From Desulfoluna sp. (GTDB lineage: Bacteria; Desulfobacterota; Desulfobacteria; Desulfobacterales; Desulfolunaceae), in the NCBI RefSeq assembly GCF_030145185.1, contig NZ_JAQYWB010000028.1:1-64000 (forward strand): a stretch of DNA of 64,000 nt, in the 5' to 3' direction. Both the position numbers and the translations under genes were made by a program. Below the pieces are notes generated by a model. That model did no database searches. It saw only the letters and a list, made by a program, of their open reading frames with translations, and was not told the DNA's origin. Below are positions 1 through 64,000 of this stretch, in pieces (position 1 is the first letter of the stretch; each line of letters starts with the position of its first letter).

Positions 1-1
1 C

Positions 2-85
2 TGGGTCCTGGTCCCCACCTTCGAACGCTCCACCCTCTTTCTCTATGAAGATGGACGCCTCAAAGAGACACGGTTTTTTGATTAA
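2..85 (+). CDS. C-terminal fragment of an unidentified protein
   Basis: An open frame runs in from the left edge and ends at TAA 83-85. It encodes 27 residues that begin WVLVPTFERS and end ETRFFD. The codon choice and hydrophobic/charged pattern look protein-like, and the frame stops just where the intergenic repeats begin. The fragment is too short to name. It could be chance, since no upstream sequence is available. Confidence 0.4.
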   Translation, partial: WVLVPTFERSTLFLYEDGRLKETRFFD

Positions 86-1200
86 AAACGGCACCTGAAA
101 CAGTAACGCTTCGATTCCCCCCCCCTGCGCCAGGGATATCCGTCCCTGGGCGTTTCCGACCCTTCCGGTTGCCCCAGCCAGAGTTACCCTGAAATGCTTA
201 TTATTGAAATCAGACCTGGCTTTTTTATAATAGATTGAGCGCAGCGACTCCTCGAACCAAGAACGAGGAACCAAGCACTAAGAACGCTTTTAATAGAGGA
301 ATATCCGTCCTTGGGCGTTCCTGACCGTTCCGGTTGACCCGCGGTGCGCAAGCACACCCTACCCTCGCAGCCCCCACACCGTCGACAACGCGTCACATCA
401 GGGTTCCCGGCCGCCGAAACCATCTCAAGCCCCTACCCCCCCATTTTATGTATTTTACTTTCATGTTTTTCGTGATTGACATGTTTTTTAAGGTTATTAA
501 AAGCCTTTGGACCACGAACGAAGAACCAAGAACGTTCTTCCCTTTCGCCATCTCCCCCAGCCCCGGCTTTTGGCCTCGTTCAAACAGGGTTACACCTTTG
601 AAGTGTGGAGTGAAGGCACCACGGGACCCTCCTGGGCGCGCCGTGCTCCGTCGCGGCTTTTTTTACCGGGGGCTTGCCCCTGCCAGAGTTACCCTGAAAT
701 GCTTATTATTGAAACCAGACCCGGTTTTTTCATAACAGATTGAGCGCAGCGACTCCTCGAACCAAGAACCCGGAACGAAGCACCAAGAACGTTTTTGATA
801 GAGGGATATCCGTCCCTGGGCGTTTCCGACCCTTCCGGTTGCCCCGCGGTGCGCAAGCACACCCTACCCTCACAGCCCCCACACCGTCGACAACCTGTCA
901 CACCGTAGGGTATGCTTGCGCACCATTGCCAAAGAAACCAAAACCTTTTGCCATTCCTTGGTGGCGTGGGGGATATCCGTCCTTGGGCGTTTCTGACCGT
1001 TCCGGTTAATCCGCGGTGCGCAAGCACACCCTACCCTCGCAGCCCTGACGCCGTCGGCAACGCGTCACACCGTAGGGTGTGCTTGCGCACCATTGCCAAA
1101 GAAACCAACACCTTTTGACATTCCTTGGCGGCGTGGGGAATATCCGTCCTTGGGCTTTTCTGACCGTTCAGGCCCCCTGCGCCACCCTACCCGACACAGA
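86..1200. repeat. Noncoding REP-like repeat array
   Basis: No convincing gene lies here. The stretch is built from recurring modules. Units with a GATATCCGTCC...GGGCGTT core start near 135, 300, 806, 970 and 1138. GCGGTGCGCAAGCACACCC lies near 331, 846 and 1014, and its inverse GTAGGGTGTGCTTGCGCACC near 905 and 1073. A module with AGAGTTACCCTGAAATGCTT occurs near 180 and 680, and a module with GAGCGCAGCGACTCCTCGAA near 237 and 741. About 250 bp near 125-390 reappear with changes at 660-890. The GTGTGC/GCGCAC units are imperfect dyads, so transcripts would form hairpins. Confidence 0.75.
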
Positions 1201-1290
1201 TTTTCTGAAAGTATTGATTTTCGGTGCTGTTCGAGGTAAGAAAGCATCACATTACATTTTATCAACCCATGAAAAATCAGGATGTTAGAC

Positions 1291-1956
1291 ATGTCCATTA
1301 TTGCACCTTCCATATTGTCCGCAGACTTTTCAAAACTTGGCGATGAAATCAAGGCGGTGGAGGCAGCCGGCGCTGGCTGGATTCACATCGACGTGATGGA
1401 CGGCCACTTCGTACCAAACCTCACCTACGGCCCCATTATCGTGGAAGCATCCAGAAAAGTGACGGACCTGCCCCTGGACGTTCATCTCATGATCGAAAAG
1501 CCTGATCAGCTGATTCCGGCCTTTGTCAAAGCGGGCGCGGACTGGATCTCTGTACACGCCGAGGCATGCACCCATCTGAATCGATCCATTCAGCTCATCA
1601 AATCACTGGGCGCCAAAGCCGGTGTGGCCTTGAACCCTGCCACTCCCTTGAGCGCCATCGAGTGGGTACTGGACGAGCTCGATTTTGTTGTCGTCATGAG
1701 CGTCAACCCGGGATTCGGCGGCCAGTCCTTTATCGAAAACAGCCTGGACAAGATACGTGAGATCAAACGCATGATCACTGAAAGAGGGCTCTCCACCCTG
1801 ATTCAGATCGATGGCGGGGTGAACAAAAAGACCATCCGCACCATCGCCGAAGCGGGCGTGGATTCCTTTGTGTCGGGCTCGGCCATCTTCGGCAGCGACA
1901 GCTACGAAGAGACCCTCGCCTTTTTCAAAAAAGAGATCAGCGAAGCCACAAAATAG
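1291..1956 (+). CDS. rpe: Ribulose-phosphate 3-epimerase
   Basis: This 221-residue protein matches the usual length of Rpe, a cytoplasmic TIM barrel that interconverts ribulose 5-phosphate and xylulose 5-phosphate in the pentose phosphate pathway. Visible motifs are the N-terminal [22 protein letters not shown] with metal ligands and catalytic Asp, [10 protein letters not shown], and IQIDGGVN with the second catalytic Asp and phosphate-binding loop. ATG 1291 is chosen over ATG 1282 because it gives the family N-terminus and proper spacing from a CAGGA sequence. The gene follows the left-edge repeat array, and aroQ lies downstream on the same strand. Confidence 0.95.
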
Positions 1957-2043
1957 CTCATTCACCTTGAAACCGAACGGCGAAATGCATGAGCCAAATC
2001 CTCATGCATTCGCTTTCCCAACGGATTTATAAGGCGGAAACCT

Positions 2044-2076
2044 GCTTTCAAGGTGACACACCTTGCCGCCGGAGGC
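2044..2076 (+). repeat. 33-bp dispersed hairpin repeat, copy 1
   Basis: This is one of three near-identical copies; the others are at 11810-11842 and, inverted, at 40905-40937. Its centre is a stem of the form AAGGTG-N3-CACCTT, and it ends in a GGAGGC box. This copy differs from the 11810 copy at one position. It lies between rpe and aroQ, inside a long open frame that would otherwise extend aroQ at its N-terminus. Confidence 0.8.
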
Positions 2077-2171
2077 ATGGTTTTTGTGCGTTTATTTTTT
2101 TTCCGCACCCGAAGGCCATCCATCAACCAATGACGACCGCCCCGGCGGTTGTCGACAACCGGGAGGACCCT

Positions 2172-2615
2172 GTGAAACCCATGGTCATCGACGTCATTCA
2201 TGGTCCCAACCTCAACATGCTGGGACGCCGGGAGCCAGAAATCTACGGCACCACCACCCTGGCCGATATCGACCGGGAGCTCATGGAATACGGCACCTCA
2301 CAGGGTGCCGATATCGAGAGCTTTCAATCCAACACGGAAGGTGAGATCGTCGACCGCATCCAGGAAGCCTTCGGGCGCGTAAGCGGCGTCATCATCAACC
2401 CGGCCGCCTACACCCACACCAGCGTCGCAATCCGTGACGCCCTGGCCATGCTCTCCTGCCCGGTGGTGGAGATTCACCTCTCCAACATTCACAAGCGGGA
2501 GCCGTTCCGTCACCACTCCTATATCTCTGGCGTGGCCGACGGGGTTATCGCCGGTTTCGGTGCCCGCGGCTATCTCATGGCCCTTCAAGCCATCCTTGAG
2601 ATGATCCGAAAATAA
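2172..2615 (+). CDS. aroQ: 3-dehydroquinate dehydratase, type II
   Basis: Type II dehydroquinase converts 3-dehydroquinate to 3-dehydroshikimate in the shikimate pathway. That pathway also supplies the chorismate used by the nearby menaquinone genes. Visible motifs are HGPNLNMLGRREPEIYG with the catalytic loop Arg/Tyr, FQSNTEGEIVDRI, INPAAYTHTSVA, and VEIHLSNIHKREPFRHHSYI with the catalytic His. GTG 2172, just after GGGAGGA, gives 147 residues, the family norm. The open frame reaches back to 1989, but that extension reads through a dispersed repeat and has no counterpart in the family. ATG 2181 is an alternative start. Confidence 0.93.
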   Translation: MKPMVIDVIHGPNLNMLGRREPEIYGTTTLADIDRELMEYGTSQGADIESFQSNTEGEIVDRIQEAFGRVSGVIINPAAYTHTSVAIRDALAMLSCPVVEIHLSNIHKREPFRHHSYISGVADGVIAGFGARGYLMALQAILEMIRK

Positions 2616-2670
2616 GCAGCCCCCTTTTACCGGTGGCTCCCCTTGCTTCACCCTGACAAGGCGCGTGTAC

Positions 2671-3312
2671 ATGGAACCCAACCCAACCTTTCTGAACCTG
2701 CCCGAAGAAAAAAAACGCCGCATCGAAAAGGCGGCGGCTGACGAATTTTCCGACAACGGATACCGCAGCGCGAGTATCAACACCATTGTCTCCAAAGTCG
2801 GCATCGCCAAAGGCTCCATCTTCCAATACTTCGGAGACAAAAAAGGATTATTCCTTTTTATTTTCGGACAGTCCGTGGATAAGGTGAAGAATTACCTCAA
2901 GGAGGTTCGTGATGCCACCACCGAGGCCCCTTTGCACCTTCGGCTGGAAGAGACCCTGAAAGCCGGCGTGGACTTCACCCAGAAGCACCCGGTGATTTAC
3001 CGTCTTTATGTTCGCACCCTGGCGGAAAAAGAGATCCCCTTCCGTGCTGAAATCCTTACTTCCATTCGGAACTACAGCCTGGAGTACCTGCGCTCGCTGC
3101 TCGACACGGCCAGGGAAAAAGGGGAGCTGCGAGACGGAGTGAATATCGACGTGGCCTGTTTTGTGATCGACGCCAGCATGGATCGCTTTCTTCAGGCCCT
3201 GACTCTGCCGCACATGGACGGGGGCCTGGGCATCCACAACGCGGATGAAAAAGAGTTGGAGATAAAAATTAAACACCTGTGCGACAGCCTGCTTTCGGGA
3301 GTCACCCCATGA
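2671..3312 (+). CDS. TetR/AcrR-family transcriptional regulator
   Basis: The 213-residue protein has a TetR N-terminal helix-turn-helix: RIEKAAADEFSDNGYRSASI, then INTIVSKVGIAKGSIFQYFGDKKGLF. A variable C-terminal ligand domain follows. ATG 2671 is preferred to an upstream GTG at 2665. Its last codons overlap the start of mqnB (ATGA at 3309-3312), so the two genes are probably translated together. That suggests a role in menaquinone or quinone-linked metabolism. A tandem TetR-type operator lies upstream of mqnE at 11021-11049. The link between this regulator and that site is inference. Confidence 0.9.
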   Translation: MEPNPTFLNLPEEKKRRIEKAAADEFSDNGYRSASINTIVSKVGIAKGSIFQYFGDKKGLFLFIFGQSVDKVKNYLKEVRDATTEAPLHLRLEETLKAGVDFTQKHPVIYRLYVRTLAEKEIPFRAEILTSIRNYSLEYLRSLLDTAREKGELRDGVNIDVACFVIDASMDRFLQALTLPHMDGGLGIHNADEKELEIKIKHLCDSLLSGVTP

Positions 3313-4145
3313 CGCCCATCCTGATTATTGCCGCCGTGGATCTGGAGCTGGCCCCGGCTCTGGCCCAATTTCAAGCCAAAAAACCCCTTGCCATCGCAGG
3401 CCGCACAGGGATGACCCTGCAACTCAAGGACCAGCCCCTGATCGCCTTGACCGCAGGCCCCGGAGCGGTCAACACCGCCCAAAGCCTGACCGCCGCCATC
3501 GAACGGTTCTCCCCGGGGCTCATCATTCAGGTGGGCTGCGCCGGGGGGTTTGCAAAGTCAGGAATCGCCGTGGGGGACGTGGCCGTGGCCACCGAGGAGA
3601 TCGATGTTCATATGGGCCTTGAGCTTGAGAGCGATGAAAAAAGCGTCCGACTGGCTCCCCTGCCCTTTCCCGTCATGGAGACCGGCGGACGGACATACCG
3701 GCACCGGTTCCTCCTGGATCGGGACCTTGCCGACGAAGCCGCTGCTGCAATCCGCAATGAAAATCTCACCGGCTTCACCCTCCACAAAGGCTCCTTTGTC
3801 AGTGGCTCTACCATTACGGCCACCACCGCCCGCGCCAAAGGACTCTTCGACCTCTACTGCCCCGTCATGGAATCCATGGAAGGGGCCGCTGCCGCCCACA
3901 CCGCCCTTCACTACGGCATCCCCTTTCTCGAAATCCGAGGAGCCAGCAACCTCGTAGGCCGACGCGACAAAGAGGCCTGGAATCTTCCCCTGGCCTTTGA
4001 AAACAGCTGTGCCTGCCTGATGGCGTTTTTGAAACGTAACTATTCAGTTCCTGTGAAATCAAAAGAGGCTCCGGTGGAATGGGGTAAGAAAAGGGGGCCA
4101 GCGGCACCCTTATGTGACGCGTTGCCGACGGTGTGGGGGATGTGA
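3309..4145 (+). CDS. mqnB: Futalosine hydrolase MqnB with element-derived C-terminus
   Basis: MqnB splits futalosine into hypoxanthine and dehypoxanthine futalosine in the futalosine menaquinone route. Family features include the N-terminal ILIIAAVDLELAPAL, TAGPGAVNTAQSL, VQVGCAGGF-type glycine-rich turn, and CPVMESMEGAAAAH, the nucleoside-phosphorylase-like substrate motif. The start overlaps the TetR stop (ATGA). The fold should end near LAFENSCACLMAFLKR. The frame then enters the left inverted repeat of a TIR-bounded element at 4036, so the last roughly 36 of 278 residues and the stop come from that element. The enzyme core looks intact. Confidence 0.88.
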   Translation: MTPILIIAAVDLELAPALAQFQAKKPLAIAGRTGMTLQLKDQPLIALTAGPGAVNTAQSLTAAIERFSPGLIIQVGCAGGFAKSGIAVGDVAVATEEIDVHMGLELESDEKSVRLAPLPFPVMETGGRTYRHRFLLDRDLADEAAAAIRNENLTGFTLHKGSFVSGSTITATTARAKGLFDLYCPVMESMEGAAAAHTALHYGIPFLEIRGASNLVGRRDKEAWNLPLAFENSCACLMAFLKRNYSVPVKSKEAPVEWGKKRGPAAPLCDALPTVWGM

Positions 4146-4345
4146 GGTAGGGTGTGCTTGCGCACCATGGATCAACCGCAACGGCCAAGAAAACTCATGC
4201 ACGGATACCCCTCAAGCAGCATAGAAATGGCAAAAGGTGTTGGTTTTCCGAACAAATGGTGCGCAAATACACCCTACGTGGTGTCACGTGGCGGGTTGTT
4301 TTCGTTACTCTGACCGTCTGAAGTAGATGGGGGCTGAATAGTTAC
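4036..4345. mobile_element. TIR-bounded noncoding element, copy 1 (MITE-like)
   Basis: GTAACTATTCAG at 4036-4047 and its inverse GCTGAATAGTTAC at 4333-4345 bound 310 bp with no transposase gene. The interior carries a CACCGGAGCCTCTTT-type box (inverted) and two opposed REP-like units near 4147 and 4260. The same box and units recur in the copy at 7367-7622, in the opposite orientation. The left end lies inside mqnB. I saw no clear target-site duplication. A further left-end sequence at 4353-4365 forms a 15-bp palindrome with the right end (4333-4365), as if two ends abut. Confidence 0.6.
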
Positions 4346-4424
4346 AATTGTTGTAACTATTCAGCTTGCCTTCGGCGAATCGCTTTTTAAAAAAAGCCCA
4401 AAAAAAGACGGGCCGAAACGGAGC

Positions 4425-4447
4425 GCCGCACTCCGGTGCGGCTTTTT
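4425..4447 (+). terminator. Rho-independent terminator after mqnB
   Basis: GCCGCAC-TCCG-GTGCGGC forms a perfect 7-bp stem with a tetraloop, followed by five T. It lies 280 bp behind the present mqnB stop and beyond the inserted element, as expected if this was the original operon terminator. Confidence 0.8.
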
Positions 4448-4597
4448 AGTTCGTCGTTATTCATGCCGCACCGGAGATCAAGGGTGTTCAGGGGGCGATG
4501 TGAACACCCTCAGGACCGAAAGAAAATTCTATAATCACTTAAGAGACTCGCCAGAACACACTCATATAGTTTACCATTTTACCCATAGGCGCCAGCT

Positions 4598-5425
4598 ATG
4601 AACCGAACCATCGCATACTCTACCTGCCCCAACGATACGTTCATTTTTCATGCCCTCATCCATGGACTGGTCAAGGCAGGAGACCTTACATTTGAGCCCC
4701 ATCTCCACGACGTCGAGGCATTAAACACCTTTGCGTTGGCGAGAGAATTCGACATCACCAAGCTCTCCTTTGCCGCCATCGGACACTTAAGGGATCGCTA
4801 CGCGCTGCTGCGAAGCGGAGCCGCCCTGGGCCGGGGCTGCGGACCCCTCATCGTGGCCAGGCCCGGTTTTGACCCCAAGCGCCTGAAAGAGGTCCCCATT
4901 GCCGTCCCAGGACTCATGACGACGGCTCACCTCCTCCTGGGCCTCTACCTGGGCAAAGCGCCCCAGGCCGTCCCCATGGTCTTTGACACCATCATGCCAA
5001 AGGTGGCCGCAGGCGAGTTCGAAGCGGGCCTGATCATCCACGAGAGCCGCTTCACCTATCCCGAGCAGGGGTTGACATGCGTTGACGACCTCGGTGCCTT
5101 CTGGGAGCGTGAAACAGGCCTTCCGATTCCCCTGGGCGGCATCGCCGCTGCCCGCGATCTGCCAGCAGATGAAATCCACCGCATCGATGCCGCCATCTCC
5201 CAAAGCGTCAAACACGCCTTTGCCCACCCCGAAGCCTCCCGGGACTACATCCGCAGCCACGCTGTGGAGCTCTCCGATGAGGTCACCCAAAGCCACATCA
5301 ACCTCTACGTCAACGACTTCTCCATCGACCTGGGAGACGAGGGCATTGCCGCCGTCGAAGCCCTCATGGACCGAGCGGTGAAGAGGGGTCTCATCCCGCC
5401 GTCTGATGTTCCGTTGTTTGTGTAA
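4598..5425 (+). CDS. mqnD: 1,4-dihydroxy-6-naphthoate synthase MqnD
   Basis: MqnD cleaves cyclic dehypoxanthine futalosine to 1,4-dihydroxy-6-naphthoate, the naphthalene precursor of menaquinone. The 275-residue protein starts with the hallmark IAYSTCPNDTFIFHAL and shows DVEALNTFAL, TKLSFAAIGHL, IAVPGLMTTAHLLLGLY, FEAGLIIHESRFTY and GLPIPLGGIAA. These are typical of the periplasmic-binding-protein-like fold shared with MqnA. Length is normal. It stands alone on the plus strand after mqnB and its terminator, and is followed directly by dispersed repeats. Confidence 0.95.
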   Translation: MNRTIAYSTCPNDTFIFHALIHGLVKAGDLTFEPHLHDVEALNTFALAREFDITKLSFAAIGHLRDRYALLRSGAALGRGCGPLIVARPGFDPKRLKEVPIAVPGLMTTAHLLLGLYLGKAPQAVPMVFDTIMPKVAAGEFEAGLIIHESRFTYPEQGLTCVDDLGAFWERETGLPIPLGGIAAARDLPADEIHRIDAAISQSVKHAFAHPEASRDYIRSHAVELSDEVTQSHINLYVNDFSIDLGDEGIAAVEALMDRAVKRGLIPPSDVPLFV

Positions 5426-6258
5426 TAAGGGATTAAAAGCGTGCTTGGTTCTTGGTGCTTGGTTCCTCGTTCAAGGGGTCGCTTCGCTCCGTCTATTATT
5501 AAAGCGTTCATGGTGCTTCGTGCTTGGTTCTTCGTTCGAGGGGTCGCTTCGCTCCGTCCATTATTAAAAAGCCATGCGCAGGTGGCTGGCGTGGTAAGCC
5601 CTCGTAAATTTAAGAGCTTTGCCAGTCACAGTGGACCCGCTGCCAGTGGCTTTAACAATGAAATGGAGACACCGCAGCACCCTTCTGGGCGCGCCGCGCT
5701 CCGCCGCGGCTTTTTTTGCCAGGGGCTTGGCCCCGGCCCGCCCCCCCTTAACAGCCAAAACTTGCCACGCATCCGTTATCACATCCCAGCGAACGACTCC
5801 CTTCCATCGGTATCGCGTAAATGCCGCGACGGAGCACGGCGCGCCCAAAAAACAGCGAAGCCGCATTTTGTGATTGTGATACGTGTTGAGACGGGGCCGG
5901 CGGATTGCGTGACGTTAAACGGTGCGGGAGCCGCACCCTACGCGCGCCGTGCTCCGCCGCGGCTCTTTTTGCCGGGGGCTTGGCCCCGGCCCGTATTCCC
6001 CTAAAAGACCCATTATTGAACATAGCCCGGACATTTCATGAGAAACCGCACCGCAAAAGGATATACAATTTTATTACAGAGTGTTGTGGCGAAAAAATCA
6101 GGTTTTCGAAAAATACAAAATGTCATTTTCGTTTTCTGTTCGATTTTCTCACCCTTCGGGATAGCCCTTTTTTTATCATTGATAGAGCGCAGCGACTCCT
6201 CGAACGAAGAACCAAGCACGAAGAACGAAGCACGCTCTTAACAACCCAGATAATTCAA
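5426..6258. repeat. Intergenic repeat cluster between mqnD and mqnA
   Basis: No gene is seen. Two tandem copies of a CTTGGTTCTTCGTTCGAGG...GTCGCTTCGCTCCGTC module fill about 5440-5570, and an inverted copy lies at 6183-6240. Two copies of a GC-rich module (GCGCGCCGCGCTCCGCCGCGG, T-run, GGGGCTTGGCCCC hairpin) occur at about 5691-5745 and 5940-5996. About 6024-6170 holds a GACATTTCATGAGAAA...TTTTCTCACCCTTCGGG element related to copies at 26318, 58135 and 59235. The T-runs behind GC stems could act as terminators for both convergent genes. Confidence 0.7.
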
Positions 6259-7146
6259 TCAAACAACAGCGCTATGTTGGTTTATGGGCCATGGGGATTC
6301 TTTTGAAGGGAAGGTTTCAAAGGGCGAGGCAAAGGCGGGGGTGACTCTTTCAGGGAGAAGGCCGAACTGGTACAACAAATCAAAAAACAGGGTCATCCCC
6401 TTGATCTCTGAGGCCCCCAGGGAGACCACAAGATGGTTAAAGTAATGGTTAAGGACGGCCTCTGAAAGGCCTGTTTTTTTATGGGCATCCGATACAACGC
6501 CATCTCTCTCTGCAAGGCCCCTGACGCGGGAGCAGTGAAACAGCTCCACGAGGCGATCCACCACGGCGGGGGCCATGATGCAAAAATCCCGACGAATGGC
6601 CCAGACCGCAAAAACAAAGGGAAGGCCCGTCATCTGTTTCCACTCTTCACCCAGATCATAGACATACGGGAACTCGGCCTGCCAGTCTGTCAAAAGGGCC
6701 GCGTCACCGATCACCAGAGCGCCATGGGCCCCTTCGGGCAGATCCGAGGGCGTATGCACTTTTCCCGGCTCAATGACCGGATTCACCCCTTTTTCACCCA
6801 ATAAAATCCGCAGAAGCCCCACCGAGGTCTCAGACTCCTCCGTGACGATGACGCGCGCGCCGTCCAAGGCCCCCATGGGCTTTTTCGCCACAAACAGGAC
6901 GCTCAGCACCTTGCCGTCAGAGGCGATGGACAGATCGGGCAAAAGCAACCATTCACAGGCATTTCGGGCATAGGCCGCCGAGGAGACAGGGCTCATCACC
7001 ACCTGCCCTGTTTTGAGCATGGCATTCAGGGTTGCCGGAGGCTGTGTCACCATGGAGAGCCACTCGGGACAATCGCCGTGGTCGATGCCATGGTAAACCG
7101 GTGAGACGTTGATATAGCTTATGCGACCGATGGGAATCTTACTCAT
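6259..7146 (-). CDS. mqnA: Chorismate dehydratase MqnA
   Basis: MqnA dehydrates chorismate to 3-[(1-carboxyvinyl)oxy]benzoate, the first committed step of the futalosine pathway. Family features in this 295-residue protein are IGRISYINVSPVYHGID at the N-terminus, VMSPVSSAAYARNACEWLLLPDLSIAS, VIVTEESETSVGLLRILL, and GALVIGDAAL. The YLYDLGEEWKQMTGLPFVFAVWA-like region is also present. The gene is convergent with mqnD and separated from mqnX by a TIR-bounded repeat element. Only this copy is present in the window. Confidence 0.95.
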   Translation of the reverse strand: MSKIPIGRISYINVSPVYHGIDHGDCPEWLSMVTQPPATLNAMLKTGQVVMSPVSSAAYARNACEWLLLPDLSIASDGKVLSVLFVAKKPMGALDGARVIVTEESETSVGLLRILLGEKGVNPVIEPGKVHTPSDLPEGAHGALVIGDAALLTDWQAEFPYVYDLGEEWKQMTGLPFVFAVWAIRRDFCIMAPAVVDRLVELFHCSRVRGLAERDGVVSDAHKKTGLSEAVLNHYFNHLVVSLGASEIKGMTLFFDLLYQFGLLPERVTPAFASPFETFPSKESPWPINQHSAVV

Positions 7147-7366
7147 ATGATTACCTTTCAGGGTAAAAATTTGGTGAAATACATGCCTCCGGGGAGCCTT
7201 CCCAGACGGAGCCTGGGAGCGAGAGAGGGGACCTCTTCACTGTGAGAACCTGTTTGTCAAAATTTCGTCTTGGTCATCGTTTGTACCGCGGCCATAAAAA
7301 ATGGGCCGAAACGGCCTTAGCCCGGATATTTGATGAGAAAACGACCAAATCAAAATAATAATATGT

Positions 7367-7622
7367 GTGACTATTCATCCCAATCTACCCCAGACAGCCA
7401 GAATAACGAAAACCTCCAGCCATGCGAAACCTCGTAGGGTGTGCTTGCGCACCATTGCCCGTATAACCGGTACCCTTCGCCCTTTCAATTCGGTGCAAGG
7501 ATCATCCAAACACATCGACTTCGATGATCGATGCGGTGCTTCAGCGGTGCGCAAGCACACCCTACCTTACAACCCCCATGCCACCGGAGCCTCTTTAGAT
7601 CTCATAGAGGCTGAATAGTTCC
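7367..7622. mobile_element. TIR-bounded noncoding element, copy 2 (MITE-like)
   Basis: GTGACTATTCA at 7367-7377 and GCTGAATAGTTCC at 7610-7622 bound about 256 bp between mqnX and mqnA. The interior repeats that of the 4036-4345 copy in the opposite direction: CACCGGAGCCTCTTT near 7592, and opposed REP-like units near 7434 and 7543. It ends about 10 bp past the mqnX stop codon. Just upstream, about 7318-7348, is a fragment of the CCCGGATATTT/GAGAAAACGACC family. No transposase or clear duplication of target bases is visible. Confidence 0.55.
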
Positions 7623-7632
7623 ATTTGATTTA

Positions 7633-8793
7633 TCAAAGAATACGCACATCCAGGCGTTCATCAAAAAGCCACTCAAAGGAGAAAAAGCGCCCCGAAGCTT
7701 CCGGATAAAATTTAAGACACCGTGCCGAGGCTCCAGGCACAAGACGCCCAAACCGCTCGGAGAGCCCAAGGGCTTTTGCGCCATGTTCCGTGGCCATACG
7801 AAAAATTTCGGAGGCTGCCAGTCCGGGGGCATGGGCAGCCACAGCCCGCATCTCATCAAGAATGGAGAGGCTCTCACAGCTGGCCAGGCTGTCGGTGCCC
7901 AGGGCCACGGCCAACCCTGCCTCTGCCATGGCCGAAAGGTCCGGGGCTTGCCCATGAAGAAGCAGGTTACTGCGGACGCAGCAGGCCACCGTGGCCCCCG
8001 CCTCTGCCAGTCGCCTGAAATGGGGAGGGCCACTCTGAAGCAGGTGGACCACCAGGGTTTGATCATCCACCACCCCAAGGTCCAGAAGGTAGGAGACCGG
8101 ATCATCGGCTGGAAGGGGCCAGCCGGAAAAATCAATACCACGCTCTGTCAGGAAGTCGGCCCAGCCCCCCTGGCCGGTGGTAATAAACTCGCGCTCGGCC
8201 TCTGATTCATCCAGGTGAATACTGAACGGACGCCCCGCATTTGCAGCCAGGGCCTTCATCTGCCGGATGGCTTCGGGATCCGTGGTGTGGGGCGCATGGG
8301 CGGCAAGGCTGATCCACGGGGCCTCTTTATGTGCCGGCGGCATGGCCAGGGAGTCCGGTGCCCCCAGGAGCTCCTGAAACCAGACGCCCTGTGCTTCCTT
8401 TTCATCAAACAAAGGCCTTGTGATACCCAGAGTCGAGATCTCACCAAAAACGAGGGTTCCGGCACTCTCAGCCTCTTGAACAGCCTCCCTGGCCGCCTCA
8501 AACAGAACCTCATCTGAATATCCACCGCGAACCACCAGAAGATCCCGTACCCATGCAGCAAACCCGGCGTCGCTTGTGACCCTGCCCTTCAGCGCGGACA
8601 GCTCCAGATGGGTATGCGCGTTGACAAAGGCGGGAAGAAGGGCTGCATCGCCATGGTCAATCACCGCTGTCCCTTTGGGACCCGCGCCGGAGCCCACGGA
8701 GACAATGACCCCGCCCTCGGTGACCAGATGACCCTGGTGAATCACCGTATCGGCGTCCGCCACCACCCATCTGGCCCGATGCGTCCGTCTCAC
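7633..8793 (-). CDS. mqnX: Amidohydrolase, probable aminodeoxyfutalosine deaminase
   Basis: This is a metal-dependent amidohydrolase of the Atz/Trz-like group. Motifs are PAFVNAHTHLELSAL (HxH metal ligands), AAHAPHT, SIHLDESEAERE, VVHLL and ALGTDSLASC (metal-binding Asp). Such enzymes act as aminodeoxyfutalosine deaminases (MqnX) in organisms that make futalosine by deamination. The position directly behind mqnC in the mqnE-mqnC operon supports that role, and MqnB then acts on the product. GTG 8793 overlaps the mqnC stop (GTGA) and gives 386 residues; an upstream ATG at 8823 would overlap mqnC by more than 30 bases. Substrate assignment rests on context. Confidence 0.85.
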   Translation of the reverse strand: MRRTHRARWVVADADTVIHQGHLVTEGGVIVSVGSGAGPKGTAVIDHGDAALLPAFVNAHTHLELSALKGRVTSDAGFAAWVRDLLVVRGGYSDEVLFEAAREAVQEAESAGTLVFGEISTLGITRPLFDEKEAQGVWFQELLGAPDSLAMPPAHKEAPWISLAAHAPHTTDPEAIRQMKALAANAGRPFSIHLDESEAEREFITTGQGGWADFLTERGIDFSGWPLPADDPVSYLLDLGVVDDQTLVVHLLQSGPPHFRRLAEAGATVACCVRSNLLLHGQAPDLSAMAEAGLAVALGTDSLASCESLSILDEMRAVAAHAPGLAASEIFRMATEHGAKALGLSERFGRLVPGASARCLKFYPEASGRFFSFEWLFDERLDVRIL

Positions 8794-9851
8794 GCACACA
8801 CCTTCAGGTGGTTGTAAAAACAATCCCGCTGCACCGGGGTAAACCCGGCTGCGGCCACCACGCGAATCAGCTCCTCCTTGGGCAGCATGTGATCCACCCC
8901 TGCGGCGGCCACCACGTTCTCTTCGATCATGGTGGAGCCCATGTCATTGGCCCCGAAAAAGAGGGCCACCTGGGCGATCTTCTCCCCTTGCGTGACCCAG
9001 GACGCCTGAACATTGTCCACGTTATCCAGAAAGATCCGGGACAGGGCCAAGACGCGCAAGTAGGCATCGGCCGTGGCCTTCTCTAACTGGAGCTTTGTAT
9101 GGGTGGGCTGAAAGGTCCAGGGAATAAAGGCGGTGAACCCGCCGGTCTCGTCCTGGAGATCCCGGATACGGACGAGATGCTCAACAATCTCTTCCGGGGT
9201 TTCCAGGTGACCAAACATCATGGTGGCGGTGGATCGCATGCCGACCCGGTGCGCCTCACGCATGACCCCCAGCCACTGGTCCACGCTGCATTTATTCGGA
9301 GAGACTTGCCTGCGCACCGCGTCCACGAGAATCTCTGCCCCGCCGCCGGGAATCGATTTCAGTCCGGCCTCCTTGAGCTTCATCACCGTCTCGGCGATGG
9401 AGAGGTCACTCTGGTCGGCGAGCCAGGAAATTTCAGGGGGAGAAAAACCATGAACGTGAATGGGAAAGGTGGCGGTGAGCCAGCGGAGAAGATCGATGTA
9501 CCAGTCAAGGTCCAGGGCGGGATTCATCCCCCCCTGAAGCAGGATCTGAGTGCCCCCAAGCTCCAGGGTCTCTTCGATCTTCTGCCGGAAAGACTCACGG
9601 CTCAACACATAGCCGCCTTCGTCCCCCACTTTGGAGTAGAACGCGCAGAATTTGCACTCTGACATGCAGACGTTGGTGTAGTTGATGTTGCGGTCCACCA
9701 CAAAGGTAACCGTCGGATCCGGGTGCTTTCCAAGCCGAAGGGCATGGGCCAGACTGCCGAGTTCCGGAAGGGTTGCCTGGGTAAAAAGCTCAAGCAGCTC
9801 CTCAGGGGTTACGCGATGACCCTTTGATATCTTTTGAAATAAAGCCTTCAT
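8790..9851 (-). CDS. mqnC: Cyclic dehypoxanthinyl futalosine synthase MqnC (radical SAM)
   Basis: MqnC is a radical SAM enzyme that cyclises dehypoxanthine futalosine. The [4Fe-4S] motif reads CMSECKFCAFY (CxxxCxxC) after NINYTNV. Further family motifs are TQILLQGGMNP, FPIHVHGFSPPEI, IPGGGAEILVD, STATMMFGHLET and GFTAFIPWTFQP. The QGGMNP and HGFSPPE stretches separate it from MqnE. ATG 9851 follows GGGGAAG and gives 353 residues. The gene lies 11 bp behind mqnE and overlaps mqnX, forming one minus-strand operon. Confidence 0.94.
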   Translation of the reverse strand: MKALFQKISKGHRVTPEELLELFTQATLPELGSLAHALRLGKHPDPTVTFVVDRNINYTNVCMSECKFCAFYSKVGDEGGYVLSRESFRQKIEETLELGGTQILLQGGMNPALDLDWYIDLLRWLTATFPIHVHGFSPPEISWLADQSDLSIAETVMKLKEAGLKSIPGGGAEILVDAVRRQVSPNKCSVDQWLGVMREAHRVGMRSTATMMFGHLETPEEIVEHLVRIRDLQDETGGFTAFIPWTFQPTHTKLQLEKATADAYLRVLALSRIFLDNVDNVQASWVTQGEKIAQVALFFGANDMGSTMIEENVVAAAGVDHMLPKEELIRVVAAAGFTPVQRDCFYNHLKVCA

Positions 9852-9862
9852 CAACGCTTCCC

Positions 9863-10945
9863 CTAAGAGATATGATTGTAAAAAGAATCTCGTTCCACCG
9901 GCTCAAACCCTGCCCCACGAATCATGGCAAACATTTCAGCACGGGTGAGGCCTTTGGCCGAGGTGGCGCCAGCGGTATGGGTGATCCGCTCTTCGATGAT
10001 GGTGCCATCCAAATCGTCGGCCCCGAAAGAGAGCGCGACCTGGGCCATCTTCTCCCCGATCATCACCCAATAGGCCTTGATATGGTCGAAGTTATCGAGC
10101 ATGAGACGCGCCACCGCCACGTTCTTTAAATCATCCACGCCCGTGGTGGGCGGAAGGTGAGAGAGCTGGGTGTTCTTGGAGTGAAAGGCCAGGGGAATGA
10201 AAGACGAAAAACCGCCCGTTCGATCCTGTAAATCACGCAGGGTCATCAAATGTGCCACACGCTCCTCCAGAGTCTCTATATGACCGTAGAGCATGGTGGC
10301 GTTGGTGGGAATCCCTGCGTCATGAACCGTCTCCATCACCTCAAGCCAGCGGTCTTTCCCGATCTTCTTCGGAAAAAGGGCTTCATGGACCCGCTCACTC
10401 ATGACCTCGGCCCCCCCACCCGGCATCATGGCCAGCCCCGCTTGTTTCAATTCAGCCACGGTTTCCGCAAGGGAGAGTCCAGACAGACGGGAAAGGTAAT
10501 CGATCTCCACAGCCGTAAAGGCCTTGATGGTGGCCTCGGGCCGCACCTCGGCGATCGCCTTTAAAAGCCCCGTAAAATAATCGAAATCAAGGTTTTTATT
10601 CAGCCCCCCCACCATATGAATCTCGCGCACCGGCTCGTCCATACGCTCCCTAAGGCGTGACTTCACCTCCTCGATACTCCAGGTGTAAGCGTGGCCCGTG
10701 CCCTCATCCGTGGCAAAGGCGCAAAAGGTACACCGGTTGGAGCAGACGTTGGTGTAATTGACATGCTGGTTGTACACATAATAAGCCACATTACCGTGAC
10801 GTTTCCTGCGCACAAAATCGGCCATTCGGCCCACACCCGACAGATCGTGGGAGGCATAAAGCACCATCCCGTCCTCGAAGGTCAACCGCTCTCCTGCCCT
10901 CACCTTGTCCCAGATGGACGCCAGCTTCAAATCGATAAAATCCAT
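9863..10945 (-). CDS. mqnE: Aminodeoxyfutalosine synthase MqnE (radical SAM)
   Basis: MqnE joins 3-[(1-carboxyvinyl)oxy]benzoate to the adenosyl part of SAM, making aminodeoxyfutalosine. The cluster motif CSNRCTFCAFA follows HVNYTNV. Also visible are REIHMVGGLNKNLDFDY, TIKAFTAVEIDYLS, MMPGGGAEVMSERV, TNATMLYGHIET and GFSSFIPLAFHSKNT, all typical of MqnE rather than MqnC. Length is normal at 360 residues, and GAGGGG precedes the ATG. It heads the mqnE-mqnC-mqnX operon. A tandem operator-like sequence lies about 75-105 bp upstream. Confidence 0.94.
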   Translation of the reverse strand: MDFIDLKLASIWDKVRAGERLTFEDGMVLYASHDLSGVGRMADFVRRKRHGNVAYYVYNQHVNYTNVCSNRCTFCAFATDEGTGHAYTWSIEEVKSRLRERMDEPVREIHMVGGLNKNLDFDYFTGLLKAIAEVRPEATIKAFTAVEIDYLSRLSGLSLAETVAELKQAGLAMMPGGGAEVMSERVHEALFPKKIGKDRWLEVMETVHDAGIPTNATMLYGHIETLEERVAHLMTLRDLQDRTGGFSSFIPLAFHSKNTQLSHLPPTTGVDDLKNVAVARLMLDNFDHIKAYWVMIGEKMAQVALSFGADDLDGTIIEERITHTAGATSAKGLTRAEMFAMIRGAGFEPVERDSFYNHIS

Positions 10946-11020
10946 AATCCCCTCTTCTGCGAGGTATCTCAGACGGACGGCAACGCGCCAACCCCCTGAT
11001 TCAGTTTATCTCTCTTCATG

Positions 11021-11049
11021 TGACCACCTGGTCAGTGACCACCCGGTCA
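11021..11049. promoter_or_regulatory. Tandem TGACC-N4-GGTCA dyads, probable operator
   Basis: Two 14-bp inverted repeats, TGACCACCTGGTCA (11021-11034) and TGACCACCCGGTCA (11036-11049), stand 15 bp centre to centre between the divergent mqnE and thioesterase genes. Arm length, spacing and position suit a TetR-type or similar dimeric repressor binding two adjacent sites. Half-sites resemble the TGACC/GGTCA arms of the TRAP-locus operator at 37457-37469. Which regulator binds is unknown; the TetR gene at 2671-3312 is the nearest candidate. Confidence 0.6.
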
Positions 11050-11310
11050 TATATACAGAGATTTTTCGCCCATGGCAAGAAAGATGAATGACCCCAAGGG
11101 GCTGCGAAGCCTTTCGGAGTCTCTCCTGACTGCATGCTGACGATGTCCTGGGGAACACAGTCATTCAGTCTTTGTCGATGGCGGGTTGACCGATTTTGAA
11201 AACCATTCTAAGAGTCAAAGAGACCTGCACACCTCGATGGAGCCATGGACGGACTCGTCCCGTCCTTCCCATCTGTGCTTACACCCTCTGACTTCTCAGG
11301 AGAAACCACC
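11050..11310. other. Divergent intergenic region, mqnE/thioesterase
   Basis: Apart from the tandem operator just to its left, I see no gene or further structured site here. It must hold the promoters of the mqnE operon and of the thioesterase gene. The open frame upstream of ATG 11311 lacks protein-like character. Confidence 0.4.
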
Positions 11311-11694
11311 ATGGAACTCAACACCCACCTGAACATAAACCACGCTCTCTGCGGCTCCATCACCGCCCTTCAAAAAGGACGCTGCGTCGTCACCCTGACC
11401 CCCACCCCTGAAATGGGTGCCGATGAGCAGAAACTTGTGCATGGGGGATTTATCTTCGGAATGGCAGATTATGCGGCGATGTGTGCGGTCAATGATCCCT
11501 ATGTGGTGCTGGGGGCTGCGGAGACCCGATTTTTAAAACCGGTAAAGGTAGGGGAAATTCTCACGGCTGAGGCCGTGGTGGAGGAGACCGAGGGGAAAAA
11601 GAACATCGTTCCGGTCTCCGTCAAACGAGGAGAGGAGATCGTCTTCAAAGGAACCTTTACCTGCTTTGTCCTTGACGCGCATGTATTGGGGTAA
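11311..11694 (+). CDS. Hotdog-fold thioesterase, PaaI/4HBT-like
   Basis: The 127-residue protein has the single-hotdog pattern. The VHGGFIFGMADYAAMCAVN stretch (HGG/FxxADxA) places a catalytic acidic residue on the long central helix, and AETRFLKPVKVGEILTAEAVV forms the strand region. It likely hydrolyses an acyl- or aryl-CoA. ATG 11311 follows AGGAGAAACC; the frame is open upstream to 11245 but without support. It is divergent from mqnE. The futalosine route needs no CoA thioesterase, so a direct menaquinone role is not implied. Substrate unknown. Confidence 0.85.
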   Translation: MELNTHLNINHALCGSITALQKGRCVVTLTPTPEMGADEQKLVHGGFIFGMADYAAMCAVNDPYVVLGAAETRFLKPVKVGEILTAEAVVEETEGKKNIVPVSVKRGEEIVFKGTFTCFVLDAHVLG

Positions 11695-11809
11695 AATTGA
11701 AAACCCAGGGAGCTGACACGTGTGACCCACAACGCAACCCGTCACACGCCGCACGAATGCGGACGCGATAAAGTTTGCGTGACCTCATCCAAAGCGCATT
11801 CGTAAACCA

Positions 11810-11842
11810 GCTTTCAAGGTGGCACACCTTGCCGCCGGAGGC
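11810..11842 (+). repeat. 33-bp dispersed hairpin repeat, copy 2
   Basis: This copy has the same AAGGTG-N3-CACCTT stem and GGAGGC end as the copies at 2044 and 40905 and differs from each at one position. It ends 4 bp from the stop codon of the minus-strand zinc-ribbon gene and lies 115 bp behind the thioesterase stop. A matching GCATTCGTAAACC flank precedes it. The stem could end transcription or protect 3' ends of the convergent transcripts. Confidence 0.8.
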
Positions 11843-11846
11843 GCTT

Positions 11847-13130
11847 TTATTTCTTTTTCCGCACCACGCGACGGACTTTCCGGACACGCTTCGTCCCTTC
11901 AGGTGCCGTTTTTTTCTCTTGGGAAACCTCTAACCCCTGTTTCGCCTGGGGAGCTTCCAGCCCCTGTTGCGTAAAGGTGCAAACCGATCGAGGACAGGAG
12001 AGACCATCTCCGGTCTCATTCTCAACGAGAAAGGGATTTTTGCAAAGGGGGCAGGCAAAGGGATAGGGGCGCTTCCAGGTCACAAAACCACAGGACCGAT
12101 TGTCACACCTGTAAAAGGTTTTTCCATTGTCCGTGGTGCGCGTCTCCAGTTTCCCGCTGTTGCAGACCGGACACCCCAGGGACAGAGCTTCTTCGAAACG
12201 AGCCACGGCGGCGGCAATATCGCCGTCACTGTCACCCCGGGTCAAATTTTCACGGGTCTCTTTTTCAGACTCGCTTAGGGCCGCAGCCATCAGGCCACCT
12301 CGATGACGGTCCTCTTCAAGGCGTTTTTTTTCCAGAAGAAACGCTTCCTTCTGCCGTTCCAGTTCCATTTTTTCCCGCTGAAGGGTCAAAAAGGCGTCTC
12401 GCTGAATCTCTTCCTGGGAGCGCTGGGGGACGGTTTTGCTGGAATCATCTTGAGGCTCAACGAAACCAGGGGCTTCCGATGGGGCCGAGGCCTCGTCCTC
12501 CTCGGTGGAAACCACCAGAGTTCTCAAGGCTCCTTTGGGGGAAGCACTCGCCACCTCCTGAACCTTTACCTCTCGGCCCCTGTCATCAATGAGGCGTTTT
12601 CGAATCGTCGAGATCCGTTTGAGAAACCGATCACGCCGTGCTTCGGCCTCCGCCGGGTCTTCCTGTGGAACCGAGGCATTCTCCTCCTGGGGAACCAGGG
12701 TCTGGTCCACTTGCTCCAGAGCCTTATCAAGATCATTTCGTCCATCGACCAGCTCTTGAAGAATCTGAACGAGAAAGGCCGGCAAAACAATCCCCTGCAT
12801 CTTGGGGTATTTTTCGTTTAATCCCGTCATGAGGCGGCTGGCAAGCTCACCGATTTCAGGGGCCTCGTCCGTGCCAGCCAGGAGCCCGTCCTGACGAATC
12901 ATCCCGAGCACCTCCGCCACGCGATCCTTTAGAAGCAGCCCCAGTTCGATGGCCTCTTCCACAATATCCTGAAGGGAAAAACCAGACCCCTCTTCCGTAT
13001 GAATCAAAACAAGAAGAGAAAAAGCGTCAATGCTGGGGCCGAGACATTGCCAGACAGAGGTATAGCCATCGACTCCGGTCAATCGTTTCTGGACGTGAAA
13101 TTCAAAGGTATCTTTTAAATCGACATTCAT
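11847..13130 (-). CDS. Unknown protein with C-terminal zinc ribbons
   Basis: I do not recognise the family. Residues 1-150 are predicted helical (DIVEEAIELGLLLKDRVAEVLG). About 150-230 carry an alternating charged segment with RRDRFLKRISTIRKRLIDDRGREVKV. About 235-300 form a probable coiled coil. Residues 320-384 hold eight cysteines in CPVC...C...C and CPLC...CPRSVC pairs, like the zinc ribbons at the end of topoisomerase I. The tail is strongly basic (KRVRKVRRVVRKKK), suggesting nucleic-acid binding. ATG 13130 is used; the codon before it is TTG. It is the last of three minus-strand genes behind the ParA-like ATPase. Confidence 0.75.
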   Translation of the reverse strand: MNVDLKDTFEFHVQKRLTGVDGYTSVWQCLGPSIDAFSLLVLIHTEEGSGFSLQDIVEEAIELGLLLKDRVAEVLGMIRQDGLLAGTDEAPEIGELASRLMTGLNEKYPKMQGIVLPAFLVQILQELVDGRNDLDKALEQVDQTLVPQEENASVPQEDPAEAEARRDRFLKRISTIRKRLIDDRGREVKVQEVASASPKGALRTLVVSTEEDEASAPSEAPGFVEPQDDSSKTVPQRSQEEIQRDAFLTLQREKMELERQKEAFLLEKKRLEEDRHRGGLMAAALSESEKETRENLTRGDSDGDIAAAVARFEEALSLGCPVCNSGKLETRTTDNGKTFYRCDNRSCGFVTWKRPYPFACPLCKNPFLVENETGDGLSCPRSVCTFTQQGLEAPQAKQGLEVSQEKKTAPEGTKRVRKVRRVVRKKK

Positions 13131-13213
13131 CAATCACACTCGCTACACCAACGGCGCCATGTTCGACGCTACAAATTTAAAGGAAATCCAACCCATGACA
13201 GGCCTGCTGTGGG

Positions 13214-13558
13214 TCATTCCGTATCCGAGACGGTATCGTCCGGCGAAATCACCCCAGCCACTACGTCCACACAACGGCCATCCCGGCCAATCATCAACGA
13301 AAGAGTAATACGAGCCTGAAAATCCATTTGATAGGCAATGCGGTCTTCCTTGACCGTGAGTCGCCCCTCTTTAAACTCAATGTCATCCTGAAGCGAAAGC
13401 TGATACTTCTCCTCCAGCAGCTTTTCAATCACATCCCAGTCAAGGCTTCCGGTGACAATATCCATCAGATCCCGCTCACCCTTTGCAAAGGCATCATCGG
13501 GAACCAGTTTCTTCTCTTTTTCAGTCATATTCGTGCCATCCAGGTCGGCCTGGTGCAT
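13214..13558 (-). CDS. Small acidic protein of unknown function
   Basis: This 114-residue acidic protein has no recognisable domain. ATG 13558 is chosen because GGAGAGG lies just upstream; the frame is open further, into the parA-like gene. It overlaps the end of the ParA-like gene by a few bases and precedes the zinc-ribbon gene, so the three are likely one operon. The segment RLTVKEDRIAYQMDFQARI followed by LSLMIGRDGRCVDVV looks like a small beta-rich domain. Function unknown; a partner of the ATPase is plausible. Confidence 0.7.
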   Translation of the reverse strand: MHQADLDGTNMTEKEKKLVPDDAFAKGERDLMDIVTGSLDWDVIEKLLEEKYQLSLQDDIEFKEGRLTVKEDRIAYQMDFQARITLSLMIGRDGRCVDVVAGVISPDDTVSDTE

Positions 13559-13571
13559 TGCATCCTCTCCA

Positions 13572-14309
13572 TCACGGGTCTGTTTCTGCCTCAAGCATCT
13601 CCCGAGCCAGATCCAAAAATGCCTGCGCTCCAGGGGACATCACATCCACCAGAGCTGCGGGAGTTCCTATTGCCATTCCCTTTCGGATGGTATCACAATC
13701 CGGCAGTCGACCGACGAATTGCATGCGGGTTTCATCCAAGGCCGGAGCTGACGGCCCCATATAGACCAACCCCACCCCTTTCAGGCCGGGGTTCACACAC
13801 TTTAATACCTCTTCGACACAATAACCGGCCTCCTTAAGCTGAGAATTACCATTCCAGCCTGGATGGAGGGGGACAAGGGCCAAATCAGAAGCGATGAGGG
13901 CACTTTTTACAAAAAACCCGTTCCCCGAGGGCGTATCAATGATCACAATATCATACCCCCGTCCGGGTTTTCGAAGGCTTAAATTCAGCACCCTCTCCTT
14001 TTCAGGATTAAAGACCAGAAAGGCTTCCGCCTCTTTTTCTCCTGCCGACGCCGGTATCACGTCAAGGTAAGCCGTCAATCCAGAGACAATGGCCCCGCGT
14101 GGGCTCACACAACCACTGACCACGTCCGCAACGCCGCAAGAGGGGCTGATGCCTTCACCCATCAGCATCTGTGATCCCACGCCGGAGGAGGTACAGTCCA
14201 CATAGAGTGTTCGTTTTTCCAGGAGGGCAAAGGAAAAAGCCAGATTAATGGCCAGCGTCGTCTTGCCGGAGGCCGCCAGGGGATTCAAAAGTGCGATGGT
14301 GAGGTTCAT
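13572..14309 (-). CDS. ParA/MinD-like ATPase with altered Walker A
   Basis: The 245-residue protein has the MinD/ParA fold pattern: an N-terminal beta strand and P-loop (LLNPLAASGKTTLAINLA), a switch-I-like TLYVDCTSSGVGSQMLMG, a Walker B-type GYDIVIIDTPSG, and LVPLHPG further on. The P-loop reads AASGKTT where ParA proteins usually have KGGxGKT, so the signature lysine is absent while the catalytic GKT is kept. The family includes chromosome- or cargo-positioning ATPases and iron-sulfur or septum-site relatives. Its operon with two unknown genes suggests a positioning or assembly task, which is inference. It is divergent from the SUMF1/acidic-repeat gene. Confidence 0.85.
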   Translation of the reverse strand: MNLTIALLNPLAASGKTTLAINLAFSFALLEKRTLYVDCTSSGVGSQMLMGEGISPSCGVADVVSGCVSPRGAIVSGLTAYLDVIPASAGEKEAEAFLVFNPEKERVLNLSLRKPGRGYDIVIIDTPSGNGFFVKSALIASDLALVPLHPGWNGNSQLKEAGYCVEEVLKCVNPGLKGVGLVYMGPSAPALDETRMQFVGRLPDCDTIRKGMAIGTPAALVDVMSPGAQAFLDLAREMLEAETDP

Positions 14310-14601
14310 GGCACAGACTCTTCAGAGGTTAGAAATCATCGGATAGGTTTCGACGGTTTCGAATGGCTATCTGCATAACCGCAGTCAATTTAAATAAATA
14401 TCCCTCGTAGGAATAACACAATTGTGCCGCCATGTGAACTTGCATCACTCCAATTAGCACCTGTTACCCGGCTGGATACGCAGGGTATTGTGACCCTTGT
14501 CCGATTGGGTTATGGTGACGCATCACTGATCCCTAAAAAACAATCGCCCCCGTCGTCACCACCGTCTTACTAAAATGATCTTATGAGCCTTGATTAACCC
14601 T

Positions 14602-16374
14602 ATGAATTCCCGCCCTGAAAAAAAGACCGCGTTCACACTTGATGCCATGAACGGGGTGATCGAACACCTCGGTTACGCCACCCACTCACGAAACATGGCG
14701 TACCTGAAAACCCTCCTCTCTTATGCCGACCTCAAGGGGGGCTACAGTTCCCAATCCATGGACCCAAGCCACCTGATCCAATCCATCTGGAACACAACGG
14801 ATCCCGGACAGCTGCGCTCCAAACGGAAAAACCTCAGCACCATTCGAACCTCCATAAATAAAGACCTCTCCCGGCTGTTCCAGGAAGGGAAAAACCCGGA
14901 AGGGGTCACCATCTCACCGGACCATGCCCTGGTGGTCTCCCAGGAAGCCAAGGAAGCCTTCTACGCTCCCTTTGCCGATCATTTTAATCATTCGCATATT
15001 CTCGAACTCGAAAAAGCAAGTGCCCTGTTAGATGCCCTCGCCGAGATGGCTGAAAAAGAGGACGCCCCCATTGACGGCGCCGAGGATCTGGCCGAAAAAC
15101 TGAAGCGTGCGGTTGATGCGCTGGAAAAAATGGGGGATGCCCCCCCAGAAGAAAAACCCGAGGTCATCGAAGAGACAGTCCCGGATGATGACATCGAGAA
15201 GACTGAAGTCGAAGAGGTCGAGGTCGAACAGGCTGAGGTTGAAGAGGTTGAGGTTGAACTGGAAGAGGATGACGTCTTCGAAGAGATCGCTGACGACGAG
15301 ATCGAAGAGGTGGAAGACAGTCTGGATGAAGAGGACACCTTCGAGGAGGTCGCGGACGACGAGATCGAAGAGGTGGAAGATAATCTGGATGAAGAGGACA
15401 CCTTCGAGGAGGTCGCGGACGACGAGATCGAAGAGGTGGAAGATAATCTGGATGAAGAGGACACCTTCGAGGAGGTCACGGACGACGAGATCGAAGAGGT
15501 GGAAGATAATCTGGACGAAGACGACGCCTTCGAGGAGATCGCTGAAGAGCCGCCGGCATGGAATGCCGACGAGGATCCTGACGCCATGCGGGAGCGGGCC
15601 GAAAATTTTGAGGCTTTGCTCAATGAGTCCGAACGGTACTACAACCGCTATATCGAGATCCCAGCCGGACGCTATCCCACAATCGACCCGGTAACCGGCG
15701 AAGAAACCGAGGCGGAACTCAACGCCTTCCTCGCAGGAAAATACCCCATCACCAATGCCCTCTTCGAGGTCTTCATCAGCCGAACCGGATACAAAACAAC
15801 CGCCGAAGAGAGGGGTTTCGGTGCGGTATATGAACCCCGGCTGACCCGGCAAACCAACGGAAAAGGCATCAGCCTCTCCACAAGCAAAGGGTTGCGTCTC
15901 ATGCGGGGAGCCACCTGGCACAAACCGTCCGGAATCCATTCTTCCGTACACACCAGCGCCCACCACCCCGTGGTCCAGGTAAGCTACGAAGACGCCATGG
16001 CCTTTGCCTCATGGTCCGGCAAACGGCTACCCACCCTGAGCCAGTGGCTCACGGCTGGCGGTAAAACAGCCACCCCCTACCCCTGGGGGGAAGCCTGGGA
16101 GAGTCACCTATGCAACACCGAAGAGGTGGGAGCAGGCGGAACGCTCCCGGTGGATACCTTCCCCAATGGTGCGAGCCCCTTCGGAGTGTACGATCTCATG
16201 GGCAACACCCTGGAGTGGGTCTGCGACCTGCGCCCCGAAAAAAAGGGGGAGCCCGTTAAAACAGCGATGGGAGGCAGCTTCCTCTCGGACCGCACCCTCA
16301 CACGTCAACAACTCCACACCTTTGACACCCGATTTTCATCCAATATTCTCGGCTTTCGCTGTATTGGCGGGTAG
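14602..16374 (+). CDS. Acidic-repeat protein with C-terminal SUMF1/FGE-like domain
   Basis: The 590-residue protein has three parts. Residues 1-190 are helical and unknown. Residues about 190-316 are almost all Glu/Asp and include four tandem 21-residue repeats of the form D-x-FEEVxDDEIEEVEDNLDEE. Residues about 349-590 form a formylglycine-generating-enzyme-like (SUMF1) domain, with AGKYPITNALFEVFI, HPVVQVSYEDAMAFASWSGKRLPT, YPWGEAW, GVYDLMGNTLEWVCD and LGFRCIGG. I see only one cysteine in the region of the FGE catalytic pair, so it is more likely a binding or other SUMF1-type domain than a sulfatase activator. ATG 14602 lacks a strong ribosome site. Confidence 0.85.
   Translation: MNSRPEKKTAFTLDAMNGVIEHLGYATHSRNMAYLKTLLSYADLKGGYSSQSMDPSHLIQSIWNTTDPGQLRSKRKNLSTIRTSINKDLSRLFQEGKNPEGVTISPDHALVVSQEAKEAFYAPFADHFNHSHILELEKASALLDALAEMAEKEDAPIDGAEDLAEKLKRAVDALEKMGDAPPEEKPEVIEETVPDDDIEKTEVEEVEVEQAEVEEVEVELEEDDVFEEIADDEIEEVEDSLDEEDTFEEVADDEIEEVEDNLDEEDTFEEVADDEIEEVEDNLDEEDTFEEVTDDEIEEVEDNLDEDDAFEEIAEEPPAWNADEDPDAMRERAENFEALLNESERYYNRYIEIPAGRYPTIDPVTGEETEAELNAFLAGKYPITNALFEVFISRTGYKTTAEERGFGAVYEPRLTRQTNGKGISLSTSKGLRLMRGATWHKPSGIHSSVHTSAHHPVVQVSYEDAMAFASWSGKRLPTLSQWLTAGGKTATPYPWGEAWESHLCNTEEVGAGGTLPVDTFPNGASPFGVYDLMGNTLEWVCDLRPEKKGEPVKTAMGGSFLSDRTLTRQQLHTFDTRFSSNILGFRCIGG
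15271..15549 (+). repeat. 63-bp tandem coding repeat (4.4 units)
   Basis: Units start at 15271, 15334, 15397 and 15460, with a partial fifth at 15523. Units 2-4 are nearly identical at the DNA level, including synonymous positions, which points to recent expansion or gene conversion. Each encodes 21 acidic residues in the middle of the SUMF1-domain protein. The length is in frame, so copy-number change would lengthen or shorten the acidic linker without breaking the gene. Confidence 0.95.
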
Positions 16375-16491
16375 ACCTCGACACAGGACTTCCGGCGGTG
16401 ATATAGTTCCACCGAAAATTCCGGCAAACACCATGCGCCAGACCTCAGATATCTATGGGCCTGCCTCGTACCATAGTAAGGAGAACACAAC

Positions 16492-17607
16492 GTGAGTGAC
16501 CTTTACCAACATCGACTCGATACACTTCAGGAAACACTGAACCAGAACGGCTTCGACGCCTGCCTCATCATGCAGGAAGAGAATCGCAGATATTTAAGCG
16601 GATTCACCGGGGAAGACAACAGCGTGGATGAATCCGCCGGAGCCCTGATCATTGGCCCCAAGGGCCGTATTCTGGCCACAGATTCCCGTTTTGAGCTCCA
16701 CGCCATCCATGAAGCCACGCTCTTTGAGGTCCACGTCTACAAAGAGGGCCTGCACAAGGACCTCCCCGAACTCCTCGCCCGTGTAGGGGCCAGCCGCGTC
16801 GCCTTTGAAGAGACACGCGTCTCTGTGGGCCGCTACAACCTGTTCACCAAAGCCCTGAGAGAAAAAGAGGCCAAGGTAGAGCTGGTGGCCCATGAGGACA
16901 TGACGGCCCCCATGCGCGCCATCAAAAGCACCGATGAAATCACCACCATGAGACAAGCCCTGGCCATCGCCGAGGCCGCTTTTTCAGCCGTAAAAGCCCG
17001 CCTGAAACCCGGACTCAGTGAAAAAGCCATCGCCTGGGAGATGGAAAAAGAGATGCGAAGCCGTGGAGCCGAAGGCCTCTCTTTCCCCACCATCGTCGCT
17101 TCAGGCCCCAATGCCGCCCTCCCCCACGCCGTCCCCGGCAAGCGTATCGTAAACATCGGAGAACCCATTCTCATTGACTGGGGTGCCCGCTACAACGGCT
17201 ACTGCAGCGACTCCACCCGAACGGTTGTCCTCGGCGCGCCTTGCGATACCTTTAAACGCGTCTTTGATACCCTCTTTGAGGCCCAGGCGCGTGCTGTCGA
17301 CGCCATCTGCGACGGTGTCAGCGGCAAAGCCGTCGATGCGGTCGCCCGGGAGTTCATCGAAAAAACCTTTCCCGACGGTTTCGGCCATGGCCTCGGACAC
17401 GGCGTGGGCATTGAAGTCCATGAAGCCCCACGCCTCAGCCCCATCAAAGACAACACCCTCAAGGCGGGCATGGTGGTCACCGTGGAGCCCGGCATCTACC
17501 TTCCCGACTGGGGCGGCATCCGCCTGGAAAACATGGTCCTCGTCACCGAAAATGGCGCTGAAGTCCTGAACACCCTCGACTACCATGACTTTGTGATCGC
17601 GCTTTAA
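16492..17607 (+). CDS. pepP: Xaa-Pro aminopeptidase, M24B family
   Basis: This is a cytoplasmic metallopeptidase that removes N-terminal residues before proline. The creatinase N-domain (residues 1-130, YLSGFTGEDNSVD) is followed by the pita-bread domain with the five metal ligands in LIDWGARYNGYCSDSTRT (two Asp), GFGHGLGHGVGIEVHEAP (His), MVVTVEPGIYLPDWGGIRLENMV (two Glu). The 371 residues fit the short PepQ/YqhT class. The start is GTG 16492, with AAGGAG 10 bases upstream. It follows the SUMF1 gene on the same strand, with about 115 bp between. The symbol is the usual label for this class, not a proven orthology. Confidence 0.92.
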   Translation: MSDLYQHRLDTLQETLNQNGFDACLIMQEENRRYLSGFTGEDNSVDESAGALIIGPKGRILATDSRFELHAIHEATLFEVHVYKEGLHKDLPELLARVGASRVAFEETRVSVGRYNLFTKALREKEAKVELVAHEDMTAPMRAIKSTDEITTMRQALAIAEAAFSAVKARLKPGLSEKAIAWEMEKEMRSRGAEGLSFPTIVASGPNAALPHAVPGKRIVNIGEPILIDWGARYNGYCSDSTRTVVLGAPCDTFKRVFDTLFEAQARAVDAICDGVSGKAVDAVAREFIEKTFPDGFGHGLGHGVGIEVHEAPRLSPIKDNTLKAGMVVTVEPGIYLPDWGGIRLENMVLVTENGAEVLNTLDYHDFVIAL

Positions 17608-17721
17608 AAAAAACGTGCCTCCCTGCCTGCCGGTTGCAACGGATCCTTACGGCCATGCAACCGCGTCAGGCCCAGCCGGTCCGCACCGGCGCCTTTGTCC
17701 ACCCCCCATACTCTGGTTTTT

Positions 17722-18621
17722 ATGCCTTCACACCTCAACCACCACATCGATCTGTTCATCAGCCATCTCCGCATTGAACGCGGGCTGGCAGAGCTGAGCA
17801 TCGACGCCTATGCCTCCGATCTGTCACGGTACGCCTTATTTCTGGAGGCCAACGAATTCACGGGAGTCACCGAAGATGATACCTATGCCATCTTAAAACA
17901 CATGATCAACTTAAGAGACGAAGGGCTGGGTTCCCGCTCCCGCGCCCGGCACCTGGTCTCCATCCGCTCTTTCTACCGGTTTCTTGCTGAGGAAAAAATT
18001 CTCGCAAGTGATCCGTCCGGTGTGATTGATTTTCCAAAAACCGGCCTGAAACTGCCGGACACCCTGTCGGTCTCCGAGGTAAAGCAACTTCTGGAGACAC
18101 CCAACACAAAGACAGCCCGGGGCATGCGAGACGCCGCCATGATTGAGCTTCTCTATGCGGCCGGCCTCAGGGTCTCAGAACTCATTCATTTAGAGCTCAA
18201 TGATATCAATCTCGAAGCCGGCTTTGTCCGTGTCTTTGGCAAAGGGTCCAAAGAGCGCATCGTTCCCATGGGCCAATACGCCATGGACAAGCTGAATCTC
18301 TATCTCACCACGGCTCGTCCCCTGCTCTTGAAGCTTCACACCAGCCGCACCCTTTTTGTCGCCCGAGCCGGAAAGCCCATGACCCGCCAGGGTTTCTGGA
18401 AACTTCTCAACAAATACACGCTCCTGGCCGGGCTTGAAGGCAAGATCAGCCCCCACACCCTGCGCCACTCCTTTGCCACACATCTGCTCGAAGGAGGCGC
18501 CGACCTTCGTGTGGTTCAGGTCATGCTCGGACACGCAGACATATCAACCACCCAGATCTACACCCACATCACCGGGGATCACCTGCGCATCATGCATCGC
18601 ACTTACCACCCGAGGGGGTAA
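17722..18621 (+). CDS. xerD: Site-specific tyrosine recombinase XerD/XerC
   Basis: The 299-residue length, N-terminal SAM-like core-binding domain (IDLFISHLRIERGLAELSIDAYASDL) and catalytic domain match XerC/XerD, which resolve chromosome dimers at dif. Catalytic residues are visible: Arg in YAAGLRVSELIHL, Lys in VFGKGSKERIVP, HTLRHSFATHLLEGGADLRVVQVMLGH with His-x-x-Arg and His, and the Tyr nucleophile in TQIYTHI. ATG 17722 gives standard length. XerD is favoured over XerC on motif style; I cannot settle this without a tree. No dif site was identified. Confidence 0.92.
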   Translation: MPSHLNHHIDLFISHLRIERGLAELSIDAYASDLSRYALFLEANEFTGVTEDDTYAILKHMINLRDEGLGSRSRARHLVSIRSFYRFLAEEKILASDPSGVIDFPKTGLKLPDTLSVSEVKQLLETPNTKTARGMRDAAMIELLYAAGLRVSELIHLELNDINLEAGFVRVFGKGSKERIVPMGQYAMDKLNLYLTTARPLLLKLHTSRTLFVARAGKPMTRQGFWKLLNKYTLLAGLEGKISPHTLRHSFATHLLEGGADLRVVQVMLGHADISTTQIYTHITGDHLRIMHRTYHPRG

Positions 18622-18934
18622 CCACGGAGGCACCCCATCCCGAGTTTGCAAAATGCCTTATTTTTTCCCAAGAATTCTTTACAGACCGTGGCCACCCCTT
18701 TATGATGCAGGGGTGAATGGATTGATCAGGATCGAACCTCCTCGCAGCTGAAAAGCCTCGGCGGAGAGCCTGACACAACCCTTTTTCCCGAGCTTTTAAC
18801 GCCCGGCAACCTTAACCGACTGGGTCAAATGGTTTATCCCCTGCCTCTTCCGGTGCATGTCCCATCGCGTGACAGCAACCTCAGAGGCTCCCTGCAAAGG
18901 ATTTTACCATTCGACAGGCAATAGATGTGAATGT
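18622..18934. other. Intergenic, no gene recognised
   Basis: About 310 bp lie between xerD and the SHOCT protein. A GCCCGGCAACC stretch near 18801 recalls the S-box core, but the surrounding SAM-riboswitch helices are not evident. I see no terminator with a clear T-run and no convincing small gene. Confidence 0.35.
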
Positions 18935-19426
18935 ATGAACAGCAACAAACGCAATGACTCTCCCGGGGTGATGAAGAGCCTCTTCATGGTCTACCTGATT
19001 CTTGGCGGACACCTTCTCCTCATCGTGGCGCTCTGTTTTTTTGTCCTCTTTTTCCGGGGCCTCGTCAACTACCTGCCCTGGATCTTTATGGGCGGTGTCA
19101 GCCTTGTGGCCCTTTCGGCCTTCCTCATTTACAAACGCATGAAAACGGAAGGCAAGGCACTGAAAGAGATCCTCTCCCTGCCCATGCTCCAGGGGAAAAC
19201 CGTGGAGATCAGCATTCTCGGTGGACTCGCCTCCGTGCGTGTGGAAGACCCGCATCCGCAACAGCCCATGGCCATTGCCAACGACACGGGGAATCAGGGT
19301 CGCCCGATCCATGCCCTGCCCCCGTCGAGCCATGTGACGGAGCTCCTGGAGCTTGCCCACCTGCTCGACAACAACCTCATCACCATGGACGAATACAACA
19401 AGGCGAAAAAGAAAGTCATCAACTGA
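18935..19426 (+). CDS. Membrane protein with C-terminal SHOCT domain
   Basis: The 163-residue protein has two hydrophobic helices (residues about 16-40 and 44-65: MVYLILGGHLLLIVALCFFV and WIFMGGVSLVALSAFLIY), then a soluble part. It ends in VTELLELAHLLDNNLITMDEYNKAKKKVI, which fits the SHOCT short C-terminal domain (leucine-rich helix, xITxxEFxxKK pattern). SHOCT domains probably mediate oligomerisation. ATG 18935 is preferred; the frame is open to 18857 but that part is not protein-like. It stands alone, with a shared terminator behind it. Function unknown. Confidence 0.78.
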   Translation: MNSNKRNDSPGVMKSLFMVYLILGGHLLLIVALCFFVLFFRGLVNYLPWIFMGGVSLVALSAFLIYKRMKTEGKALKEILSLPMLQGKTVEISILGGLASVRVEDPHPQQPMAIANDTGNQGRPIHALPPSSHVTELLELAHLLDNNLITMDEYNKAKKKVIN

Positions 19427-19456
19427 ATCTGTGCCTCGTCTAAAAAAATGACCAAA

Positions 19457-19498
19457 AAAACCCCGTTTCACACGCACTGACGTGTAAAGCGGGGTTTT
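19457..19498. terminator. Bidirectional terminator
   Basis: An inverted repeat with arms CCCCGTTTCACACG and CGTGTAAAGCGGGG (12 of 14 pairs) and a 6-base loop is flanked by A-rich sequence on the left and TTTT on the right. It sits between the SHOCT gene (plus) and galE (minus), which converge here. Confidence 0.85.
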
Positions 19499-19542
19499 AT
19501 ATTTGAGGTCCTGAGACAGGCTCGCCACAGATGAGGCCTCTG

Positions 19543-20556
19543 CTAGTGGTCATACCCATTGGGGTTGTCCGACTGCCATCGCCAGGTATCCCGACACATG
19601 TCCTCCACGCCCTTTTCTGCCCGCCAGCCGATATCCGCTGCGGCTTTCTTCGGCGACGCATAACAGCAGGCGATGTCCCCGGCCCGTCGCGGTGCCACAA
19701 TGTAGGGAACAGGCTGGCCAGAAGTCTTTTCAAAGGCCTTGACCATATCCAGAACACTGTACCCCTGACCGGTCCCCAAATTATAGATATAGAGCCCCGG
19801 AGCCTCCTCGGCGCCTTTCAGGGCACACAGATGCCCCTTGGCCAGATCCACCACATGGATAAAATCCCTGACCCCGGTGCCGTCGGGGGTGGGATAGTCA
19901 TCGCCGAAAACGTTCAACCGCTCCAGCTTTCCGACGGCCACCTGGGCAATATACGGCATCAGGTTATTGGGAATCCCGTTGGGATCTTCCCCGATCCGTC
20001 CGCTCTCATGGGCCCCCACGGGGTTAAAGTACCGAAGCAGCACAACGCGCCAGGCGCTGTCCGCGACCAGAAGATCCTGAAGCATCTCTTCGACGAACAA
20101 TTTTGAGCGGCCATAAGGGTTGGTGGCGCTAAGTGGAAAACTCTCGTCGATAGGCACCGTCTCCGGGTCCCCATAAACGGTCGCCGACGAAGAAAAAACG
20201 ATGTTTTTCACCCCGGCGTTGTCCATGGCGTGAAGCAGATTCAATGTCCCGGTCAGATTGTTCCGATAATAGGCAAGGGGCATCTCCACCGACTCCCCCA
20301 CAGCCTTAAGCCCTGCGAAATGAATGACGGCATGGAACTCAGCCGAGGCAAAAAGGGAGGCCAGAAGCGTCTCATCAAGGAGGTCTCCCTTGACAAACCT
20401 CAGCGTCTTTCCCGTCAATGATTGAACTCGCTTCAAGGACTCTTCCGAGCTGTTCGACAGATTATCCACCACGGTCACCTGATGACCGGATTCAAGCAAT
20501 TCCAGACAGGTATGGCTCCCGATATATCCGGCGCCGCCTGTGACAAGTACATGCAT
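19543..20556 (-). CDS. galE: UDP-glucose 4-epimerase
   Basis: GalE interconverts UDP-glucose and UDP-galactose and supplies sugars for surface polysaccharides. The 337-residue extended SDR shows [17 protein letters not shown] (NAD-binding GxxGxxG), [31 protein letters not shown] with catalytic Ser, [15 protein letters not shown] with YxxxK, and [20 protein letters not shown]. All are characteristic of bacterial GalE. It is followed by the bidirectional terminator and preceded by a CpsB-type phosphatase gene on the same strand, a pairing that suits exopolysaccharide metabolism. Confidence 0.95.
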
Positions 20557-20617
20557 AATGTCCTCTTATGATCCATAGACCCAAAAAAATTTAAAGAGCC
20601 GAAACAGTGCAACTGCC

Positions 20618-21340
20618 CTATCTCTCCAGCTCCTTGTCGTTGATGACAGCCAGCGGATTTTCACTCACCAGCTTTAACGCTTCCTTTTCACCCACGATTT
20701 TTGTCACCGCCTTCAACCCCGCACCCAGATGAGGCGTCCGGTAATCCCGATCATGGGCATCCGATGCCATGATATCTACAGCGCCCTTTTTCAGAAGATA
20801 GCGGGCACAGGAAGCGATATCCCGGCCAAAGGTTCCAGCGATACTGTCTGCGGTTATCTGAACCAGGGCCCCGGTCTCTTCCACCATCTGAAAAAGAAGC
20901 CGCGGATCCCTCAAAATGGTAGGATTTCGTTCCGGATGGGCGATGATGGGATGAAACCCGCGATCCTGATAGGCGCGCAACATACGCGTGGCAGCCTTTG
21001 GTAAATGGCTTCCTGGAAACTCCACCAGCACATAGCGAGACCCGTTAAGGGCAAAATCAGCCAGATTTTCCGGGTAAAAACCGGCCAGGATTTCCGCCCC
21101 GGGCAGCACCATGATATCAATCCCTTTTTCCTGGAGCCTTTCATTGAGACGCTGAATCAATGGCAGGTACAGCTGGGCATCCAGAAGATCCACGCCCGCA
21201 TGAAAGGTAGCAACAATACGTGCAGTCCCCCCCTTCTCTGCCAGGGCGGCCATGGTGATGCTTTCCTCCATATCCTGAGAACCATCATCCACTCCGGGAA
21301 GAATATGACAGTGAATATCCGTCCATCGAGTCTGCAGCAT
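20618..21340 (-). CDS. CpsB/YwqE-type tyrosine phosphatase (PHP domain)
   Basis: This 240-residue manganese-dependent PHP-domain phosphatase resembles those that dephosphorylate bacterial tyrosine kinases controlling capsule or EPS export. Motifs are TDIHCHILPGVDDGSQDMEESI (HxH and DDG), VLPGAEIL, YVLVEFPGSH, PIIAHPERNPTI and DIMASDAHDRDYRTPHL. Length fits CpsB/YwqE. It lies 60 bp upstream of galE on the same strand, so both may form a polysaccharide-linked transcription unit. No cognate tyrosine kinase lies in the window. Some PHP proteins have other phosphoesterase roles. Confidence 0.88.
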   Translation of the reverse strand: MLQTRWTDIHCHILPGVDDGSQDMEESITMAALAEKGGTARIVATFHAGVDLLDAQLYLPLIQRLNERLQEKGIDIMVLPGAEILAGFYPENLADFALNGSRYVLVEFPGSHLPKAATRMLRAYQDRGFHPIIAHPERNPTILRDPRLLFQMVEETGALVQITADSIAGTFGRDIASCARYLLKKGAVDIMASDAHDRDYRTPHLGAGLKAVTKIVGEKEALKLVSENPLAVINDKELER

Positions 21341-21801
21341 AAATCGTATCCTTAGGTATCAACAAGTCATTTCGAATACTTAAAATATAAGATAAAACAC
21401 CTCGGCGATGCCCCATGATAAAAGCGGTATTTTTCGGAGCAGTCGCACGTGCGAAGCGGTCTCACATTTCAGCGTCATTTCAAAATAGAGGCGGGGAAAA
21501 ACCATCCAGACTAAAGCAACAAACGATTATACTACCGACAACTCACCCTTACGGCAATATATTTTCACTGTAGTGCACGAATTTTAACCACCCTATTCCG
21601 TCCATATCAGGCCCCTGAGGGACATTTCATATCAATATTTCTCTTTTCATACATGACATATTCCCCTATAGTCATACACTGTTCATGGTAGAGAATAGAC
21701 GTCATATCCATCGGATGCGTCCCGGTTTAAAACCCCGTATCCACCGGATATGACTGAGACATATTGATGCTAATCATTATTACTCATTTCGGAGGTTCTT
21801 C
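21341..21801. other. Divergent intergenic region with leader inverted repeat
   Basis: No gene is seen in about 460 bp between cpsB-like and crotonase genes. TCGCACGTGCGA at 21443-21454 is a perfect 12-bp palindrome. GTCATATCC (21701-21709) and GGATATGAC (21746-21754) form a 9-bp inverted repeat around a 36-base segment about 50 bp before the crotonase start, a possible mRNA leader stem or operator. Confidence 0.5.
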
Positions 21802-22593
21802 ATGTCTTACGAAACCATTCTTGTGAATGTGGAAAAAAATATTGCCACGCTTACCTTTAATCGTCCTAAAGCTCTCAACGCCCTGAACGACAAGCTTCTC
21901 ACCGAACTCTCTACAGCACTTGACGAGATTGCCGCCCAGAAAAACATCCATGTTCTGGTGCTTACCGGGGCCGGGCACAAAGCCTTCGTGGCCGGAGCCG
22001 ACATCACAGAGCTTGCGACTTTGGACGTCCCCCAGGGCAAACGGTGCTCACAAAAAGGCCATGCCGCCATTGGAAAACTCCAGGAACTGACGATCCCGGT
22101 TATTGCCGCCGTCAATGGTTTTGCCCTGGGGGGAGGCAGTGAAATGGCCCTGGCCAGTGATTTTATCTATGCGTCCGAAACAGCAAAATTTGGCCTGCCT
22201 GAGATTACCCTGGGTATTATTCCCGGTTTTGGCGGTACCCAGAGGCTCGCCCGAGCTGTGGGCGCAAACATCGCCAAAGAGATGATTCTTACCGGTAAAA
22301 TGATTTCAGCCGCGGAAGCCAAAGAGATCGGCATGGTCAATAAAGTCGTGGCTCCGGAAGCCCTGATGGATGAAGTCATGAAAACCGCTGAAGCCATTGC
22401 TGCCAAAGGGCGGGTCCCGGTCAGCGCCGCCAAGCACGCCATCAATGCCGGCTTGAATGGTGACCTGCCTTCCGGGTGCGCCATCGAAGTGGAGGCTTTT
22501 GCCACGTGTGTCGCAAGTGGCGATGCCAAAGAGGGAACCAGCGCTTTTCTCGAAAAGAGAAAACCGATTTTTAATGCGGGCTCGCAGAAGTAA
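21802..22593 (+). CDS. Enoyl-CoA hydratase/crotonase
   Basis: The 263-residue crotonase-family protein hydrates 2-enoyl-CoA, typically crotonyl-CoA, to the 3-hydroxyacyl-CoA. Motifs are FNRPKALNALNDKLL, FVAGADITEL (oxyanion hole), AAVNGFALGGGSEMALASDFIYAS and FGLPEITLGIIPGFGGTQRLARAVG, with the catalytic Glu region intact. GGAGG sits 8 bases before ATG. The gene is monocistronic with its own terminator. Phasin-like genes elsewhere in the window hint at PHA or butyrate-type chemistry, but that is weak context. Confidence 0.92.
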   Translation: MSYETILVNVEKNIATLTFNRPKALNALNDKLLTELSTALDEIAAQKNIHVLVLTGAGHKAFVAGADITELATLDVPQGKRCSQKGHAAIGKLQELTIPVIAAVNGFALGGGSEMALASDFIYASETAKFGLPEITLGIIPGFGGTQRLARAVGANIAKEMILTGKMISAAEAKEIGMVNKVVAPEALMDEVMKTAEAIAAKGRVPVSAAKHAINAGLNGDLPSGCAIEVEAFATCVASGDAKEGTSAFLEKRKPIFNAGSQK

Positions 22594-22690
22594 GGGCTGA
22601 AAAGGCCCACGGACGCACACGCCCCAGGCCACTCATAGCGGAGAATTCCTTCCTTGCCCCTTGCGGGCGTTGCTTTACCGGAAAATATGT

Positions 22691-22722
22691 CCGGCGGTCA
22701 TTTACTGGCCGCCGGTTTTTTT
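22691..22722 (+). terminator. Rho-independent terminator after crotonase gene
   Basis: CCGGCGG at 22691-22697 pairs with CCGCCGG at 22709-22715, and eight T follow. It lies about 100 bp past the crotonase stop. Confidence 0.9.
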
Positions 22723-23136
22723 TGACACCATCGTTTCCCTTTACGTCAAGTTCCCTCTGGCTCTTTACCTAAAATAAAAAAGGCCTCGCGTCCCCATACT
22801 TCCCATTTATTCAGACTGTTACCCCCTTGGCCCACGTCTTCTTGCCCAGTCAACACGGAGCCTGGGTTCACACTTTTACAACCCGCGCCTATCCGCACGT
22901 TATCAAAGTGTTTTTGATCAAAAATTGGGGTGTATACGTTGTTTTTTGTGTGACTTTTACAGGTGAATCCTTTATGACCTGATGACTGTATAGATATGAT
23001 TGACACAGAACCGTGGCCTCACGGAACTTCATGCCCTTGCATTTGAGCCCATACACATTTTCAGGCCCGGTGTTTTCATCCGAAGTTCGGAGTTCACGGC
23101 ATTCCCCATAGACACAGTATGTAGAGGACAGTTCGC
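22723..23136. other. Intergenic region upstream of paaK
   Basis: I find no gene in about 410 bp. A TGATCAAAAATTGGGG stretch and TTGACA near 23000 may be promoter parts for paaK, but none is clear. A minus-strand open frame at 22746-23006 has no protein-like features. Confidence 0.35.
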
Positions 23137-24438
23137 ATGATTTACGATATTGACTTTGAAACGATGCCGAGGGAAGCCTTGGAAGCGATTCAGCTCAGGC
23201 GACTTCAAAGCACCCTTGAAAATGTTTACGCCAAGGTTCCTTTTTATCAGAAAAAATTTAAGGAGGCGGGTCTTGTCCCCGGAGATATCCGCTCTCTCAA
23301 AGATCTTTCTCTGCTGCCTTTCACCACGAAGCAGGACCTGAGGGACAACTACCCCTACGGCATGTTTGCCGTCCCCATGGAGAGCGTGGTCCGTATTCAC
23401 GCCTCATCCGGTACGACAGGGTCCCCCACGGTCGTCGGCTACACACGACGGGATATTGATACCTGGTCCAACCTCATGGCCCGCGCCCTCAGCGCTGGGG
23501 GTGCCACCCGCGGGGACATCATTCATAACGCCTACGGATACGGCCTGTTCACCGGCGGCCTCGGTGTCCACTACGGCGCTGAAAAATTGGGTGCCTCGGT
23601 GATTCCGGTTTCCGGCGGCAACACCAAGCGCCAGATCGTCATCATGAAAGATTTTGGTCCCACCATACTCACAGCCACCCCCTCCTACACCCTGCACCTT
23701 GCCGAAGTGGCCAAAGAGATGGGTTTCTCCTTAGCCGACCTCAACTTCAAGTTTGGCATTTTTGGTGCCGAACCCTGGAGTGAGAACATGCGCAAGGAGT
23801 TGGAAGAGACCCTGGGCATCGACGCAGTGGATATCTACGGGCTCAGCGAGGTCATGGGGCCCGGTGTCGCCATTGAGTGCCATGAGGCCAAAAATGGCCT
23901 CCACATCTTCGAAGACCATTTCATTCCAGAAATCATCGACCCGATCACCGAAGAGATTCTGCCCTATGGAGAAACAGGGGAACTTGTCTTCACCTCCATC
24001 ACCAAAGAAGCCTTCCCCATTATCCGCTACCGAACCCGGGACATCACCTCACTCCACCCCGAGCCCTGCATCTGCGGGCGGACCCACATCCGCATGAAGC
24101 GCGTCAGCGGACGCACCGATGACATGCTCATCATTCGCGGGGTCAACGTCTTCCCCTCACAGATTGAAAGCGTGCTCATGAAGAGCTCGGATACCACGCC
24201 CCACTATCAGCTGGTGGTGGATCGTGAGAACAACCTTGATACCCTGACGGTGAAGGTGGAAGTCAGCGAAACCCTCTTCGCTGATGAAATCCGGATGCTT
24301 CAAAACACGGAGAAAAAAATCTCCAAAGATATCAAAGAATATCTGGGTGTCTCCGCCAAAGTCATGCTGGTGGAACCGAAATCCATTGCAAGAAGCGAAG
24401 GAAAAGCGGTAAGAGTCATTGACAACAGAAAGCGATAG
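23137..24438 (+). CDS. paaK: Phenylacetate-CoA ligase
   Basis: PaaK joins phenylacetate or a related aryl acid to CoA with ATP. The 433-residue adenylate-forming enzyme shows [22 protein letters not shown] (P-loop-like motif), [58 protein letters not shown] and [25 protein letters not shown]. Length and motifs fit the anaerobic type. A double-ACT protein follows about 170 bp downstream; this pair is common in anaerobes that ferment or respire aromatic amino acids. The usual iorAB partners are not in this window. Confidence 0.95.
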
Positions 24439-24605
24439 GCCGAGAATAACGGAGATATCCGTGAGCCGGAAATAGACTCAAAACACGGCCAGGCCGTGAA
24501 CATTTTTCGGCTCCTTCTATCGGGATGTGCCACCTGAGGCGTCCCGACAGTCTGGCGAGGTCATCATTTTTAATTTATTACGATGCTCATGAAAGGAGGC
24601 CTTTG

Positions 24606-25034
24606 ATGCGCGTTGAACAGATATCTATTTTCCTTGAGAATACAGGCGGGCGAATTGCCGAGGTTACCACGATTCTTTCCGCCGCTTCTGTCAATATCCG
24701 CGCGCTCTCCCTTGCGGATACCACAGATTTCGGCGTACTCAGACTCATTGTCGATGACAATGAAACGGCCGAAAAGGTCCTGAAAGAGAACGGATTCTCT
24801 GTGGGCAAGACCAGCGTCGCTGCCGTGGCTGTTGAAGACAAGCCCGGAGGTCTCAACCGTATCCTGATTCTTCTTGCCAAGGCGGACATCAACGTGGAGT
24901 ACATGTACGCCCTGCAGCAGAACGGGGACCACGCCGTGATGATCTTCCGGTTCGACAATATCGATGATGCCGTCAAGCTTCTCGACAGTGAAGGCATTCG
25001 CGTCTACAAAGCAAGCGAAGTTGCCTCTCTGTAA
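24606..25034 (+). CDS. Tandem ACT-domain protein
   Basis: The 142-residue protein consists of two ACT domains: residues 1-70 (EQISIFLENTGGRIAEVTTILSAASVNIRALSLAD) and 71-142 (VAVEDKPGGLNRILILLAKADINVEYMYAL). ACT domains bind amino acids. This small type is often encoded beside phenylacetate-CoA ligase and may sense aromatic amino acids. ATG 24606 follows AGGAGG; the frame open from 24525 has no support. It is probably cotranscribed with paaK, and a terminator follows. No DNA-binding domain is present, so any regulatory role would need a partner. Confidence 0.9.
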   Translation: MRVEQISIFLENTGGRIAEVTTILSAASVNIRALSLADTTDFGVLRLIVDDNETAEKVLKENGFSVGKTSVAAVAVEDKPGGLNRILILLAKADINVEYMYALQQNGDHAVMIFRFDNIDDAVKLLDSEGIRVYKASEVASL

Positions 25035-25093
25035 GTCGTGGGCCGTCAGGGTCTTATGACCCTGATGGCCACGCTGTCTCACCTCTGGCACAT

Positions 25094-25130
25094 CAAAAAA
25101 GCGGAACCCTTTACCGGGTCCGCTTTTTTC
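25094..25130 (+). terminator. Rho-independent terminator after ACT gene
   Basis: A stem GCGGAACCC...GGGTCCGC (25101-25123) is preceded by six A and followed by TTTTTT. It closes the paaK-ACT unit just before the DUF2786 gene. Confidence 0.9.
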
Positions 25131-25147
25131 TTTGGAGTTCTCTCGTC

Positions 25148-26266
25148 ATGCCCCAGAAAAAAGCCCACAAACTCTCTGAAGAGTTAGAACGCCGCCTGCT
25201 CCATGGCCTTCATCTGGAGTGGTCTTCGGCGAAAGCAAGCAACCCGGACCCACGCATTCAAACCCTCACCCCTCCCGTGTTCGCCCTCAACGACGCCACG
25301 GGGACGCTGGCCCTCTGGAATGGAAGCCGACGCGAGATCTCGTTTAGCCGACAATTTCTCTCTCTTCACCCCTGGGATGCCATCCGGGAAGTCCTACTGC
25401 ATGAAATGGCTCACCAGGTCGCCCATGAAATACTCGGCGCGGCAGACCAACCGCCCCATGGCCCATCATTCAGGCTCGCCTGCGACCTCCTCGGAGCCAA
25501 CCCCAAAGCCTCTGGCAGCTACCCGAGCTTGAGAGAGCGACTCGCCATGGGCCACACCTCACCCGAAGATGCCCTCACCCAGCGAATTCAAAAGCTGTTT
25601 GCCCTGGCCCAGAGTACCAACCCCCATGAATCCGAAGCGGCCCTTGCCAAGGCCCGGTCCCTCATGGAAAAACACCGCATCGACACCCTTGAAACCAAGG
25701 GTCCGCACGATGAATACACCACCCTTTTCCTCGGCCAACCGGCCCTGCGACATCACCGGGAGTATTATGCCCTTGCCAACCTTCTGACCGAGCACTATTT
25801 TGTCCGCTGTATCTGGGCCATGGCCTGTGTGGTGGAGAAGGGAAAAATGGGACGTGTCCTGGAAGTCAGCGGCGCCCGGTCCCATGTGTTGACGGCAGAG
25901 TATGTTTACCACTTTATCCTGAAAGCCGTAGACCGAGCCTGGATGGACCTACAAAAAGAGGGGGGACAAACACTCGGCCGATATCGCAAAAGCGATTTCG
26001 CCGAAGGCCTTGTGGAGGGCTTTTCTCAAACATTAAGGGAAGACAAAAAAAAGGGCGAGATGTCCCTGCTTCCCGAATGGGTCAAAGACCCGGTGCTTGA
26101 TGCCTATATGGGCAGACGCTACCCCCGGGTGACCACCCGGACCCGCCGCGTCAACCACGTGGATGGCCAGCTCATCAGCAAAGGAAAAGAAGCCGGCCGC
26201 CGCATCACCCTCCGTCCAGGGGTCGAAAAAAAAAGGGCACCCAAAGGCACCCTTCTTACCGAATAA
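25148..26266 (+). CDS. SprT-like/DUF2786 protein
   Basis: The 372-residue protein has an N-terminal metallopeptidase-like part with REVLLHEMAHQVAHE (HExxH) and a following PHGPSFRLACDLLG, like SprT-type zinc peptidases. A DUF2786 segment (ALTQRIQKLFALAQSTNPHESEAALAKARSLMEKHRID) and an unassigned region with VEVSGARSHVLTAEYVYHFI-like sequence follow. The C-terminus is basic. DUF2786 proteins occur in bacteria and phages and have no settled function; SprT relatives act in DNA-protein crosslink repair. Activity here is inference from HExxH. The gene starts 18 bp after a terminator. Confidence 0.85.
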   Translation: MPQKKAHKLSEELERRLLHGLHLEWSSAKASNPDPRIQTLTPPVFALNDATGTLALWNGSRREISFSRQFLSLHPWDAIREVLLHEMAHQVAHEILGAADQPPHGPSFRLACDLLGANPKASGSYPSLRERLAMGHTSPEDALTQRIQKLFALAQSTNPHESEAALAKARSLMEKHRIDTLETKGPHDEYTTLFLGQPALRHHREYYALANLLTEHYFVRCIWAMACVVEKGKMGRVLEVSGARSHVLTAEYVYHFILKAVDRAWMDLQKEGGQTLGRYRKSDFAEGLVEGFSQTLREDKKKGEMSLLPEWVKDPVLDAYMGRRYPRVTTRTRRVNHVDGQLISKGKEAGRRITLRPGVEKKRAPKGTLLTE

Positions 26267-26269
26267 AGT

Positions 26270-26430
26270 TGTTAAAAACGTTCTTCGTTCTTGGTGCTTC
26301 GTTTGAGGAGTCGCTGCGGGATATTTCACAAAAAAACGATAGCACCGAATAAATAAGGCGTTATTACAAGCCGTTACCGTGGTAAACCTAAGGCATTTCT
26401 CACCCTTCGGGCGAGCCGAATGAACGATCA
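26270..26430. repeat. Dispersed repeats behind the DUF2786 gene
   Basis: Within 10 bp of the stop codon is an ACGTTCTTCGTTCTTGGTGCTTC...GAGGAGTCGCTGCG module (26275-26315), the same family as at 237, 741, 5440, 6183 and 42200. It is joined to a GGGATATTTCAC...TTTCTCACCCTTCGGGCGAGCC element (26318-26420) related to those near 6024, 58135 and 59235. The segment also separates the convergent HIT gene. Confidence 0.7.
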
Positions 26431-26433
26431 GGG

Positions 26434-26769
26434 CTAACCTCGGTCAAAGCCCCCGACCAGGTGCAGGTGGAGATGAAACACCTCCTGACCGCCGCCCTTC
26501 TCCACGTTAAAGAAGACCCGGTAGCCTGACTTGTCGGTCTTCTCTTTGACGGCCAGCCCTTTGGCCACGGTCATCATCCGCCCCACCAGGGCCTCATCCA
26601 CCGCTTCAAGGTCATTGATGCTTCGAATATGCTTTCGGGGAATGATCAGAAGGTGTACCGGGGCCTTAGGGTTGATGTCCCGAATGGCAATCATCTCGTC
26701 ATCTTCGTAAATAAATTCAGAAGGGATCTCTTTGCCAATAATCTTGCAGAAAATGCAGTCAGCAGCCAC
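26434..26769 (-). CDS. HIT-family nucleotide-binding protein
   Basis: This 111-residue protein of the HINT branch starts ADCIFCKIIGKEIPSEF, contains FIYEDDEMIAIRDINPKAPVHLLIIPRKH and ends with the triad VFHLHLHLVGG, in which the central His is the nucleophile. HINT proteins hydrolyse AMP-linked phosphoramidates. GTG 26769 has AGGAG at good spacing; GTG 26775 sits too close to it. It follows the clpS-clpA-aat operon with a gap near 100 bp and could be its last gene. Confidence 0.93.
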   Translation of the reverse strand: MAADCIFCKIIGKEIPSEFIYEDDEMIAIRDINPKAPVHLLIIPRKHIRSINDLEAVDEALVGRMMTVAKGLAVKEKTDKSGYRVFFNVEKGGGQEVFHLHLHLVGGFDRG

Positions 26770-26870
26770 AGCCACTCCTTTCGTGTTCTAAGTCATCTTG
26801 TTGTTGGATTCGTGCGGCCCAACAAACAGCGGCCCGATAGCTATGATAAGCTCCGAGCCGTTATCGTGTC

Positions 26871-27566
26871 TCACCGTATATGAAAAACACCGGACCAGGA
26901 TCCAATGAGGTCTTCTTCCGTCAATGCCTCATCAAGCTCATGAAGGAACTGACGTCTCGGAATCTCTTCAGCCCCGAACCGGAGGAGGTGATCCGTGGTC
27001 ATCTGGCAATCGATAAACCGAAAACCCTCCTCTTTCAGAAACCGTACGAGCTGAACAAAGCAAACCTTGGAGGCATCGGGTTTCCGGGCAAACATCGACT
27101 CCCCGAAAAAAGCACGGCCCAGAGAAACCCCGTAGAGGCCCCCCACCAGCTCGTCCCCGTCCCACGCCTCCACAGAGTGAGCAAAGCCCTCTTTATGCAA
27201 GAGGGTATACGCCTCCTGCATCTCATCGACAATCCAGGTCCCCTCTTCTTCGGCCCGCCGGATGGTCGCGCAGCTTGAGATCACCTCGGCAAAAGCCCGA
27301 TCCATGGTCACCCGATAGGGGGCTCGCCTCAGGGTTTTGCGTAAGGAGCGATTCACCACCAGGTTCTCAGGATAAAGGACCAACCGGGGGTCTGGAGACC
27401 ACCAGAGGATCGGCTCACCAGGGCTGTACCAGGGAAAAATGCCCATGGAATATGCCAGGATCAGGCGATGCACCGCAAGATCCCCTCCCAGGGCAAGAAG
27501 TCCATCCCGTCGTGAGAGCTGGGGGGGAGGAAAGGTCACCTGATCGGACAGTTGAAACAAGGGCAT
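26871..27566 (-). CDS. aat: Leucyl/phenylalanyl-tRNA-protein transferase
   Basis: Aat adds Leu or Phe from aminoacyl-tRNA to N-terminal Lys or Arg, creating primary N-degrons. The 231-residue protein has FPPPQLSRRDGLLALGGDL, LILAYSMGIFPWYSPGEPILWWSPDPR, FAHSVEAWDGDELVGGLYGVSLGRAFFGESMF, and DCQMTTDHLLRFGAEEIPRRQFL, the full family signature. It lies 11 bp behind clpA. With clpS and clpA it makes a compact N-degron degradation operon: tag, recognition and unfolding. Confidence 0.96.
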   Translation of the reverse strand: MPLFQLSDQVTFPPPQLSRRDGLLALGGDLAVHRLILAYSMGIFPWYSPGEPILWWSPDPRLVLYPENLVVNRSLRKTLRRAPYRVTMDRAFAEVISSCATIRRAEEEGTWIVDEMQEAYTLLHKEGFAHSVEAWDGDELVGGLYGVSLGRAFFGESMFARKPDASKVCFVQLVRFLKEEGFRFIDCQMTTDHLLRFGAEEIPRRQFLHELDEALTEEDLIGSWSGVFHIR

Positions 27567-27577
27567 CTGTCGTCACC

Positions 27578-29821
27578 CTATGCAAAACTGAAGGTAAGTG
27601 CGTCTTGCCGCAGTCCGATGGTCACGGTCCCGCCCCTGGACAATCGCCCAAAGAGGAGCTCATCAGCCAACAGGTCTTTAATGGAGGTCTGAATCAACCG
27701 TCCCAGGGGTCTGGCACCATAATCGGGGTTGTAGCCCTTCACAGCCAGCCAGTGCCTGGCCTTCGGCGTCAATTTCAGATTCACCTTTCGATCGGAAAGC
27801 TGCCCCTTCATTTCGACGATAAACTTGTCCACGATCATCTCCATCACCTTTTCCGACAGGGCTTTAAACGTGATGATGGCATCCAGGCGATTTCGAAATT
27901 CAGGACTGAAAATACGCTCAACAGCGCTGCGACCTTTGCCTTCGATCTCGTCTTTGGGGCTGCCAAAGCCAATGGTCTTGGTACTCATCTCCCGAGCACC
28001 GGCGTTGGAGCTCATAAGGATGACCACATTACGGAAATCCGCTTTCTTGCCATTGTTGTCCGTCAGGGTTCCATGGTCCATCACCTGCAGCAGGATATTG
28101 ATAAGATCGGGGTGTGCTTTTTCAATCTCATCCATCAGCAGCACACAGTGCGGGGTCTTGCGAATCCGCTCGGTGAGAAGCCCACCCTGTTCGAATCCCA
28201 CATAGCCCGGAGGCGCTCCGATGAGTCGTGCCACGGCGTGTTTTTCCATGTACTCGCTCATATCAAAACGCAGAAACTCGACGCCCAGATTAAGGGCCAA
28301 CTGTTTGGCCACCTCGGTTTTTCCAACGCCCGTGGGCCCGGAAAAGAGAAAAGAACCGATGGGCTTATCAGGAATCGAGAGTCCGGCACGGGAACGCTTG
28401 ATGGCGGTAATCAATCCGTCCAGGGCTTCATCCTGACCAAAAATTGCACGTTTCATTCGTTTGCCAAGGGTCTTGAGGCGATCTCGGTCAGATCTGGAGA
28501 CACTGCGCGCCGGAATCTTGGCGATGACGGCCACCACCTTCTCCATATCGGCTACGCGCACCTTCCGAGTGGTGTCTTCTTCGTCAAGACGTTTAAGCAC
28601 ACCGGCTTCATCAATCACATCGATGGCTTTGTCCGGCAGGTAGCGATCATTGATGTGTTTGAAAGAAAGATCCGCCGCCGCTTCGAGGGCGGCCGGGGTG
28701 TAGATCACCTGATGATGGGATTCAAACCGATCCTTCAGACCGTTTAAAATCTCTACGGTCTCGGCGACACTGGGCTCTCGGATGTCAATCTTTTCAAATC
28801 GGCGGGAAAGGGCCCGGTCTTTCTCAAAATTGTTTTTGTACTCTTCGTAGGTGGTGGACCCCATGCACCGCAGCTCGCCATTTCCGAGCACGGGCTTGAG
28901 CATGTTGGAGGCATCAATGGAGCCGCTGCTGGTGGCACCCGCCCCGACGACCGTATGAATTTCGTCAATGTAAAGGATCACATTGGGAATCGCCTTCAGG
29001 GATTCAATCACCCCTTTCATCCGCTTTTCAAAGTCACCCCGAAACTTGGTTCCGGCAAGCACCGCAGGAAGGTCAAGAGAGTATATCTTGGTATCCCTCA
29101 AGGGCTCGGGCACCACCCCCGAGGCCACCATTTGTGCCAGCCCTTCGGCAAGGGCGGTTTTGCCCACCCCGGGGTCCCCCACAAAGATCGGGTTGTTCTT
29201 CCGGCGACGAAGCAGCACCTGAATAATGCGCTGCAACTCCCGGGTGCGGCCGATCAGAGGATCAAGACGCCCTTCGAGAGCTCGTTCCACAAGATCTACG
29301 GTATAAAGATTCAGAGGATCTGTCTCCTCCTTATCCTCACGCGAATCTCCGCCTTCGGGGCCGGACTGGCCGTCCCCGGCCGGGGTTTGTTTCTGCTCGT
29401 GCTCATGGGAAATGTACCTGAGCACCGAGAGCCGGGTCACCCCTTCTGTCTCCAGAAAATAGCTGGCGTGGGAATCCCGTTCCTGAAAAATGGAGGCAAT
29501 GACATCGCCCACCTCCACCTCTTTCTTCTCTGCCGAACGCACATGTGAGACAGCCCGCTGGATGACCCGCTGAAAGCCCAGGGTCTGTTGGAGCACGTAA
29601 TCTTCGGCGCCATCGAGCCTCTCGATCTTCTCCTGAAGAAAAGCATCCACCTTGCTCTTAAGCTCAATGGTATCGCCACCACAGCTCTCAATAATATCAA
29701 TGCCGGTGGGATCGTGAAGGATGGCAAACAGAACATGCTCAATGCACACATATTCATGGCGTCTTTTTTTTGCTTCGCGAACGGCAAAGCCCAAGGTTGC
29801 GCTGAGTTCTCTGCTTATCAT
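27578..29821 (-). CDS. clpA: ATP-dependent Clp protease ATP-binding subunit ClpA
   Basis: ClpA is a ring-forming AAA+ unfoldase that feeds substrates to ClpP. The 747-residue protein has the N-terminal Clp repeat domain (binding site of ClpS), a first AAA module with GDPGVGKTALAEGL, and a second with GPTGVGKTEVAKQL, FDMSEYMEKHAV and LLMDEIEKAHPD. The IGF-type loop (KTIGFGSPK) that docks on ClpP is present. Arg-finger and sensor regions look normal. ATG overlaps the clpS stop (ATGA at 29818-29821). ClpP is not in the window. Confidence 0.97.
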   Translation of the reverse strand: MISRELSATLGFAVREAKKRRHEYVCIEHVLFAILHDPTGIDIIESCGGDTIELKSKVDAFLQEKIERLDGAEDYVLQQTLGFQRVIQRAVSHVRSAEKKEVEVGDVIASIFQERDSHASYFLETEGVTRLSVLRYISHEHEQKQTPAGDGQSGPEGGDSREDKEETDPLNLYTVDLVERALEGRLDPLIGRTRELQRIIQVLLRRRKNNPIFVGDPGVGKTALAEGLAQMVASGVVPEPLRDTKIYSLDLPAVLAGTKFRGDFEKRMKGVIESLKAIPNVILYIDEIHTVVGAGATSSGSIDASNMLKPVLGNGELRCMGSTTYEEYKNNFEKDRALSRRFEKIDIREPSVAETVEILNGLKDRFESHHQVIYTPAALEAAADLSFKHINDRYLPDKAIDVIDEAGVLKRLDEEDTTRKVRVADMEKVVAVIAKIPARSVSRSDRDRLKTLGKRMKRAIFGQDEALDGLITAIKRSRAGLSIPDKPIGSFLFSGPTGVGKTEVAKQLALNLGVEFLRFDMSEYMEKHAVARLIGAPPGYVGFEQGGLLTERIRKTPHCVLLMDEIEKAHPDLINILLQVMDHGTLTDNNGKKADFRNVVILMSSNAGAREMSTKTIGFGSPKDEIEGKGRSAVERIFSPEFRNRLDAIITFKALSEKVMEMIVDKFIVEMKGQLSDRKVNLKLTPKARHWLAVKGYNPDYGARPLGRLIQTSIKDLLADELLFGRLSRGGTVTIGLRQDALTFSFA

Positions 29822-30138
29822 AGGTCGTTTTTCTCCATAACACTTCGCAAAGGGTAACCGTTTTCTTCGGCTATTTCATGGACGGCATCCACTTTGGTTT
29901 CTGCCACCTCGTACGTGTAAATCCCGCACAACCCCTTGCCCTGATGGTGAACATGAAGCATGGTCTCCGTCGCCTTCTCCTTTGATTGACGAAAAACCGT
30001 CATCAGGATATCCACCACAAAATCCATGGGAGTGTAGTCATCATTGATAAGGTAGACCCGATACATGGGCGGTTCGATCAGCCTGGTTTCCCTGTCGACC
30101 TCTATGTCTTCCTGCAGATCGGGATGATTCTCGGCCAT
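29818..30138 (-). CDS. clpS: Clp protease adaptor ClpS
   Basis: ClpS delivers proteins with Leu, Phe, Tyr or Trp N-termini to ClpA. The 106-residue protein has the core YRVYLINDDYTPMDFVVDILM, with the Asn-Asp-Asp motif that reads the N-terminal amino group. HVHHQGKGLCGIYTYEVAETKV follows, including the His that binds the same group. It is the first gene of the clpS-clpA-aat operon, overlapping clpA. A strong terminator of secA lies just upstream. Confidence 0.96.
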   Translation of the reverse strand: MAENHPDLQEDIEVDRETRLIEPPMYRVYLINDDYTPMDFVVDILMTVFRQSKEKATETMLHVHHQGKGLCGIYTYEVAETKVDAVHEIAEENGYPLRSVMEKNDL

Positions 30139-30193
30139 TGGTCACTCATTCCCCCCTGAAATCCTATGGTTGAAATTATAACACAGAACAAGA

Positions 30194-30297
30194 CAAAAAA
30201 GCATCGACGATCATTGAGGGCCAGGGGGTTGCATGTGAATAGGGGGATGGAAGGTCCACATGCCTTTGCCCTTACAGGGATCATCGATGCTTTTGTT
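30194..30297 (-). terminator. Long-stem terminator after secA
   Basis: On the minus strand, GCATCGATGATC (30290-30279) pairs with GATCGTCGATGC (30212-30201) across a roughly 66-base interior that itself contains a GGCATGTG...CACATGC stem. Six T follow. It lies behind the secA stop and separates secA from clpS. Confidence 0.75.
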
Positions 30298-30318
30298 ACC
30301 GATAAACGAAGCAACCCA

Positions 30319-32844
30319 TCACAGCTGGCCGCAACATTTTTTATATTTTTTTCCGCTTCCACAGGGACAGGGATCGTTTCGCCCGACCTTGTTATCCGCA
30401 TTCCGCGTGGGCTGCTTTGCGGCTCCACTCTCATTATGGGAGTACGAAAGCCGGGACTGCTTCCGCTCGGGGTTCACCTCTTCGACCTGCTCCGGCTCGG
30501 CGATCTGAATACGGAACAAAATAGCCACCACCTCTTCCTGAATCCGATCAATCATACCCTGGAACATCTCAAAGCCCTCTTTTTTATAAACGATCAGAGG
30601 GTTCTGCTGGGCATAGCCACGAAGGCCGACGCCTTCTTTAAGGTGATCCATGGAGAGGAGATGATCCTTCCAGTGATTGTCCACGGTCTGAAGAATCACA
30701 TAGCGTTCGAGCTGGCGAAACTGATCCGCCCCGATCAGGTCCTCCTTGCCGCCCATGATCCCCAGGACGTGCTCGTAAATCTGCTCACCCAATCGATCCC
30801 GCGTGATATCATTTTGCGTGGCGTCCACCGCAAGGGCGGTGTTGAAATGGCTCCCCATCAACTGGGCGAATGTCTCCCAGTCCCAGGATTCGGGCATCGC
30901 CTTCTCCACAACAATCTTGGCGGCAATGTCCCAGGCCACGCCTTCGACCATGCGCAGCACCTCGCCATGGAGGTCTCCGCCCCGAAGGGCTTCGCGACGC
31001 TGGCGATAAATCACTTCGCGCTGTTTGTTCATCACGTCATCATATTCAAGGATGTGCTTTCGAATATCGAAGTTGTGACCTTCCACTTTCCTCTGGGCAT
31101 TTTCGATGGCCCGTGAGATCAGGCGGTGCTCAATCGGCTCTCCGTCTTCAAGGCCGAGTCGTTCCATAATAGCGGTGATACGCTCCCCACCGAAAATACG
31201 AAGCAGGTCGTCTTCAAGGGAGAGAAAATAACGCGAGAGGCCGGGGTCACCCTGCCGCCCGGAGCGGCCACGAAGCTGATTGTCAATACGGCGGCTGTCA
31301 TGACGTTCGGTCCCCAGAATATAAAGGCCCCCAAGATCGGTCACCCCTTCGCCCAACACAATATCGGTCCCTCGACCGGCCATGTTGGTAGAAAGGGTCA
31401 CGGAGCCCTTCTGCCCGGCCATGGCGACAATTTCCGCCTCCTTGCCGTGATGCTTGGCGTTCAACACCTCATGCTGGACACCCTTCTTGCCCAGTTTCTT
31501 GCTGAGCTGTTCGGACATATCGATGGAGATCGTCCCCACCAGCACAGGCTGACCCGTTTTATGCACACTGATGATCTCTTCAACCACCGCTTCAAATTTT
31601 TCCTTGCGGGTTTTGTAGATCACATCCGGCATGTCCTTGCGGATCATGGGCTTATTGGTGGGAATGACCAGACACTCCAGGCTGTAAATCTTCATAAATT
31701 CTTCCGCCTCGGTCATGGCCGTACCGGTCATGCCGCAAAGCGTTTCGTACATACGGAAGTAATTCTGAAATGTGATGGAAGCCAGGGTCTGGTTTTCATT
31801 TTCAATATGGACATTTTCCTTGGCTTCCAGTGCCTGGTGAAGGCCTTCGCTGTACCGTCGCCCTTCCATGAGACGCCCGGTAAACTCATCGACGATCACC
31901 ACCTTGCCGTCCTTGACAATGTAATCGGTGTCGCGCTTGAACGACGCGTGGGCCTTGAGCGCCTGGTTTACGTGATGAAGCACTTCAATATTGGCCTGAT
32001 CAAAGAGGTTCTCTACGTTAAGCTTCTCTTCGGCTTTTTGAACCCCCTCATCGGTCAGGCTCACGCTGCGGGATTTTTCATCCACGGTGTAATCCACATC
32101 GGCCTTAAAAAGAGGCATGATGCTGTTGACAACGCCATAAAGCTGGGTGGACTGCTCCGCCGGGCCTGAAATAATCAAAGGGGTTCGAGCTTCGTCGATG
32201 AGGATACTGTCGACCTCATCCACAATAGCAAAATTAAGATCTCTCTGGACCAACTGATCCTTCGTGAACTTCATGTTGTCCCGAAGGTAATCGAAACCGA
32301 ATTCGTTGTTGGTCCCGTAGGTAATATCGGCGTTGTACGCGGCCTTCCTCTGACGATCATCAAGGCCATGAACAATATTACCGACCTTAAGTCCCATAAA
32401 ATTGTAAAGTCTGCCCATCCACTCCGCGTCACGTGAGGCGAGGTAGTCGTTGACAGTCACCACATGGACACCCTTGCCCGTCAGTGCGTTCAAGTAGGCC
32501 GGGAGGGTGGCCACCAGGGTCTTGCCCTCACCGGTTTTCATTTCGGTGATCATCCCGCTGTGAAGGGCCATGCCACCGATAAGCTGGCTGTCGTAATGCC
32601 TCATTTCAAGGACTCGGCAGGAGGCTTCGCGAACGGCGGCAAAAGATTCAGGAAGCAGATCGTCGAGGGTTTCCCCTTGTGCATAGCGTTCCTTAAAAGC
32701 CGGGGTCAGAGCCTGGAGCGCCTCGTCATCCAAAGACTTGTATGTCTCTTCCAGCGCGTTGATTTGCTCCACGATCAGGGCAAGACGTTTAATCACACGA
32801 TCGTTTTTCGTTCCAAACAGTCGGGTCAGTAAGTTTATCAGCAT
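30319..32844 (-). CDS. secA: Preprotein translocase ATPase SecA
   Basis: SecA drives post-translational protein export through SecYEG. The 841-residue protein has [27 protein letters not shown] (Walker A), [20 protein letters not shown] (DEAD-like Walker B), [27 protein letters not shown], and a long helical scaffold with [19 protein letters not shown]. The C-terminal zinc-binding SEC-C motif [17 protein letters not shown], which contacts SecB or ribosomes, is present. The M23 peptidase gene lies upstream on the same strand, an order common in deltaproteobacteria. Confidence 0.98.
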
Positions 32845-33130
32845 CGGCTGTATTCCTCTTTCAGCGGGAAACCGTTCTTAATTTTATAATCATCAAATGA
32901 TAGCCTCAACGCATAGACAATGGCCATGCATTCGGCCAGGGGACGCCATGGAGGATTCCATGACAATGAGGGGACCTTCGGTGGCGGTTCTCTATTCATT
33001 TTTGTCAACACGAGGGAAGCCCATGGGGTGCCGGGGCTCGGCATCCGCCACATAGTTGTACAAAACGGGGATAAAATCAAGGGAAAGGCGTGGGATGAAG
33101 CGGTAAAAAGAAAGCGATGACAACGTTGGA

Positions 33131-34066
33131 TCAATCAAGAATATATTTCGCAGGGTCCATCGGCATACCGTTAAGACGCACTTCATAGTGAAGATGGGGA
33201 CCCGTGCTTCGCCCGGTATTTCCCATCAGACCGATGGTTTCTCCACGTTTTACATGCTCGCCCCGTTTTTTCAAGGTTTTCGACATGTGACCATAACGGG
33301 TCACCATGCCATGCCCATGATCGATGCTCACCATAATCCCCATGGACCCGAGAGGGCCTGAATAGGTCACCACGCCATCGGCCGGGGCATAAATCGGAGT
33401 GCCCACGTGGTTGGCAATATCGTACCCCTTGTGAAATCTTTTTTTCCCGGTAAAGGGGGAGGTGCGGTTGCCAAACTTGGAGGAAATCCACCCGGTGGTG
33501 GGACGAATAGCCGGCGTGGATTCAAGGATGGATCGTTTCTCATCCAAAATATCGTAAAGAGAGGCAAAACGGCCCAGCTCCGCCTCGGCGGCCAGGCTGG
33601 ACTCACGAATCTGATCCCCCATTTCCCGGACAAGAGCCTCGCCCTGTTCATGGATCACCAGATTGGTATCGATGTCTTCGGGAATCGCCCCCCCCACGCC
33701 AAAAAGGTTGCCTCCCATGGCTGAAGGTCCGAGATTGGCGATGACACGAATCTTCTTTTCGAACTCATAAAGCCCTAGAAGATTGCCCTTCAAGCCGTTG
33801 ATCTCGTTTGCCATGGCCAGAAGTTGCCCATCCCGCGATTGAACCTCCGCCTCTTTGCGTTGCAAGGCAATAGACAGATCCGCGGCGGCCTGCTGATGAT
33901 AAAAAGAACCCCAGCGGGAATAGAGGGCCATGGAAGAAAGGGATGAGATGGCAACAAGAAGGGCCACGAGGGCCAAGGCAGATCGCCCTGACAAGGCGAT
34001 CTGACGGAAGGGTCTTTTCCCGGGTCCAAGTATATAAAAGGTGTACTTGTTTTTCATACGCTCCAT
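33131..34066 (-). CDS. Membrane-anchored M23 peptidase
   Basis: The 311-residue protein has a short cytoplasmic N-terminus, one membrane helix (ALALVALLVAISSLSSMALY), a coiled coil (about 55-95, AADLSIALQRKEAEVQSRDGQ) and a C-terminal LytM domain. The zinc and catalytic residues appear in HKGYDIANHVGTPIYAPADG, YGHMSKTLKKRGEHVKRGETIG and GPHLHYEVRLNG. It should cut peptidoglycan cross-bridges in the periplasm or regulate amidases as EnvC/NlpD do. ATG 34066 is chosen; ATG 34057 is possible. It precedes secA. The gap to secA (32845-33130) holds no gene I can support. Confidence 0.92.
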   Translation of the reverse strand: MERMKNKYTFYILGPGKRPFRQIALSGRSALALVALLVAISSLSSMALYSRWGSFYHQQAAADLSIALQRKEAEVQSRDGQLLAMANEINGLKGNLLGLYEFEKKIRVIANLGPSAMGGNLFGVGGAIPEDIDTNLVIHEQGEALVREMGDQIRESSLAAEAELGRFASLYDILDEKRSILESTPAIRPTTGWISSKFGNRTSPFTGKKRFHKGYDIANHVGTPIYAPADGVVTYSGPLGSMGIMVSIDHGHGMVTRYGHMSKTLKKRGEHVKRGETIGLMGNTGRSTGPHLHYEVRLNGMPMDPAKYILD

Positions 34067-34381
34067 GATATCGCTGCCAGGGAAATGACTCAAACCCTGA
34101 AATGAACGGTGGCAATTCTGCTGCAGACACAAGCCGTTTCGTGCGCCCGAAGCAAGAGAGGTGCAATGCTCTTATCACACCCCCATTATCCCAATTTTCA
34201 GGATAAGTTGCTAACACGAAAAGGCCCAACTGTCAAGCATCACACCAGAAATTCCCTGCCCTTTTGCAGGCCATGGCCGGGTCGTTTTTTTCCATAAAAA
34301 GAATCCGACCAGGACCCCGCAAAGGCCGTTTTTTTATCTTCATTCCAAGGCATTGTTCTTCCCATGCGATGGCCCTGCACG

Positions 34382-35668
34382 TTACCGGATCAAATCAGGA
34401 AGCCACATGATCAGGCCCGGAACAAAGGTAATAAGAAGAAGCACCGCCAACTGAATCAAGAGAAAGGGCATCACCGCCCGGGAGACAAAAAGCAAGCCCC
34501 GTCCTGCGATGGATCCGGTAATAAAAAGGCTCACCCCCATGGGGGGCGTGCAGTATCCGATGGCCAGGTTCACGGTAAGGATCAGGCCAAAATGAATGGG
34601 GTCCACACCAAAATGGGGGAGCATGGGAATCAGCACCGGCCCCAGGATCAATGTGGCGGAGATAATGTCCATGAACATCCCCGTCAGAAGAAGCAGCAGG
34701 TTCATCATGAGAAGAAATCCCCACTCGGATGAAACTGTCAGCATCACCGCCTCGGTGATGCGCCCCGGAATATTCTCAAAGGTCAGGTAGCGCCCGAAAC
34801 AGGTGGCACCGGCCACAATGATAAGTAGCGTCGCCGAGGTGACCGCCGAGCTCACGGTAATCTGCTTGAGATCCACAAGGTTCATGGATCGATGGATAAA
34901 AAGCTCCACCCCAAAGGCATAAACACAAGCGACCACCGCCGCCTCATTGGCCGTAAAGACACCGGAAAAAATTCCGCCGAAAATAATCACCGGAAGCATC
35001 AAGGCCCAGAACCCTTCTTTGAGTGCCGCACAAATCTCCCCAGAACCCGAGGGCTGTCGCTTTTGAACCCGCCCACCGCGTCGATAAAGAATCCCAGTGT
35101 AGAGGCAGATCCCCAGAACGATGAGCAGTCCGGGAAGAAAACCTGTTAGAAACAATGCCTCCAGAGAGACGTTGCTGATCATGCTGTACAGAATCATCCC
35201 GATACTGGGGGGAATGATCACGCCCAGGTTGGGAGAGGTGGCCATCAGGCCCACGGTATAAGATTCATCATAGCCATGTTCCAGAAGGGCTGGAATCATG
35301 AAGCCGCCGATGGCCACCACCGTCGCCACGGTGGATCCGGAGATAGCGCCGAACAGACCGCAGGCCACGACCCCTGCCATGCCGAGCCCTCCGGGAAGCC
35401 AGCCCACCAGCACGTCAGCCACACGAATCAGCCTGGCAACAATGCTTCCGGCGGTCATGATGTTGCCGCAGAGAATAAAAAAGAGAACCACCACCAAAGC
35501 AAAATTATCGAGGCTCCTGAACAGGGTCTGCACCAGCAGAAGAACCGGCATGTCCGCAAAGAGAAGAAACCCACAGGCGGCCGTAAAAAAAAGGGCAATA
35601 CCCACCGGAATATAAGCGGCCATACACCCCAGAAGCAAAGAGAGAATGATCAGATCGTTACTGCCCAT
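34382..35668 (-). CDS. TRAP transporter large permease, DctM family
   Basis: DctM forms the ion-coupled transport channel of TRAP systems. The 428-residue protein has about 12 hydrophobic helices and family signatures: LLGCMAAYIPVGIALFF, VACGLFGAISGSTVATVVAIGGFMIPALLEHGY, GVIIPPSIGMILYSMISNVS, VFTANEAAVVACVYAF and FGLILTVNLAIGYCTPPMGVSLFI. ATG 35668 overlaps the end of dctQ by 11 bases; a longer open frame to 35758 is unlikely. It is the last gene of dctP-dctQ-dctM. Substrate is unknown, probably a carboxylate. Confidence 0.95.
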   Translation of the reverse strand: MGSNDLIILSLLLGCMAAYIPVGIALFFTAACGFLLFADMPVLLLVQTLFRSLDNFALVVVLFFILCGNIMTAGSIVARLIRVADVLVGWLPGGLGMAGVVACGLFGAISGSTVATVVAIGGFMIPALLEHGYDESYTVGLMATSPNLGVIIPPSIGMILYSMISNVSLEALFLTGFLPGLLIVLGICLYTGILYRRGGRVQKRQPSGSGEICAALKEGFWALMLPVIIFGGIFSGVFTANEAAVVACVYAFGVELFIHRSMNLVDLKQITVSSAVTSATLLIIVAGATCFGRYLTFENIPGRITEAVMLTVSSEWGFLLMMNLLLLLTGMFMDIISATLILGPVLIPMLPHFGVDPIHFGLILTVNLAIGYCTPPMGVSLFITGSIAGRGLLFVSRAVMPFLLIQLAVLLLITFVPGLIMWLPDLIR

Positions 35669-36224
35669 GTGTCGACCCACCTTGCTTGCCTGCATCCCCG
35701 TTCGACAACGCCCCGTCCCCTCCCCCCACCCGCAGGGCGGCCGCCTGAACAAGCGCACGGAACCCCATCATGGCCCCGGAGAGGGGAAGAATACCGTAAA
35801 GCCAAGCCGTGGGAATCTGCATGATAATGGTCTTCTGACCGGTTCTCATCTGAAGCATGGCCATCTCGGTGCCATAGACAATCAAAATGCCGGCAAAAAG
35901 AAGGGTCGCCCCGTAAGAGAACAACAGGAGAGGACGCTTCAGCCTGGGAAAAAACTGAACCAGGGCGTCAATGCGCACCATGGCACCATTTTTTACGGCA
36001 CGACTGCACCCCACGAAGGTGGTGTAAATAATGACCAGCCGGACGAGTTCCTCGGACCAGGCCAGAGAATGATTAAACCCGTACCGAAGCACCACATTGG
36101 CGAAAAGAGCTATCAGGGCGACCATGACGGTCAAAAAAAGTGACCACTCCTCAAAAAAGGTGACCCCACGATCTATTTTTAAAACCATTTTTGAAACCAT
36201 TGATGCCATACCAAATCTATCCAT
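35658..36224 (-). CDS. TRAP transporter small permease, DctQ family
   Basis: The 188-residue protein has four hydrophobic helices and the DctQ pattern FEEWSLFLTVMVALIALFANVVLRYGFNHSLAWSEELVRLVIIYTTFVGCSRAVKNGAMVRID. It partners with DctM. It lies between dctP and dctM and overlaps dctM. The ribosome site before ATG 36224 is weak, and ATG 36209 is possible. The C-terminal tail is glycine-rich and short. Confidence 0.92.
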   Translation of the reverse strand: MDRFGMASMVSKMVLKIDRGVTFFEEWSLFLTVMVALIALFANVVLRYGFNHSLAWSEELVRLVIIYTTFVGCSRAVKNGAMVRIDALVQFFPRLKRPLLLFSYGATLLFAGILIVYGTEMAMLQMRTGQKTIIMQIPTAWLYGILPLSGAMMGFRALVQAAALRVGGGDGALSNGDAGKQGGSTHGQ

Positions 36225-36268
36225 GAAGGGTGAAGGGCTAAGGGACTCACCTTGCCACCGGCGGTTAC

Positions 36269-37414
36269 TTACTGCTCGAAATAACCCAGGTGATTCCGAA
36301 CCTCTGAGAGGTAATCGCCGGAACGGTGGGTATCTCCCTCGTAAAGACGGTTGATCTCCTTTTTCCAGTTCTGATGCACCGTGTCCCCCTTCTTCTTCAG
36401 CAGGGCAAGTTCCTCTTCAGGCAAGGCATAAAAGGTCACGCCCGTTGCCTTGGCCTCGGCGATCTGTGCCTCTTCCTGGGCCCGGGTCTCCTCTCGAATA
36501 TCGGCACAGACCTCATGCACCACCTCAATAAACACAGCACGCAGATCTTCAGGGAGCTTTTCCAGCCAAGCCGTGTTGAAGACCCAGATAAAGAGCCCCT
36601 GGGCGTAATTGACCTGGGTGTAATACTTGGCTACTTCAAATTTTTTGGTGATATTACAGACCATGGGGGTATGGTCCAGGCCTGTAATCACCCCCTGTTT
36701 CAGGGAAACAGGGACGTCCGGCCAGGGCATAACCACAGGATTCAGCCCCCAGGCATCATAAAGAGACTTGTTCACGCTGGCCTCGGCAATGCGAAACTTT
36801 ACCTTCCGTGCATCGTCCAGACGGAGGACCGGCGTGGTGGTGGCCCAGCCATAACTCCCGTATCCTGTGATCTCCAGGCCGGTGATGCCCTGATGATCCA
36901 TCGCCCTCATGAAATGATCGAAGAGCGGCCCGCTCGCAATGAAACGATCCAGTTTATCAAAGGAATTGACCAGGAAAGGAAGATTAACCAGCCCAAATCG
37001 AGGCCCCAGATTGGTGGCTGCGACCGAACTCACGGCCATGCCCTGAATGGCTCCCATCTGCAATTGATTGAGGACCTCTACCTCGCCGCCCAGGACTGAA
37101 AGAGGCTTAAAATCGAGATAAATCTTTCCACCGGTCCGTTTCCACAAGGCATCCCGAATGGCGAACCCGGCATGAACCCCCTTCATGACCGGATGCGATA
37201 CATTGGAGACAATGCACCGATAAGCGGCTGTCGAAGGGTCAAAGGCGGGCTTCCATTGATCCAGGGGAGAGGCGGCCACGGGTACAGAAGCCCCTTTCTC
37301 AGCCACGTCTGCCTTGGACTCACCGTCTCGACTGCATCCCGCCGTTAAAAGCACCCCCAAAGAAATCACGCACAGAACCCACCGCCGACCCACCGTCCAT
37401 GTTTTCAGATTCAC
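36269..37414 (-). CDS. TRAP substrate-binding lipoprotein, DctP family
   Basis: The 381-residue protein has a signal peptide ending in the lipobox LLTAGCS, so it is probably anchored to the membrane rather than free in the periplasm as classic DctP. Body features are ALWKRTGGKIYLDFKPLSVLGGEVEVLNQLQMGAIQ, KVKFRIAEASVNKSLYDAWGLNPVVMPWPDVPVSLKQGVITGLDH and FNTAWLEKLPEDLRAVF, with the conserved substrate Arg region. GTG 37414 follows AAGGAG at 7 bases and fits better than ATG 37435. The operator at 37457-37469 lies just upstream, so the local TetR protein probably controls this operon. Confidence 0.92.
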   Translation of the reverse strand: MNLKTWTVGRRWVLCVISLGVLLTAGCSRDGESKADVAEKGASVPVAASPLDQWKPAFDPSTAAYRCIVSNVSHPVMKGVHAGFAIRDALWKRTGGKIYLDFKPLSVLGGEVEVLNQLQMGAIQGMAVSSVAATNLGPRFGLVNLPFLVNSFDKLDRFIASGPLFDHFMRAMDHQGITGLEITGYGSYGWATTTPVLRLDDARKVKFRIAEASVNKSLYDAWGLNPVVMPWPDVPVSLKQGVITGLDHTPMVCNITKKFEVAKYYTQVNYAQGLFIWVFNTAWLEKLPEDLRAVFIEVVHEVCADIREETRAQEEAQIAEAKATGVTFYALPEEELALLKKKGDTVHQNWKKEINRLYEGDTHRSGDYLSEVRNHLGYFEQ

Positions 37415-37456
37415 TTTTTTTCTCCTTATTTGCATTGATGACCCCCGCCCACTTTA

Positions 37457-37469
37457 TGACCAACGGTCA
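37457..37469. promoter_or_regulatory. TetR operator before the TRAP operon
   Basis: TGACCAACGGTCA lies between the tetR stop and dctP, 43 bp upstream of the dctP start. It is the exact reverse complement of the site at 38188-38200 before tetR. The TGACC/GGTCA arms and the match in both places mark it as the probable binding site of the local TetR protein. Confidence 0.75.
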
Positions 37470-37540
37470 TTCACCTGCACAAAAAAATACGGGACATCGA
37501 AGCAAAGAAACCGTCTCGGCATCTTTGCTTCGCCCGCATG

Positions 37541-38131
37541 TCACGATTTGTCGATATGCAGCACCAGCGTCCGAATCGCCTGGCGCAAATCCTCTTTATC
37601 AATGCCGGTGCTTCCCAGAAGGATTTGGATCAAATATCCTTCAAAAAGCGCGGTGACGATGGCTCCCAGCTTCTTGGAGGGAAACGCCGGATTTTCACGA
37701 TGAGGTTCCACGATGTCCGCAAAGAGATCGCTGGAGAGCCGGTAAAAGCCCTTGTTAAGCTCCTGCCTCACCTCATCGTTGCCCGCCGCATGAATGGTAA
37801 ACTCCAGAAAAACCCGGGCCCATTTGCCGTCATCCAGAATCTGATCAAGGAAATCAATGATCACCTCGATCACATCATCCATACTGGATGCCTGATTCAA
37901 AGAATCCACACGGCGCGACCGGTAAAGTCGGTACTTCTCTTCCATGATACTCAGAAACAGGTCATCTTTGCTCTTCCAGTACCGGTAAAAGTTTCCCTTT
38001 GCATATCCGGCATGCTCTGTAATCTCAGAAATCGTGGTGGTGTTGAATCCTTTTTCTCCAAAATAATACACGGCAGAGGCCCTGAGTTCATCGTGGGTCT
38101 CCATCGATTTTTCCTGTTGTCGTCGCGCCAT
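37541..38131 (-). CDS. TetR-family regulator of the TRAP operon
   Basis: The 196-residue protein has the TetR helix-turn-helix ELRASAVYYFGEKGFNTTTISEITEHAGYAKGNFYRYWKSKDDLFLSI, followed by a helical ligand domain. It lies directly upstream of dctP on the same strand. Identical 13-bp inverted repeats stand 57 bp before its own start and before dctP, which indicates autoregulation and control of the transporter. The inducer may be the TRAP substrate or its CoA ester. A proline- or glycine-rich break is absent and length is normal. Confidence 0.92.
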   Translation of the reverse strand: MARRQQEKSMETHDELRASAVYYFGEKGFNTTTISEITEHAGYAKGNFYRYWKSKDDLFLSIMEEKYRLYRSRRVDSLNQASSMDDVIEVIIDFLDQILDDGKWARVFLEFTIHAAGNDEVRQELNKGFYRLSSDLFADIVEPHRENPAFPSKKLGAIVTALFEGYLIQILLGSTGIDKEDLRQAIRTLVLHIDKS

Positions 38132-38187
38132 GTCGCCACCCGCCTGTTCACTTAAAAACCGACAAATTTATGCTGCCGTTCATTTTT

Positions 38188-38200
38188 TGACCGTTGGTCA
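38188..38200. promoter_or_regulatory. TetR operator before tetR
   Basis: TGACCGTTGGTCA, the reverse complement of the 37457-37469 site, lies 57 bp upstream of the tetR start, in an AT-rich stretch suitable for a promoter. It is the probable autoregulatory site. Confidence 0.75.
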
Positions 38201-38294
38201 CTATTTGCTGATTATTAAAGCTGCTTGCCCCGTCTGTCAACAAAAAAGAGAAAAAAGCCATTTACGAAGACACCCAAATCCGATCTCTCTCCGT

Positions 38295-39314
38295 TTAAAA
38301 CAGGCCTGCCCTTTCATCCAACCCCGCCATGATATTCATGTTTTGAATGGCCTGCCCTGAAGCCCCCTTCACAAGGTTATCAATGGCAGAAACCACCACC
38401 AGACGCCCATTGCGAGGGTCCGATGAGAGACCGATATCGCAGAAATTGGTGTGTTGAACATGGAGGATATCCGGCATCTTGCCCTTCTCCCTCAGTCGAA
38501 CAAAAGGACGTTCGGAATACGCTGCCTCAAGCGCTTTCCTTGCATCCTCTTCGGTTTTACCGTCGACCAGGGTGCAATAGATCGTGGAGAGCATGCCGCG
38601 CGTCATGGGCAGAAGATGCGGAATAAAGGTAATCTCCATGTCGGCACCATGGGCCAGTGACAACACCTCTTCAATTTCAGGTCGGTGACGATGGCCCTCC
38701 ACCTTGTAAGGCTTAAACGATTCGTTGGCTTCACAAAAATGAGCCCCCAGGGAGAGGCCACGTCCTGCACCGCTCACCCCTGATTTGGAATCAGAAACAA
38801 TCCCTTCGGCTTTAATGATGCCGGCTCTCAGAAGTGGGACCAAGGCCAGAAGGATGGTGGTGGGATAACACCCAGGGTTCCCCACAACCCGAGCCTTTCG
38901 AATCTCATCATGATAAAGCTCACACAGGCCGTAGACGGCATGTTCAGAGAGCTCGGGAGCTGTATGGGGCTGGTACCAAGCCTCATAGGCTGTCACATTG
39001 CGAAACCTGAAGTCTGCCGACAGATCCACCACGCGAACCCCTCTTTCCAGAAGCTCGGGGACGATACCCATCGGGATTTTATGGGGAAGTGCGGTAAAGG
39101 CAATATCCACCCGCTCACTGAATGTTTCGGGATCATACGCTTCACAAACCAGCTCCGAACGCCCCGCAAGGGCCGGATACACATCGCTGATCTTTGTGCC
39201 TTTATATTGCCGTGAGGTGATCACAGTGAGCTCTACGTCAGGATGCGCTGAAAGCATACGCACAAGCTCCGCGCCTGTGTATCCCGTCGCACCGATGATT
39301 CCTGCCTTTATCAT
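38295..39314 (-). CDS. argC: N-acetyl-gamma-glutamyl-phosphate reductase
   Basis: ArgC reduces N-acetylglutamyl phosphate to the semialdehyde in arginine synthesis. The 339-residue protein begins MIKAGIIGATGYTGAELVRML (NADP-binding) and contains VDLSADFRFRN, VVGNPGCYPTTILLALVPLL with the catalytic Cys, GVSGAGRGLSLGAHFCEANES, EGHRHRPEIEEVL and FIPHLLPMTRGML. ATG 39314 is preceded by GGAGGTGA; the frame is open a few codons further. No other arg genes lie next to it. Confidence 0.96.
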   Translation of the reverse strand: MIKAGIIGATGYTGAELVRMLSAHPDVELTVITSRQYKGTKISDVYPALAGRSELVCEAYDPETFSERVDIAFTALPHKIPMGIVPELLERGVRVVDLSADFRFRNVTAYEAWYQPHTAPELSEHAVYGLCELYHDEIRKARVVGNPGCYPTTILLALVPLLRAGIIKAEGIVSDSKSGVSGAGRGLSLGAHFCEANESFKPYKVEGHRHRPEIEEVLSLAHGADMEITFIPHLLPMTRGMLSTIYCTLVDGKTEEDARKALEAAYSERPFVRLREKGKMPDILHVQHTNFCDIGLSSDPRNGRLVVVSAIDNLVKGASGQAIQNMNIMAGLDERAGLF

Positions 39315-39975
39315 AGTCACCTCCAACGATCGATCATTCAAAGTTCTTCGTGTTATTCCGGAAGCTTAACGCCTCTCGCCTGAAAAAATGGCATGGAATC
39401 AGAAGAACTTTATAGTTTCCATAAATAAACATACAATTTAGATGAGTGGCAGCTTAAATAATATCGCCCATTTTAATATAAGGTGCCCGGATTGAGACAC
39501 GACCGGTCATTTGTCCGCCTATCTAAAGATTGTACAACGATTTTTTTCAGTCTCCCTTATACCCCCTGCCCGCTATTTTTTCAACAAACCGTTTGCTCTC
39601 AAAAACCCTGTAACACCCATATCAAGGGCCTTGGAAGGAGGCGGGCAATCGCCCATAGCATGTTGACAATATGACACTTTCTCTATAAGATCTAAGACTA
39701 AAGTTTCATGATGCCGCAACGGTTGATTAGAAATCATATGCAACACAAATCAAACCCATCCACGTTTATTGGTTTTTTCGTCCTGCTTAATTCGCGACAT
39801 CTCAATGGATACACGTTTCAACCTGGCACCCCAAGGCATCACCCTGTATTCCAAACACCCCGTTTATGCCTTAGCACATCATCGGTTTCGCCCAGAGGTC
39901 TCCGGGTCCATGTTGGTATCAGGCTCTTATCAATCCATTTATATTAACACTGTCTCCATCAATAAGGAGGAACCC
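39315..39975. other. Intergenic region upstream of phasin-like gene
   Basis: About 660 bp without a supported gene. A candidate promoter lies at 39663-39691. Open frames here and upstream of ATG 39976 have no protein-like pattern. The region near 39420-39480 is AT-rich and probably holds the argC promoter. Confidence 0.4.
39663..39691 (+). promoter_or_regulatory. Candidate sigma-70 promoter
   Basis: TTGACA at 39663-39668 and TAAGAT at 39686-39691 are separated by 17 bases. It points toward the phasin-like gene, leaving a leader near 280 bases. This is a motif match only. Confidence 0.4.
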
Positions 39976-40332
39976 ATGAACCAGGTTTTCACCGAAATGT
40001 TCAAAGGCTTTGACTCTTGGAAGAGTTGGGACATGTCAAAAAACCTCGAAATGTTCAACTCACCCGATGCGGCACGCATGGGAGTCCGGTTTATTGACTT
40101 TCAAAAAAGTGCCTTCAACACCACCTTTGACACCATGCTCAAGATGCAGGAACAATCACAAAAGATGACCACGGCTCTTATGTCCGGCAACAAATCAATG
40201 CCCGATTCAGGCCAAAAATTGATGGATGACTGGCAAACCCAGCTCACCACCAATCAAAATGAATTCCGTAAATACATCACCGACCATTACGATCAATTGA
40301 TCGGTATGCTGAATCCCAAGGACAAAAAATAA
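39976..40332 (+). CDS. Phasin-like protein 1
   Basis: The 118-residue protein is mostly amphipathic helix (MGVRFIDFQKSAFNTTFDTMLKMQEQSQKMTTALMSG, then WQTQLTTNQNEFRKYITDHYDQLI), rich in Gln, Met and Phe. It resembles phasins that coat polyhydroxyalkanoate granules. AAGGAGGAACCC before ATG 39976 is a near-ideal ribosome site, suggesting high expression. A related smaller protein follows, separated by a terminator. No PHA synthase is in the window, so the role is inferred from composition. It could instead be another small helical stress or envelope protein. Confidence 0.65.
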   Translation: MNQVFTEMFKGFDSWKSWDMSKNLEMFNSPDAARMGVRFIDFQKSAFNTTFDTMLKMQEQSQKMTTALMSGNKSMPDSGQKLMDDWQTQLTTNQNEFRKYITDHYDQLIGMLNPKDKK

Positions 40333-40422
40333 GGCCTGAACAAAACCGTTGAGACGTCGAATGAGTCGTCGATAGAATTCCTTTACGACCTACCGGCCCC
40401 TTTTTTTCGACCTGAACGCCAG

Positions 40423-40454
40423 AGGCGCTTCCGATTTCCGGTGGCGCCTTTTGT
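40423..40454 (+). terminator. Terminator after phasin-like gene 1
   Basis: AGGCGC (40423-40428) and GCGCCT (40444-40449) flank a CCG/CGG inner pair, followed by TTTTG. It is about 90 bp behind the first phasin-like stop. Confidence 0.75.
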
Positions 40455-40613
40455 GTTCTCACACCGGAGACGATGGAGCCAGCCAAGAAAGGCGATCCCC
40501 CATTTTTCTACTTTCCTGCCAACGAAAACAAAAGCTGTGATATATCTGTGCCACTCAATCCGTCTGGCTGTCGCCCAACCGATAAATCTCAGCCCACGAA
40601 AAAGGAGCCTCGT

Positions 40614-40871
40614 ATGAGTCAGATCCCTTCACCGAACCTGATGCAACAGATCCTTCAATTTCAAAAAACGTCTGCAAACAATAGCTTCAGGTCCATGAAC
40701 ATGCTCCTGGAACATGGCGAGCGCCTCGGATTTGCGTGGTTCGACAGATTTTCCCTGCTGCCTGGCATGAGCCGGCAAACGACGGCCTTGTGGATGGATG
40801 CGGCCCGAACATCTCGATCATGCTGTCATTCAACCGTAAATGCTTTTTTTGAGCCCTTTGAACAATCTTAA
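40614..40871 (+). CDS. Phasin-like protein 2 (short)
   Basis: The 85-residue protein begins after AAAGGAGCC and has a helical segment (LMQQILQFQKTSANNSFRSMNMLLEHGERLGFAWFDRF) similar in pattern to QKSAFNTTFDTMLKMQEQ of the first phasin-like protein. Its end, CCHSTVNAFFEPFEQS, is short, and a TIR-bounded element starts 9 bp after the stop. The gene may be naturally short or shortened. The longer open frame from 40473 lacks support. Confidence in function is low. Confidence 0.6.
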   Translation: MSQIPSPNLMQQILQFQKTSANNSFRSMNMLLEHGERLGFAWFDRFSLLPGMSRQTTALWMDAARTSRSCCHSTVNAFFEPFEQS

Positions 40872-40879
40872 AAAAAATG

Positions 40880-41027
40880 GTAACTATTCAGCCCATGAAC
40901 AACAGCCTCCGGTGGCAAGGTGTGCCACCTTGAAAGCAGGATTACGAATGCATCCGCATGCGCATGACGTGCCGGGCATGGACATAGCCCGGATATTTCA
41001 CGCCGGAGGCATAAGCTGAATAGTTAC
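40880..41027. mobile_element. TIR-bounded noncoding element, copy 3 (MITE-like)
   Basis: Perfect 13-bp inverted repeats GTAACTATTCAGC (40880-40892) and GCTGAATAGTTAC (41015-41027) bound 148 bp. The interior differs from copies 1 and 2: it holds the 33-bp hairpin repeat (40905-40937, inverted), a GCATTCGTAAxCC-type flank and a CCCGGATATTTCACG fragment (40988-41002). It looks like a composite built from other repeat families. It sits between the phasin-like gene and capA. No target duplication is evident. Confidence 0.65.
40905..40937 (-). repeat. 33-bp dispersed hairpin repeat, copy 3
   Basis: This is the inverse of the repeat at 2044 and 11810, differing from the 11810 copy at one position. 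It lies wholly inside the TIR-bounded element at 40880-41027, which suggests that such elements carry and spread the hairpin. Confidence 0.8.
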
Positions 41028-41073
41028 AAGCACACTACCTGAAACAACACCCGACACGATTCACGAGGCACCC

Positions 41074-42156
41074 ATGACGTTCCACCGACACCCTGTAATC
41101 CCCCTTTTTCACATGCTCTTTCTCTTGGTTTTCCTGTCCACAGCCTTAGCCGAAACGCCCCAAGGCCCCCCTGGCACCCTCTCGATTACCGCGGTCGGAG
41201 ATATCATGCCCTCAAGCTCTTTTCCAACCTCCGAGTACCTCTCCTCCATTCCACCGGAAACCCTTAAGCGCACACTGACCGGCATTCTGGGCGATTCGGA
41301 CATCCGTTTTGGGAACCTTGAAGGCACCATGGCAGACGACGCCCCATGCCAAAAAGCCTGTACAAACTCCTCCCGGTGCTATGCCTTCAACATCCCTGCG
41401 CACTATGCCGACACCCTGAGAGGCGCGGGGTTTAACCTCCTCAGCCTGGCAAACAACCACATCAGCGATTTTGGAAAGCCAGGACGCGAGCGCACGGTCC
41501 ACCACCTCGAACAGAGTGGCCTCGCCTGCGCCGGAACCCTTGAAAAGCCCTCGGATACCCTCTACACCCAGGGCCTGTCCATCGGATTCGCAGCCTTTGC
41601 CCCCCACAAAGGGGTGGCCGACCTCCTGGACAGAGAGACCGCCATCCGACGCATCCAGAAGCTCAATGAGCTCTATGATGTTGTCGTGGTTTCTATTCAC
41701 GGAGGCGCCGAAGGCCGCGATGCAGCGCACGTCCCCCGCGAGGAGGAGCACTATTTAGGAGAGAACCGAGGTGATCTTTACGCCTTTTCCCACGCCCTGG
41801 TAGACGCCGGGGCCGACCTCATCATCGGACACGGCCCCCATGTCGTCCGAGGCATGGAACTCTATAAAGAACGCCTCATCGCCTACAGCCTGGGCAACTT
41901 TTTCACCTGGGCGCGATTCAACCTTGAAGGGCCCAACGGAATAGCACCCGTCCTTACCGCCACCCTTGATACAAAGGGACGTTTCATCAGCGGTCGCGTT
42001 CTCTCTTTTCGTCAGCCATACAAAAGCCTGCCGGTGCCGGATCCCACATTAACCGCCGCAAAAGAAATGGCCCGCCTCTCCCGTGAAGATTTTCCAGAGA
42101 GTCCCCTTCACATCTCCGAAGAGGGTCGCCTGTCACGAGCAGATGATCGCAGCTGA
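41074..42156 (+). CDS. CapA-family metallophosphatase-like exported protein
   Basis: The 360-residue protein has a signal peptide (IPLFHMLFLLVFLSTALA) and the CapA/YwtB (PGA_cap) fold. Motifs are ITAVGDIMPSSSF, DIRFGNLEGTMAD, FNLLSLANNHISDFGKPG, VVVSIHGGAEG and DLIIGHGPHVVRGMELYKERLIAYSLGNFFTW, which supply the predicted metal ligands. Family members are tied to polyglutamate capsule or other envelope polymers, but most are uncharacterised. No capBC genes are present. The TGA stop is part of an AGCTGAATAGG sequence resembling the element ends at 41015 and 4333. Confidence 0.88.
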   Translation: MTFHRHPVIPLFHMLFLLVFLSTALAETPQGPPGTLSITAVGDIMPSSSFPTSEYLSSIPPETLKRTLTGILGDSDIRFGNLEGTMADDAPCQKACTNSSRCYAFNIPAHYADTLRGAGFNLLSLANNHISDFGKPGRERTVHHLEQSGLACAGTLEKPSDTLYTQGLSIGFAAFAPHKGVADLLDRETAIRRIQKLNELYDVVVVSIHGGAEGRDAAHVPREEEHYLGENRGDLYAFSHALVDAGADLIIGHGPHVVRGMELYKERLIAYSLGNFFTWARFNLEGPNGIAPVLTATLDTKGRFISGRVLSFRQPYKSLPVPDPTLTAAKEMARLSREDFPESPLHISEEGRLSRADDRS

Positions 42157-42430
42157 ATAGGTTGATTACCGCCCTTTCTCAGTGACCATCAAGGTCCCAA
42201 AACGTTCTTCGTGCTTGGTTCTTCGTTCGAGGAGTCGCTGCGCTCCATCAATGAGGAAAAAGCCATGGTGGGAGGCTGACGTCATAAGTCTTCATACCTT
42301 CCATAATCTTGACAGCCGCCGCTGGCCAGGTGCCTTACCCTTTCAACAGGGTACACCTGGCGTATAGGCTTTAAACACGGCTGTAGAAAAGGGGTCTCCA
42401 CATTAATAATTAACGACCCTGAAAACAAAA
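42157..42430. repeat. Dispersed repeat and hairpin behind capA
   Basis: A CGTTCTTCGTGCTTGG...CGAGGAGTCGCTGCGCTCC module lies at about 42198-42248, followed by a long hairpin at 42325-42361: GCCAGGTG and TACCCT arms pair with AGGGTA and CACCTGGC around a 6-base loop, with a 3-base bulge. No gene is present. Confidence 0.7.
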
Positions 42431-42459
42431 AACGGCAGCCCTTCTGTCAGGACTGCCGT
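42422..42459 (-). terminator. Terminator after the NifX-domain gene
   Basis: ACGGCAG (42432-42438) pairs with CTGCCGT (42453-42459). On the minus strand the stem is followed by TTTTTTGTTTTC. It lies 55 bp behind the NifX-domain gene. Confidence 0.85.
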
Positions 42460-42513
42460 TACTTATTCACAGGTGATCTCACTCACCCTGCCTTCAGCCA
42501 TGCCGAATCACCC

Positions 42514-42891
42514 TTAGTGATGATCGCAGGCGTCGCCATGCCCACTGCAGACATCGACAGGCATAAACTCTTTCAGCTCGCCATTCTTAAATTTGCCCAG
42601 GTTTTCACGAACCGTTCCCTCCACGGCCCTGTAAACGGTGACCCCCTTGACCTTCAATTTGCCAAGAGCGCTGCCGCCGATGCCCCCCACGACAACCGCG
42701 TCCACAATCCGCCCCCCCAGCGCCATGACGGGCTGGCACTTTCCATGCTGATGATTCAAGTCCTGATTCAACACCTTTTCACACGCACCGGTCTCGGTAT
42801 CCACAATCACAAAAAAATTTGCAGAACCAAAATGATTGTATACGGGGCTCTCCTGCTCATCGAATTTTTCCGTCGGAAAGGCTATCTTCAT
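42514..42891 (-). CDS. NifX/NifB-type dinitrogenase-cofactor domain protein
   Basis: The 125-residue protein has the PF02579-type fold: MKIAFPTEKFDEQESPVYNHFGSANFFVIVDTETGACEKV, then GKCQPVMALGGRIVDAVVVGGIGGSALGKLKVKGVTVYRA. In nitrogenase systems such domains carry FeMo-cofactor precursors; stand-alone versions are common in anaerobes and probably handle Fe-S or Mo clusters. The C-terminus, VCSGHGDACDHH, is rich in Cys and His and may bind metal. AAGGAGATATTTCCC precedes ATG. No nif genes are nearby, so it is not evidence for nitrogen fixation. Confidence 0.88.
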   Translation of the reverse strand: MKIAFPTEKFDEQESPVYNHFGSANFFVIVDTETGACEKVLNQDLNHQHGKCQPVMALGGRIVDAVVVGGIGGSALGKLKVKGVTVYRAVEGTVRENLGKFKNGELKEFMPVDVCSGHGDACDHH

Positions 42892-43248
42892 GGGAAATAT
42901 CTCCTTTATAAGCTTTCATTAGATCATGAAACACGGCCTTAACGGCTGTCTCAATCCTGTCATGCAACCACTGATCGCTCAAAAAGATAATTCCGGTGGT
43001 GTGAAATGTCAATAATAGGGTGTTCCTTACGAAGGCAGGGGCGGGCTCCCAACGTCACGGAGAGTGATGTCACTTCCGGGAGCCCGATGATGAAATCAGT
43101 CTCTTAACCCTGTGTCATCTGACAATTAGAAAGGTTTTTTATAAGGTAGGATAAGGTTGATGAAATCACTTTGTCAGATAAGCGATCCAAACCGAAGGTG
43201 GAACAATCCTTACCAGATTCGCAGGGAATGTGTTAACCGTAATAATAC
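42892..43248. other. Intergenic region with 9-bp stem-loop
   Basis: No gene is seen. CGGGCTCCC (43042-43050) and GGGAGCCCG (43078-43086) form a perfect 9-bp stem with further partial pairing inside the loop (GTCAC/GTGAT). It lies about 150-195 bp upstream of the NifX-domain start and could be a leader structure or operator. Confidence 0.5.
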
Positions 43249-43251
43249 GGT

Positions 43252-43275
43252 AAAAATACGGTAGCCCTTACCGTA
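43252..43275 (-). terminator. Terminator after the large regulator gene
   Basis: On the minus strand TACGGTA-AGGGC-TACCGTA is followed by TTTTTA, starting within a few bases of the stop codon at 43279. A second weaker ACCGT/ACGGT hairpin follows near 43236-43252. Confidence 0.8.
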
Positions 43276-43278
43276 CGC

Positions 43279-46200
43279 TTACATCTGCATCAGATAGACC
43301 CTTAGATTTACCCCGCTTTTTTTCAGACCTAATTTATCTCGAATACTGTCACGGTAAGCCTCAATGGTCCGGGGAGAAAGATTTAGAACATCGGCAATCT
43401 CTTTGGTGGTTTTTCCACTGCGCACCAACTGCGCGGTCTGTATTTCAGCCGGAGTGAGTCGATAAAAACCGGCATTGAGCTTTCGAGCAAAAGGTGAGAG
43501 GAGATCTTCAATATTCTTTTCGAGCATCCCCACCAGATTTCCCTGGACCTGAGTCAACCGCGTCCCTTTGAGACGCTCGATATAGGGAAAAATCAAGTCA
43601 TCGACATTCCGGATCATATTTTCCTGAATCTCAGCCATATTCTCATCACTTTTGCTCAGCATCTGCTTCAGGGTAATGTTGGCCTCTCTGAGCTTTTCGC
43701 CGGACTCATTGAGTTCCCTCTCCTTTTCCAGAAGGGCCAATTCTTTATTTTTACGATCCGCGGTCTCATTTTTCAAAACCAGATTCACTCTATGAAGATT
43801 TTCGGCCTGATTTTCCTGGCTCTCATAGAGTCGGGTACTCTCCATGGCGTTGGCTATTTGAGAAGAAAGGGTGTTCAACACACGCAGCCGTTGTCCTTCG
43901 AAGAGATGATCCACGGTCCGGTTTTCCAGGTAAAGGGCTCCGCATAATCGAGACTGAATCCGAGAGGGAATACAGATGGCACTCCCGCCTTGAAAATCAT
44001 CAAAATAGGGATCATAAGCCACCGGAACCGTTCCATGATTGTACTGAAGAAGGCGTCCTGTGCGCGCCACATACTGAATCATCGCGCTCGGCAGGTCGGC
44101 ACTGTCGGTCAAGGGAACAGACCCGCAGAGTTCAACCTCCTCGGCGCCCTCTCCTTTCCATGCCACCAGTCGCACCAGCTCACCGTCCATCCGTAACACC
44201 GCCCCCGCCTCGGCTCCGCCATACTCCAGGGCCGTCAGCATCAGTTTTTCAACAAAATGATTTAATGTCCGTTCCGTGGAAAGCGCTTCAAAGGCCTTGG
44301 AGACCCCCTCTAAATTAAGACAGCCCACCGTCCGAGGACACGCATCGATGGGCACATGTCCATGAGAGGCATCCATGATGGCCGGAAGACGCCTTAACAC
44401 CTCTTCATAATCCTTTTCCAGCTTGAGCGCTTTGGCCTCAGCGCCCCAAAATCGCCAGAGATTTACCGCATCGGTGAGGCACACCCTGGCCAGACGTTTC
44501 CAGCCCATTTTTAAATAACAGAACCCGGCCCTTTCCAGCGCATAGGCTTCATGGAAGGTAAAATTATGTTTCTTTGCGACCTCACTTGCATGCTCAAAGA
44601 ACCCAGCCGCTTTCGACAGTTTTTTCTGAGCCAGCGCCCGCTCCCCTTGAACCAACACATGGAGATGGGAAAAGTTCTCAGGGGCGTCCACAGCCGCTTT
44701 CTTTAACTCGGCCTCAATCCGTTTGGCCTTTTTTCTCCATGCCTTCTGCTTTAATGTGATGCCACCGCCCCCGTATCGGGCAAAGATAGCCGCAACAAAC
44801 GCTGAAAAAACCGGGATCGTGTAGGTGCTGGTGCCTTCATCCATCATGGCGGTGTAACACTCCACATGGTGAAGCGCCAGAGCATCGTCTCCGAAGAGGA
44901 AGGCCATAAATCCTTTGGTAATATGGTAATTCAGAGCGGCCGTATGATCATTGGGCATGTCGCCCCCCCGCGGGCGCTCTTCATCGGTAAAAAAAGGTCC
45001 AGAGAACCTCATGGGGTAATCTCCGGCCTCGGTCAAATTGACCACGGTTTGTTGAAGATTACGAACAGTCCTCAAAAAAGGCAGTTTGAGGCGTTCCATC
45101 TCTTCAACGTAAACCACCATATCGCGAGCCAGCTGATGCAACTCTCCGGACGAAAAGAAGCGAGAGTAAAGCCAGGCGGAGACGGCACTTCCGGCATACT
45201 CATTGTCCCCTTCTGCCAGAGACTGCTCATAGGCCTGCAGGTACATGGGGAGCAACTTGTGAATAGGCTCCTTCCAATGCCGGATAAGACAGATGATCAC
45301 CACCAGGGTCTTGCCCCTCCCCCCCCATTGCGACTTCTTATCCATCAGGTCCAGGGCTGCCTGGACTTGGACCATCCCCTTGTCGACATTCTTGTCCACC
45401 CGAATGCAAATGACCCCGTAGGTGACCAGAAGAAAAGGGGTGTATTTGGAACGTCCGTGCTTCAAGCTGTAACGCAGGGCGCTGAATATAATCAAAGAGG
45501 AGAGGACAGTTCCAGCGAGATAGGATGCCATGATCACCGTAAAAAGGAGCTCCATAATAGAAAGATGCCCCGCATCCGTCATGGAATGAAGCCGATCAAG
45601 CCCCCGTCGCCCCAACCGAACCAGATGACTCCGAACGCGCAGGAAAGCCATCATCTGATGCCCTCGGGTCACCGTCTCCGGTAAACGAAAACCAAATTTG
45701 GAGAGGGCCTTCCGTCCCAGGGACAAAGCGCCGGTAAGATCATTCACGGCAATGGCTCCGCGGATCCTCATACGCCAGACCCCCACACAATCAAAGTCGC
45801 TTTTCGCCTTTTGCTCAACCGTCGCCACGTAGCCCTCCATGACGGCGTACTCCCCAAGGGCATAGGCGGCTTCCGCAGCCGCCGATGTGATGTCAAGACA
45901 AACCCCGTAGTCGTCAAGCCATGCCCCTTCCCCAAAAAGACGAAGCCCGGACCGAAAAAAATCAAGCGCCTGACCGAACGAAGAGGTCTCCATGGACCGT
46001 TTACCGGCGGAAAGGTTCAGAAGAACCAGTTCTTTACGATAACTCTCGCGCACAGGAACCGTTCCAGAGGCATTAAACTGATACACGACATCAAAAAGAT
46101 AGCGGCCTGGCCTGCGCTGAAGCCCCTCATACATGTGCATCCCCGCATTGAAATGAGCCAGTGCCCTCTGGCTTTGATTCATGCGATCGTAGGCAGACTT

Positions 46201-48222
46201 CTGAACCAGGTCATGGACAAAACGGTAGTCACCGTCTTTCACATGAACAAAAATTTTCTCTTCACAAAGGCATTCAAGCCCCTGCCTCACCTCGGCCTCC
46301 GATGTTTGTACCACCAGGCACAAGAGTGATGGCACCACCCTGTGCCCCAGCAGGGAGGCCGCCTCGACGAGCTGTTTCAAGGGCGTATCCAGACGATCCA
46401 CCCGTTCTGAAATCCACAGTGCGGCCGTATTGCTGACAGGGAGGGCCTCCAGCTTCTGCTGATTCCAGTACCACCCTTCCCCGTCTGGCCCATGGGCCCT
46501 GACCAGCCCCCCCCCATAAAGGACTTTTTCCAAAAGAGCATTCAGGTGGTAAGGGTTGCCCCCTGTTTTGGCATAAAAAAGGTCTGCAAGAGGAGCGATC
46601 CGTTTTCGGTCCTCCCGAAGATGCAAAACCAGAAAGGTCTCCACGGCGAGGCTATCCAAGCCCTGAAGCAGAAGGACATCGGCTTTGCCCTCGTTTTTCA
46701 ACCGGGCGGTATCAAAAAAGGCCTCCATCCGCAGGCTCTGTCCGGCTTGGGTTCGAAGAGCGCCCAGAAGCCCCACCTTCTCACCGACCATCTCCGTTAA
46801 AAGATTCAAAAACAGATGAGAATCTTCATCCGCCCACTGGATATCATCGATAAAGAGGATCAGGGGCCGGTCCATTCGTTTAAACACACGAAATAAATTA
46901 ATCATGGACAGTCGGATCACGTTGGCCTTGGCCGACGCCTCCAGAGTCCTGAACCGTTCATCCGGCTCTTTGCCGGTAATCAAAGAAAAGTCCGGCACGA
47001 TGGCGGAGAGGGTAGAGGCCCCGTCCCCCATCAGAAGATTCACCACATTACGCCACTTCCAAAGCTTTGCTTCGGGTTCTCCGAGGATGGATCGTGCCAC
47101 CTGCTGCAACACACCGATAAAGACGGAGCCCGGCCGGTCCACATCCTGATCAAATTTTCCAGAGACAAGCATGACGTCGGGATAATGCCGACGGGCATAA
47201 CAGCAAACCCATTCCGCAAGGGTCGTTTTCCCGGCACCCGGCTCTCCGGATAAAAGCATCACCCCCGGACGTTCAAAGGCAAGGCTGCCTGACTCAGAGA
47301 GCCCCTTGAGCCACGCCACCAGCACCCGTTTTTCTTCTTCCCGCCCGCAAAGCGGTTCTTCTGCAAAGGATTCTTGAGACGTGTCGATCGCATGCCCTGA
47401 TGATTCACCCGTCCGTATTCCGTTCTCAAGAGCCACGGAAAGAGCCCCTGCGGAATCAAAACGACCCGCCGGATTTCGGTCTATCAAGCGCATGATCACC
47501 TCATCCAGCCAGGGGGGAATATCCAGACAAATTTTGGAAGGAGCCAAAGGGGCCACAGCCACCTGGGAGTGTATAATTCCACCCAAGGTTTCCACCTCAA
47601 AGGGAAGGCGGCCGGTAAAGGCCTCGTACATCATAACCCCCAGGGAGTAGAGATCGCTCCGGGGGTCCGAATGAAGGCCTCCAGTCGTTTTCAACTCAGG
47701 CGCGCTGTAGGCCAGGGCCATAAGACGATCGTCGATATTTCGCAGAGAGTTCACATCGCCAAGGCAGACATTGTTGTGAAACCCAGCCAGCTGAACCTGA
47801 CCTGTTCTGATGTTCACAACGATATAATAGGGGGTAATGTTTCCGTGGACAACACCACAGCGATGACAATAAGAAAGGGTATGAGCCAGGGTCTGAAACC
47901 AGGACAAAAGAGCCTCATGACCGGGGGTGGAGATCTCATAAATCCGTTTAAGCTGCTCCCCTCCAATGTCTTCCAGGGAGAGGGTCAGGCCCAGGGAGGT
48001 CTGTTTCAGCTCAATGGCTTTCATCACCCCTGGATGCTCCAGCCCCTGAAGCGTAACGCACTCTTGCTTGTACATCTCCATTTCAGTGTCACTGGGACAC
48101 TCACGTTTCAACACCTTTAAGATAACGTTGCGATGATGCTCCGTACTCCAGGCCTTGTAATATCCGGACAACCCATCTTGAAAAACCAATTTCGGCTGAA
48201 CAAACTCATCAATAACAGCCAT
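43279..48222 (-). CDS. Pseudokinase-STAND ATPase-GAF-LuxR regulator
   Basis: The 1647-residue cytoplasmic protein has, in order, a Ser/Thr-kinase-like domain (about 12-270), an AAA/STAND ATPase (about 290-560), a long helical repeat region (about 600-1290), a GAF domain (about 1310-1490), a coiled coil, and a LuxR helix-turn-helix (last 60 residues, LTPAEIQTAQLVRSGKTTKEIADVLNL). The kinase keeps Lys36 (VILKVL) but has HGN at 126-128 where HRD is expected, and AGF-H at 146-149 instead of DFG. The ATPase has intact Walker A (GEPGAGKTT, 326-334) and Walker B (LILFIDDIQWAD). It likely senses a signal and activates transcription. ATG 48222 follows GGGAG. Confidence 0.9.
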   Translation of the reverse strand: MAVIDEFVQPKLVFQDGLSGYYKAWSTEHHRNVILKVLKRECPSDTEMEMYKQECVTLQGLEHPGVMKAIELKQTSLGLTLSLEDIGGEQLKRIYEISTPGHEALLSWFQTLAHTLSYCHRCGVVHGNITPYYIVVNIRTGQVQLAGFHNNVCLGDVNSLRNIDDRLMALAYSAPELKTTGGLHSDPRSDLYSLGVMMYEAFTGRLPFEVETLGGIIHSQVAVAPLAPSKICLDIPPWLDEVIMRLIDRNPAGRFDSAGALSVALENGIRTGESSGHAIDTSQESFAEEPLCGREEEKRVLVAWLKGLSESGSLAFERPGVMLLSGEPGAGKTTLAEWVCCYARRHYPDVMLVSGKFDQDVDRPGSVFIGVLQQVARSILGEPEAKLWKWRNVVNLLMGDGASTLSAIVPDFSLITGKEPDERFRTLEASAKANVIRLSMINLFRVFKRMDRPLILFIDDIQWADEDSHLFLNLLTEMVGEKVGLLGALRTQAGQSLRMEAFFDTARLKNEGKADVLLLQGLDSLAVETFLVLHLREDRKRIAPLADLFYAKTGGNPYHLNALLEKVLYGGGLVRAHGPDGEGWYWNQQKLEALPVSNTAALWISERVDRLDTPLKQLVEAASLLGHRVVPSLLCLVVQTSEAEVRQGLECLCEEKIFVHVKDGDYRFVHDLVQKSAYDRMNQSQRALAHFNAGMHMYEGLQRRPGRYLFDVVYQFNASGTVPVRESYRKELVLLNLSAGKRSMETSSFGQALDFFRSGLRLFGEGAWLDDYGVCLDITSAAAEAAYALGEYAVMEGYVATVEQKAKSDFDCVGVWRMRIRGAIAVNDLTGALSLGRKALSKFGFRLPETVTRGHQMMAFLRVRSHLVRLGRRGLDRLHSMTDAGHLSIMELLFTVIMASYLAGTVLSSLIIFSALRYSLKHGRSKYTPFLLVTYGVICIRVDKNVDKGMVQVQAALDLMDKKSQWGGRGKTLVVIICLIRHWKEPIHKLLPMYLQAYEQSLAEGDNEYAGSAVSAWLYSRFFSSGELHQLARDMVVYVEEMERLKLPFLRTVRNLQQTVVNLTEAGDYPMRFSGPFFTDEERPRGGDMPNDHTAALNYHITKGFMAFLFGDDALALHHVECYTAMMDEGTSTYTIPVFSAFVAAIFARYGGGGITLKQKAWRKKAKRIEAELKKAAVDAPENFSHLHVLVQGERALAQKKLSKAAGFFEHASEVAKKHNFTFHEAYALERAGFCYLKMGWKRLARVCLTDAVNLWRFWGAEAKALKLEKDYEEVLRRLPAIMDASHGHVPIDACPRTVGCLNLEGVSKAFEALSTERTLNHFVEKLMLTALEYGGAEAGAVLRMDGELVRLVAWKGEGAEEVELCGSVPLTDSADLPSAMIQYVARTGRLLQYNHGTVPVAYDPYFDDFQGGSAICIPSRIQSRLCGALYLENRTVDHLFEGQRLRVLNTLSSQIANAMESTRLYESQENQAENLHRVNLVLKNETADRKNKELALLEKERELNESGEKLREANITLKQMLSKSDENMAEIQENMIRNVDDLIFPYIERLKGTRLTQVQGNLVGMLEKNIEDLLSPFARKLNAGFYRLTPAEIQTAQLVRSGKTTKEIADVLNLSPRTIEAYRDSIRDKLGLKKSGVNLRVYLMQM

Positions 48223-48579
48223 ATGCTCCCTTTCCATCTCCGCGGTAGCGTGCATAATCTCGTCAGCAGAGGTACCATAAACGGGCGTTTTCCTGCGGCA
48301 CGGTACTCAAAGCATAAGCCCACCATAGAGAAACACGCGAAACGAACCCAACCTCAGGCAAACCGTTCGCCAAGCCTCTTATCCGTGACAATTGCATGCA
48401 TTATCCTTGAAGGGGCATTCATCGTTTTTACCCACCACATCGCAGGAAGTCAATATGGATCAGGCAATATGGCAGGGGGCAGGAACGTTTGGAATCATTA
48501 GGCGGGAAAGAAGGGGCAGATTAAGACCGAAAGCGACGGTAAAGGATCTGCCCCTGTATGAAAAACCCTCAGGCAAAAA
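48223..48579. other. Intergenic, nothing recognised
   Basis: About 355 bp separate the large regulator from the upstream dihydrouridine synthase on the same strand. It must contain the regulator's promoter. I see no gene, clear operator or repeat from the dispersed families. Confidence 0.4.
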
Positions 48580-49545
48580 TCACCCGTTGAAATCGGCCAC
48601 GGTCGGCCTGCTCGCAAAGATCTGTTCCACAGCGGCTTCGTAAACGACCGGGTCGGAAAGACGACGCAAAGGCTTGAAGAGACGGGCACCCTCTTCAAAG
48701 GCATCCTGAAAATACACCCAGAAGGCCTTCATCACACTGGTGACATGACCAGGCCCATCCAGCCTCGCCACCTGGCGCTCATAAATGGCATCATGAAACC
48801 GCTTTAAAAGGGCCAGTTTCTCCTCCGGGTCAAAGTGAAGGCCCTTGATTTCGCCAGGCAAAAAGGGGTTGGGAATCACCCATCGTCCGATCATCCAATC
48901 CGAAAGAGAAGGAAACCTGGTTGAAAGGGCGCGAAATCGAGGGAGGGACCAGAGATCCCCATTGTAGATCACGCGGTGGTGTATTTCAGGCAGAATCGCC
49001 TCAAAGAAATCGAGGTCCGGCACCCCAGCGTACATCTGAACCCCTGTGCGCGGATGGACCGTCAGATCTTCCAGGGGGTAGCGGTTGTAGATGGAGACAA
49101 GGGCTGGAAATTCATCGCGGGTGTGCCGCCCCAGACGGGTCTTGATGGAAAGCCGGCCTTTCATGCCGCTGCACAAAATATCCAGAAGGGCGTCAAGTTC
49201 ATCGGGAAAACAAAGCATCCCCGATCCTTTTTTTTTCTTGGCGACCATTTTAAAAGGACACCCCAGGTTAAGGTTCACCACAGGATGGCCCAGATCGTAC
49301 AAACGATTGGCCAGGAGCGTGAGGTCTTCTGCCACATTGCCCATAATCTGTGGAATTACGGGCATCTTCGTGTTGGCGCCCAATAAGACATCGTTCCATT
49401 CTCGCTCTTTGGAACGCCCCTGGGGAAGGGCAGAAATAAAGGGAGAAATGGCCTGGTCTATGCCGGTAAAGATCTCGGCGTAAACATCTCGAAAAAGCAA
49501 TTCAGTATACCCCTGCATGGGGGCTAACCAGAGTCGGTGTGTCAT
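48580..49545 (-). CDS. dus: tRNA-dihydrouridine synthase family protein
   Basis: Dus enzymes reduce uridines in tRNA D-loops using FMN and NADPH. The 321-residue protein has WLAPMQGYTELLFRDV, MPVIPQIMGNVAEDLTLLANRLYDLGHPVVNLNLGCPFKMVAKKKKGSGML with the catalytic Cys, IKTRLG, LTVHPRTGVQMYAG and VIYNGDLWSLPRF. The QIMGN and LNLGCP motifs are diagnostic. Compared with typical Dus, the C-terminal region has WMIGRWVIPNPFLPGEIKG in the usual GRG position. ATG 49545 gives the family start. Which positions it modifies cannot be told. Confidence 0.92.
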   Translation of the reverse strand: MTHRLWLAPMQGYTELLFRDVYAEIFTGIDQAISPFISALPQGRSKEREWNDVLLGANTKMPVIPQIMGNVAEDLTLLANRLYDLGHPVVNLNLGCPFKMVAKKKKGSGMLCFPDELDALLDILCSGMKGRLSIKTRLGRHTRDEFPALVSIYNRYPLEDLTVHPRTGVQMYAGVPDLDFFEAILPEIHHRVIYNGDLWSLPRFRALSTRFPSLSDWMIGRWVIPNPFLPGEIKGLHFDPEEKLALLKRFHDAIYERQVARLDGPGHVTSVMKAFWVYFQDAFEEGARLFKPLRRLSDPVVYEAAVEQIFASRPTVADFNG

Positions 49546-49597
49546 GTGCTCTCTATACAAATAATAACGTTTCAGGTCTTCACGGTGGCAACAAAAA

Positions 49598-50449
49598 CTA
49601 TCTGGCGTTCATCCAGAGAACCGTGGTGGATCCCACAGCCCACAGAAGAACCCCCAGGGTGAGCAGACTGCAGACAAACGCCACGGTCTTGTCTTTCTGC
49701 GTCTCCCGGGTGCGCTCTAAATAACCAAATCCCCACGCCAGGGCAGCGCCGGCAATAACCCCTCCCCCATGAGCCCAGTTGTTGATACCGGGAATGATGA
49801 AGCCAAAGACAGCCATGCTCACCACCCACCCGCTCACCTGTCGATAGACGGCGTTTCCATAATCCCCGCCGCGGCTTTTCCCGAAATAGAGAGCCGCCCC
49901 CACCAGGGCACACACAGCCCCTGAGGCGCCAATGGTAAAGGTCACCCCGGCCAGATAGGAGACCAGGTAACTGCCCACGCCCCCGAGGACATAGATAATC
50001 ACCAGGCGGTAAGAGCCGAACTCACGCAGGACAAAAGGAGCAAGGTTTCGAAGGGCCATCATGTTGAACAGAATATGAAGAATACTGCCATGCAGCCAGT
50101 TTGCGGAGAGAAGAGACCACCAGCGTCCGAACCGATCGATGGGCAGGGTCCCCGAGGCCCCTAAAAGCAGCATGGCGTTATTTGATGGAGAGAGGAATCC
50201 CAGGGGATTGCCGCTCACCCCGATCCCGCCCCCGCTGAAGAGGAGAGACACCACATACATCACGATATTGATGCCGATGATCGCCTTGAGAATCAGATCG
50301 GGGTCAGACAGGCTCCGAATCATGGGGTTGTTCTTAAGCCCCGAGCCAGGCTTCCGAAGTCCGCAATGCGGGCATAAAGGCTCGTCGGTGCTGATAAGAC
50401 GCCTGCAATTAGGGCAAAGCAGGGAGGTTCGTTTGGGTTGTCTGGTCAT
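49598..50449 (-). CDS. Rhomboid intramembrane serine protease with zinc ribbon
   Basis: The 283-residue protein starts with a zinc ribbon (Cys12, 15, 26, 29: CPNC...CPHC) and continues with six or more membrane helices. Catalytic motifs are FTIGASGAVCALVGA with the nucleophile Ser, and NNWAHGGGVIAGAALAW with the base His; NWLHGSILHILFNMMAL is the usual loop. Rhomboids cut single-pass membrane proteins inside the bilayer. AAAGAGGCTTC precedes ATG. It is not obviously in an operon with dus, though both are on the minus strand. Confidence 0.92.
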   Translation of the reverse strand: MTRQPKRTSLLCPNCRRLISTDEPLCPHCGLRKPGSGLKNNPMIRSLSDPDLILKAIIGINIVMYVVSLLFSGGGIGVSGNPLGFLSPSNNAMLLLGASGTLPIDRFGRWWSLLSANWLHGSILHILFNMMALRNLAPFVLREFGSYRLVIIYVLGGVGSYLVSYLAGVTFTIGASGAVCALVGAALYFGKSRGGDYGNAVYRQVSGWVVSMAVFGFIIPGINNWAHGGGVIAGAALAWGFGYLERTRETQKDKTVAFVCSLLTLGVLLWAVGSTTVLWMNAR

Positions 50450-50690
50450 GAAGCCTCTTTAAGGAAGATAAAGATCGTGTCGGCCCTGAGTCTTTCCGCA
50501 ACGCCACACAATGACAGCAGGAGACGCTCTTAAAATCCGGGGCGTTTTCTTAAAATGGGCCTTCAAAACGTCAAATACGCAGCATGAGGCGGACTCACGT
50601 CACGGGAAAAAAACCATGGATCTGCAACGTTTTTAAAGCGCATCACTCATTGATATGGAACCCATCATAGAAGATCCACTCCACAGCATC
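50450..50690. other. Intergenic, nothing recognised
   Basis: The region upstream of the rhomboid gene up to the terminator at 50691-50726 holds no gene or repeat that I can support. Confidence 0.4.
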
Positions 50691-50726
50691 AATAAAAACC
50701 GGAGCCTGACGCAATGCAGACTCCGG
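50691..50726 (-). terminator. Terminator after the 105-residue gene
   Basis: On the minus strand CCGGAG-T-CTG pairs with CAG-G-CTCCGG and is followed by TTTTTATT. It lies 90 bp behind the stop of the small minus-strand gene at 50815. Confidence 0.8.
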
Positions 50727-50814
50727 AAACACCGCAACAGCAGCAATTCAAGGAAAACAACAAAGCGCGTTGTCGTGCAACGACGCCATCCTGCTGCCCG
50801 GGGTAAAAAGCCAC

Positions 50815-51132
50815 TTACTTTTTAAAGGTGAGGGTGGGGTCCGCCGGAAGAGCCAGCCCGACACTCACCTCAAGCGCCTTGAGAATGGCTGAAGGGACAG
50901 GACAGGAGACATGAGGCAGATGTTCTGAACAGACCGCAATCACCCGGGACTGCCCCTTGCCAAAGAGCTCATTCATCACATCCAACGGTTCATCACCCAG
51001 AGCCATGGCAACCTTTTTCAAGTTCGGGCACCCCGTTTCGAGGGTACAGGTCGCCTTGTACTTATCCGTCGGGTCCGCACTGATTACGGTCGTAAACCCA
51101 CACACGCCAGCAAACACTTCCAATACCGTCAT
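50815..51132 (-). CDS. Small cysteine-containing protein of unknown function
   Basis: The 105-residue protein begins MTVLEVFAGVCGFTTVISADP and continues with KATCTLETGCPNLKKVAMALGDEPLDVMNELFGKGQSRVIAVCSEHLPHVSCPVPSAILKALEVS. Five cysteines and the pattern C-x-L-x-T-x-C-P suggest metal binding. Similar short proteins occur in anaerobes, but I know no function. GAGGATGAACT precedes ATG, and a strong terminator follows, so it is a single-gene unit. No membrane segment or signal is visible. Confidence 0.8.
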   Translation of the reverse strand: MTVLEVFAGVCGFTTVISADPTDKYKATCTLETGCPNLKKVAMALGDEPLDVMNELFGKGQSRVIAVCSEHLPHVSCPVPSAILKALEVSVGLALPADPTLTFKK

Positions 51133-51629
51133 AGTTCATCCTCATAAGCCAGACTGCCCAGACACTCGAAACAGCCCCGTTAAAAAAATCAAGATTGCCC
51201 CACGCCATCGCCGGAGCTCAAGTTAAAAGGAGAACGTCTGTCAATCTTACCGGACAGTGTCCCCGACCCCTGACATGATGAAAAGCCCTCAAGCTTATTA
51301 TCAAACGCCCGCGAGTATAGGACGATTCACAATCAAACACAAAGCAGAAAATTAAGCTCCCTGCCATTCAGGCCACCCCTATAAAAAAACAAACCGGGTT
51401 TGACTTTCGCCGTCTCCGCATTGACAGGCCCGAGAGCGTTCCTGTATATACACATTCTGCGTCTGTCGACGCAGCTGACAGCAACGGATTAAATCAGTAC
51501 CATTCAATCGTATGCAAGACCGTCATAAAATCGCAACCACATATATGGGGCCGGGACGCCTGCTATTTTAAGGAGTCCAGCCCCTTCTTTTCGGCCGTTA
51601 GCCCACTATGATGATTGGAGAATCAGGGT
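51133..51629. other. Divergent intergenic region before NSS symporter
   Basis: About 500 bp without a gene. A promoter candidate for the symporter lies at 51421-51450. AT-rich DNA around 51300-51400 may serve the divergent small gene. No repeat from the dispersed families was seen. Confidence 0.4.
51421..51450 (+). promoter_or_regulatory. Candidate sigma-70 promoter for NSS symporter
   Basis: TTGACA (51421-51426) and TATATA (51445-51450) are 18 bases apart; GTATAT gives 17. It lies about 180 bp before the symporter start. Motif match only. Confidence 0.45.
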
Positions 51630-52970
51630 ATGAAACACACTGGAAAAAGAGACCAGTTCGGAAGTCGACTGGGGTTTATTCTGGCATCCGCAGGATCTGC
51701 CGTAGGATTGGGGAACATATGGAGGTTTCCCTACGTCACAGGTGAAAATGGGGGGGCAGCCTTTGTCTTTATTTATCTCCTGATGGTTTTTTCCCTCGGA
51801 TTTACCGTGATGCTCGCTGAATTCACCCTCGGCCGAAAAACCCAACGGAACAACGTGGGGGCGCTCATGCGACTGGGCGGTAAATACTGGTCCATGGTGG
51901 GCTGGCTCGGGATTGTCGCCTCCATCATTATTCTCTCCTTTTACGGAGTGATCGGCGGTTGGACCATCAAGTATTTTCTGGCTGTCTTTCAAGGGCTGCC
52001 CACAGGCACAGATGCCGCCTCACAGGCCGGTCAGGCCTTTGAAGGGTTTATCAGCAACTCCCCGTCCGTGATTCTCTACCAGGGCCTTTTCATGGTCGCC
52101 ACCATCTGGGTGGTTTCCAAAGGCATCGGTCAGGGGATCGAGCGGTTCTGCAAAGTCCTGATGCCCGCCCTCTTTATTATTATGATCATTCTTGTCGTCC
52201 GCGCTGTGACCCTGGATGGCGCCATGGCAGGGATCGCTTTTTATTTAAAACCCGACTTTTCCAAAGTCACCGGGGGGATGTGTCTGGCCGCCATGGGGCA
52301 GGCCTTTTTCTCACTGAGCCTGGGCAACGGCGGGATGCTTACCTACGGGAGTTACCTGAGAAAAGAAGAACCCCTGCCCTCCTCTGCGTTCCAAATCTGT
52401 GTACTGGACAGCCTGGTCGCCTTCCTCTCCGGCCTGATTATCTTCCCGGCTGTCTTTGCCTTCGGTTTTGAGCCGGGGTCTGGAGCGGGCCTCACCTTTG
52501 TGACCCTGCCTGCCGTCTTTTCACAGATGTTCGGCGGCGTCTTCTGGGCCGGACTCTTCTTTCTGCTTCTCGTGATCGCCTCCCTCACCTCTTCGGTCAA
52601 CATGCTCGAAGTGGTCTGCGCCCACTTTATCGATGAAAAGGGATGGTCCCGAACCAAAGCACCCTGGGCCATCGGTTTCGGCATCTTTCTCCTGGGAGTG
52701 CCCTCGGCCTTCTCCCTTGCAGGTGGGCTGAACATATTCGGGAAAAGTTTCCTCGACACCATGGACTTCATCGCCTCCAACCTGATGATGCCCCTGGGCG
52801 GCCTTTTCATCGTTCTTTTCACCGGCTGGGTCATCTCCGATATCGCCAAAGACGAGGTGACCAACAACGGACAGATCACCTTTTCTCTGCTCCCCGTCTG
52901 GCAGGTGGCGTGCAAGGTGGTGGCTCCCCTTGCGGTCGGGTATATCTTTTTCCAGGGACTCTCCTGGTAA
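51630..52970 (+). CDS. Sodium-dependent transporter, NSS (SNF) family
   Basis: The 446-residue LeuT-fold protein imports an amino acid or related amine with Na+. It opens with DQFGSRLGFILASAGSAVGLGNIWRFPYVTGENGGAAFVFIYLLM, the family signature around the sodium and substrate sites. AAMGQAFFSLSLGNGGMLTYGSYL (unwound helix 6 region) and about 11 hydrophobic helices follow. GGAG precedes ATG 51630. An SSS-family symporter follows after 81 bp, so both may share a transcript. Confidence 0.93.
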   Translation: MKHTGKRDQFGSRLGFILASAGSAVGLGNIWRFPYVTGENGGAAFVFIYLLMVFSLGFTVMLAEFTLGRKTQRNNVGALMRLGGKYWSMVGWLGIVASIIILSFYGVIGGWTIKYFLAVFQGLPTGTDAASQAGQAFEGFISNSPSVILYQGLFMVATIWVVSKGIGQGIERFCKVLMPALFIIMIILVVRAVTLDGAMAGIAFYLKPDFSKVTGGMCLAAMGQAFFSLSLGNGGMLTYGSYLRKEEPLPSSAFQICVLDSLVAFLSGLIIFPAVFAFGFEPGSGAGLTFVTLPAVFSQMFGGVFWAGLFFLLLVIASLTSSVNMLEVVCAHFIDEKGWSRTKAPWAIGFGIFLLGVPSAFSLAGGLNIFGKSFLDTMDFIASNLMMPLGGLFIVLFTGWVISDIAKDEVTNNGQITFSLLPVWQVACKVVAPLAVGYIFFQGLSW

Positions 52971-53051
52971 CAGGTGCCCAGGGCATAAGCCATCACACAC
53001 CCTGTGCTGTTTAACCGTTTTAATCCATTCACATCCATCTCAGAGGGTACC

Positions 53052-54554
53052 ATGAGTGATTACACCATTTTTATCGGGCTGCTTGCCTTGTATATCGGCA
53101 GCCTGGTTGGCATCGGCCTTTACTACAACAAAAAACAGAAAAGCAGCATCGACTTTTTTCTGGCGGGACGGGAACTCAACGCCCTGTCCATTGGATTTTC
53201 CGCAGCAGCGTCCTGGCTGACGGCCGGCGCTCTCCTGGCCGTGACCGGCTTTTTCATGCTTCTGGGCATGGGCTCCATCTGGGGCTTTGTCGCCCCCAAC
53301 ATCATTGCCCTTCTCGTCATCGCCCTGCTGGTCAGGAAGCTGAAACGCCTGCCGGCGGTCACCCAGCCCGAGCTCCTGGAGATGCGCTACGGCGGATCGC
53401 TGAGAGGTCCTGTGGCCCTCGTCATTACGATCGTGATGATCCTTTTTGCGGTCTCGGACATCAAGGGATTCTCCATGGTCCTGGAAATTTTCTATGGACT
53501 GGATCCCCTTTACTCCGTGCTGATCGTCGGGGCTGCCGTGGCCCTCTATGTCAACTTAGGGGGCTTTTCCGCCGTGGTCTTTACCGACCGCATCCAGTTC
53601 CTGATGCTCTTCCTCTTCATCATGATCATGGCCGTCATGACCACAGGGGCCGCCACCGACGCAGACGCCGCCCTCGATTTCTCAAAAATGATGGGAGAGG
53701 TTCCCGGCTCCTGGTACAATCCCTTCTCCGTGGGGTTGCCCATGGTTCTCATTTTCACCCTCTCCATCGTTCCCGGCTGGATCACCGAGCAGGATCCCTG
53801 GCAGAAAGTGTGGGCCGCCAAAGATGAAAAGGCGGCGCAATCCGGCATGCTCATCGGCGCCGTGCTGGTCACCCTTGTGTTTGCGGGCTGTGCCGTCATC
53901 GCCATCGCCCTCAACAGGATCTATCCCGAGATCGCAGCCGCAGGCTTCCCTGCTGGCATGGCCAAGGCCGAACCAGCCCTGCTGGTCTTCATCAAGGAGA
54001 GCGGCTTCTCCCGATTCGGGTTGGCCTTTTGCGCCATCGGCCTTGCCACAGCAGCCATGTCCTGCGCCGACACCTTCGCCACCTCCGGCGCCTCCTGCAT
54101 CTCCCGGGACCTCTACCAGCGCTACGTAAACCCCAACGCCGATGAGAAACAGATCATGCGGATCAACCGCCTCTCCGTGCTTTTCATCATCGCCGCGGCC
54201 ACCATCTGCTCCTACTTTATCCACAACATCATCGAGGCGATCCACATCGCCACGTTCATTGCCAGTGCCTCCTGCTTCTTCCCCCTCATGGGCGGCCTCT
54301 TCTGGAGACGCGCCACCCACAAAGGCGCCATGGCAAGCATCACCACCGGTGCCGGGGTTCAGATCGTTCTTGTTCTCATCGACCTGATCAAAACCCCGCC
54401 CATGGCCCCGGGGTACCTGGAATCTCTCTCACCCATCCTCTCTGGACACGGCGTCATTGTCGGCATGTTTCTCAGTGGCCTCGCTTTTATCGCCGTCTCC
54501 TTTGCGACACCGCCCGTTGATAAGGAACGCCTGGACCGTTTCTTCCCTGCTTAA
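53052..54554 (+). CDS. Sodium:solute symporter, SSS family
   Basis: The 500-residue protein has about 13 hydrophobic helices. Its N-terminus reads YTIFIGLLALYIGSLVGIGLYYNKKQKSSIDFFLAGRELNALSIGFSAAASWLTAGALLAVTGFFM, the SSS pattern. Later segments include VYVNLGGFSAVVFTDRIQFLMLF-like sequence and GLATAAMSCADTFATSGASCISRDLYQRYVNP, the sodium-site helix. Substrate is unknown. ATG 53052 gives the family start; the frame is open to 53004. A strong terminator follows. Confidence 0.92.
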   Translation: MSDYTIFIGLLALYIGSLVGIGLYYNKKQKSSIDFFLAGRELNALSIGFSAAASWLTAGALLAVTGFFMLLGMGSIWGFVAPNIIALLVIALLVRKLKRLPAVTQPELLEMRYGGSLRGPVALVITIVMILFAVSDIKGFSMVLEIFYGLDPLYSVLIVGAAVALYVNLGGFSAVVFTDRIQFLMLFLFIMIMAVMTTGAATDADAALDFSKMMGEVPGSWYNPFSVGLPMVLIFTLSIVPGWITEQDPWQKVWAAKDEKAAQSGMLIGAVLVTLVFAGCAVIAIALNRIYPEIAAAGFPAGMAKAEPALLVFIKESGFSRFGLAFCAIGLATAAMSCADTFATSGASCISRDLYQRYVNPNADEKQIMRINRLSVLFIIAAATICSYFIHNIIEAIHIATFIASASCFFPLMGGLFWRRATHKGAMASITTGAGVQIVLVLIDLIKTPPMAPGYLESLSPILSGHGVIVGMFLSGLAFIAVSFATPPVDKERLDRFFPA

Positions 54555-54574
54555 TTTTTCCTGCTTAAAAAAAA

Positions 54575-54605
54575 GGGGCGCTCTTTTACCAAAGAGCGCC
54601 CCACG
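54575..54605 (+). terminator. Terminator after SSS symporter
   Basis: GGGGCGCTCTTT and AAAGAGCGCCCC pair perfectly around a 4-base loop, with an A-run on the left. The run favours the minus strand, so the structure may also serve the convergent gene ending at 54635. Confidence 0.85.
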
Positions 54606-54634
54606 AAGAAAGCATGAAGAAACGAAATGACGAT

Positions 54635-55447
54635 TCAAGGATAAGGCCTACTCACCCTGGCCAAAAGGCTTTCTAAAGCCCGCCCAGCAGCCCCCCCCAG
54701 TGTATCGAGATCGACAGGGACGCCGTTGACCAAAAGCACGCCTTCCATGCCCACAGGATCAATGGACGCCTGACTGAGACGGTAAGACAAGGTTAACGCC
54801 TGAAAGCCTATCGTCATGCCATCAAGCAGTCCGCCTTTAACGGTCAAGGGGGACTCCGCCGGAGTATTGAGAATCATTTTGATTTTTGAGTCCAAGAGCC
54901 CCATATCCACTCCGGCCAAAAGCGTAAATTTGCCGGTAACGGTCTCTTCACCACCCTCTACGGGTGAAAATTCATCAAAGGTAAAACCCAGAACAAGCCC
55001 CAGGGGATCCATGCTCACCCCTTCAACGGCAATGACCATTCCGTCGACGTTATAAATCACACCGTCTTCCAGCACCCCGCTCCCGTCAAGAAAGACAGGC
55101 TGATCCAGGTCAACCGGTACCCCGTTGATCAAAAGCGTTCCGCTCACGCCCACCGGATCAATGGCGGTCTGGCTCAAGCTGAAATAAAAAGTGAACGCCT
55201 CGAAACCCAGGTTCATGCCATCGAGCGGCCCGCCGGTGATGCTCAAGGGGGTCTCCTCCTCGGAATTGAGGATCATCAACACTTTGGGATCGAGGATTTC
55301 CATATCCAGCCCCACCCGCATCGTCATTTTCCCGCTGACGGTCTCTTCGCCACCCGCCACAGGAAGAAAATCGTCAAAAACGAATCCAAGAATCACCCCC
55401 GAGGGATCCGTGTTTTTCATGTCTCGATAAATCATAAAACAGAACAT
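54635..55447 (-). CDS. Unknown protein made of two tandem repeats
   Basis: The 270-residue protein contains two copies of a roughly 130-residue unit. Each has (D)P-x-G-x-x-LGF-x-FD-x-F-x-PV-x-GGEETV-x-GK, a ...LDxKxxMILN...PL...GGxLDGMxxGF... segment and LSQxxIDPVGxxGxLLxNGVPVDLD. The pattern is beta-rich and acidic. I do not recognise the family. No signal peptide or membrane helix is seen. Starts at 55447, 55435 and 55420 are possible, none with a clear ribosome site. It lies alone between convergent SSS and divergent M28-like genes. Confidence 0.7.
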   Translation of the reverse strand: MFCFMIYRDMKNTDPSGVILGFVFDDFLPVAGGEETVSGKMTMRVGLDMEILDPKVLMILNSEEETPLSITGGPLDGMNLGFEAFTFYFSLSQTAIDPVGVSGTLLINGVPVDLDQPVFLDGSGVLEDGVIYNVDGMVIAVEGVSMDPLGLVLGFTFDEFSPVEGGEETVTGKFTLLAGVDMGLLDSKIKMILNTPAESPLTVKGGLLDGMTIGFQALTLSYRLSQASIDPVGMEGVLLVNGVPVDLDTLGGAAGRALESLLARVSRPYP

Positions 55448-55856
55448 TGGCAGTCACTTATACGGGCAATTATTTTCTTTGTAAAGCCCCAACCTCGAAA
55501 AAATCGCTGCTTTTTTTGCTTATTTACATCGCGACAACGTCACGAAAAATCTCCATCGACGCCTCATTCCAGACCTGCCGCTCAAGCTGTGCCGGGATGA
55601 TTGACAAGCCGCGCACAATCACATAAAATTATGAACCATATCCCATAGCTATCATTGATGAGTTCAGCCCACATCGTGCGCCTGTTTCTAACACGTAAGG
55701 GACTTCTTTCCCTGCCGTTTCCAGCATCACGCTCACGAGGGCGGACCATCGCCCAGCCCCCATCCTCTCTATTTGCCCTCTCCCTTTCCTGCACCGCGCA
55801 GAAACATCCCGGATGGCTTCGTATGAACAAACCACCCCCAACCCAAGGAAGGCCTC
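55448..55856. other. Intergenic, no gene supported
   Basis: About 410 bp between the tandem-repeat protein and the M28-like gene. Short open frames on both strands lack protein-like pattern. It should hold the two divergent promoters; none is clear. Confidence 0.4.
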
Positions 55857-57809
55857 ATGAAACCATTGAAAGAGACCCTGCCCTACCGCAGCCTCTGTGT
55901 TGTCCTGTTTTCGCTTGTCGTCATCGCAACCCAGGCCCATGCCATCGTCACGGAAAAAGAGATCACAGCCTCACGAGGAACACTGAAAGAGACGGTTCAC
56001 CTTGAATGGACACCTGTCAGCTGGGCAACGGGATATCATATCCTGCGATCTTTCAATTATAACGGTCTCTATTTTCCTGTGGGCTGGTCGGAAGACGGCG
56101 ACGAGACATACCGGGATGAAAACGTGGAGGGCGGGGTTTATTACTGGTACAAGGTCAAACCTCAGTTTGGTATTTTTTCAGGCCGAGCGACCCAGAGGGT
56201 CCAGGGCTGGATCACCCCGAGAGAGCCCGGAGGCATGGTGGATACCGCGGAAAGGATCCCCGGAATCCTCAAACAGATCCCCCATTTCCACAATGTAAAA
56301 TCCCTTGCAGAAACGCGTCGCGCCTCACTCCCCGAGCCCACGACAGATGAGGCAAACATCCCTTCAAACGCCGATATTTTCAAATGGGTAGAGGGCATTT
56401 GCGCCACAGAACACCGGCGAATCGGATCACCCGAATCCCAGAGAGCCATCGCCCAATTAAAAACATGGCTAACGGATCTCATCGGGGCCCAGGGTCTGGT
56501 TTACGACGAAGCGTTCGATCTCGAAGCGGTCTACACGGCATCCGAGTGGGGCCTGACCGTCAACACAGGAGAAGGCGATCACCCCTTTGATGCTTTTTAC
56601 GCCGTCAACACGGGCATGACCCTTAACAGCCCCCATGGATCCACGGTTTCCGGTCCCATGGTCTGGGCAGCAGACGGCTCCCCCGAGGCCTTTGATGCTC
56701 TGGGCAATATCCAGGGAAAGGTGGTGGTGGCTGAATGCGAATTTTCAAGCCTGCCCCTGGGGCTCATCGACCTGCTTTTTAACGGTGGCTACGCAAAATC
56801 CGACCCAGAGAGCTGGATCAACCTGCTGACCTCGATCCCCATGACCTTTACGCGATCCAATTTTCCTGCGGAATATTTAGACGACGAGCACTACGACGAC
56901 TCTGTTTACTGGCAAGCCTACGATCGCGGAGCCGCCGGTCTGGTCTTGATCATGAAAAACCACCCCGGCGATATCAACACGCACTGGGGACCCTATGACG
57001 GACGCATGAAACCCATGCCCTGCATGTGGGTGAGCAGTCACAAAGAAGAGGAGATCAAACAACTTGCCGAAAGTAACGCCACGGCGACCATCACCCTCGA
57101 AGGACTCGTGGAGCCTGGACAAGGCCACAATATTTATGCGGTGTTACCGGCAACAGTCCCGGTGGATGGGAAACTGTCTGAAGAGATCATCCTGATCAGC
57201 TCCCACCACGACTCCTGCTTTAAAGGAGCCACCGAAGACGGAACGGGCGTTGCCATGGTTCTGGCCCAGGCCGCCTACTGGAGCCGTATCGAGAAGAGAG
57301 AGAAAAACCTCGTCTTTGTCTTTACCGACGGGCATCACTACAGGGGCATCGGAGCCGAGAGCTTTGCCCATACCCATTTAAACGACATCATGGCCCACAC
57401 CATCATCAACATCAACCTGGAACACATGGCCGCCAAAGGGGTGAAAGAAAACAGCGATGGAAAACTGGTCGTTCAGGACCACGGGGCCCTGACCACCATT
57501 TTTATCAATGAATCTCCCACCGCCATCGCCACGACCCGCCGCATGCTTGAAAAAGCCATGCCCGATCGGACGGTGGCGATTCACTCCACCCTCCTGGGCA
57601 ATGTTCCCCCCGGAGAATCCGGCCATTTCCATGTGGTCGCGGGCATCGACTTCATCCACTGGATTGGCTATCCCGTCTACCTCCTGACCGCAGAAGACAC
57701 CCTGGACAAGGTGGACCAGACGATCCTCAACCCCCTGGCTCGTGCCGCCATTGAGTTGACCGGCACCTTTATGATACTCCCGGAAGGCTATTCTGACTAT
57801 GAACAGTAG
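55857..57809 (+). CDS. Exported M28-like protein with Fn3 domain
   Basis: The 650-residue protein has a signal peptide (SLCVVLFSLVVIATQAHA), a fibronectin-III-like domain (about 45-120, VHLEWTPVSWATGYHILRS), a spacer with a PA-like insert, and an M28 aminopeptidase-like domain (about 440-640). Metal-site parts are visible: SSHHDSCFKGATEDGTGVA (His451, Asp452, Asp461) and GHFHVVAGID. The usual catalytic Glu-Glu pair is replaced by His493-His494 in FTDGHHYRGIGAESF. It may be inactive or use altered chemistry. AAGGAAGG precedes ATG. It stands alone. Confidence 0.85.
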   Translation: MKPLKETLPYRSLCVVLFSLVVIATQAHAIVTEKEITASRGTLKETVHLEWTPVSWATGYHILRSFNYNGLYFPVGWSEDGDETYRDENVEGGVYYWYKVKPQFGIFSGRATQRVQGWITPREPGGMVDTAERIPGILKQIPHFHNVKSLAETRRASLPEPTTDEANIPSNADIFKWVEGICATEHRRIGSPESQRAIAQLKTWLTDLIGAQGLVYDEAFDLEAVYTASEWGLTVNTGEGDHPFDAFYAVNTGMTLNSPHGSTVSGPMVWAADGSPEAFDALGNIQGKVVVAECEFSSLPLGLIDLLFNGGYAKSDPESWINLLTSIPMTFTRSNFPAEYLDDEHYDDSVYWQAYDRGAAGLVLIMKNHPGDINTHWGPYDGRMKPMPCMWVSSHKEEEIKQLAESNATATITLEGLVEPGQGHNIYAVLPATVPVDGKLSEEIILISSHHDSCFKGATEDGTGVAMVLAQAAYWSRIEKREKNLVFVFTDGHHYRGIGAESFAHTHLNDIMAHTIININLEHMAAKGVKENSDGKLVVQDHGALTTIFINESPTAIATTRRMLEKAMPDRTVAIHSTLLGNVPPGESGHFHVVAGIDFIHWIGYPVYLLTAEDTLDKVDQTILNPLARAAIELTGTFMILPEGYSDYEQ

Positions 57810-57812
57810 TTC

Positions 57813-57872
57813 GCGAATGCTCCCGACCTTCGTTCCTCAGGTCGATCACATTCGCTTACGGGCTGCGCCCGT
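57813..57872 (+). terminator. Strong hairpins after the M28-like gene
   Basis: GCGAATG...CATTCGC (57813-57819, 57849-57855) with inner CGACCT...AGGTCG, then ACGGGC-TGC-GCCCGT (57858-57872). The first starts 3 bp behind the stop. There is no T-run, so this may protect the 3' end or belong to a repeat family instead of ending transcription. Confidence 0.55.
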
Positions 57873-58132
57873 GATCAACAGTATGGGCTATTCGTGCTTC
57901 TTCACATGGACTAAAGGTAAAAAAACATCCATAAAGCCCATTGAATCGGCCTTGACTTAGATCGTAATAACTCCGGCTGCGAAGTATGGCATCTCGAAAG
58001 CGGGTTTGCGAATGCACATCGCCAGTCATAACTCCGGGCTGAAATACATCCGCATTCGCGTGAAGTGAGTGGAAGGAAACGCACAGTACGTCGCAAGTGC
58101 AGGGTGGGCATCCCCTGCACCCGTCGACTTAA

Positions 58133-58296
58133 CCTGGATATTTCATGAGAAAACGATCACCTCAAAGCAATATACGTGCTATTGCAACATCTTATTGAAG
58201 CAAATTCAGTTATTTCTAAAATACAAAATGTAATTCACGATCACCTGTTCGATTTTCTCACCCTTCGGGCGAGCCAGGTGAAATATCTGGATTCGT
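58133..58296. mobile_element. GGATATTTCA-bounded repeat element
   Basis: TGGATATTTCA near 58136 and its inverse TGAAATATCTGG near 58281 bound about 160 bp, with GAGAAAACGATCACC inside the left end. GATCACC...GATTTTCTCACCCTTCGGGCGAGCC lies inside the right end. Related sequences occur near 6024-6170, 26318-26420 and (inverted) 59236-59400, with fragments at 7318 and 40988. No protein is encoded. This looks like a small non-autonomous element family. It sits 5 bp from the flavoprotein stop. Confidence 0.6.
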
Positions 58297-58300
58297 TTAG

Positions 58301-59047
58301 CTATACCGCTGAATCTCTGTGGTGAAAAATAAATTTCTTCTGTTTGCGGCACTCTGCCCAGAACATGTTCGAGCCCTGAAGGGCCGGTTCCTTAGGAATG
58401 GGCTGGGCCACCGCCGCCTCCATGGTGGTTTCCGAGATCTGACCGTTCGTGACAAACTCTCGGCCGGCCTGACGGATCCCCTCATGGATGGCGGCCACCT
58501 CCTTTGGAAAGAGGTCGTCCATGGCCAGGATATAAGAATTGGGACGTAAAAGTTCGCCAAGATAATCGGCCTGAAAGTTTTTACAGATCCTCTTGATGTG
58601 ATCCACCAACCCGTCAAAGTTATCCGCCTCCCAGAACCCGCAGACACTCATGAGAAAGATCCCGGGAATTTTCGAGATACGGGACTTGTGCCGATAGTGC
58701 CCCTCCACCATCTCGAATTCCGGTTCCACCAGGGGGATAATTCGATCGACAAAGGTTTTCATCTGGGCTGTCATCCCGTCCACATAAAGAGGCGTGGCAA
58801 GAATCAAAGCATCGGCTGCTGCCACCTGGTCAAGAATCGCCGGCATGTCGTCCTTATGGATACACTCACCCGGGGTGCGCACCCAGCAGTTGAAGCAGCC
58901 GTCGCAATACTTGATCTTTTTATCAACCACATTGAAACGTTCCACCTCAGCCCCCGCTTCAGCAGCACCCTGCAGAAACAGGTCTAAAAGAATATGGGTC
59001 ATCCCCTTTTTTGTCGTGGGGCTTCCATTAACAGCCAGTATTTTCAT
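58301..59047 (-). CDS. Iron-sulfur flavoprotein (flavodoxin-fold NAD(P)H oxidoreductase)
   Basis: The 248-residue protein has an N-terminal flavodoxin-like FMN site (MKILAVNGSPTTKKGMTHILLDLFLQGA) and a compact cluster motif Cys48, 51, 54, 62 (YCDGCFNCWVRTPGEC), the arrangement of Isf-type proteins that hold [4Fe-4S]. ADALILATPLYVDGMTAQMKTFVDR and an SVCGFWE segment complete the family. Such proteins move electrons between ferredoxin and other acceptors, often against oxygen stress in anaerobes. CAGGAGGATTGAC precedes ATG. It is a single gene amid repeats; substrate unknown. Confidence 0.9.
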   Translation of the reverse strand: MKILAVNGSPTTKKGMTHILLDLFLQGAAEAGAEVERFNVVDKKIKYCDGCFNCWVRTPGECIHKDDMPAILDQVAAADALILATPLYVDGMTAQMKTFVDRIIPLVEPEFEMVEGHYRHKSRISKIPGIFLMSVCGFWEADNFDGLVDHIKRICKNFQADYLGELLRPNSYILAMDDLFPKEVAAIHEGIRQAGREFVTNGQISETTMEAAVAQPIPKEPALQGSNMFWAECRKQKKFIFHHRDSAV

Positions 59048-59412
59048 GTCAATCCTCCTGTTTAGAGCCATGTGCATTGTTCAAGAAAAATCAGTGACTG
59101 TCAATTTCTCAACGCTCCTCATAAAGGCATAATCAAGAAAAAAAACGGCCACATACATTTTCGACCTTTGCACACATTCCGGCAAATATAAAGAATTGAC
59201 TGTACAGAAAAGTAAAAGCGGCCTCTCCCCTATCCCGGATATTTCACGAGTTGGGTGAGCTCATATGCAAGGCATCAGAGCTGAAGATGTAGTGGTTTAC
59301 CTCAAAGCTCTGATAACGCAGCAGATGAGTGCACCCGGCTCGCCCGAAGGGTGAGAAAATCAAACAGAATACCGTGGATTACATTTTGCATTTTTAAAAC
59401 GACTGAAAATAT
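59048..59412. other. Intergenic with inverted GGATATTTCA-family copy
   Basis: No gene. About 59236-59400 contains CCCGGATATTTCACGAG and then GGCTCGCCCGAAGGGTGAG...ATTACATTTTGCATTTTT, the inverse of parts of the element at 58133-58296. The promoter of the flavoprotein should be near 59050-59130. Confidence 0.5.
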
Positions 59413-59712
59413 TATAGGGGGACAGGTTCCGGCGATGAGCATTTGAAATAAAATAGAGGAAAGAAACAGGCGCGACAGGTGCTTGACCAAAAGCCAAATC
59501 AAATCGAAGGCAAATTGAGAAAAAATTGAGGGGACAGGCCCCAGCGAATAAATAAATAGAATAATAAATGGGGGAGATAGGTTCCCGTGTAAACTTACAA
59601 AAAAAGCGGGGACTGGCCCCGGTGATTAACCTTAAAAATAGAGGAAAGAAATAGGCGGGACAGGTGCTATACCAAAAACCAAATCAAATCGAGAGACAGG
59701 CCCCAGCGAACT
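59413..59712. repeat. Degenerate GGGGACAGG repeat array
   Basis: Seven variants of GGGGACAGGTTCC/GGGGACAGGCCCC lie near 59417, 59471, 59530, 59570, 59606, 59655 and 59695. A larger direct repeat of about 75-95 bp (AGAGGAAAGAAACAGGC... and AGAGGAAAGAAATAGGC...) covers 59455-59548 and 59639-59712. The same core flanks the RAYT transposase gene at 62728 and, inverted, at 63841. Similar REP sequences are often spread by RAYT enzymes. Confidence 0.7.
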
Positions 59713-59800
59713 CACAAAACGAGGCCTTCGATGGTGAACGAAAAGTGTGCCACTTAAAAGATGGTTGCCGCCGCACCAAGTCTTTCGTTCCAGAGCCGGA

Positions 59801-61405
59801 TCAATCCGCATCCATCCCAGGGGGCCGACGCCTGATCAGCATCAATGCGATCACTTCGTTGAGGGTCATCTTCGCAACCGGATCCTCGACCTTTATCTTG
59901 TTCATCTGAATTTCTGCCGAAACAGATTCGCCGCGAAGGCGGCTCTGCCATTCTCTGAATTGTTTAAGAATAAAGTAAAAATGCCGTTCCTCGACAAACC
60001 CCACATTGGGATTGTTCATAATGCTCTGGGTCGTAAACCGCAGTGCGTTATGGATCTCAGGGACATGCACCTGCCCCGTTGAGGCGCTGATCGCTGTGAT
60101 TTCGTACTCATCAGGGTTACCAATCAAATGACCAAACTCATGGCAGATCGCCTTTCTGTCATATTCACCAAAGACCTCTGTATTGACGGTTGTGTCCAAT
60201 TCCTGGGCACGTGCCTTACGCTCCGTGTCAGGTGTCAGCAGGCCACGAAGCTCCGCCTCTTCCTCAGCCCTCACGAATCGGTGCTGTCCGTCACACTTAA
60301 CCGGTGTCTTTGCATCGAGAAAACCCGCGGCAGCCAGGGCTCTCATCTTGAGACTTTTGACCTCATAGGGGCCTTCAACCTTACCTGTATTCAGACTTTT
60401 TACCTGATACTGCGCCGAGGAATTTATGCTCCGCAGTAAATCTGCGAGTTCAGGGGTATTCTGCGCGAGTGCTGTGGTCGTCTTCCATGTGCTTGTTGGT
60501 GTGAAGTATCGAAGGGTACCGATCTGTCCGCTCAGTCGCTGTTGTTTAAAAACGGACAAGTCAGGAGCCGACAACGCTTCCCGCCGAAGTTCACTGAGAT
60601 AAATATAAGCGCCACTGGCTGACGGAAGATCGAAAATTGCCCCGGTCTTCTGAACAGCCGGCGGAGGGTCTCCCAGCCCAATCGTATAGACATGATCCCC
60701 GACAGGAACCCACTTTAATGAAAATCGTATGTCATATTTACGTTTGGCCGTGTTATCAACGATTCGAGCGCGATTGTTCCAGCCAGCCTGAATGTGCGTC
60801 GTCCAATCAGATGCAATCTTCGGAGAAACGCCCGTTTTTCCAGCACAATGGGCAATCACCTCCAGAACCGTCCCGCGAAGGATAAAGTCGAGTTTTGTGT
60901 CCCATCCGTACTCAACGTCCTCAGACACAGGGCCAGGAACAACATAATCTTCCCACAGACCGCTGGTAGGATTAAACTTATTGTAGTTCATACCGGGTGT
61001 GTAGGTCAGTGTTTGAGTGATGCCAATTTTAACCCTGTGGCGAGCAGCGTCCTCTCTTGCTTGTTTTTGCGAACCCTTTTGAGCGGCTTCAGCAAAAACG
61101 CCGGTCCCTCCATGCCTGATTATCTTTTGCCTCGGGGTCCGCGTGACACGCGCCTGTTTATCAAGCTTCAGCGCCTGTTCAATCATCAGGTTCAATTCGT
61201 CAACAGCCCCATCCTTATTTCTTATCGATGTACGCCCCCTCTTTGAAGCCACCCAGGTTCTGAAAGCGTGGGACAATTGTTCCATGGCCTGGGGTGAGGG
61301 AGTCCTGCCATATTTTTGCAAGGCCAAATCAACGGCTTTAAGGAACTTGCTGCGGGGCTTCAGCCCTCCTCTCGCGGTACGTGTCTTCCAACTGGCATAA
61401 TCCAC
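59801..61405 (-). CDS. Unknown protein with snapalysin-like HExxHxxGxxD motif
   Basis: The 534-residue protein is not one I recognise. Residues 1-110 are basic and helical. About 130-270 look beta-rich (KIGITQTLTYTPGMNYNKFNP, YDIRFSLKWVPVGDHVYTIGLGD). Residues 422-432 read HEFGHLIGNPD, a metzincin-type HExxHxxGxxD in which the third ligand would be Asp, and QSIMNN at 460-465 may form the Met-turn. GTG 61405 is chosen because GGAGG lies 8 bases upstream; ATG 61420 overlaps that site. No signal peptide is seen. It could be a delivered effector or an intracellular protease. Confidence 0.75.
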   Translation of the reverse strand: MDYASWKTRTARGGLKPRSKFLKAVDLALQKYGRTPSPQAMEQLSHAFRTWVASKRGRTSIRNKDGAVDELNLMIEQALKLDKQARVTRTPRQKIIRHGGTGVFAEAAQKGSQKQAREDAARHRVKIGITQTLTYTPGMNYNKFNPTSGLWEDYVVPGPVSEDVEYGWDTKLDFILRGTVLEVIAHCAGKTGVSPKIASDWTTHIQAGWNNRARIVDNTAKRKYDIRFSLKWVPVGDHVYTIGLGDPPPAVQKTGAIFDLPSASGAYIYLSELRREALSAPDLSVFKQQRLSGQIGTLRYFTPTSTWKTTTALAQNTPELADLLRSINSSAQYQVKSLNTGKVEGPYEVKSLKMRALAAAGFLDAKTPVKCDGQHRFVRAEEEAELRGLLTPDTERKARAQELDTTVNTEVFGEYDRKAICHEFGHLIGNPDEYEITAISASTGQVHVPEIHNALRFTTQSIMNNPNVGFVEERHFYFILKQFREWQSRLRGESVSAEIQMNKIKVEDPVAKMTLNEVIALMLIRRRPPGMDAD

Positions 61406-61527
61406 CGTGTGTTCCTCCATAAAAAATAAAAGAGAAATAAACAGGCCATCGTTTATCTTCAGGCCACGGGCCAATAACCGAGTTCTATTTTAGATCAGGC
61501 AGGTAACTATAGAAAAAGAAGACAGGA

Positions 61528-62385
61528 TCAAGGGGCTTCTTGAGGGCTCAACGACGGTTCAGGGTTCAAGCGTTCAGAACAAAACTTACAGAAGACGGCA
61601 TCGGTATCATGACCATGGGCCAGGCATTCCGGGCAGACCTGGGTGGTGACCTTTTTCAGACTCGACAGGCTCAATTCAGCGGTCACAATACCCGTAGGAA
61701 CGGCAATGATGGCATACCCCAAAATCATAATCACAGACGCCAAGGCCTGCCCCAGGTTCGTTTTTGGCGAGATATCTCCGTAGCCCACGGTTGTCATCGT
61801 CACAATGGCCCAATAAATACTTCTGGGGATGCTGGAAAAACCGTTTTGGGACCCTTCGATCAGGTACATGAGCGAGCCAAAAATAATCACCAGGGTTAAA
61901 ATGGTCATCAAAAATATAGTGATTTTCCTGCGGCTGGCCTTCATCGCCTGGATCAGTATGGATGCCTCACCAATATAGGTAGCCAGCTTAAACACCCGGA
62001 ACACGCGAAGCACCCGCAGGACTCTGATAACAATCAGATACTGGCTGCCGGGTACGAGCATACTGACATAGGTTGGCAAAATGGCCAGAAGATCAACCAC
62101 GCCAAGAAAGCTTGCTGCATATTTCACCGGTTTTTTAACGCAGGACAGCCTTAAAATATACTCCGCCGTAAATAAAAGGGTAAAGCCCCACTCCATCCCG
62201 TAAAGATAATAACCATAACTCTCATTGTAACTGGCCACGCTGTCCAGCATCACGACCAGGACGCTGGAAACAATAGAGACGATTAGAATAACATCAAACC
62301 ATTTGCCAGCGCGTGTATCCGCTTCAAAGATAATGTCATACAGTGCATGCTGAATACCTCGAAAATCTAATCGCCTTATGTTCAT
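61528..62385 (-). CDS. Voltage-gated potassium channel homologue
   Basis: The 285-residue protein has six membrane helices. S4 carries regularly spaced arginines (IVIRVLRVLRVFRVFKLATYI). The pore follows, with AIVTMTTVGYGDISP as selectivity filter, then S6. The C-terminus has a zinc ribbon (CPECLAHGHDTDAVFCKFC), an unusual add-on that might sense redox or metal. ATG 62385 has GGAG 8 bases upstream and gives the family N-terminus. It lies alone, 122 bp upstream of the metalloprotease-like gene on the same strand. Confidence 0.93.
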   Translation of the reverse strand: MNIRRLDFRGIQHALYDIIFEADTRAGKWFDVILIVSIVSSVLVVMLDSVASYNESYGYYLYGMEWGFTLLFTAEYILRLSCVKKPVKYAASFLGVVDLLAILPTYVSMLVPGSQYLIVIRVLRVLRVFRVFKLATYIGEASILIQAMKASRRKITIFLMTILTLVIIFGSLMYLIEGSQNGFSSIPRSIYWAIVTMTTVGYGDISPKTNLGQALASVIMILGYAIIAVPTGIVTAELSLSSLKKVTTQVCPECLAHGHDTDAVFCKFCSERLNPEPSLSPQEAP

Positions 62386-62774
62386 TAATAACGCTCCATC
62401 CATGCGACAACCGCAGACAATCACAGTCTTAGCAAGAAAAATCACTGCACCATTTTTTCGATCACCCTTCGGTCCAAGGTATGCAGACTGATACGAAAAA
62501 TATGAATTTATTGATTCCCGGCCACTGAATCATCCTGATAAATATGAGGCATTCGGGGCGGCCCTCCCCCCATGCTTGAGTCTAATCCAACAAAAAGACT
62601 GATCACATCATAAATACTTTATTCCAATATGTAAACAGGCCCACGGCCCTTGAACACCGAGCCTCGTCCGTCCAAAAAGATATCAAGCCACCCACTCAAA
62701 AAACTTCATTTTTTATTTTATTTTTATGGGGACAGGTTCTACTTTTCCATAAAAAAAGGCACGGCTCAGACGCA
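62386..62774. other. Intergenic with GGGGACAGG repeat
   Basis: About 390 bp without a gene. GGGGACAGGTTCT at 62728-62740 lies 35 bp behind the RAYT stop. A GATCACCCTTCGG fragment near 62461 recalls the GGATATTTCA-element ends. Confidence 0.5.
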
Positions 62775-63698
62775 TCATCTCTCAGAGAGTCGTTTCATGG
62801 AATACATACCATGAAGCCCTGTTACCCGCTTGGGAACTCTCTCCCGGCTCTCAAATAGACGCTCTTTAAATACGTCATAGGTCGATAAAACGAACGCCTT
62901 GGAGCCAATAATACCGGAATCACTGAAATACCGCGTCCGGTATCTGAATCGCCGGGTCCAATCCAATTCAAAATCTTCTGCACTTGCTTTCTCAAGGATT
63001 TCTTTGGAGATGTTGGCCTTACCTCGTTTTTTAACGGCCCCTGCATGATAAAGATATTCACGATATTTTTTCAGCCGCTGAGAATTCTCCACGCCAAACT
63101 CTGCCAGCCCAAAATCCAAAGAGAGAAAATCATCCTTGTTGTCTGTCTGCGCATGATAGCCGATAGAGCACCAACGATACGCCTCCGGCCGCTTAACGAT
63201 TCCCGCGCGAACCGCATTTAAATCTATATAAGCCAGGCAGTTGATCACGGCGTTGCCCTTCTCCACGATCACGCTTTTAAACCGCTCTCCCCAGAGTGTT
63301 CCCTTGCGTTTCTTTTTACGATTGTAAATCCGGGAAAAAGTTTGCTTAATATCTTTCATATAACGCGACAAACTGCAAAATCGTTCTCTGAAATGATCCA
63401 GCTGTCCCTCGGGGAATTCTGTCCCTTTTTTATAAAGAAGCATAAACCGCCGCCTCACCTCTTCATCTGAAAGCATAGAACTTGGGCTCATCTCAACCAG
63501 GAGGTGGAAATGATTCCCAAGTGCTGAAAAGCCTAGCACGTCCACGGCGTACACCATGGAAAACGTCTTGATGACTCGAACCAGTTCGTCTTTTTCAGCA
63601 TGTTTAAAAGGAAATCCGTCTAACGCCGTGCGACTGATGACATGATACACAGTCTTTTGTCCTGGATCTGTCATGACCATCCGGGGAATACGAGGCAT
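62775..63698 (-). CDS. REP-associated tyrosine transposase (RAYT, Y1_Tnp)
   Basis: The 307-residue protein belongs to the IS200/IS605-related Y1 transposase family in the RAYT branch. Visible features are YHVISRTALDGFPF, FSALGNHFHLLVEMSP with the His-hydrophobic-His metal motif, KQTFSRIYNRKKKRKGTLWGERFKSVIVE, and CLAYIDLNAVRAGIVKRPEAYRWCSIGYHA. RAYTs cut single-stranded REP hairpins and are thought to spread them. AAGGAGAGCGAT precedes ATG 63698. The core GGGACAGG stands on both sides in opposite orientation (62728 and 63841). The enzyme looks intact; the catalytic Tyr was not assigned. Confidence 0.88.
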   Translation of the reverse strand: MPRIPRMVMTDPGQKTVYHVISRTALDGFPFKHAEKDELVRVIKTFSMVYAVDVLGFSALGNHFHLLVEMSPSSMLSDEEVRRRFMLLYKKGTEFPEGQLDHFRERFCSLSRYMKDIKQTFSRIYNRKKKRKGTLWGERFKSVIVEKGNAVINCLAYIDLNAVRAGIVKRPEAYRWCSIGYHAQTDNKDDFLSLDFGLAEFGVENSQRLKKYREYLYHAGAVKKRGKANISKEILEKASAEDFELDWTRRFRYRTRYFSDSGIIGSKAFVLSTYDVFKERLFESRERVPKRVTGLHGMYSMKRLSER

Positions 63699-63840
63699 AT
63701 CGCTCTCCTTCTGGGTCTTTCTTTTCAAGAATCGCTGATGGAAGAGGTGGGTTATTGAGGGAATAATTCGATATAAATAAGGCGTGTTATTCTTTTGATG
63801 AAATCATCTCACAGGTCAGAAAAAAGATCAAACGCATTTT

Positions 63841-63909
63841 ACCTGTCCCGACCTTTTTTGTCCCGACCTTTGTTTGAACACAGCCCAACCGAAATTGGGC
63901 TGTGTTCAA
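63841..63909. repeat. Inverted GGGACAGGT copy and long hairpin
   Basis: ACCTGTCCCGACC at 63841-63853 is the inverse of the GGGGACAGG core and is repeated in part (TTGTCCCGACC). TTGAACACAGCCCAA (63874-63888) and TTGGGCTGTGTTCAA (63895-63909) form a perfect 15-bp stem with a 6-base loop. The hairpin may be a terminator for the neighbouring minus-strand gene or part of the RAYT-related repeats. Confidence 0.6.
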
Positions 63910-63955
63910 TATGTCGCATCTCTACCGAACGGACAAAATCAGGGATAAATCCAGA

Positions 63956-64000
63956 TCAATATTTGCTTACCAGGGAATCGATCTCTCCGGATGCCATCCC
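63956..64000 (-). CDS. Possible C-terminal fragment of a protein
   Basis: On the minus strand a frame enters from the right edge and ends at TGA (63958-63956), giving GMASGEIDSLVSKY as its last residues. It looks protein-like and lies about 47 bp from the strong hairpin, which would then be its terminator. It is too short to identify. Confidence 0.3.
   Translation of the reverse strand, partial: GMASGEIDSLVSKY

Follow-up and report, generated by a model that had tools for sequence, protein, structure and literature searches.

Proteins of the STAND class of NTPases share a Walker A motif, a Walker B motif with an acidic pair, and a GxP motif that follows the nucleotide-binding domain, and in MalT and other members of the class ligand binding and ATP exchange lead to assembly. 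Among bacterial Ser/Thr kinases and pseudokinases, the CP1 family has been described in a review by O'Boyle et al. (2025; PMC12599244), according to whose account the pseudokinase members are all linked to the predicted ATPase COG3899, FhlA/GAF or PAS domains are often present, a membrane span is absent, about 40% of the proteins are pseudokinases with varied motif losses, and the members occur mainly in cyanobacteria and proteobacteria; the review's main text mentions neither LuxR nor STAND. Cyanobacterial kinases of the cbSTKIII type, such as HstK, are reported to carry GAF domains, histidine-kinase ends, and "KD" catalytic loops (PMC2176072). A survey from 2005 called Ser/Thr kinases with GAF and histidine-kinase domains dual kinases and also included kinase-like sequences that lack the catalytic Asp (PMC1262709). 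In fungi, CHK1-type proteins (Chk1, Mak2, and Mak3) end in a histidine kinase and a receiver, and Chk1 has Ser/Thr kinase, AAA_16, and GAF domains in the same order as the protein studied here (PMC9069115). Deletion of the kinase and ATPase of Candida albicans Chk1 is reported to impair function, which is partly restored when the GAF domain is removed too (PMC9069115), and this partial rescue suggests that the kinase/ATPase and GAF parts act on each other. Mycobacterial PknK, a STAND-family Ser/Thr kinase called transcriptional regulatory, is described as active, with known substrates (PMC9045387). Finally, the pseudokinase MLKL keeps the VAIK Lys, reads HGK in human (the third letter being Asn in the mouse protein), and reads GFE; as described, it needs no metal to bind ATP, assembly is under the control of its pseudoactive site, and its pseudokinase domain controls oligomerization of the fused effector (PMC6013482, PMC4718504).

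Here, we analyzed a regulator gene in a 64,000-nucleotide stretch of Desulfoluna sp. DNA (hereafter, the window). Its product fits the CP1 family: a bacterial Ser/Thr-kinase fold is present, a GAF domain is matched by both GAF_2 and GAF models, and an AAA_16 match with a STAND-like fold lies where COG3899 would be expected. Since a family with a high share of pseudokinases has already been described, a pseudokinase is unexceptional in itself; the rarer features, by which the protein also differs from CP1 as described, are an output that is a LuxR DNA-binding domain and a triple catalytic loss combined with retention of the beta3 Lys and alphaC Glu. The class is thus known, and what is new is a LuxR-ended version, seen within the order in a single genus, that has lost all three of these residues needed for catalysis. 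We found no description of a pseudokinase-STAND-LuxR protein in the open-access literature. HstK and its cbSTKIII relatives resemble the window protein as Ser/Thr kinases with GAF but have a KD loop and a HisKA end, where the window protein has HGN and LuxR. It likewise ends in LuxR where the fungal CHK1-type proteins end in a histidine kinase and receiver, and Pfam TPR_CHK1 matches the relatives L046 and P0002 but not the window protein. PknK is an active kinase, whereas the window protein is a predicted pseudokinase. With MLKL it shares the same kind of change, HG[K/N] and GF-x with the beta3 Lys kept; however, the two differ in organism, effector, and ancestry, and the resemblance in letters is most likely convergence.

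Gene layout and the state of the kinase domain

The gene occupies a single unbroken open reading frame on the minus strand (43279-48255, 1658 aa), whose first ATG lies at 48255; residue numbers throughout refer to this 1658-aa frame. Since conservation among orthologues begins at Met12 (nt 48222), with a ribosome-site-like GGGAG stretch directly upstream, the start at 48222 put forward in the preliminary description of this DNA is the better one, and translation probably begins there to give 1647 aa (Table 1). Pfam placed Pkinase at 33-266 (74.6 bits against a cut-off of 31.7), followed by AAA_16 at 302-489, GAF at 1329-1472, and GerE at 1600-1645, the last of these agreeing with the LuxR output claimed earlier. 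Neither HisKA nor HATPase_c matched the window protein at E 0.001. One hydropathy peak (1.9, residues ~900-927) was present, and it lies inside the modelled helical-repeat region. Upstream of the gene, the promoter-like pattern TTGACT-N17-TAAAAA, itself derived from the orthologue alignment, gave one match in the window and none in 100 shuffles; the element is absent from the list of the consensus promoter scan.

Table 1. Features of the regulator gene and its upstream region (window coordinates)
Feature	Position	Strand	Basis
Regulator gene: pseudokinase-STAND-TPR-GAF-coil-LuxR, 1647 aa	43279..48222	-	ORF, Pfam, orthologue alignment
Predicted pseudokinase domain, residues 12-285	47401..48222	-	Pfam Pkinase, AlphaFold2, PknB fold match
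Beta3 (VAIK) lysine K47, kept	48115..48117	-	Alignments
HGN 137-139 at HRD site, catalytic Asp to Asn	47839..47847	-	Alignments
GFH 158-160 at DFG site, Mg-binding Asp to Gly	47776..47784	-	Alignments
STAND NTPase nucleotide-binding domain, residues 296-500	46756..47370	-	AAA_16 302-489; fold matches to Cdc6/Orc1, Apaf-1
Walker A GEPGAGKT 337-344	47224..47247	-	Sequence, alignments
Walker B LILFIDD 465-471 (DD 470-471)	46843..46863	-	Sequence, alignments
Helical-repeat sensor region, residues 721-1310	44326..46095	-	AlphaFold2; ~893-1276 match MalT domain III
GAF domain, residues 1329-1472	43840..44271	-	Pfam
Coil/linker, residues 1476-1590, common to other LuxR-ended proteins of the order	43486..43830	-	Similarity searches
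LuxR/GerE DNA-binding domain, residues 1600-1645	43321..43458	-	Pfam
Promoter-like TTGACT-N17-TAAAAA, upstream of gene	48426..48453	-	Conserved in four orthologous loci

The preliminary description had read the N-terminal domain as a Ser/Thr-kinase layout with a VILK lysine, an APE-like motif, and no catalytic Asp at either of the two usual sites. When the domain was aligned with PknA and with family members, both missing Asp residues fell at the claimed places: the HRD site is H137-G138-N139, with the lost Asp at N139, and the DFG site is G158-F159-H160, where Asp is replaced by Gly and Gly by His while Phe is kept. At the latter site the earlier reading, "AGFH", was right about the loss of Asp (G158) but one residue early in register, the triplet being GFH. 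The catalytic-loop Asn is also gone (Y144). Conversely, K47 of beta3 (the VILK Lys), E65 of alphaC, H137, F159, the APE motif (SAPE, 184-187), and the alphaF Asp D201 are kept. The Gly-rich loop is absent, as it is in the relatives compared. If a pseudokinase is defined by loss of the VAIK Lys, the HRD Asp, or the DFG Asp, N139 and G158 place the domain among them.

Structure models were made separately for residues 1-300 and residues 296-1320. For the former, AlphaFold2 predicted a complete kinase fold (mean pLDDT 87.5, pTM 0.87) that matched PknB (3ori) with a Z of 30.6 over 257 aligned residues and an rmsd of 2.2 Å. Together, the alignments and the model indicate a domain in which the catalytic residues are gone and the kinase fold is predicted to be kept. 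Motif-poor kinase folds may still bind or turn over nucleotide, as described for CASK (PMC4718504), and SelO and SidJ are cited as kinase folds without standard motifs that still use nucleotide by other means (PMC12599244). A defence system, suggested by PADLOC and NCBIfam kinase matches named PD-T4-6, MkoA, MADS6, and PglW, was considered and rejected; the best 25 of 32 PADLOC matches covered only residues 12-305, none extending beyond the kinase domain, and the NCBIfam scores for defence kinases lay far under the curated cut-offs.

Conservation in the genus and across the family

Among the best matches listed for 116 genomes including the window's own, with four candidates scored per genome, the gene was present in three more genomes, all of the same genus, with 67-72% identity. 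These orthologues read HGN, HGH, and HGH at the HRD site and GFN in all three cases at the DFG site, with K47 and E65 kept; homologues with the same losses and a LuxR end, of the kind for which the preliminary description had proposed a search, are found within the genus. Since the same losses recur at this degree of divergence, those of the window protein are not due to chance. The region is syntenic in all four genomes from dus and a rhomboid gene to a NifX-like gene (gene names assigned by eye), and no target is therefore singled out by the neighbours; a function read from them was dropped as an idea, the region being shared synteny. In G004, which belongs to the genus as well, NifX-like and dus are direct neighbours without the regulator between them, and the site showed only chance-level similarity to it (best E 0.066), while in G003 the dus match was not found.

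To estimate selection, rough NG86 dN/dS values were calculated for the three full-length genes. The kinase N-lobe gave 0.14-0.20 and the C-lobe 0.12-0.24, against 0.13-0.20 in the STAND nucleotide-binding domain and 0.03-0.05 in LuxR, figures that are good to an order of magnitude only, since dS is near saturation. C-lobe values rose to 0.34 in pairs with an orthologue whose gene is split, at a run of G within the kinase domain, into two frames that overlap, where the alignment spans the frame break; the split may be either an assembly error or decay. The low values in both kinase lobes, the STAND domain, and LuxR agree with the earlier claim of selection on the whole protein, and the kinase domain is under purifying selection. 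The most conserved part of the window protein relative to its three orthologues is the LuxR region 1591-1658 (88-90% identity), and the kinase C-lobe is among the faster-evolving parts (57% in one orthologue pair). Two orthologues have GGIP where the window protein has GGNP at the STAND GxP motif, and the letters of the activation segment vary among the four orthologues, with a different length in one. The same genome also encodes a paralogue that lacks the kinase N-lobe and keeps the STAND, GAF, and histidine-kinase parts; upstream of it, only short chance-level similarities were found.

The wider family was surveyed in a sample of named and order relatives comprising 148 kinase domains, 147 of them scorable. 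Named relatives were the best 80 of 575 that a scan of named genomes of bacteria gave; judged by title, about 50 are from cyanobacteria and the others from Desulfobacteraceae, Thiotrichaceae, Myxococcales, Burkholderia, Cupriavidus, Bacillota, and other groups; about 70 match places were taken from the search of the order. The 148 leave out the window's own copy (L016), a truncated copy of L046 (L009), a locus without a full ORF (L162), and C-terminal pieces (two of L076 and one each of L025, L082, and L019), and a coverage filter removed L063, L075, L083, L084, and L085. By eye, all of these last five except L085 are without the HRD Asp, so the count leans towards intact domains. L051 and L105 are identical in sequence and were counted twice (both intact), and three loci gave two ORFs each.

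Both Asp residues are kept in 106 of the 147 scorable domains, and at least one is missing from 41 (the HRD Asp alone in 20, the DFG Asp alone in 10, and both in 11, of which 10 are also without the loop Asn). This upholds the earlier statement that related hybrid kinases usually keep both Asp and often have a histidine-kinase end, histidine-kinase-type tails being the commonest in our motif search. At least one Asp was lost in 28/66 domains of the order sample, window included, vs 13/81 of the named sample, fractions that are not unbiased rates, since domains entered the sample through their similarity to the window protein and only the best matches were taken. In the 41 degenerate domains, the scaffold and the ATPase were nearly invariant: the APE Glu was present in 41/41, the alphaF Asp in 40/41, Arg265 in 40/41, the Walker A Lys in 40/41, and the first Walker B Asp in 41/41, with the beta3 Lys less constant (26/41). 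Catalysis can go while the C-lobe scaffold and the ATPase stay, and this is the main result of the survey. Among the 148 domains, loss of the HRD Asp, loop Asn, and DFG Asp with the beta3 Lys and alphaC Glu kept is confined to the window's four-member clade; six further domains that have lost all three do not retain both the Lys and the Glu. In a tree of the STAND region built with FastTree (143 labelled rows), a minimum of 18 changes between intact and degenerate states was required; taken singly, the HRD site needed at least 18 changes and the DFG site at least 8. The position of the window clade in this tree is unsure, because the branch that leads to it is very long (2.42). An active site that was lost repeatedly while the ATPase motifs and the scaffold hardly changed suggests that the STAND ATPase is the engine and the kinase fold a regulator.

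The STAND region and exchangeable outputs

The ATPase Walker motifs, which the preliminary description held to be intact, are so: GEPGAGKT at 337-344 and LILFIDD with its acidic pair at 470-471 are joined by GGNP, and the window protein thus carries the STAND NTPase motifs. A helical-repeat sensor after the NTPase module is present in the AlphaFold2 model of residues 296-1320 (mean pLDDT 81, pTM 0.61). The NTPase end of this model matches Cdc6/Orc1-like proteins, and Apaf-1 with a Z of 13.8 (404 residues, 6.5 Å). The repeat region (~893-1276) matches MalT domain III (1hz4) with a Z of 18.0 over 351 aligned residues (rmsd 5.2) and Rap proteins as highly (Z 19.6 and 18.2); since superhelices of this TPR type resemble parts of many proteins, the architecture makes MalT the best guide to function but does not prove kinship. 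The PDB sequence search of the STAND-TPR part returned no match at the cut-offs used, and no sequence-level relation to MalT was found at these cut-offs. Likeness to MalT and the LAL regulators is one of architecture alone, namely an NTPase, TPRs, and a C-terminal LuxR domain; the GAF domain and kinase fold of the window protein are extra, and to our knowledge MalT has neither. The second-best NCBIfam match was TIGR03903, a TOMM-system kinase/cyclase fusion (98.8 bits against a cut-off of 705.75), in two stretches, one of them over STAND region 292-710, but that fusion ends in a cyclase and the window protein in LuxR.

We also examined the tails that follow GAF in relatives. By approximate motif searches, which missed the LuxR ends of L017 and L163 and several PP2C-like tails that were then read by eye, these are histidine-kinase types, SpoIIE/PP2C, GGDEF, cyclase, sigma-54, STAS, and LuxR, so that the input platform is joined to at least six output kinds; outputs are exchangeable among family members. 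When 143 tails were sorted by kinase state, intact kinases accompanied 65/85 scorable histidine-kinase-type tails, 11/15 SpoIIE/PP2C, 6/7 cyclase, 4/10 GGDEF, 4/5 sigma-54, 12/18 unassigned or other, and 0/2 LuxR tails. The counts suggest a trend for GGDEF, but since the rows are related and few, a link between output type and kinase state is not claimed. LuxR ends occur in two lineages of the family, the window clade and one Bacillota MAG (L163, P0002), both without the HRD Asp; L163, a separate LuxR-ended member, reads HRR at that site.

When the window protein is compared with relatives that have other ends, similarity mostly runs to residue ~1480-1520, and coil-LuxR similarity to shorter LuxR-ended proteins starts at ~1466-1500 in many rows. 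Both limits lie close to where the coil begins, and this is probably the point at which the output was exchanged. The C-terminal 353 residues found a match at 1e-20 or better in 216/291 genomes of the order (seven candidates scored per genome), and most of the matches listed cover the coil and LuxR alone; among them, the tail is joined to a frame of >1000 aa only in the four same-genus genes. Among the matches listed for 395 genomes of the phylum (five candidates per genome), four others reach 1e-40 and have frames 943-1079 aa long, and the one of these that was scanned has seven PAS stretches and GerE. The LuxR output looks to have been acquired by exchange from a module of coil and LuxR that many genomes of the order carry.

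Proposed mechanism and alternatives

We propose, with a probability of about 0.6, that the protein acts as a one-component regulator whose kinase fold does not phosphorylate but helps to gate a MalT-like, ATP-driven assembly. The preliminary description had likewise taken the kinase fold for a binding or switch module and had the output pass through STAND assembly; both readings are inferences from the architecture. It would be a cytosolic regulator built on the CP1-type input platform of kinase fold, STAND ATPase, TPR superhelix, and GAF, whose ancestor would have had its histidine kinase or other output replaced by the coil-LuxR end. The kinase fold, presumably without phosphotransfer, would have been retained as a structural and regulatory module beside the STAND engine. 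At rest the protein would be closed, with ADP bound; signals sensed by its TPR superhelix, GAF, and pseudokinase would then bring about ADP-ATP exchange and assembly, which may gather the LuxR domains on DNA, as in MalT. Candidate inputs to the pseudokinase are a ligand, metal-free nucleotide, a partner, or phosphorylation by another kinase.

A rather unlikely alternative is that the kinase fold acts as a docking or acceptor site, where an active Ser/Thr kinase would bind the fold or phosphorylate its activation segment and so relieve the STAND engine, in the manner of RIPK3 and MLKL; the trigger would then be this event and not a nucleotide bound in the fold's own pocket. On contigs C84 and C118, the genome does encode Ser/Thr kinases whose HRD/HKD and DFG motifs are intact, and human MLKL (HGK/GFE) is described as switched by RIPK3 phosphorylation of its activation loop, mouse MLKL having Asn at the position of N139 (PMC6013482, PMC4718504). 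However, there is no other Pkinase match on the window's contig (C80), whose neighbouring genes reflect shared synteny and not a signalling operon, and the variability of the activation segment among the four orthologues leaves no invariant acceptor site evident. It is still less probable that the kinase domain is decaying, with catalysis gone and selection seeing the rest of the protein. Such decay would account for the fast C-lobe (57% identity in one pair, against 88% for LuxR), the paralogue without its entire N-lobe, and the orthologue split within the domain, but it sits poorly with the low dN/dS in both lobes, close to that of the STAND domain, with scaffold residues that are nearly invariant in the 41 degenerate domains where catalytic ones are not, and with the high-confidence predicted fold.

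We consider retention of an unconventional catalysis, either metal-independent phosphotransfer as in CASK or another transfer such as AMPylation, to be very improbable. K47 and E65 are kept in the window protein and its orthologues; the HRD Asp, loop Asn, and DFG Asp are nonetheless lost together and the Gly-rich loop is missing, although the latter holds for relatives too. Ten other domains of the family, which have lost the DFG Asp with the HRD Asp kept, are closer to CASK.

Returning to the gated assembly that we favour, it may tentatively be extended to the whole class, a possibility to which we lend less weight than to its converse: the kinase fold would serve chiefly to gate STAND assembly allosterically rather than as an enzyme, the window protein being the clearest case, an MLKL-like switch controlling a DNA-binding STAND factor with no phosphotransfer in the path. 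If this were true, repeated catalytic loss would cost nothing. The version with a LuxR end lends itself to a test, since transcription from a promoter would report its output. The kinase fold of this family may, then, serve as a switch rather than an enzyme.

Upstream element and orthologous loci

A promoter-like element, TTGACT-N17-TARAA, is conserved upstream of all four orthologous loci (the window and three genomes of the same genus); the copy in the window was not among the matches of a consensus scan. In another genome searched, G004, the NifX-like gene adjoins dus, and the regulator gene is therefore missing from that site. One orthologue (L019, genome G002, contig C48) is divided into two overlapping frames, with the break at a G run within the kinase domain, which may reflect an assembly error or recent decay.

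Features discussed in the text
Feature	Locus	Position	Strand	Source or placement
Promoter-like element	Window	48426-48453		~200 nt upstream of regulator start codon
NifX-like and dus genes	L171	13061-14697		G004
Ser/Thr kinase	L015	428-3340		
Ser/Thr kinase	L015	4259-7171		
Ser/Thr kinase	L014	240-2759		
Paralogue, regulator-type architecture	L046	5000-9946	-	Contig C10, window's genome
Family member, GGDEF end	L104	5884-10983	+	Clostridium

Kinases with intact motifs

The three Ser/Thr kinases at L015 and L014, two of them arranged in tandem, retain intact HRD/HKD and DFG motifs, and their ends resemble PEGA repeats and a sulfatase-modifying-factor-like domain (names assigned by eye). These kinases are possible active partners.

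Degenerate kinase domains elsewhere in the family

The paralogue L046 lacks the kinase N-lobe and reads KGLTPSS at the catalytic loop, while retaining STAND, GAF and a HisKA_3/HATPase end; when aligned, relatives from two same-genus genomes (L065 and L075) likewise show no N-lobe. The Clostridium member, with GFE as the DFG triplet and HKT in the loop, comes near the MLKL pattern independently. Four further members (L140, L152, L158 and L164), from Kribbella, a Bradyrhizobium MAG, Cupriavidus and Paraburkholderia, form one clade in which HKD is retained, DFG has become GFG and the beta3 Lys is gone. This clade is a separate route of degeneration inside the family.
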